Source: a virus
Direction: 5' to 3' (one strand)
Length of the DNA stretch: 22,374 nucleotides
IMG/VR virus record: IMGVR_UViG_3300002916_000005
Span: 1 to 22,374 of that record
The first letter of the stretch is position 1, and each line of letters opens with the position of its first letter. The notes below the pieces were generated by a model, which saw nothing but the letters and a program-made list of their open reading frames with translations, searched no databases and had not been told where the DNA came from. The translations under genes and the position numbers were made by a program. Positions 1 through 22,374 of the stretch are shown in pieces.

Positions 1-449
1 GGCACATTGAAAATCGCAACTTCTTCTGTGGCAGTCCCCGCCTCAAGAACGAGGGTGATCGTCCCAGCGCCAGTTAATCCGGTGTTGGCAGTAACAGTGA
101 TCGATGTTGCACCCGCTGTCGTCAGCGCGGAAAGCGTTGTGGCGACGGTAGGTGCAGTGTAGGTGTCCGAGCCTGATCCTTGCGCTGCCGTCTCAAAGAA
201 GCCCAGCTCATTCGGCCTGAGCGCTGCAACTAACTTGACTTTGACCATCTGCTTATTCTTGATGATCGTCGATAAGCGTCGAGAGCTATCGCCTTCACGG
301 ATATCTTCAGTGTTGAGATCGATGTCGATCTTTGAGCCGTTCATCCAACGCGGAAAGATAGTAGGTGCAGCAGGAGTACCAGGAGTAGATTCCTTTGCAA
401 AGCCGAAGTAAGAATTCGAACTGCGAATAGAGGCTACAGGGACCGGCAT
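1..449 (-). CDS. Tail tube / major tail protein, partial (N-terminal part)
   Basis: The frame starts with ATG at 449 and is still open at base 1, so the gene is cut by the window edge and about 149 residues are visible. The N-terminus (MPVPVASIRSSNSYFGFAKE, then STPGTPAAPTIFP) matches the usual opening of siphovirus-type tail tube proteins, where a short leader is followed by GxAxExTxGTPxAP. The next stretch, with DIDLNTEDIREGD, is the typical second strand region. From about residue 105 a Thr/Ala/Val-rich beta segment begins (TTAGATSITVTANTGL), resembling the added beta modules common in phage tail proteins. Its ATG shares one base with the stop of the preceding gene (TAATG). Position at the end of the connector cluster supports the tail assignment. 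Function is inferred from motif and gene order. Confidence 0.75.
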   Translation of the reverse strand, partial: MPVPVASIRSSNSYFGFAKESTPGTPAAPTIFPRWMNGSKIDIDLNTEDIREGDSSRRLSTIIKNKQMVKVKLVAALRPNELGFFETAAQGSGSDTYTAPTVATTLSALTTAGATSITVTANTGLTGAGTITLVLEAGTATEEVAIFNV

Positions 450-850
450 TAGAGCACCTCACTTTCCACTTGCACGGGAGTGTCAAGAGGCGGTTCACCC
501 GAAAGAGGCTGTGCATCTTCTGCCTCTATTAACTCAAAATCACTACGGCCAACGTTAAAGACATACCCCAAAAGCCCTAGCTCCTCATCGCTTTTCCCTG
601 CGTCCTCTGCCCTGACAACGCGACCCGCACCGAGATGCAGAGGGTCTCGTTGCCTGTGGGGATCTTCCAACATAGTGAATCCGATTATCTCTTCTTCGGG
701 CATCATGAGGGTATCCCCATTATTGAGGACAAGCTCAGTGCGTTTGCTGCCATCGATATTGCGCCAATCCCGCTTATTATCCTGCAAACCTATCGGGGTA
801 TTGCCTATGTAGCGGGATGCCACAAATACCGGTTCTTTCTTTTCTGGCAT
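449..850 (-). CDS. Small phage structural-region protein, unknown function
   Basis: This frame encodes about 133 residues from the ATG at 850 (MPEKKEPVFVASRYIGN). An upstream in-frame ATG at 898 would overlap the preceding gene. I chose 850 because an AAGGAGA ribosome site lies about 11 bases upstream of it. The protein is acidic toward its C-terminus (EELGLLGYVFNVGRSDFELIEAEDAQ). It has a short beta-rich central region with TELVLNNGDTLMMPEEEIIGF. No family is recognised. It sits between a tail-terminator-like gene and the tail tube gene, where small tail-completion proteins are usual. The stop overlaps the start of the tail tube gene by one base, so translation is probably coupled. Confidence 0.65.
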   Translation of the reverse strand: MPEKKEPVFVASRYIGNTPIGLQDNKRDWRNIDGSKRTELVLNNGDTLMMPEEEIIGFTMLEDPHRQRDPLHLGAGRVVRAEDAGKSDEELGLLGYVFNVGRSDFELIEAEDAQPLSGEPPLDTPVQVESEVL

Positions 851-875
851 ATAAAAATAGTCTCCTTTTCTCGAC

Positions 876-1403
876 TCAAACTCCGTATGGAAGAGCATTG
901 ATCACAAGGTTCAAATCATGGCAGACAAAGGACACCCCTGGTATCGTTGTGTTATCGATGGCTCCCTCATAGCCGCCCAATGCCATCTCAGGGATACTCA
1001 TTGCATGATTTGCATTGTGAAATTCTAAGGTATCATTGTTTTCTATATTACTGTGAATTCGCATAAGATCTATCATATTATTTCTTTTTATATTGCTTAT
1101 CGTGTCGGGTTGCGCGTCCCAGCTATCACAGTATTTAATCTTAATTAGCATTTGCCCTTCGCGTCCCATTTGAGCGTCCAAGAAGTAGCGCTGTGGCCCT
1201 GCCTCGATGTGTACGGCAGGCTTCGGTCCCTTGAGCATTTCATAGTAGTCCTGGATATAGATGAGATCGTTGCCCGTCGCTACCTGGATCTCTCCAATCC
1301 TGGTATTGGGTTGCCCTGTGCTCAAGTCCACTGCAATGAGAGCCTTGAGCACATCCATGACGGTCAGCACATCGTTGGCATTGTTGTATCCCCTGAGTGG
1401 CAT
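876..1403 (-). CDS. Probable tail terminator / tail completion protein
   Basis: The product is 175 residues, starting MPLRGYNNANDVLTVMDVLK. It has a helical N-terminus (VLTVMDVLKALIAVD) and then alternating strands, with PAVHIEAGPQRYFLD in the middle. No catalytic motif is visible. Size, mixed alpha/beta pattern and position, directly after an HK97 gp10-like gene and two genes before the tail tube gene, fit the tail terminator slot of HK97-type phages. That role is inferred from synteny, not from a recognised signature. A GGAGGT sequence lies 12 bases upstream of the ATG, inside the end of the previous gene. A stretch around 1030-1095 is more AT-rich than its surroundings and corresponds to SNIKRNNMIDLMRIHSNIENN, which may be a local insertion. 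Confidence 0.6.
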   Translation of the reverse strand: MPLRGYNNANDVLTVMDVLKALIAVDLSTGQPNTRIGEIQVATGNDLIYIQDYYEMLKGPKPAVHIEAGPQRYFLDAQMGREGQMLIKIKYCDSWDAQPDTISNIKRNNMIDLMRIHSNIENNDTLEFHNANHAMSIPEMALGGYEGAIDNTTIPGVSFVCHDLNLVINALPYGV

Positions 1404-1409
1404 GGTGCT

Positions 1410-1913
1410 TCAATGACCTCCTAGAATGTCTTTGAGCTCATCGATCGCCTTGTCTGTCTCTGGCTTCACAATCTCGTTTTCACGCTCCAGGACGGGCTTT
1501 ACAAAGTCGTTGGCCTTCTGCCCTTTCACGCTTTTTACCGGATGTGCAGCACTGTCCCAGTAAAGCGCCTTCTTAACCAGTGGTGTTATCAATTGCTTCT
1601 TTGGCCCGTATAATCCCGTGCCCTCGCGAATATATTTGAGCTTGACTGGTTGTTCGGTGAAGACCTCGACTTTTGCGCCCACTCCCTGTTGTTCCACCTT
1701 CGTTTTGAAAGATCCTGCAAGAGATCCGGTTGCATCGCCCTCTGGCGGTGTTCCTCCATGCGTCCCATGAGGAGCCTTGTCCCCCAATGCCTTCTTCATG
1801 GCATCCCCTGACCTCTGCGCAGCGTCCCTGATAATGCCAGGAAAGGCAGTGCGTGCACGGGAAAGCCTTGCTTGCAGAGCGTCAAGCCCTGATGTGTTGC
1901 TTGTGAAGTTCAT
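1410..1913 (-). CDS. HK97 gp10-like head-tail / neck protein
   Basis: The product is 167 residues. The N-terminal helix (LDALQARLSRARTAFPGIIR) is followed by a central beta region with VFTEQPVKLKYIREGTGLYG, then LITPLVKKALYW and a segment ending KGQKANDFVKPVLE. This order (helix, KYIxxGTG-type strand, a proline-rich stretch, then a final helix containing FVKP) is the usual layout of the HK97 gp10 family, which acts at the head-tail junction or in tail completion. The ATG overlaps the stop of the upstream gene in an ATGA arrangement. Length is within the family's normal range. The family assignment rests on eye-matched pattern only. Confidence 0.7.
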   Translation of the reverse strand: MNFTSNTSGLDALQARLSRARTAFPGIIRDAAQRSGDAMKKALGDKAPHGTHGGTPPEGDATGSLAGSFKTKVEQQGVGAKVEVFTEQPVKLKYIREGTGLYGPKKQLITPLVKKALYWDSAAHPVKSVKGQKANDFVKPVLERENEIVKPETDKAIDELKDILGGH

Positions 1914-2176
1914 GATTGTTTCTCAGTCGGAGTGATCAAGACATCGAACTCTTGCCCAATAGGTGCATCAAAGAAAACTTGTGAAGCTGTTGGATTGACA
2001 ATCCCCATTTTAAGATCACCTGATGGAGTAGCGCTTCCAAACGGCTCTCCCTGCACAGCACCTAACTCAACATAAGAGCCTTCGACTATTTTTGCCTCCT
2101 GTTCACCAGGGGCTTTGTAATACCCCTTCATGCGGGTAACTCGATCTAATCGAAACCGTGCATGTACTTGTGACAT
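1910..2176 (-). CDS. Small phage protein, unknown function
   Basis: The product is 88 residues, beginning MSQVHARFRLDRVTRMKGYY. A strong AAGGAGG ribosome site lies just upstream of the ATG, in the short gap after the previous gene. The sequence looks like a compact beta protein (IVEGSYVELGAVQGEPFGSATPSGDLKMGIVNP, FDAPIGQEFDVLITP). No signal peptide or membrane segment is present. Small beta proteins of this size are often found next to head-closure and gp10-like genes, but I do not recognise the family. Its stop is coupled by ATGA overlap to the gp10-like gene, which supports it being translated. Confidence 0.65.
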   Translation of the reverse strand: MSQVHARFRLDRVTRMKGYYKAPGEQEAKIVEGSYVELGAVQGEPFGSATPSGDLKMGIVNPTASQVFFDAPIGQEFDVLITPTEKQS

Positions 2177-2186
2177 ATATTCCTCC

Positions 2187-2561
2187 TTAAACTGATGGAC
2201 CCCCGCCGACTATCCGTTGGCAGTACAGCCGTCGATGCTGCAATGCCCCTGCACTGCTATTCCTTGCAAATGCAACGAGGAGCGCTTCGTTGCTTCCTAG
2301 TTCATCCCAGGGTGTCACACCGTCACCCAGGGTGATCTGTGTGATCGTGTCCCCCTTCTTGATGTCTGTCCCCGCTTCGACTTTCATCAAGTATTCGGAC
2401 TCCATGGCACCCGCTGGTAAGCTAATATAGTCGCTCTGTGGCACTGGACTCTGATGCGCCTCGATTGCACTGAGATGCGGTGATGGCGCAGGCGTCCCTG
2501 TTGTTGCAGAGTATGCAGCGGACCTCGATGTCCAGATACGCACGTTCTTGAGCGGGATCAT
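2187..2561 (-). CDS. Probable head-closure / connector-region protein
   Basis: I place the start at the ATG at 2561 (MIPLKNVRIWTSRSAAYS), which overlaps the stop of the upstream gene as ATGA; a longer in-frame version from 2627 would run far into that gene. The product is about 124 residues, with beta-strand-like segments (YLMKVEAGTDIKKGDTIT, DELGSNEALLVAFARNSS) and a C-terminal segment ending in VGGGPSV. KVEAGTDIKKGDTIT is reminiscent of the oligonucleotide-binding-like fold seen in head-closure proteins, but this is only suggestive. Position between the head-tail adaptor gene and the gp10-like gene is where head-closure proteins normally lie. Confidence 0.6.
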   Translation of the reverse strand: MIPLKNVRIWTSRSAAYSATTGTPAPSPHLSAIEAHQSPVPQSDYISLPAGAMESEYLMKVEAGTDIKKGDTITQITLGDGVTPWDELGSNEALLVAFARNSSAGALQHRRLYCQRIVGGGPSV

Positions 2562-2791
2562 GGAGTTTCCCCAACCTGAGAATGATGCCAAGAATGGGTT
2601 GCAGGGTGCACGTTGTATGGCACCCATGTCACATGCGTTGGACGCCCATCCTTTTCAAATTCCACCTCTGCATAATGGGTACCATCCTGCTCTGCAAGCG
2701 CCGTGATGGTTGCTTTATGTCCAATTCCGACATAATTAACGTACTTAACCTTATCACCCACATTTGTCTCTTTATTGTTCATAAGATGCAT
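2558..2791 (-). CDS. Small KOW/SH3-like beta protein, unknown function
   Basis: The product is about 77 residues if it starts at the ATG at 2791 (MHLMNNKETNVGDKVKYVNY). A second ATG three codons later (2782) is equally possible; an AGGG-type ribosome site lies close upstream of both. The frame opens further upstream but that would overlap the end of the adaptor gene. The pattern VGDKVKYVNYVGIGHKATITAL followed by HYAEVEFEKDGRPTHVTWVPYNV resembles a small SH3/KOW-like barrel, found in some phage accessory proteins. No enzymatic motif is visible. Its stop is coupled to the downstream start by ATGA overlap. Confidence 0.55.
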   Translation of the reverse strand: MHLMNNKETNVGDKVKYVNYVGIGHKATITALAEQDGTHYAEVEFEKDGRPTHVTWVPYNVHPATHSWHHSQVGETP

Positions 2792-2798
2792 ATCACCC

Positions 2799-3713
2799 TC
2801 ATGCAATTGCCACCTCCTCATAGCATGCAAGGCACGCCATCGCACTATCACAAAGCACGTCAGGCTTATCCCCTCGCACAGGTGGCTTCATCTGGATTTC
2901 CTGATCAGCATTCCGCGCTTTGTAGATCCCACCCATCCCTGACTTTCGCAGAGATCGTTGCTCCAAGATGTCCGAGGTCTGCCGGATCGTTGCCTCCCTC
3001 GCAGGCTCAGGGATCGTCGCTGTATAGTCAGCGGTCACCCGGGCAGTCCCTGATTGTGCAACATTGAAAAGCACTGAGCCTTCGGTGTAGTCCACAGTGT
3101 AGTTCGATGGGCTTGTTGCCGCCCCGTTGACGTACACCGCAGGAGGGATAGGCAGGGGCTGGTTGGGTGTCAGGTGCGCGGCCTGGTTATTAGTGCTTGC
3201 CCAGAAACCCCTGACTGCCTTGTAAAGTTGGTTATTCCCCGTGTTGATCAATTGCTCACCAAAGACAGGGATGTAGAAGGAGACAAAGCAATCCATCTGC
3301 ACAATCGAGACCTTGAGGCTCAGCAGGACCTGCCCGATGCTGAAAGTCAATGCCTCCAATGGGACAATCTCGATGTAGCCATCGCGTTGATTGATGATCG
3401 CATCGGACACGTTGATGCCCAAGAAGAAACCATTGCCATCAGAGAGATTACTCACCTGTATCCGATAGCGATTGACCTTCTGCACGGGCACCGGATACGA
3501 CGGGAACGCTGTCTGCCTTGACTGATCACTCCATTTCTGCTGTATCCACACGTTGTGCGGTTCGAAGCCGCCTATCCCCAAGCGAAACTTCATGCATGTA
3601 TCCACAGCGGACTCAGCGCGTGCAATGAGCCTGCTCAATGCAAGATCATTGATGTCAGTGCCGATACCTTCGTCCAAGTCGCGATATTGAGTTGTCGTCA
3701 AGTATTTAGTCAT
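2799..3713 (-). CDS. Head-tail connector / adaptor protein (gp6-like)
   Basis: The product is about 304 residues from the ATG at 3713 (MTKYLTTTQYRDLDEGIG). An in-frame TTG at 3722 is a less likely start. The N-terminal helical region, with DLALSRLIARAESAVDTCMKFR, is the hallmark of HK97 gp6-type adaptors, which ring the portal and begin with a helix bundle. Unlike a minimal adaptor of about 100 residues, this one continues with long beta-rich parts: IQVSNLSDGNGFFLGI, QVLLSLKVSIVQMDCFVSFYIPVFGEQ, and YTVDYTEGSVLFNV followed by TARVTADYTATIPE. The last part resembles the beta segment of phage proteins that describe a value range and fill-in strands. The C-terminal helix (ARQTSDILEQRSLRK-like) contains charged residues. 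The gene lies two genes after the capsid-associated protein. Confidence 0.65.
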   Translation of the reverse strand: MTKYLTTTQYRDLDEGIGTDINDLALSRLIARAESAVDTCMKFRLGIGGFEPHNVWIQQKWSDQSRQTAFPSYPVPVQKVNRYRIQVSNLSDGNGFFLGINVSDAIINQRDGYIEIVPLEALTFSIGQVLLSLKVSIVQMDCFVSFYIPVFGEQLINTGNNQLYKAVRGFWASTNNQAAHLTPNQPLPIPPAVYVNGAATSPSNYTVDYTEGSVLFNVAQSGTARVTADYTATIPEPAREATIRQTSDILEQRSLRKSGMGGIYKARNADQEIQMKPPVRGDKPDVLCDSAMACLACYEEVAIA

Positions 3714-3725
3714 AACGAACAAATC

Positions 3726-4235
3726 TCATGCAGAACGGTCATGATAGCTGATAGTGTAGTCCCCGGGCGTGCCCGACAAGGTATAAAACAGGCCACGGTT
3801 GCACCGCACCTCATACTCACGGCCTAGATCCCCTGCCACTGGCTTAATCACTGCAATCGCTGTCCCAGCGGGGCTTGCACTGGGATGACCGTCGTAGAGT
3901 GTGACCGTAACTGTTGTTCCAGGATCATTGACCACAAAGTTGCCAAGATCGACGGTCCTCTGTGAGCTGATCGTGTAGGCACCAGAGTGACCATTCACAA
4001 AGTCAGCAGTGAACGTCGTTGCAGTCACTGTTTTTACCACGACATCCTCTGCCGTCCCTGTCCCCCCTGCAAAGTTGAGCCATCGTCCAACCGTGATATT
4101 TGCCATGGAAGCAGGGGTCACAACGCGGTCAGCGCCTGCCGTGATTGTCGTTGGTGCTGTCGTTGCGACGTTGTTGCCAACGGGCACCCCTGTCCCTGTG
4201 GCAGTGATATGTAGAGGTCTATACTGGCAATCCAT
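3726..4235 (-). CDS. Beta-module phage structural protein, paralogous module with neighbour
   Basis: The product is about 169 residues. Start ATG 4235 was preferred over the GTG at 4238, since AGAGGT lies five bases upstream. The N-terminal half carries a beta module with the pattern TPASMANITVGRWLNFAGG, VVVKTVTATTFTADFVNGHS. The same module occurs in the upstream gene (TPAAMTNIVVG..., TATTFTATFANTHS). The C-terminal half has NDPGTTVTVTLYDGHPSA and GLFYTLSGTPGDYTISYHD, a second beta domain. Modules of this kind occur in capsid decoration, baseplate and tail proteins of phages, where they are exchanged as cassettes. The gene sits between the capsid gene block and the adaptor, so a role on the head or at the neck is likely. 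The exact function is unknown. Confidence 0.65.
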   Translation of the reverse strand: MDCQYRPLHITATGTGVPVGNNVATTAPTTITAGADRVVTPASMANITVGRWLNFAGGTGTAEDVVVKTVTATTFTADFVNGHSGAYTISSQRTVDLGNFVVNDPGTTVTVTLYDGHPSASPAGTAIAVIKPVAGDLGREYEVRCNRGLFYTLSGTPGDYTISYHDRSA

Positions 4236-4244
4236 CACGCACCT

Positions 4245-4946
4245 CTATCCCGCAAAGCCCCTGCCTTGCGCAAAGACAAGATCAAGTTGCACGGTAACGG
4301 CTGGGCTTGCAAGGCCCGTTGCATTGCTGCTCACGCGCTTGAAGGTCAGGATATCCCCTGACAAGATCGGGTTGGCGGTGTACTGCGTTGCGATCTGCCG
4401 TGGAGTCAGTGCTGTCTCGGTCACAGGGGCGCTGCTATAGGCAACACTTGCCAGTGGTGCGGAAACAACATTCCACGTGCTCGAGTGGGTATTTGCAAAG
4501 GTAGCGGTGAACGTCGTTGCCGTCACAGCGGTTACAATGACCGTCTCAGCGCTGGCACCGGTATCAACGAGCAGGGCAGTGCCAACGACGATGTTAGTCA
4601 TTGCCGCCGGTGTGATTACGACTACGCCCGGAGCAGCTACCGCCGTGGGTGTCGTCGTATTGACCAGCAACGCCCCTGCCCGCTTGTGCAGAACCTGCCA
4701 CGTAAAGAAGTTCGTTGCTGCCCCGGTCAAGTTGGCCTCAGTTGTCCAGATGGCAAGCCTTGTCCGCAGCGCATTCATTGGCAGTCCCCCTGCGCGGCCC
4801 GACTGTGCAAGCTTGGTCAGATCAGGGACAACGAACAGTATGCCTTCATAGTCCGTCGCTGACCCCGCTGTAGCGCTGGCGAAACGCACTGAAGGACCAA
4901 TGGGCAAATCCCTGTTAAGTCCTAGAAATTCATTGAGAAGGGCCAC
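4245..4946 (-). CDS. Probable capsid decoration / head-associated protein with inserted beta module
   Basis: The product is 233 residues, starting at a GTG (4946) with AGGGGG ribosome site; the preceding gene's stop lies three bases upstream. The N-terminal and C-terminal parts appear to form one beta domain: FTWQVLHKRAGALLVN at about residues 80-96, and ATQYTANPILSGDILTFKRVSSNATG with PAVTVQLDLVFAQ near the end. Between them, about residues 98-165, lies an Ala/Thr/Val-rich beta module (VITPAAMTNIVVGTALLVD, VTATTFTATFANTHS) shared with the next gene. The second domain pattern (SGD.LTF.....TG...P..TVQL) is common in head decoration or fibre proteins. Its location two genes after the capsid gene supports that, but there is no diagnostic motif. 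Confidence 0.6.
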   Translation of the reverse strand: MALLNEFLGLNRDLPIGPSVRFASATAGSATDYEGILFVVPDLTKLAQSGRAGGLPMNALRTRLAIWTTEANLTGAATNFFTWQVLHKRAGALLVNTTTPTAVAAPGVVVITPAAMTNIVVGTALLVDTGASAETVIVTAVTATTFTATFANTHSSTWNVVSAPLASVAYSSAPVTETALTPRQIATQYTANPILSGDILTFKRVSSNATGLASPAVTVQLDLVFAQGRGFAG

Positions 4947-4949
4947 GGC

Positions 4950-5495
4950 TTACCCCCTTTGCATGTGCTTTGGAAGATGCACGTCCAGGCCATCAACAAG
5001 CTTCTTCAGGCGTTCGGTACCAAGCTGAGCTGCGAGCTCATTGAGGTCAACGCCTGCCAGTTGTGCAGCGAATTTCTCGACGGGCATCGGCGTAATCCCT
5101 GTTGCTTCGCAGAAATCGGCTTCGGTTGCATCGCTAGGCAACACATGAATATTTACCTTGCCATAGACCTGATCTTGCTTACCGTCAGGGCGCGTCCCTT
5201 TCTGCCAGTATTTTGCAAAGGCGTAGGGCACATTGCGGGCCACGCCATCGATGAAAAGCACCTTGTCAACAAAATGCTTGTCACCAGTTGGTACGCGCCC
5301 CCAGCCGTGCAGAACAGTCACACGATCGTCGTCACTGGGCTCCCATTTCTTGGATTGCTCCTTGGATTGCTCCTTGGGTTGCTCCTTGGGTTGCTCCTGG
5401 ATATCAGTGACAGCCTTGCTTTGCAGTGCCTCTTGTTGCTGCTCTTTGGGCTCCTCTGGATTGTTGATAGGAGCTTGATCGTCTTTCTTTGTCAT
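4950..5495 (-). CDS. Capsid-region protein with Lys-Glu-Gln repeat linker, unknown function
   Basis: The product is 181 residues. An AGGAGA ribosome site lies eight bases before the ATG. Residues 1-50 are a low-complexity, charged linker rich in Glu, Gln and Lys with four repeats of KEQ(P/S) coded by a 12-bp DNA repeat. From about residue 55 there is a compact domain (DDRVTVLHGWGRVPTGDKHFVDKVLFIDGV, then NVPYAFAKYWQKG) followed by a helical C-terminal region (ELAAQLGTERLKKLVDGLDVHLP). The folded domain looks like one that docks on a capsid surface and the linker like a flexible tether, but that is inference. It is the first gene after the capsid gene, the usual place for small capsid-associated proteins. 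I do not recognise the family. Confidence 0.6.
   Translation of the reverse strand: MTKKDDQAPINNPEEPKEQQQEALQSKAVTDIQEQPKEQPKEQSKEQSKKWEPSDDDRVTVLHGWGRVPTGDKHFVDKVLFIDGVARNVPYAFAKYWQKGTRPDGKQDQVYGKVNIHVLPSDATEADFCEATGITPMPVEKFAAQLAGVDLNELAAQLGTERLKKLVDGLDVHLPKHMQRG
5350..5397 (-). repeat. Four tandem 12-bp repeats inside a coding region
   Basis: Four head-to-tail copies of a 12-bp unit, TTGG(A/G)TTGCTCC on the plus strand, at 5350-5361, 5362-5373, 5374-5385 and 5386-5397. The first two copies have A at the fifth base and the last two have G. Each unit codes for four residues of the minus-strand protein, giving KEQP, KEQP, KEQS, KEQS. Because the unit is a multiple of three, copy number can change without a frameshift, so linker length could vary between related phages. 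Confidence 0.9.
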
Positions 5496-5514
5496 CTCAT
5501 GTGTCTCCTATCAA

Positions 5515-6432
5515 TTAGCTAGCCAATCGGCGAACTTTTGTATTGAATGAGGGGGCTGCTATTTCAAGCCCGTACATACCGAAAATTATCCACCTGGAAG
5601 ATAATACATTATCGACGGCAGAAGGCAATTGCAGTATCGTGAAGCTCTCGGAGTATAGCCACGGAATAGCAATGTGCTCATCGTCAACAATGTAGATGTC
5701 TTCAACGAGAGCATTATCGGAGGTTCGGTTATAGGTACCGCCTGTGGAACCTGGAAACGGAATGAGCATGATCTCACCGTCAGCATAGGTCACTGCGGTA
5801 ACGCGCGTGCCTGGGATGAGATCCGCCAAACGCTCTTGATAGCGAACGTTGCTCATCTGCTCATCGTCAAAGGACTGCTTGGAGTTGAAAGACAGGAATG
5901 CGAGCTTGGGATTGCCTCCATTGTTGGCTGCCTGGGTGGCACCAAATCGCAGGGACTCGGTCATATTGAGCGAGCTAATATCAACCTGTGTCGCACCGTT
6001 CCCTGAGAAAGAGCCCTGGCTTCCCAGGACACCACGAAAACCATCGATCCCATTGGCGTTGTAAACACCTTTCTCAGTGGCAGCACCGGCTCCCGATGAG
6101 TTCGATGCATTTCCTTGCAAGATGAAGTATTGCAGGTCCTGCGCTAATTTCACCATTCCGTTACTCATCTCTGTAAGCTCCGGGGAGTAGGCAGGAGGGG
6201 AACCACCGGCAGAAACGGCAGCGATCTCTTTGAAGGTCACACCGCGACCCGTGGCAAAGACGCCGATCGGGAAGGTCAGCTTGTCATATGCACCCGTAGT
6301 GTAGGAAACGGTGCCAGTCTCACTGATAAGCGTTGAACCCGCCGATCCGCTGTCAGGCGAAGTTACACGTGTTGCCTGGTGAAGTAAGCCATTGCTCTGT
6401 TTCTTCGTAAGTCTCTCCCAGACGGGAAAGCG
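5515..6432 (-). CDS. Major capsid protein, exon 2 (C-terminal part)
   Basis: This is the second exon of the split major capsid gene: about 305 residues and a TAA stop. The first residues, RFPVWERLTKKQSNGLLHQA, followed by a beta strand region with FATGRGVTFKEIAAV, then TEMSNGMVKLAQDLQYFILQGN, are typical of HK97-fold capsid proteins, with an elongated loop, spine helix and peripheral domain. Later parts include FLSFNSKQSFDDEQMSNVRYQ, GEIMLIPFPGSTGGTYN and the C-terminal strand ending in SFNTKVRRLAS. The frame remains open far upstream, to 7233, but that region is antisense to the endonuclease gene and has no capsid character. I placed the exon start at CGC (6432) because the intron pairing model ends with G at 6433. 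The joined protein is about 404 residues, a normal size for this family. Confidence 0.85.
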   Translation of the reverse strand, partial: RFPVWERLTKKQSNGLLHQATRVTSPDSGSAGSTLISETGTVSYTTGAYDKLTFPIGVFATGRGVTFKEIAAVSAGGSPPAYSPELTEMSNGMVKLAQDLQYFILQGNASNSSGAGAATEKGVYNANGIDGFRGVLGSQGSFSGNGATQVDISSLNMTESLRFGATQAANNGGNPKLAFLSFNSKQSFDDEQMSNVRYQERLADLIPGTRVTAVTYADGEIMLIPFPGSTGGTYNRTSDNALVEDIYIVDDEHIAIPWLYSESFTILQLPSAVDNVLSSRWIIFGMYGLEIAAPSFNTKVRRLAS

Positions 6433-6499
6433 CTTAATGAAGATTGCGTGCTTTTTGTTACTCGTGCATCTAGCACGGGAACCGTCATTTCTGCGGTTC

Positions 6500-6519
6500 T
6501 CTTGCAGTTCCCTGCAAGA
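6500..6519 (-). other. Intron P9 hairpin with GNRA tetraloop
   Basis: A perfect 8-bp inverted repeat (TCTTGCAG and CTGCAAGA) encloses the four-base loop GGAA. A GNRA loop on P9 is a common tertiary-contact element in group I ribozymes. It lies directly after the 3' strand of P7, as expected. Two smaller hairpins follow before the predicted 3' splice site. Confidence 0.8.
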
Positions 6520-6538
6520 TCGGACTATGGAATCATCC

Positions 6539-6567
6539 TGGACTGTAAAGCTGAGTTGTGCTATAAT
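6539..6567 (+). promoter_or_regulatory. Candidate sigma-70 promoter for the intron HNH gene
   Basis: A perfect TATAAT at 6562-6567 is preceded, with a 17-base spacer, by TGGACT at 6539-6544, which matches four of six bases of the -35 consensus. It points toward the endonuclease gene on the plus strand, about 100 bases before its ATG. The -35 region overlaps the 3' strand of intron helix P8, so the same bases may serve an RNA helix on one strand and a promoter on the other. Motif match only. Confidence 0.45.
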
Positions 6568-6666
6568 AAAGAGGGCTAGAAGTTGCCTGATCAGCGGCTT
6601 GACAAGCGGTCTTCCGATCCGCGCCCCAAGAGAAATCGGAACAACACTATCGGAGGTGTTTTTCTT

Positions 6667-7455
6667 ATGGGAACTTTTGGCAAACCAACCCGTGATTGGT
6701 CTACTATCCTCACCAAGGATTTCCTCTTTCAAGCGTATTGCGTCGAAGGACGCCACATTCTTTCTATTGCTCGTCAAGTTGGATGTCGCAATGATACCGT
6801 TGTTAATGCATTGAAACAGCACGGGTTGAATAAGTGGCGACCTAATAAAGAATGGATGATTGAACATTATGTTGAACAGCAAGAAACCATCGATGAAATC
6901 ACTGAATTTCTGGGATGTACTGAACAGAACGTCCGCGCTTACCTGAGAAGCTTCGACATCCCCATTCGATACAAATCCCGTGGAAGCATTCGCCTCGCCA
7001 TTCTGCATGATCGTGATTGGCTGTACAACAAATATGTTGTTCAACAACTCTCTACGGTAGAAATTGCCGATGAGCTTGAATGCGCTGGCAGCAGTGTTCA
7101 GCAAGCCATGAAACGTCATGGCATTCCCATGAGGAAGGGCGGAACTTCCGGTCCTCCCAGAAAACGTTACACTGCTCGCCGTGCTTTCTCTCAACGCAAA
7201 CGCCGCCTTATCCATAAACGTGACAATCATCAATGTTGTTGGTGTGGATCTAGAGACAATCTAGATATTCACCATATCGTTCCTTGTCGTAAGGGAGGAA
7301 CGAACAATCTCGACAACGGGATCACCCTCTGTGAACCTTGCCATCTCAAAACTTTTGGCAAGGAAGAAGAGCTTATCCCCTTCTTCCAAAATCTGCTTGT
7401 TAATCCAGGAGCCGCTCGCTTAGTCTCTACGCCTCTGCAAATGAAGATGTTTTGA
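6667..7455 (+). CDS. HNH homing endonuclease with tandem helix-turn-helix repeats (intron-encoded)
   Basis: The product is 262 residues, the only convincing plus-strand gene. GGAGGTG lies eight bases before the ATG at 6667. Residues about 10-165 hold three similar helix-turn-helix-like units: HILSIARQVGCRNDTVVNAL, TIDEITEFLGCTEQNVRAYL and STVEIADELECAGSSVQQAM, each preceded by a (D/E)W-containing helix. A basic linker leads to an HNH domain at about 180-230: a CCWC zinc knuckle, then LDIHHIVPCRKGGTNNLDN and LCEPCH. These give the paired Cys ligands, the HH catalytic pair and the Asn of HNH nucleases. The reaction is double- or single-strand cleavage of an intronless capsid gene, leading to intron transfer. 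It lies in the P8 loop but antisense to the host gene, and its last codons overlap the ribozyme core. Confidence 0.9.
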   Translation: MGTFGKPTRDWSTILTKDFLFQAYCVEGRHILSIARQVGCRNDTVVNALKQHGLNKWRPNKEWMIEHYVEQQETIDEITEFLGCTEQNVRAYLRSFDIPIRYKSRGSIRLAILHDRDWLYNKYVVQQLSTVEIADELECAGSSVQQAMKRHGIPMRKGGTSGPPRKRYTARRAFSQRKRRLIHKRDNHQCCWCGSRDNLDIHHIVPCRKGGTNNLDNGITLCEPCHLKTFGKEEELIPFFQNLLVNPGAARLVSTPLQMKMF

Positions 7456-7573
7456 TCTGTCTATTGCAGTTAGCTCGGCGTTATCCACTGCCCTCGTCGG
7501 AGGCGTTGGGATGTTCACCGAATTCAGAGCGGTTATTCGATAGCCATTACTGGCTAAAGCCTCCACGTTTGAA

Positions 7574-7870
7574 AAGGATTGGCTCAAGATCTTGGCGCAA
7601 CAACGCGTTGCCCGTGGTGCTTCCAGTGGTGTCTAAGATACCTTTGACGCTTGCGGGGACCATCGGGGAAGTCTGCATCTCTCCAAGGATCTTGGAGGTC
7701 ATGTTCCCCTCATCGCGAAGTGGCGCGCTGTTGTTGATGGTGTTCTTGAGTAGTTGTTTCAGCTCAGGCTCGGTCATTCTCAGACATTCGTTGATCTGCC
7801 TTTGACGATCCTGGGCATACTTTGGAGTAGCAGGATGCTGTATCTCCGTGAATAATGTATCTGAGGGCAC
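7574..7870 (-). CDS. Major capsid protein, exon 1 (N-terminal part)
   Basis: The first 99 residues of the capsid protein. The start is taken as GTG at 7870, six bases after an AAGGAGG site; in-frame codons further upstream (to 7936) lack a ribosome site. The N-terminal arm (about residues 1-60) is charged and helical, with TEPELKQLLKNTINNSAPLR, as is common for the delta or scaffold-like domain that HK97-type proteases remove. The segment TTGSTTGNALLRQDLEPIL then leads into the capsid fold and is interrupted by the intron after CTT (7574). Without splicing the frame would read on for only eight more codons (FKRGGFSQ, counted after the splice site as TTC onward) and stop at 7547, leaving a useless 107-residue product. 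A promoter lies about 190 bases upstream. Confidence 0.8.
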
Positions 7871-8057
7871 AATGTGCCTCCTTGATTTGCAAGGGTAGCA
7901 CCTTTGTGTCTTGGCTCTAGGGGAAGTCTCAAGCACTCTTGGCTATGGAGTCAACTTTGTGCGAGCTGTGCACGCGGTTTGTAACGAAAGTTGTTTGCCG
8001 TCGCGTCCTGGCTTGCGTGTCGCTAGCTGTGCGCTTGGCGTGGGTTGTATTGCTAGA

Positions 8058-8087
8058 AGCATAGAACATTGATAGCAGTGTTGTCAA
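8058..8087 (-). promoter_or_regulatory. Candidate promoter for the capsid gene
   Basis: On the minus strand a perfect TTGACA (8087-8082) is followed after 18 bases by TATGCT (8063-8058), four of six matches to the -10 consensus. It lies in the 268-base gap between the protease stop and the capsid start, just after a strong hairpin. A separate promoter here would allow extra transcription of the capsid gene, which is needed in large amounts. Motif match only. Confidence 0.55.
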
Positions 8088-8093
8088 GAGGTG

Positions 8094-8125
8094 TTCAGGG
8101 AGAAGGCCAGGGCCTTCTCCCTGAA
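8094..8125 (-). terminator. Strong hairpin after protease gene, possible terminator or processing site
   Basis: A perfect 15-bp inverted repeat: TTCAGGGAGAAGGCC at 8094-8108 and its complement at 8111-8125, with a two-base loop. It starts 12 bases after the protease stop codon. No run of T follows on either strand, so it is not a classic intrinsic terminator. It could slow polymerase, protect the capsid or protease mRNA ends, or be an RNase processing site. It separates the protease from the capsid promoter. Confidence 0.55.
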
Positions 8126-8137
8126 GATGCTGTGATG

Positions 8138-10321
8138 CTACGCCTTGACTCCGCAGGGGTCGTCATAGCATGGCACGGCAGCTTCATTGCCGTCGCTGTA
8201 GGACAACATCTCCATCGGGTGCATCCATTGCCTCTGTGCACCTGTGAGCTCAGGTCGCACCCCTGCCTGCACAGATCCGCCAACGCCTTCGGGCCACTTG
8301 CGATAGTTCAAAGTTTCACCGCCTGGCAGTGTCCTTGAAATTACAGTGGTTTGTTCAAGGGCTTCTGCGAGGGTCCATCGCCTCTCATTGACATTTAGCT
8401 CCCTGACTGTCGTCCTACGGATACCCGCAAAGTCCTGATAGGTTGCAACATCTTGCCCTGTCTTGACGCTCCTCTTCAGCATTGTTGGTTGTCCCAATGG
8501 CATATCTTTGAGCTTGGCAATGGCATCCTCGGTTTCTTGGATCTGCCCTTGCAGTACCTGTGCCTGTCTCTGAGCGTCCTTGATTTCTCCCTGCAAGTCC
8601 TTGAGCGCATTGGGGTCAATGCCGTGCGTGGCAAGAGCATCAACGAAAGCATCGAATTTCGCAGATTGCTCAGTGAGGAGTTGCTCAAACTTGGCAGAAG
8701 ATACAATGCCGATGTCCTTCGCCCCCTCTTCATCGGTCTCCTCGCCGTCACTGCTGCCATCAAGGCCCTCGCAGGGGTCCCACTGCGTCCCTGCCATGGA
8801 CACCAGGGCATCATGGCATGCCTGGACATGGCCCCTGTTCTCCTTGGAGAGCTTATTGCCCGCCTTGGTTGCCTCAACGATATCCAATGCCTTGGCAATG
8901 GTTTCCTGGACGGACTCCGGTGAAAGCTCAGGGAATGCCTTGGACGCCACGATCTCACCATTGCCGTCAAGGGCGATCTGAGACTGTCCAAGACGTGCGG
9001 CGAGGGCATTGAAGAGTTGGACATCCAAGGGACCAGCAATAGACTCAAATCTTGCCTTGTCTAATTCGGCAAGCGGTTCCACGCCTTTGGGCAGGGTGAC
9101 TGTCTCCGGGCTGTAACCAGATATGAGTGGAATTTCATGCTCCCTGTCCCAGCGCTCCTCTGCCTCTTCTATAGATTTAAGAGCCTCTGCCTTTTTCTCT
9201 TCAGATGTTACACAAGGCTCCCCTGCCTCCGCAATGCCCTCATCGTATTCCTTGAGAGGGATCACCTCTGCAACCTCGGTGCTGCCAGTGGCGTTGTTGG
9301 TTAGCAGTGTGGCTTTCTGCTCTTCTTTCGCCTTATCGGGTTCAACAACCTCACCTTCTGCGAGCGGCTTTACTTCAAGAACATTCCCATCACCATCAGA
9401 CTTGACCAACACTGCGGAGCCAGGTCCTGTTGCGGGGTCCCAGCCAATCATTGTCTTCTCTGTATGCAGTGGCAATCCGATGCCTTTCTCAAGGAGTGCA
9501 GTGACCTCATTGCGTCCTATGTCAGTCGATGCCCACGCGCCCTTTTGCATGCGATTGAGAGTGAACACCTTGCGAGGGGCTTCCCACTCTATCCTTTGAT
9601 CTGGCATCGCACGTGGCTTGATCTTCTCAAGATCCTTGAGCAGTGACTGATCATTGACGTCCTTGAGCTTTTCGGTGAAGGCGCGGGGATAGAGTCCTCG
9701 CATAGCCGGTGCAAGCTTCAATGCCTCATCGCCTTTGCCTTGGGTCAATGACCTTTCAAAGAGGCCCCTGATGGCATTCTCGACCCATGACCGCTGATTG
9801 GCAGGGATACCAACGACTGACCACTCAAGGGGCAAGACGTGCAGAATGATGAGCGGAGGCCACCAGGATCGCCCGTCGTCATTCTCTTCATCGATCTCAT
9901 ATTCGAGAATGATACATCCAATCGAGCATCCCATACGCCGACCTTCTTTGATGTATCCATAGGTTTTGATGGCATCGGGGTTCGATGGGGTCACATCGCT
10001 CACAATGTGCAGGTCAGCGATCCCTCCCTGCAATCGTAGCTCCGGCTTCTCAAGGAGAGATCCGAAGAGGCTCTCGGGCAGGCTGTACCGATGATTGAGC
10101 CAGATGGACATGCCAGGATCAACCTGTGCCATGTCAGTGAGGGCACTGAGGGCCATGGTATCACCTTGGAGATCCCGCTCTGTCGATGAGCCAATCATGC
10201 GCACAACGTTCTCGCGGTTGGGATCGGCTTCCATGGCTCCTGTGTAGATTTTGAAGTCCGGTTGTAACGCCGGATTCGGGCCATCCTTGAGCAGAGACGG
10301 CTCCAAAGTCGATACTCTCAT
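8138..10321 (-). CDS. Prohead protease with long C-terminal scaffold-like extension
   Basis: The product is 727 residues; HK97-family proteases are usually 180-250. Residues 1-200 carry the protease: MIGSSTERDLQGDTMALSAL, then LNHRY with the likely catalytic His77, RRMGCSIGC with likely Ser133, and LEWSVVGIPAN, the usual E-x-S-V-V-x-x-PAN strand. These proteases cleave the scaffold and the capsid N-terminal arm during procapsid maturation. The rest is largely acidic and helical, with a coiled coil at about 570-608 (LKDLQGEIKDAQRQAQVLQG). Residues about 245-290 (VFTLNRMQKGAWASTDIG) look like a separate small domain. No separate scaffold gene lies between protease and capsid, so the C-terminal part probably supplies the scaffold. 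GGAG lies nine bases before the ATG. Confidence 0.85.
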   Translation of the reverse strand: MRVSTLEPSLLKDGPNPALQPDFKIYTGAMEADPNRENVVRMIGSSTERDLQGDTMALSALTDMAQVDPGMSIWLNHRYSLPESLFGSLLEKPELRLQGGIADLHIVSDVTPSNPDAIKTYGYIKEGRRMGCSIGCIILEYEIDEENDDGRSWWPPLIILHVLPLEWSVVGIPANQRSWVENAIRGLFERSLTQGKGDEALKLAPAMRGLYPRAFTEKLKDVNDQSLLKDLEKIKPRAMPDQRIEWEAPRKVFTLNRMQKGAWASTDIGRNEVTALLEKGIGLPLHTEKTMIGWDPATGPGSAVLVKSDGDGNVLEVKPLAEGEVVEPDKAKEEQKATLLTNNATGSTEVAEVIPLKEYDEGIAEAGEPCVTSEEKKAEALKSIEEAEERWDREHEIPLISGYSPETVTLPKGVEPLAELDKARFESIAGPLDVQLFNALAARLGQSQIALDGNGEIVASKAFPELSPESVQETIAKALDIVEATKAGNKLSKENRGHVQACHDALVSMAGTQWDPCEGLDGSSDGEETDEEGAKDIGIVSSAKFEQLLTEQSAKFDAFVDALATHGIDPNALKDLQGEIKDAQRQAQVLQGQIQETEDAIAKLKDMPLGQPTMLKRSVKTGQDVATYQDFAGIRRTTVRELNVNERRWTLAEALEQTTVISRTLPGGETLNYRKWPEGVGGSVQAGVRPELTGAQRQWMHPMEMLSYSDGNEAAVPCYDDPCGVKA

Positions 10322-10322
10322 G

Positions 10323-10664
10323 CTAGATTACTCCACTCTCCCCGATGGGAGGAACAATAGGTACCTCATCCGTATTGTCGGTTGCCTGGACATCAGATGT
10401 AACCTCTTCCACTGAAGGCACTGCAAGCAATGCTGCCTGTGAGTCTGCAATGGCAACAGGGCCAAAGCTCTGATGATTGATGCCATTCGTGGAATGGAAG
10501 TAGAGCCCGTCAGGATCAGTGGGCTCGTAGCTCTTGTCAGGGTTAAGAGCCACCTTGAGAAGGGCAACTTTCTTGCCGTCTTCCTCGCCGACATGGATGC
10601 CAAGAATGTCGATGATGTCATCACTGATCTCGATGAAGCCTTGGCGGCTTGAAGCGTATGTCAT
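10323..10664 (-). CDS. Small phage protein, unknown function
   Basis: About 113 residues from the ATG at 10664 (MTYASSRQGFIEISDDIIDI), chosen because AAAGGAG lies ten bases upstream and the ATG overlaps the previous stop as ATGA. The N-terminal part alternates strand and helix (QGFIEISDDIIDILGIHVGEEDGKKVALLKVAL) and contains NPDKSYEPTDPDGLYFHS. The C-terminal third is acidic and probably disordered. No family is recognised. It directly precedes the protease gene and the two are three bases apart (TAG then ATG nearby), so co-translation with the protease is likely. Confidence 0.6.
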   Translation of the reverse strand: MTYASSRQGFIEISDDIIDILGIHVGEEDGKKVALLKVALNPDKSYEPTDPDGLYFHSTNGINHQSFGPVAIADSQAALLAVPSVEEVTSDVQATDNTDEVPIVPPIGESGVI

Positions 10665-10888
10665 GTGTTTGTTACTCCTTTTGTTGAATTTGTGTACCAT
10701 ACCTGCCACCTATGCTGCGGTAGAGGTGTTGTGTTGGTTGTATCCACAGGCAAAGGCCTCATGAACTTTTGAAGAACCATGCGATCATAGGCTTCGCAGT
10801 ACTCTTCATAGGTCATCCCAATGATGCCCATGGCCTCTGCAATCTTTGGATGCTCTTGCTTGAAATCTTCAAAGTGTTGTTTGCTCAT
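10661..10888 (-). CDS. Small phage protein, unknown function
   Basis: A 75-residue protein starting MSKQHFEDFKQEHPKIAEAM. The N-terminal half looks helical, with GIIGMTYEEYCEAYDRMVLQ, and the C-terminal half is rich in Thr and Asn. The start overlaps the preceding stop (ATGA), and the stop overlaps the next start in the same way, which supports real translation. It resembles none of the families I can recognise. The ribosome site for the next gene is embedded in its last codons. Confidence 0.5.
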   Translation of the reverse strand: MSKQHFEDFKQEHPKIAEAMGIIGMTYEEYCEAYDRMVLQKFMRPLPVDTTNTTPLPQHRWQVWYTNSTKGVTNT

Positions 10889-11106
10889 TCTATGGTTGCC
10901 TCCTGTTCTAATCGATGCACAAGCTGATTTAGGATATGTGCATCTCTTTTGAGCTTATCCAAGAGGTCAGAGCACTCCCTTGCTTTGTCAATGTCTCCTG
11001 TCTTTATGTACATATGCATATTTTCAAACTCATTTCGTATGTAAGTCTGATATTCCTCTTTCATCTCATTCATAACTTGCTTGACACTCTTGAGCCTAGT
11101 TATCAT
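10885..11106 (-). CDS. Small helical coiled-coil phage protein, unknown function
   Basis: About 73 residues from the ATG at 11106 (MITRLKSVKQVMNEMKEEYQ). A GTG at 11118 is an alternative that would overlap the upstream stop; a GAGGTG ribosome site lies about nine bases before the ATG. The sequence is almost entirely helical and charged, with heptad-like spacing (VKQVMNEMKEEYQTYI, CSDLLDKLKRDAHILNQLV), so it probably forms a short coiled coil. No function can be assigned. It lies in the run of small genes between portal and protease. Confidence 0.5.
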   Translation of the reverse strand: MITRLKSVKQVMNEMKEEYQTYIRNEFENMHMYIKTGDIDKARECSDLLDKLKRDAHILNQLVHRLEQEATIE

Positions 11107-11108
11107 CT

Positions 11109-11378
11109 CTATATCCACCTCACTCGATTATGATCAATGCTGTATCGCTGCAACGCATTGCGACCGTGGCAGTGCAGAGGTTCCACGGACGAGACGGTGC
11201 CATCCTTGTGCTCAACAATAGTACGCCAAGGAAAAACCCAGCATCCGCATCCAGGGCAACAGAGAACCCAGCGATCATCCATGGGCATCCAAGCCCGACC
11301 GATGTCTCCTCGCTGATACTCAGTTGCCATCTTAGAGTCAGGGACAACGGTGATGTGTGTGATTTCCTGCTGGATCAT
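11109..11378 (-). CDS. Zinc-ribbon-like small protein, paralogue B
   Basis: An 89-residue protein from the ATG at 11378 (MIQQEITHITVVPDSK), which overlaps the previous stop as ATGA. The in-frame GTG at 11384 is less likely. It contains the pair CCPGCGCW at about residues 41-48 and a later CHGRNALQRYSIDHNRVRW, suggesting metal binding by CxxC plus C-H. It is clearly related to the gene immediately upstream: the two share PDSK, GDIGR, DRW, DGTVSS, PLHCHGRNA and QRYSIDHNRVRW. The pair arose by tandem duplication. The CxxC and following strands recall small phage zinc-finger proteins of unknown function. Confidence 0.6.
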   Translation of the reverse strand: MIQQEITHITVVPDSKMATEYQRGDIGRAWMPMDDRWVLCCPGCGCWVFPWRTIVEHKDGTVSSVEPLHCHGRNALQRYSIDHNRVRWI

Positions 11379-11647
11379 AGCCACCTCACGCGATTGTGAT
11401 CAATGCTGTATCGTTGCCTCGCATTGCGACCATGGCAATGCAGGGGTTGCGTGGATGAGACCGTGCCATCATCGTTCTGGACGATCCTGTTCAAATCGAG
11501 ATGACTCATATTGCGGCAGAGAGGACAGCAGAGAAGCCACCGATCTCCTTGACTTCCTTCGAGGCGTCCAATGTCGCCTTGCTCATAGTCACGCCATGCC
11601 TTGCTGTCAGGGACAACGGTGAGTTCTGTGATGTCTTGTTGGGTCAT
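11375..11647 (-). CDS. Zinc-ribbon-like small protein, paralogue A
   Basis: A 90-residue protein from the ATG at 11647 (MTQQDITELTVVPDSK), overlapping the upstream stop as ATGA; an in-frame start further upstream would run into that gene. It has CCPLC at about residues 42-46, and the same C-terminal block as its neighbour (PLHCHGRNARQRYSIDHNRVRWL). The CxxC and CH residues are conserved between the copies, whereas the loop between them differs, so the metal site is probably under selection. The function is unknown; metal-binding small proteins in this part of phage genomes may bind nucleic acid or host factors. Confidence 0.6.
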   Translation of the reverse strand: MTQQDITELTVVPDSKAWRDYEQGDIGRLEGSQGDRWLLCCPLCRNMSHLDLNRIVQNDDGTVSSTQPLHCHGRNARQRYSIDHNRVRWL

Positions 11648-12012
11648 GCTTGTATTGTCCTTTCTCGCAACTCCAGGAACTTCGCAAGGCACTTCTCGCT
11701 ACAATCCACTGGATGATTGAACACACGATCTAGCGCATCCACAAGGTCCCGTGACGCAGAGCTCTCAACATACCACTTGTTTTTGAGGAGATACGCAAGG
11801 TGCCCCGGTGCATCGCTGTTCTTGTGCGTGGACTGATATGCCACCTCCATCACGATTGCCTTGAGCTGATCAATGGAAAGCGGTGGCCCAATGAGGTCAT
11901 AGAGCTCAAGGCAGTCGCGCTCGTATGTGACTTCGGCTTGTGCTAGTGCTTTGATTGCAGGGAACGCAAAGAAGCTCAATGCACGTCTAATTTGCTCTTG
12001 CGGGTTAATCAT
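11644..12012 (-). CDS. Small helical phage protein, unknown function
   Basis: A 122-residue protein, MINPQEQIRRALSFFAFPAI. It is mostly helical with several aromatic residues (AIKALAQAEVTYERDCLELYDLIG, LKAIVMEVAYQSTHK, AYLLKNKWYV, ASRDLVDALDRVF). The C-terminal segment has CSEKCLAKFLELRERT. There is no signal peptide or catalytic motif visible. It is joined to the genes before and after by short overlaps and therefore belongs to the portal-to-protease block. No family is recognised. Confidence 0.6.
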   Translation of the reverse strand: MINPQEQIRRALSFFAFPAIKALAQAEVTYERDCLELYDLIGPPLSIDQLKAIVMEVAYQSTHKNSDAPGHLAYLLKNKWYVESSASRDLVDALDRVFNHPVDCSEKCLAKFLELRERTIQA

Positions 12013-12242
12013 GCCCTATCCCTCCATTCCCTGCTCATCCTTGCCTTGCTTCGACATCTGCGAGGTCGGGGATATCGCTTGCCTTGACGGGCATATTCGT
12101 CTGTCCACTTGAGCATCTGAAACATCTCCCAGGTAACGGGGTACCCTGCAACATACCCTGCAATCAAATTGCGCTCCTGTTCTCTGACTTCAGCAGGGTT
12201 GTATCTGATTTGCACTGATTGTGCTATGAGTCCAAGGTTCAT
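12009..12242 (-). CDS. Small basic phage protein, unknown function
   Basis: A 77-residue protein from the ATG at 12242 (MNLGLIAQSVQIRYNPAEVR), which overlaps the portal stop as ATGA. The upstream in-frame start at 12308 would lie deep inside the portal gene. The C-terminal 25 residues are strongly basic (GKRYPRPRRCRSKARMSREWRDRA), which suggests contact with DNA, RNA or an acidic surface such as the portal tail. The first part is helical. No family is recognised. Position directly after the portal gene is consistent with a packaging or assembly accessory role, by inference only. Confidence 0.55.
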   Translation of the reverse strand: MNLGLIAQSVQIRYNPAEVREQERNLIAGYVAGYPVTWEMFQMLKWTDEYARQGKRYPRPRRCRSKARMSREWRDRA

Positions 12243-13990
12243 CTTGCTACTCCTCTCCGCATGTACTTCGGCTTCCATGGCATCCCCGGAGGCCTCGCAT
12301 CGAACCACACCGACTTCCCTGCCTTGTCATTGCTATCCGTGCTGTCGTCGACTGGCGTGGCATTCGGTGCGGTCTCAGTGGGAAGCAATGCAGGATCTGG
12401 GACATCGGTGGGGTCCTTGACGAAATCTCCAATCTCGCCGTCGTAGGATAGCCATGGAAGAGGCCCGCTTGCTGTATTGATCCAGAATGTATCCCCCCCG
12501 TCAATTCTTTCTGCACCCCGTGCAGCTAATACCTCGTTAAGGGTAATTGACGGCAATCCTGCAAGGCCTTTCTCTGCCATCTCAAGGGACTCTTGCGCAT
12601 GGATCTGCCGTGCCTGCTCGGAGATCATTGGGAACCGTGCACAGAGGTTCAAGGCAATGAGATCATAACGACTCATTGGCAAGGGCGGGGCAAAGTCTGC
12701 AATGAATTCGCCGTTGATATACTGCTCAAAGAGCAGCAAGAGCGGTATGAGCCCTGCATCCTCGGCGTGACCTGCCTGGACTTCAGCGGTCGCTTTGTTT
12801 ATCTGGAAGGTCATTTGGAGTTGTTGTGCGCTGATTTGGAATGCCGCGCAGATCTTCCTCACCATGTATTCCTGGTATTCGAGGAATTGATTTTCCTTGG
12901 CAGAAAAGACAAGCGGAAAGAGCTTTGCCGCCTCTGGTCCACCAAACCAGAAGAGCTCTTTCATCCCTGCAATGTCCGTGTCATATGTCTCTCTGAGTCC
13001 TTCGAGTTGTTGCTTGGAGGCCTTGGGGATTTGGATGGCATTGGGGGGTGGCTTCTGCTCCATCATGCGCAGAGCCTGCCGTGTCGCCTCCATGTCTGCC
13101 TTGATGGTGTCCATGAGGACCTGGACAGGGCTCAACCCATAGCGGTACGTTGCGGGGTTGAGGAACGGCATGATGACTTCATCGTTACGCAGTGGAACCT
13201 TCCGTGAGGTCCCAGGCTCCTCAAAGATATATCGAGGTTGGTCAGGGCTGCCGTCCCAATTAGGGTAGATCTTGATGGTTGCGGCGTCTTCGGCGTACAA
13301 AGCAACGGGCTTGCGAGATGCTGTCATGTTCTTGCTAATCGCACCACGTCCGAGCACAAGGATATCCTCGAGCACCGACGATGCAAGCTCTGACCAGTTC
13401 TGACGCAGTTCGTTGGGCTGGTCAAGGATGAGTTGCAATGCATCTTGCAGTGATTGATCATAGCGTTTCTTGGGGTCGATGGGTCCCACAGCAATCTCAG
13501 CGCTACCGATCTGCGTGCGACGCTCATTGATGGCAGCGCGTGTCCAGACGTTGTTGTCGGCGTAGTACCTCAAGGTTGAGGCATTGGGTACGCCTTGAGG
13601 CTGGTTGCGAGCAAAGGACCATCCACCTGAGCTTGCCTGGGGATAGCTGCCCGTTGGGGCCTCCCTGAGCATCGTTGACTCTCGGAGCATTTCGCGGCGT
13701 TCGCTGTGCTGCAATTCCCTGATATATGGCACAAGCTCGGGATGCTGATCGATCACAGAGAGGGCATGGCGAAAGTCAAGGAACTCAGAGGGTGCCGCGC
13801 CTGACGATGACCGCACGGCGCGTTGCTCTGCCAATGCCTGTGATCGTTGAAGACTCACTGACAACTCACGGAAGGCAGAGGAAAGCACGGGGTTCGTTGC
13901 CAGCTGCTCCCAATCCGATAACCTCGGTGTGTGCCCGCTCTGCTCCTTGGCTAGAGCGATATTCTTCTGTTTTCGCTTGCGTCTGCTCAT
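12239..13990 (-). CDS. Portal protein (HK97-like family)
   Basis: A 583-residue protein. The portal is a dodecameric ring at one capsid vertex through which DNA enters and to which the tail attaches. Recognisable parts: NVWTRAAINERRTQIGSAEI (about residues 150-170), then ILVLGRGAISKNMTASRKPV with strands around AATIKIYPNWDGS; PLRNDEVIMPFLNPATYRYGLSPVQVLMDTIKA; and KELFWFGGPEAAKLFPLVFS followed by EYMVRKICAAFQISAQQLQM, which is the usual ending of the stem and wing domains in this family. The N-terminal 130 residues are low in structure. The C-terminal tail (about 520-583) is proline-rich and basic. Order and length fit the family. A TAAGGA site lies before the ATG, at the 3' end of the tRNA-like element. 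Confidence 0.9.
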   Translation of the reverse strand: MSRRKRKQKNIALAKEQSGHTPRLSDWEQLATNPVLSSAFRELSVSLQRSQALAEQRAVRSSSGAAPSEFLDFRHALSVIDQHPELVPYIRELQHSERREMLRESTMLREAPTGSYPQASSGGWSFARNQPQGVPNASTLRYYADNNVWTRAAINERRTQIGSAEIAVGPIDPKKRYDQSLQDALQLILDQPNELRQNWSELASSVLEDILVLGRGAISKNMTASRKPVALYAEDAATIKIYPNWDGSPDQPRYIFEEPGTSRKVPLRNDEVIMPFLNPATYRYGLSPVQVLMDTIKADMEATRQALRMMEQKPPPNAIQIPKASKQQLEGLRETYDTDIAGMKELFWFGGPEAAKLFPLVFSAKENQFLEYQEYMVRKICAAFQISAQQLQMTFQINKATAEVQAGHAEDAGLIPLLLLFEQYINGEFIADFAPPLPMSRYDLIALNLCARFPMISEQARQIHAQESLEMAEKGLAGLPSITLNEVLAARGAERIDGGDTFWINTASGPLPWLSYDGEIGDFVKDPTDVPDPALLPTETAPNATPVDDSTDSNDKAGKSVWFDARPPGMPWKPKYMRRGVAR

Positions 13991-14005
13991 GCTCTGTATC
14001 CTTAG

Positions 14006-14152
14006 TGGAGAGGCGGGGATTCGAACCCCGCATAGCCTAATACTTCCATTCGGCCTTCGTCCGGTTACTCAGTTTGTTGGCTCATTGCTCCAACCGCATG
14101 AGTGCTAGCACCTTTCACCGCCTAAGTCGTCTACACCTTTCCGCCACTCTCC
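14006..14152 (-). tRNA. tRNA-Leu-like element, oversized and possibly degenerate
   Basis: On the minus strand the 5' end GGAGAG pairs with CTCTCC near the 3' end, followed by an A. The 5' portion, TGGCGGAAAGGTGTAGACG, resembles the D-arm region of bacterial tRNA-Leu. The 3' part forms a perfect T arm: CGGGG, loop TTCGAAT, CCCCG. A candidate anticodon stem (CTTAG and CTGAG) is present, but 49 bases separate the two strands and the usual anticodon loop cannot be found. The total is 147 nt, about 60 more than tRNA-Leu. It may be an interrupted tRNA, a decayed one, or a tRNA mimic. The inserted part contains hairpins such as GTGCTAGCAC and CTCATGC...GCAATGAG. The anticodon cannot be assigned. Confidence 0.5.
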
Positions 14153-14157
14153 ATATC

Positions 14158-14409
14158 TCATGCCGTATCCTGTATTGCCTTTGCAATCTGCTCTTCAGTG
14201 AAACCCATTGACATGCCTAGCCTCACAATGTCATCACGGACCTGCCGTGCGTTCCTATTGACCAAGCCCAGCTCATAGCCATCCACTGGCATGGGCTCGC
14301 CACTCCTCGGAGACTTCCCTGTGCACACCGCGCGGTCAAAGAAGTCGCAGCGTTCATGGTATCGCTTTGCCAAGCCTTGCAAGGTTAGCCCTTCCAATAA
14401 GTCTTTCAT
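14158..14409 (-). CDS. Small phage protein, unknown function
   Basis: An 83-residue protein starting MKDLLEGLTLQGLAKRYHER. It is largely helical; the middle has CDFFDRAVCTGKSPRSGEPMPVDGYE, where the two Cys might bind a metal, and the C-terminus reads MSMGFTEEQIAKAIQDTA. It ends just five bases before the tRNA-like element, so that RNA may be processed from the same transcript. The short gap from the upstream gene and the overlapping TAA/ATG region support co-translation. No family is recognised. Confidence 0.55.
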   Translation of the reverse strand: MKDLLEGLTLQGLAKRYHERCDFFDRAVCTGKSPRSGEPMPVDGYELGLVNRNARQVRDDIVRLGMSMGFTEEQIAKAIQDTA

Positions 14410-14411
14410 AC

Positions 14412-14642
14412 TTACCGTGTTCCCTTCGTTGAGAAATCCAAGCGGTACTCACTCACCAACCCACACCCCTGTGCAAGAGCAAACCAGAAAATAAGCTCCT
14501 GGCTCAATGCATCATCAGGATAGTCGATGAGCAACCCGAGACTACCATGGATTGCATTGCTGTGATCAATAAGATCGTATTGCATTAAAAGCAGATGCAC
14601 CGTTACGGGATGCCGTGTATTTATAACAAGCTTTCTCACCAT
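14412..14642 (-). CDS. Small phage protein, unknown function
   Basis: A 76-residue protein starting MVRKLVINTRHPVTVHLLLM. A G-rich ribosome site lies immediately before the ATG, so a GTG one codon later is also a possible start. The rest is mostly helical with a weakly hydrophobic stretch (DALSQELIFWFALAQGCGLV) that is too short and polar for a confident membrane segment. The gap to the next gene is two bases. Nothing in the sequence indicates a function. Confidence 0.45.
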   Translation of the reverse strand: MVRKLVINTRHPVTVHLLLMQYDLIDHSNAIHGSLGLLIDYPDDALSQELIFWFALAQGCGLVSEYRLDFSTKGTR

Positions 14643-14649
14643 GCCCCCT

Positions 14650-15030
14650 TCAATGCGGTCCTACGAACGCCTTGGCTTCTTCGAAACCCCATTGATGCTT
14701 CACTTCACCGTCAGACGCTACTTCTCCATGCTCGTTCACAGACGCGCCGATAAGTTCACTGAGCTTTGCAAAGACGGCACGGCGCTCATTGATGGTCAGT
14801 GACTGTCCAAGCAAGTCGCTGAGATTGCTTTGCTGAGCAGGGATGTATGGCCTTGCCATCACTGTTACACAGAGCCTCTCACGGATAAGCACTGAGGACA
14901 CATTGACTAATTCCACGGCTTGACCATTGATCTCCGCTGAAAGATCATTGAGCCCCTGTGCTATGGCATCGTCTATGCCTTGCGCTTCATGGCCCTCTAC
15001 GAAGTCGAGGGTGACAGTGATGTAACGCAT
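14650..15030 (-). CDS. Small phage protein, unknown function
   Basis: A 126-residue protein from the ATG at 15030 (MRYITVTLDFVEGHEAQGID), whose first base is shared with the stop of the previous gene (TGATG). Upstream in-frame codons would overlap that gene. The first part forms alternating strands and helix (TVTLDFVEGHEAQGIDDAIAQGLNDL, VELVNVSSVLIRERLCVTVMARP). The second half is helical, with INERRAVFAKLSELIGASV. No catalytic motif. It is one of five small genes between the large terminase and portal genes. Confidence 0.55.
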   Translation of the reverse strand: MRYITVTLDFVEGHEAQGIDDAIAQGLNDLSAEINGQAVELVNVSSVLIRERLCVTVMARPYIPAQQSNLSDLLGQSLTINERRAVFAKLSELIGASVNEHGEVASDGEVKHQWGFEEAKAFVGPH

Positions 15031-15557
15031 CAGTCGCAATTCTCCCAAGTTAAAATAGCGTCTTGCCCCGCAAAGTCAGCGAGAGCAGAGCATTCAAGGA
15101 TATTGTCATTGATTGCCTTGGATATTTCATCTTCCGTAACATCCGGTTTAAATCTCTCTATAAGTCGCTTATAGTCCCATATCAAGCTGCTGCTTGCCCT
15201 GTAAGGCCAATGATCACCCTTGCCCATAATACGCATGTGTACCCATGCCTCTGTACTTTCCTCTCTTCTCTCCTTATTTACTTCTAATGGAACATTGTAT
15301 CTCTTAATCACGTCATCATCAAGTTTCCCCGCCTCTTCGAAAGTCAGGGAATGACCACAGCATCCAGGGTGAAGGACTTCCAACGCCTCCATGAACATGC
15401 GTAAATTGCGGCTTGTTACAGGCAATGGCAGGAATATCCCCTCCACCTTGTGATGAGTGCAGGATAGCCCTCCTGTTTGCTGTTCAAAGATAATCCCCGA
15501 TTCACACGGCAAGATCAATGCAGGGTAAGGATAGTTATAGAGTGCTATCGTTTTCAT
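15030..15557 (-). CDS. Phage protein of unknown function, possibly DUF6210-like
   Basis: A 175-residue protein. The segment ALILPCESGIIFEQQTGGLS followed by CTHHKVEGIFLPL is distinctive: a strand, a Gln-Gln-x-Gly-Gly loop, a Cys and a second strand ending in Pro-Leu. It recalls the DUF6210 family, but I could not confirm this by search, so treat it as a weak lead. The rest is helical with charged regions (PLEVNKERREESTEAWVHMR) and a C-terminal SALADFAGQDAILTWENCD. The ATG directly follows the upstream stop (TAGATG) and an AAGGAG site sits in the previous gene's end. Confidence 0.5.
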   Translation of the reverse strand: MKTIALYNYPYPALILPCESGIIFEQQTGGLSCTHHKVEGIFLPLPVTSRNLRMFMEALEVLHPGCCGHSLTFEEAGKLDDDVIKRYNVPLEVNKERREESTEAWVHMRIMGKGDHWPYRASSSLIWDYKRLIERFKPDVTEDEISKAINDNILECSALADFAGQDAILTWENCD

Positions 15558-15767
15558 CTAGGTCTCCTTGATCATTTCAGTGAGCTTAGAGAATAACTCT
15601 ACTTTGAGCCTCGAACGCATAACCGCTGTATGTATCGGCTCACTTGTTTGCGGTATCACCTCAAGAACACCTTTTATTTGATTGATAGCATTTATCGTTG
15701 CTTCCACATCGTCTTCACGGATATCCCTGTCAAGGATAACAACGAATGCATTGACACGATCGGTCAT
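15558..15767 (-). CDS. Small phage protein, unknown function
   Basis: A 69-residue protein starting MTDRVNAFVVILDRDIREDD. Its ATG overlaps the large terminase stop as ATGA. The pattern AFVVILDRDI, DVEATINAINQIKGVLEVIP and SRLKVELFSKLTEMIKE suggests a small alpha/beta fold of the ferredoxin-like kind (strand-helix-strand-helix). Such small proteins are common after terminase genes, but no function can be given. The compact overlap with the terminase gene supports real expression. Confidence 0.6.
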   Translation of the reverse strand: MTDRVNAFVVILDRDIREDDVEATINAINQIKGVLEVIPQTSEPIHTAVMRSRLKVELFSKLTEMIKET

Positions 15768-17188
15768 CGTCCAAACCTTCCACTCAAAATACTTTGCAAT
15801 ATGCGTCCCGTGCTCCCCTGGCGATGTTCAAGGCTTTCTCGTTGCTCCTCATCGAGATCATGGTACTCCTCATCGTCGAAGCTGCGAGAGGCAGGGATAC
15901 CGTCGGATGCCTTGCCACCCAGGGAACGGACAATGGCAATCTCGCCGCCAAGGTTAGCCCCGTAGACCGCCATCATCAAAGAGGACACGCAGTCATCATG
16001 GATTTTGACGCCTTCCTCCTGATTGTCGGGGGCTCCATAGACAATATTGCGCGAGGCTGTGATCTTGTAACCGTAAGCCTTGAGTTCCTTGATCATGATG
16101 GCGATATTGGGGAATCTGATCTGGATATGCTCGATTGCCAACTGCAACCGCTCGACCATCTCACGCTTGCGGGGATTTGTCCAGACAATGCCTTCCACTG
16201 CCAACCCTGACTCTTGGAGACGTTCAAGGATAGCATCGTCACGCGTCGCGTCCATGACGATCGAGGCCTGGTTGTACTTGAAGGCAAGGGCGAGGACACG
16301 GATAATCTGAATGCGATAGTCGGTCTTGTTGTCACGATCGAAGGCAACGAGGCGACCAGTGTTGCAGTCAAGGATGGTGATGACACTGAAGTCCTGGTGC
16401 TTCGCTGGGTCCCACCCGAGAATGTAGGTGTGACCTGGGATCGGGTCCTCTTGATAGCTATTGCCGTGGATGACCTTCTTGCGGTTCGTGATACATCCGT
16501 CGACGCGCTTGAAGACCGTCGCTGCATCGGCAAGGAATACTGCAAGGATTTCCTGGGCAAACTTGTCCTCTGGCAGGGTTCGCTTCATCTCTTCGATGTA
16601 GGCACGGTCAAGATAGGGATTGACGTAAGATGAAGCAGAGAAGGACCAATAGTCTTTTTCGAGCGGATCTTGCCCTTTCATGAAAATATCGTGGAACCAG
16701 TCATGGCCTTCAGGGGTACTAATGAATACCGCAGTGCCATCAGTGTCTGCCAACATCGGCATCATGACCTCGAACCATGCCCGCGCCCTGATCTCCCTGC
16801 ATTCATCGATGGTCATGCGATGCACGCCGTCGCCTCGCAGGTCATCGGGGTTCTTGGCAGAGCGGAACTCGAACTCGGAGGAATAGAGCTTGAACTTGAG
16901 ATGCGTATAATTCGGGCGGGATGTCATTTGATCCCGCAAAGCACGCACAATGGTCTCGAAGGCTATCTCTGCTTGTTTGTACGTTGGCCCTACCCACCAG
17001 TTCAAGGATTTGCGACGTTCAACGCCTTCCTTGACATGATCGTTGCAGCATCCAAAGGTTTTCCCTGCACGACGCCCCCAGCAACACGCACGAAACCGAT
17101 AGCGACCTGCGGCGTTGTGCAGCTTCTTCTGTCCATTGTGTGGTGAGTAAAGGCCTAGCTTTACTCTGCGTGTCGACGCTTGCGTCAT
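15764..17188 (-). CDS. terL: Terminase large subunit
   Basis: A 474-residue ATPase-nuclease that drives DNA into the procapsid and cuts the concatemer. The Walker A motif is GRRAGKT at residues 38-44, preceded by the usual adenine-binding region. Walker B is MTIDE at 125-129 with the catalytic Glu. The coupling motif FISTPEG is at about 155-161. The nuclease domain starts at about 257 with ILGWDPAKHQDFSVITILD and includes IVMDATRDDAI and, near 400, HDDCVSSLMMA, supplying the metal-binding Asp residues. All expected motifs are in order and the length is normal. The ATG follows an AAGGAG site. The small subunit gene lies directly upstream, and the next gene's ATG overlaps its stop. Confidence 0.96.
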   Translation of the reverse strand: MTQASTRRVKLGLYSPHNGQKKLHNAAGRYRFRACCWGRRAGKTFGCCNDHVKEGVERRKSLNWWVGPTYKQAEIAFETIVRALRDQMTSRPNYTHLKFKLYSSEFEFRSAKNPDDLRGDGVHRMTIDECREIRARAWFEVMMPMLADTDGTAVFISTPEGHDWFHDIFMKGQDPLEKDYWSFSASSYVNPYLDRAYIEEMKRTLPEDKFAQEILAVFLADAATVFKRVDGCITNRKKVIHGNSYQEDPIPGHTYILGWDPAKHQDFSVITILDCNTGRLVAFDRDNKTDYRIQIIRVLALAFKYNQASIVMDATRDDAILERLQESGLAVEGIVWTNPRKREMVERLQLAIEHIQIRFPNIAIMIKELKAYGYKITASRNIVYGAPDNQEEGVKIHDDCVSSLMMAVYGANLGGEIAIVRSLGGKASDGIPASRSFDDEEYHDLDEEQRESLEHRQGSTGRILQSILSGRFGR

Positions 17189-17218
17189 TGATCTCCTTGA
17201 AATGTTATAACCAAAGTG

Positions 17219-17857
17219 TCAAGAGTTGGTTTCATCGAAAGAATCGCTGTCCTCTTCGTCCTCCCATGGCTCATCATTGCCATCATCGCCAAATTCAACG
17301 TCAATCCCTGGGCCCTCATCGCCTTCCGTTGGTTCCTCATCGATCTCCTCGACTTTGCGGCGCGGGTCGGTGCCTCTTCCCCAGAAGGTTTCAACCACCA
17401 CGTCCATCTCGACCTTGCCGCCATCCTTGCCAGTCAAGGCAAGTTGCTCAGTGGCTGCCCCGCGTGCAATGCGTTCAATGTCCGTGGCGAACTTCAAGAG
17501 TTGCACGGTGGCTGCTGCCCCAAAGTCTCCCATAGTGATAAGCCTCTGTATTTGCTCAAGTGCATTCTTCTGTTGCGTTATACCAATTTGCGCATGGCGA
17601 TCATTCATCTGCTCTACTTGCAACTCTCGTGCCCTGCGCTTCTTCTCAAGTTGTTCTGCATCATATGCCCGTGCACGTCCCTGCCAGTCAAACTTCGTTG
17701 ACCACTCTTTGAGCCATCGAAGCCCCACCGTGATTCCGTCGACTTCCATCTTTGAAAGCTTAAGCAGGCTGCGATCTTCACCCATTCCCATGTAAGCGTC
17801 ACAGAAAAGCCTCGCCTTCGATGACTCTTCAGTGTGTTTCAATGGTTGCTCAGACAT
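17219..17857 (-). CDS. terS: Terminase small subunit
   Basis: A 212-residue protein from the ATG at 17857 (MSEQPLKHTEESSKARLFCD), overlapping the methyltransferase stop by eight bases. The region LKEWSTKFDWQGRARAYDAE (about residues 52-71) matches a pattern in small terminase subunits of phages of Gram-positive and other hosts, followed by a long helical segment and TDIERIARGAATEQLAL at about 135-151, typical of the oligomerisation and portal- or TerL-contact region. The final 50 residues are strongly acidic, with many Glu and Asp. Small subunits recognise the packaging site on phage DNA and stimulate the large subunit. Position directly before terL supports the call. Confidence 0.8.
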   Translation of the reverse strand: MSEQPLKHTEESSKARLFCDAYMGMGEDRSLLKLSKMEVDGITVGLRWLKEWSTKFDWQGRARAYDAEQLEKKRRARELQVEQMNDRHAQIGITQQKNALEQIQRLITMGDFGAAATVQLLKFATDIERIARGAATEQLALTGKDGGKVEMDVVVETFWGRGTDPRRKVEEIDEEPTEGDEGPGIDVEFGDDGNDEPWEDEEDSDSFDETNS

Positions 17858-19214
17858 GCGCTGCGTCCTCAATGCGGTCTAGGAGTTGGGCTTGTTGGCC
17901 TGTGTGTTGCTCCCAACGAGCTACGATGATATCAATGTATTCAGGAGATAACTCGCAGCCTATCACGGTCCTCCCTGTATTCTCTGCTGCAATAATACTC
18001 ATACCGCTGCCAAGAAACGGATCAAAGATGATATCACCCTCTTGACCGTATTTCTCGAAACACCATTCTGCAAGCTTTACAGGTTTCTGTGATGGGTGAA
18101 CTCTCTTCTGCCCATGCTCACTATCTTTGAGCATTCCATTCCACATATGCTTGAATATACGCACTGCGCTGTCATCGCTACACCATGCTAATTCAGCGTC
18201 GGCAAAGTTACCCGTGTTTTCCTTGTCCCACACAATCCAGCAAGAAGAGGGTGGCAGCGCATTAGCATAGTAATTGGCACCCCACCAAACTTGCAGAGCA
18301 TTGGGAAAAGATTCAAAGCAAAGCATGGAAGAGGCAATGGCTGTATTGGTACTATCATCGCCAACAATGGGGGCGTACTTCCCTGCTTCCACGACGTTCG
18401 AGGCACCGACGGTGCCTCGAACGGACTTGCTCCCAAAGGGCTTGGAACCCCCAACAGTTCCAAGCCCTTTGGGAGCAAGTCCGTTCTTCTTCTCTTGCCA
18501 CTCCTCAAGATATGACTTGCCTGTCTTACGCATGTGGGAGGCACCGCCTCCCACATCGCCTTTAGTGGCAACGATATCAATGCCATACGGAGGGTCTGAC
18601 CAGACATATGCTATTTGATTAGTGCCTACAAGTTTCTTGACAGCATTGATATCACAGCTATTAATACATGCAATAGTGTGCCTACCCAGCTTCCACACAT
18701 CCCCCAACTTTACCCGTGTCTGTTCCTCATCCGGCTCCCCATCAAAATCCTCATCGCATTCACTGTCATCATCGTCATCCAATGCATCGCCAAGGCTTTC
18801 CAGGAGTTGCCTCAATGACTCCTCATCGGTGCCCATGCTCTCCAAGGAAAACCCTGCATCGACCTGGGATTGCAGGAGGGCTGCGAGCGCATGTTCGTCG
18901 TCTTGAGCAGATTGGGCATGCAAGTTGTCTGCGACCATGATAGCTTCAATTGTCGATGCGGGGGTATTAACGGGAAGGACCTCAACACGGACCTCAGTGG
19001 CACCCTCGCGTCTCATTGCCTCAACGAAACCATGGCCTGCCACCATGAGATAGCCTTGACCATCGGGGACTGCAACGACACTGCGAAATTGCCCAAATCT
19101 ACGGTATGAGGCACAAAGATTACTAATTTGCTCCTCTGGATGCACCCGGTAGTTCCTGGGATGTGCCTTGAGTAAGTCAATGGATACAGTGCGATTTTCA
19201 ATGCCCGTGATCAT
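17850..19214 (-). CDS. ParB-domain / DNA adenine-type methyltransferase fusion
   Basis: A 454-residue protein. Residues 1-100 form a ParB-like N-terminal domain: ISNLCASYRRFGQFRSVV, then YLMVAGHGFVEAMRREGA (the usual GHxR box has Phe instead of Arg). Residues about 115-165 are acidic and probably a linker. The methyltransferase follows: motif IV is DPPYGI at about 207-212 and the SAM-binding FLGSG lies near 398-402, in the order IV then I, the beta class, which normally makes N6-methyladenine (DPPY rather than SPPY). The stretch between residues 219 and 273 carries three hairpin-forming DNA repeats and little conserved sequence. Phage methyltransferases protect DNA from host restriction. AAGGAAG lies seven bases before the ATG and a promoter is about 50 bases upstream. 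Confidence 0.88.
   Translation of the reverse strand: MITGIENRTVSIDLLKAHPRNYRVHPEEQISNLCASYRRFGQFRSVVAVPDGQGYLMVAGHGFVEAMRREGATEVRVEVLPVNTPASTIEAIMVADNLHAQSAQDDEHALAALLQSQVDAGFSLESMGTDEESLRQLLESLGDALDDDDDSECDEDFDGEPDEEQTRVKLGDVWKLGRHTIACINSCDINAVKKLVGTNQIAYVWSDPPYGIDIVATKGDVGGGASHMRKTGKSYLEEWQEKKNGLAPKGLGTVGGSKPFGSKSVRGTVGASNVVEAGKYAPIVGDDSTNTAIASSMLCFESFPNALQVWWGANYYANALPPSSCWIVWDKENTGNFADAELAWCSDDSAVRIFKHMWNGMLKDSEHGQKRVHPSQKPVKLAEWCFEKYGQEGDIIFDPFLGSGMSIIAAENTGRTVIGCELSPEYIDIIVARWEQHTGQQAQLLDRIEDAAHV
18395..18423 (-). repeat. Perfect hairpin within the methyltransferase gene (14-bp arms)
   Basis: CGTTCGAGGCACCG at 18395-18408, one central A, and its complement at 18410-18423. All 14 bases of the arms pair. 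The right arm overlaps the first five bases of the larger hairpin that follows. On the coding strand this covers the codons for residues around RGTVGASNV. The reading frame stays open across it. Confidence 0.95.
18419..18486 (-). repeat. Perfect 30-bp inverted repeat within the methyltransferase gene
   Basis: Left arm 18419-18448 and right arm 18457-18486 are exact complements over 30 bases, with an eight-base loop (CCCCAACA). It codes on the minus strand for the residues GLAPKGLGTVGGSKPFGSKS. A hairpin this stable inside a coding region is rare and is not explained by the methyltransferase fold. Confidence 0.97.
18532..18556 (-). repeat. Perfect hairpin within the methyltransferase gene (11-bp arms)
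   Basis: ATGTGGGAGGC at 18532-18542 pairs with GCCTCCCACAT at 18546-18556, with a three-base loop. It lies about 45 bases from the larger hairpin and codes for part of GDVGGGASHM, just after the DPPY motif. It shares no sequence with the other two hairpins, so the set is not a simple tandem repeat. Confidence 0.95.
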
Positions 19215-19265
19215 CTAAGCTCTTCCTTGTAGAGATGTATGGTTGTCTGACGTGGGTTTGTTAGC

Positions 19266-19295
19266 AGTATAGTAGCAGGAATGAGGATACGTCAA
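19266..19295 (-). promoter_or_regulatory. Promoter for the methyltransferase-terminase operon
   Basis: TTGACG (19295-19290) and TATACT (19271-19266) are separated by 18 bases on the minus strand, each matching five of six consensus bases. It lies immediately after an intrinsic terminator and about 50 bases before the methyltransferase ATG. Transcription from here would cover the methyltransferase, both terminase subunits and probably the downstream head genes. Confidence 0.7.
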
Positions 19296-19305
19296 GACTT
19301 GGGGA

Positions 19306-19345
19306 AAAAGAAAGGCCTCGCTGTGCTCTGATTTTCAGCGAGGCC
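19306..19345 (-). terminator. Intrinsic (rho-independent) terminator
   Basis: On the minus strand GGCCTCGCT pairs perfectly with AGCGAGGCC across a 14-base loop, followed directly by TTTCTTTTT. Stem strength, loop and T-run are those of a standard terminator. It follows the accessory gene block ending at 19468 and precedes the next promoter, so it marks an operon boundary. The 120 bases between it and the 19468 stop hold no gene that I can support. Confidence 0.88.
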
Positions 19346-19467
19346 ATTGAATGCATTGATGTGCTCTTCTGCTAGATGGGGAATGCCGCGCTGGGGGCGA
19401 CAATGAAACGCATGGATGAATCGAGGCAGTCAATGCTTTACTGTGATGATATCAGGGATTGTCAATG

Positions 19468-19869
19468 TCACCCCTCGAATCCCATTGGAGGCATCCAGCC
19501 TCCGGGTGGCAAGTAGCCCTCTTCCCGATGGGGATCGTCGGCGTACACACCGTCGTCAACGACTTCAATGCCTGGGCGATCATACTCATCCCATACTAGC
19601 TGCAACACACCTGCTACGAATAGGACGCCATGACGATCTGCTGCGACTTGCACAGACACCTGGTCCCGCGCCACTTGCTCTGCCATCTCAGGATCAAGGG
19701 CTGCAATGTATTCAGCGAACCGGCGAGGCCCCCAGGGGTCATTGATGATGATGCCTACAACCATGTACAGCTCAAACCCTGCCTGCCTTGCCTGTCTCTG
19801 ATGTTCCTGGAATGTCAAGGACTCTTCCTTGACTTCAATGACTTCTTCAGTGATATGCTCTTCGTACAT
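19468..19869 (-). CDS. Acidic phage protein, unknown function
   Basis: A 133-residue protein starting MYEEHITEEVIEVKEESLTF. The ATG shares its first base with the lipoprotein stop (TAATG), so the two are coupled. It contains a helical, acidic first part (FQEHQRQARQAGFELYMVVG), a middle segment (NDPWGPRRFAEYIAALDPEMAEQVARDQV) and a Gly/Pro/Met-rich C-terminus (LPPGGWMPPMGFEG). There is no signal peptide. It is the last gene before the terminator. I do not recognise the family; pairing with a lipoprotein suggests they act together, which is an inference from arrangement only. Confidence 0.6.
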   Translation of the reverse strand: MYEEHITEEVIEVKEESLTFQEHQRQARQAGFELYMVVGIIINDPWGPRRFAEYIAALDPEMAEQVARDQVSVQVAADRHGVLFVAGVLQLVWDEYDRPGIEVVDDGVYADDPHREEGYLPPGGWMPPMGFEG

Positions 19870-20438
19870 TATCTTGCCCTCGCTCCGCCACTACGGAAGC
19901 CTGATGTTGTCCTGCTTACTGTTCGAGATTGAGTTGTGGTCCTGGATTGCGTAGTAGTCCGACTCTGTGATTTCGTTGTGGTTGTCCGTGCGCTTCCACT
20001 GGTAAACCCTGCCTGCTTGGATTTGACCTTGGTTGTCACGGTACGCCCACTGTAAGCCTTGCCATCGCTGCCCTTCCACTTGCCGCTGGTGCTGTATCGT
20101 GTGATTTCCGTGCGGTGAGTGGTCTCGAATTGGCGGACAACAGTTGTGCGGTAGTAGGTGCGACGTGAGACAGGGATGTAGTGGTCATAATACGATGGGC
20201 TATCGTAGTACATGTAGTACATCGCATGCCATGTAACTGGCATAATCATTGGTGTCCAGGTGCGAGGACACAAGCCTGCCTGCTGCAACGCAATGACTTC
20301 AGCGGGATCGTAGGCATAGTAGCAGTGCCCGTTTTCGCCGTATGCGCTGGGCGCATAGGACATCGCTGCCGCGTCATCGCAAGCGGTGAGGGCAAAGCAG
20401 GATAGAAGAGCGATGAGCAGAATAAGCTTTCTAAACAT
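19869..20438 (-). CDS. Predicted secreted lipoprotein with Ser/Thr/Arg-rich tail
   Basis: A 189-residue protein. Its N-terminus has Lys/Arg at residues 3-4, a hydrophobic core (LILLIALLSCFAL) and the lipobox LTAC, with the lipidated Cys at residue 20, so it should be exported and anchored to the outer face of a membrane. The mature part is rich in Tyr (MYYMYYDSPSYYDHYIP) and ends in about 60 residues of Ser, Thr, Arg and Gln repeats (TTTQSRTTTQSRT). Phage lipoproteins of this type often block infection by related phages or change the host surface. The function is unknown here. An AGGGGG site precedes the ATG. The Tyr- and Ser/Thr-rich parts look low-complexity and may vary quickly. Confidence 0.75.
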   Translation of the reverse strand: MFRKLILLIALLSCFALTACDDAAAMSYAPSAYGENGHCYYAYDPAEVIALQQAGLCPRTWTPMIMPVTWHAMYYMYYDSPSYYDHYIPVSRRTYYRTTVVRQFETTHRTEITRYSTSGKWKGSDGKAYSGRTVTTKVKSKQAGFTSGSARTTTTKSQSRTTTQSRTTTQSRTVSRTTSGFRSGGARAR

Positions 20439-20492
20439 AAATAACCCCCTAACATAGTGTAGACGGAATGCCTCATTGTTTATCCAAGATGG

Positions 20493-21158
20493 TCAACGAT
20501 TCCTCGCTGCTTGTTCAATGACCCATTGCATTCCCTTGCCAAAATCGCCGCTTCCAAGGATTGCCATGGCGTCCAGGAACTTATCATAGCGATCAATGTC
20601 TACAAGGAGCGCGGCAGGAATGCCATAGCCTGCTTCCGCTGCTCTCTCTGCTGCGTCCTCAAATTCAGTCTCCTCTTCGTCAGGGACGCGTCCATAGCAG
20701 TTGATGGGAACATCGCGTACATAGACAGGTCGTTGCAAGTCACGGATAGTTGCCTTGAGGGCACTGCTTACACGTTGATATATCTCTGATTCGCTATGCT
20801 TACTTGCGGGGATGGCATAGAGCTGATCTTCAATCTCTTGAGAGATGCAGTATCCAAACATGAGATGCACACGACTTTGTGGGCGATTATCGGCATAGTC
20901 CCCGCCCATGTGAGGACGCACGGCCAGGAACACATTGTCCATCGGCGTCGTGAGCAGGTAGTATACAAGCTCTTTGTGATCATCCCATCCGCTATTGGGA
21001 TACCCGAAACGCCTGAAGAGATAGGCAAAGAGCTGTCCGCCACGCAGTCCTGGCAAGATCAATGCAGCATCCTTGCCCGTGTCAAAGACACCAATCATGG
21101 CACTGACGAGGGCAGGTCCGCATGGCTCGGCTTTTTGTGCGATGAAATTGCTATTCAT
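20493..21158 (-). CDS. Phage protein of unknown function
   Basis: A 221-residue protein from the ATG at 21158 (MNSNFIAQKAEPCGPALVSA). An in-frame start at 21260 would overlap most of the MazG C-terminus. The ATG overlaps the MazG-like stop and has a GGGAG site. The first part looks like an alpha/beta fold (ALILPGLRGGQLFAYLFRRFGYPNSGWDDHKELVYYLL). The central part has FLAVRPHMGGDYADNRPQSR, and the C-terminal part is helical and acidic (EEETEFEDAAERAAEAGYG, LLVDIDRYDKFLDAMAILG). No catalytic motif is clear, and no family is recognised. Confidence 0.6.
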   Translation of the reverse strand: MNSNFIAQKAEPCGPALVSAMIGVFDTGKDAALILPGLRGGQLFAYLFRRFGYPNSGWDDHKELVYYLLTTPMDNVFLAVRPHMGGDYADNRPQSRVHLMFGYCISQEIEDQLYAIPASKHSESEIYQRVSSALKATIRDLQRPVYVRDVPINCYGRVPDEEETEFEDAAERAAEAGYGIPAALLVDIDRYDKFLDAMAILGSGDFGKGMQWVIEQAARNR

Positions 21159-21660
21159 TGTTTTTCTCCCTATTCTTCGATCTCTCTGCATCAAACCCAG
21201 CCGGATACCTTCTTCGCAGATTTTTAACGTTTTGATCAATGACATCTTGGAGAGAAACACCGAGTGCAGCGCAAAGGGCAGTGAGGTACCAAAGGAGATA
21301 ACTGCATTCCTTGGCTATATCATCTCTATTGAGTAGATGGCAATGGAACAAGTATTTCCTGATCTGCTCGTTAATTTCCCCAACCTCACCAGAAAGACCC
21401 ATGGCAGTCATGACAAGGGTATCGTTGAGTTCAGTGGTGGCAGTGGTACGTTTTACCTCTTCTTGATAGCGATTGAGCGGGTTGTACTCACTGAGCGCAA
21501 AGTTGGCAGTGAGCTCGCCGATGCGTCGATCGGCTTCTCTGTCTGTCTCACTCAGCTCTTCCCACGGCCTGAGCCAGGATGACTTCGGGTTGGGTTGCTC
21601 AGCCGCCCATGCAACCCAGGCAAGACGAACAACTTTTCCAAGTGTTTCACGGTCAATCAT
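21151..21660 (-). CDS. MazG-like nucleotide pyrophosphohydrolase family protein, altered metal site
   Basis: A 169-residue protein. Residues 1-60 form a tryptophan-rich extension (RLAWVAWAAEQPNPKSSWLR). The MazG-like fold follows from about residue 60: GLSGEVGEINEQI carries the first E-x-x-E pair, and KECSYLLWYLTALCAALGVS corresponds to the second motif, normally K-E-L-G-D-V-L-W-Y-L. Here the Asp that binds metal is Tyr (codon TAT; one base from GAT), so catalytic activity is doubtful. The end, NVKNLRRRYPAGFDAERS, is typical. Phage MazG proteins remove abnormal nucleotides or lower alarmone levels. A GGAGAAAAACA site precedes the ATG, which overlaps the LuxR-like stop. Confidence 0.75.
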   Translation of the reverse strand: MIDRETLGKVVRLAWVAWAAEQPNPKSSWLRPWEELSETDREADRRIGELTANFALSEYNPLNRYQEEVKRTTATTELNDTLVMTAMGLSGEVGEINEQIRKYLFHCHLLNRDDIAKECSYLLWYLTALCAALGVSLQDVIDQNVKNLRRRYPAGFDAERSKNREKNNE

Positions 21661-21917
21661 TGTTTTTCTCCGATCTCATGGGCATCATTGAGTGAGGCCC
21701 AGCCTTGTTTGAATGTGTAAAGTGCGAGCTTCACACGCCATGCATGGTCCCGTTTGTGAAACCGTGACGGGTATCCAAGCTTTTGCCGAATGCGGCAGAG
21801 GTGGCTTCGCACCGTGCTGCCCTTGATGTGCAGTGAGCAGGCAATGTCATCGTCAGTGAGACCAAGGGCAAGCAATGAGAGGACCTGGATTTCACGGGCA
21901 GTGATCACTGAGGCCAC
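21657..21917 (-). CDS. Orphan LuxR-type helix-turn-helix DNA-binding protein
   Basis: An 86-residue protein starting at GTG 21917, preceded by a GAGGAG site. Residues 7-65 match the LuxR/GerE DNA-binding domain: TAREIQVLSLLALGLTDDDI, then ACSLHIKGSTVRSHLCRIRQ and KLGY. There is no receiver or ligand-binding domain, so the protein is only the DNA-binding part, and its activity may depend on concentration or a partner. The coding regions overlap the upstream gene by 13 bases and the MazG-like gene by four. It may regulate the neighbouring phage genes or host genes; the target is unknown. Tail residues beyond 65 are basic and aromatic. Confidence 0.8.
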   Translation of the reverse strand: MASVITAREIQVLSLLALGLTDDDIACSLHIKGSTVRSHLCRIRQKLGYPSRFHKRDHAWRVKLALYTFKQGWASLNDAHEIGEKQ

Positions 21918-22276
21918 TGTCTCTCCTCTTGCTTCAATGTGCCTTGATACAGTCTATGCCAACAAGGATAAGCATAGACACACCTACCTACTTGTCTCTT
22001 CTCACGAATTGCCGCTTTGCAGTGAGGGCAAATACCGTTTGCGATGTTTTCTAGATACCTCTGCAGGGACTGCCTAGCTTTCTCCATCTCTTCAGCAACT
22101 TCCTCTGGCGTGCGGAATGCAGCTTGAGAGCAGAGATCTGTGCATCCTCTGTCCTTAAAACATGGATAGCTGAGTGGTTCTTCTGATGGACATTTCACAT
22201 CCTTGTAGACCACGCCGACTCTGCACGTATCGTTCATAAGTCCGTTATAGTGCTTACACCAGTTCTCAAAGCTCAT
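21905..22276 (-). CDS. Small Cys-rich phage protein, unknown function
   Basis: A 123-residue protein from the ATG at 22276 (MSFENWCKHYNGLMNDTCRV), with AAAGGA seven bases upstream. The frame stays open into the tandem repeats, but those codons only reflect the repeat unit and have no ribosome site. It has about ten Cys and several His residues, with a pair near the end (CPHCKAAIREKRQVGRC), so it probably binds zinc. The middle (PEEVAEEMEKARQSLQRYLENI) is a helix. Cys spacing in the first part is irregular. I do not recognise the family. Regulatory or nucleic-acid binding roles are plausible only on the basis of the zinc-knuckle-like pattern. Confidence 0.65.
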   Translation of the reverse strand: MSFENWCKHYNGLMNDTCRVGVVYKDVKCPSEEPLSYPCFKDRGCTDLCSQAAFRTPEEVAEEMEKARQSLQRYLENIANGICPHCKAAIREKRQVGRCVYAYPCWHRLYQGTLKQEERQWPQ

Positions 22277-22300
22277 TACTGTCCTTTCACTGCTACCACT

Positions 22301-22374
22301 GCACTGCATGGTCTGCACTGCATGGTCTGCACTGCATGGTCTGCACTGCATGGTCTGCACTGCATGGTCTGCAC
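22301..22374. repeat. 14-bp tandem repeat array running off the window edge
   Basis: Five exact copies of GCACTGCATGGTCT (22301-22314, 22315-22328, 22329-22342, 22343-22356, 22357-22370), then four bases of a sixth. The unit contains TGCACTGCA, a palindrome with one central base. All copies are identical. The array sits just upstream of the ATG at 22276. Possible roles are a binding-site cluster or a replication iteron, but an assembly artefact at a contig edge is also possible. The true copy number is unknown. Confidence 0.95.

Follow-up and report, generated by a model that had tools for sequence, protein, structure and literature searches.

An antisense HNH endonuclease gene in a group I intron of a phage capsid gene overlaps the predicted ribozyme core

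Homing endonuclease genes (HEGs) that run antisense to their introns are documented in nuclear rDNA, as I-DirII in Didymium iridis S956-2 and I-DsqI in D. squamulosum L2066 (PMC9548176, PMC3679873). According to the accessible excerpts of these two sources, the Didymium genes lie opposite to the ribozyme strand, as does the gene described here, and are expressed in vivo from their own (proposed internal) promoter. Unlike the phage locus, the systems in those excerpts are eukaryotic rDNA introns with His-Cys box enzymes, made from a pol II mRNA with a spliceosomal intron and poly(A), and in D. squamulosum P9 holds the inserted gene; the excerpts report no overlap with catalytic core sequence. 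Such overlap is described on the sense strand as ‘core creep’, for I-TevI in T4 td, Synechococcus lividus LSU and B. thuringiensis nrdF (PMC3073962). As in our case, those ORFs extend into the P6/P7/P3/P8 core and are under dual constraint, but they are on the ribozyme's own strand, whereas the gene reported here is antisense. For sense-strand intron endonucleases, translation through the folding ribozyme must be prevented (T4 td/I-TevI, PMC2988022). SPO1/Twort-type introns resemble our locus in belonging to phages, in interrupting protein genes and, for SPO1, in carrying an HNH gene in P8 (PMC3984707, PMC3073962 Table 1, PMC11878797); the sources searched, among them two on bacterial and phage introns (PMC3984707, PMC11878797), mention no antisense case. 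Finally, CfrI of cyanophage S-PM2 is likewise an antisense RNA of a phage, one that connects a homing endonuclease gene with psbA, but it is noncoding, ~225 nt long and antisense to the endonuclease gene, which is itself free-standing (PMC2984593). In the open-access literature we found no report that combines an antisense HEG with core overlap, nor of any antisense case in a phage, although absence from that literature is not proof of novelty.

The window analysed here is a 22,374-nt stretch of viral DNA. Its minus strand carries a capsid gene in two exons, separated by an intron:

7574..7870, minus strand: exon 1 of an SU10-type major capsid gene (spliced ORF, SU10_MCP Pfam match, intronless homologues L003 and L004)
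5515..6450, minus strand: exon 2 of the major capsid gene
6451..7573, minus strand: group I intron of 1123 nt, with omega-G at 6451 as its last base (RF00028; empty sites in L003 and L004)
7560..7567, minus strand: internal guide sequence CGUGGAGG (sequence and junction)

L003 and L004 each encode an uninterrupted SU10-type capsid relative, reading LEPIL|HSIFVKRFPVWER at the position of the window's intron. Because these intronless genes read through the site, we placed the end of exon 1 at 7574 and the start of exon 2 at 6450. The insertion is exact relative to the intronless alleles, and the capsid frame is restored. At the other end of exon 1, homology to the intronless genes begins at ATG 7777, and GTG 7870 is a possible start codon. 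The guide sequence pairs with CCUU|CACG over the junction, with exon 1 CCUU forming P1 and exon 2 CACG forming P10. The pair at the intron's 5′ splice site is U.G, as is usual for group I introns, and the terminal base of the intron is G 6451. RF00028 matched 7583-6501 on the minus strand in a full-length alignment, with 26.7 bits (E 2.3e-4) against a gathering score of 50 bits; a low score is expected because P8 contains an insert of ~860 nt. We conclude that the identity of minus-strand 7573-6451 as a group I intron is confirmed at the sequence level, and we predict that it is self-splicing.

The core and peripheral helices that bear on the argument are these:

7532-7527/7417-7412, minus strand: P3, whose 3′ strand (7412..7417) is the complement of codons A249-R251
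7469-7464/7440-7435, minus strand: P6, whose 5′ strand (7464..7469) is outside the endonuclease gene in the window
7435..7440, minus strand: P6 3′ strand, the complement of codons L257-Q258, with two compensatory silent changes in L002
7425-7421/6527-6523, minus strand: P7, whose 5′ strand (7421..7425) is the complement of codons L252-S254 and is the expected guanosine-binding site
7410-7402/6544-6536, minus strand: P8, whose 5′ strand (7402..7410) is the complement of codons N246-G248
6536..6544, minus strand: P8 3′ strand, whose complement contains the -35-like TGGACT
6463..6518, minus strand: hairpins P9, P9.1 and P9.2, which differ in L002 by compensatory changes

With the P8 insert taken out, RNAfold found P3, P4, P5, P6, P8, P9, P9.1 and P9.2 unaided; the P7 pseudoknot is the one core helix that it does not return. 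A P3-P8 core with the P7 G-binding helix is present both in the window and in a second phage contig, L002, where RF00028 matched in pieces of 33.2 and 21.4 bits. Differences between the two contigs are compensatory in P2, P6, P9.1 and P9.2.

The P8 loop contains a gene that runs antisense to the intron, preceded by its own expression signals:

6539..6567, plus strand: putative sigma70-type promoter TGGACT-17-TATAAT with extended -10, hexamers and spacing identical in L002
6653..6658, plus strand: Shine-Dalgarno (S-D) sequence GGAGGT of the endonuclease gene, conserved
6667..7455, plus strand: HTH-HNH homing endonuclease gene, 262 aa (PF01844 2.3e-07, phrog_8446 1.9e-41; dN/dS 0.10)

The initial annotation had described an HNH gene antisense to its intron, and this is borne out by a plus-strand ORF lying within a minus-strand intron whose boundaries are fixed by L003 and L004. 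Its stated range was 6536-7455; the end at 7455 stands, but the gene proper starts at ATG 6667. The stop codon (TGA, 7453-7455) is in the P6 loop, as claimed for the window, and in L002 it falls three codons further on, in the P6 5′ strand. The predicted protein combines three HTH-like repeats with an HNH domain at the C terminus; the HNH motif and zinc residues are intact (C190, C193, H203, N217, C222, C225 and H226), and the PF01844 match is above the cut-off. Over codons 1-245, window and L002 differ at 23, 13 and 79 first, second and third codon positions, and this pattern, together with the dN/dS ratio, shows a gene that evolves as a plus-strand protein gene under purifying selection. The ORF is most likely an HNH homing endonuclease, predicted to cut intronless capsid genes. 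Upstream of it, TGGACT (6539-6544), a 17-nt spacer and TATAAT (6562-6567) with an extended TG occur exactly and are kept in L002; the putative -35 element is indeed the complement of the other P8 strand, as had been proposed. The S-D sequence is inside a small predicted hairpin (AACACU...GGUGUU; 6620-6666) in both phages, and an S-D in a hairpin is also a feature of other intron-encoded endonuclease mRNAs. We rejected a structured leader, since its 97 nt are no better folded than shuffles (z -0.4 and 0.0). I-TevI autorepression was the model for a further idea, a homing-site-like operator in the promoter region, which was rejected because its best local score was no higher than that of shuffled junctions (p 0.32).

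The 3′ end of the endonuclease gene and the ribozyme core share the following sequence:

7402..7440, plus strand: codons 246-258, coding sequence complementary to the ribozyme core
7420..7455, plus strand: likely run-on tail, residues ~252-262 and stop, low model confidence

Across codons 246-258, the coding strand is complementary to the P8 5′, P3 3′, P7 5′ and P6 3′ strands. The reported overlap of the gene end with P6, P7, P3 and P8 is therefore real, with its start corrected from 7404 to 7402. Related introns without the overlap had been named as evidence against it; the sole related intron found, in L002, has it. Over these 39 nt, window and L002 differ at three positions (7431, 7437 and 7440), all of them silent third positions. 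Two of the three, 7437 and 7440, fall in the P6 3′ strand, and each is matched by a change on the P6 5′ strand, such that a G-C pair becomes U-A and an A-U pair becomes G-C in L002. These comparisons show overlap bases under two constraints, in which silent codon positions change and the partner helix strand compensates (two P6 pairs). The evidence that both codes are kept, as judged from the two sequences, is direct but small, and the P6 changes document, on a small scale and in nature, how the same bases can satisfy two codes. The double constraint proposed in the initial annotation is thus upheld in these substitutions, whereas slower synonymous change is a trend only: 1 of 10 overlap codons has a synonymous change, as compared with 72 of 217 elsewhere (Fisher p 0.17, range 0.17-0.26; n=2 sequences), and we rejected depressed synonymous sites in the overlap as not significant.

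L002 has the same intron, insertion site, antisense gene, promoter hexamers, spacing and RBS, an identical architecture at 88% aa identity. Because this arrangement recurs in an independent contig with a synonymously saturated host gene, we reasoned that it is more than chance. Window and L002 are 93% identical in the intron 5′ core, 84% in the endonuclease gene and 63-71% in the exons; dS is 0.74 for the endonuclease gene, whereas the capsid gene is saturated (dS ~2.2). Since the intron is more alike than the exons and the gene is far from saturation, intron and gene appear to have been shared after the capsid genes diverged. The sequence divergence hence shows that the intron was shared more recently than the host gene diverged, as expected of a mobile element. 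No member of this intron beyond the window and L002 was found in the collections searched, core-pattern searches returning L002 only from viral contigs and nothing from genome contigs. L013 was rejected as a third case, its intron being a different one at another site. In that contig (L013:4483-4760), a related capsid gene has a HEG-less group I intron ~95 codons downstream of the insertion site; because this intron differs in kind and site, the capsid gene family has been invaded at least twice independently.

We consider it very likely that this phage capsid gene harbours a mobile group I intron, with an antisense HNH gene in the P8 loop, its own sigma70-type promoter and core creep in the antisense direction. 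We infer the following course of transcription, cleavage, homing and splicing, with early timing of endonuclease expression. The host-type promoter would drive early plus-strand transcription and hence synthesis of the endonuclease, which would cut intronless capsid genes, so that repair would copy in the intron and its gene. Late minus-strand transcription would then produce the capsid pre-mRNA, which would be spliced; endonuclease expression would in this way be set apart from late transcription, as the initial annotation supposed. Because the gene is antisense, ribosomes on the endonuclease mRNA would not traverse the intron RNA. An opposite-strand gene under a host-type promoter would be a different solution from that of sense-strand endonucleases, one otherwise reported, in the literature covered, only for nuclear rDNA introns. 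This placement trades ribosome interference for an antisense-RNA problem.

As the initial annotation also suggested, the antisense RNA might act on splicing and might itself be regulatory, with the endonuclease mRNA pairing with the intron core and delaying capsid pre-mRNA splicing until late infection. An mRNA from near 6574 would be complementary to the P8 5′, P3, P7 and P6 strands, and there is no convincing plus-strand terminator immediately 3′ of the gene, the first terminator-like candidate being at 7865, with none in L002. However, any antisense gene is automatically complementary, and selection would favour avoidance of self-inhibition; we regard such regulation as quite unlikely. Equally doubtful, in our judgement, is a two-strand dual code in which ribozyme core and antisense codons co-evolve and the antisense mRNA times capsid-gene splicing in infection. 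An inactive remnant or spurious ORF in an immobile intron would be in keeping with there being only two known copies, but it is very hard to reconcile with a dN/dS of 0.10, the third-position bias, intact catalytic residues and a conserved RBS and promoter, and we think it highly improbable. We give next to no credence to an inverted gene placed inside the intron by misassembly. The contigs are metagenomic, but identical junctions are found in two contigs that come from different records at ~79% identity, and helices covary on both sides of the insert; we consider an artefact ruled out by the second contig.

A further alternative concerns the end of the protein. The HNH frame crosses the antisense of P8, P3, P7 and P6 without a stop and ends at the first one, in P6; the other two plus frames have TAG stops inside or just before the overlap. 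Because a frame that comes in through P8 stays open until P6, the last residues would be dictated by the ribozyme. Relatives L018 and L079, which share the KT-KE-FF tail motif, stop at about residue ~250, and in the structure model pLDDT is <50 for residues 254-262. Together these observations suggest a disordered run-on of ~12 residues at the C terminus, and the antisense gene end fits the core-creep proposal of PMC3073962, which the overlap carries over to the antisense direction. Run-on is not proved, because tail lengths among HNH relatives vary from 6 to 228 residues. The core-complementary tail could instead be a working part of the endonuclease, with the overlap kept for protein reasons. 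The two phages have the same residues at 246-258, and the changes in 259-262 are all conservative though the P6-loop bases have diverged: codons 259-261 read M-L, K-R and M-L despite six base differences, a hint of some role for the tail. Against this, the ribozyme by itself would predict identity of 246-258, the model shows disorder, and relatives do without the last ~12 residues. We consider a functional tail possible but rather unlikely, and favour a run-on.

To place the arrangement among other introns, group I introns were searched for in records with relatives of the HNH protein, and match coordinates indicated an antisense arrangement in L002 only. Among 75 distinct sites with a conserved P7 motif, a sample biased by the motif used, we checked two antisense HEGs near introns, and both were outside the intron; the survey also returned one short antisense ORF with a LAGLIDADG_2 match. 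The two HEGs, in L128 and L144, were rejected as antisense intron HEGs: because the host-gene S-D and start codon adjoin the ribozyme just outside it, they must lie upstream of exon 1. They are free-standing LAGLIDADG and GIY-YIG genes (L128:4406-5743, L144:4105-5337), directed away from a neighbouring gene in which a tiny first exon is followed directly by a group I intron, and are possibly collaborative-homing pairs. The rarity of antisense HEGs asserted in the initial annotation agrees with both the literature and this small survey.

Two other features of the window were observed. The minus frame whose codons lie in register with those of the HNH gene stays open over ~198 codons, in frame with capsid exon 2 (5515-7260 minus in the window, 2843-4594 minus in L002); TTA/CTA/TCA codons occur only twice in the HNH gene, and gene-calling programs may wrongly extend the capsid protein at its N terminus. 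Elsewhere, 17850-19214 on the minus strand encodes a ParB-like nuclease domain fused to an N6/N4 DNA methyltransferase, as judged from PHROG and Pfam matches.
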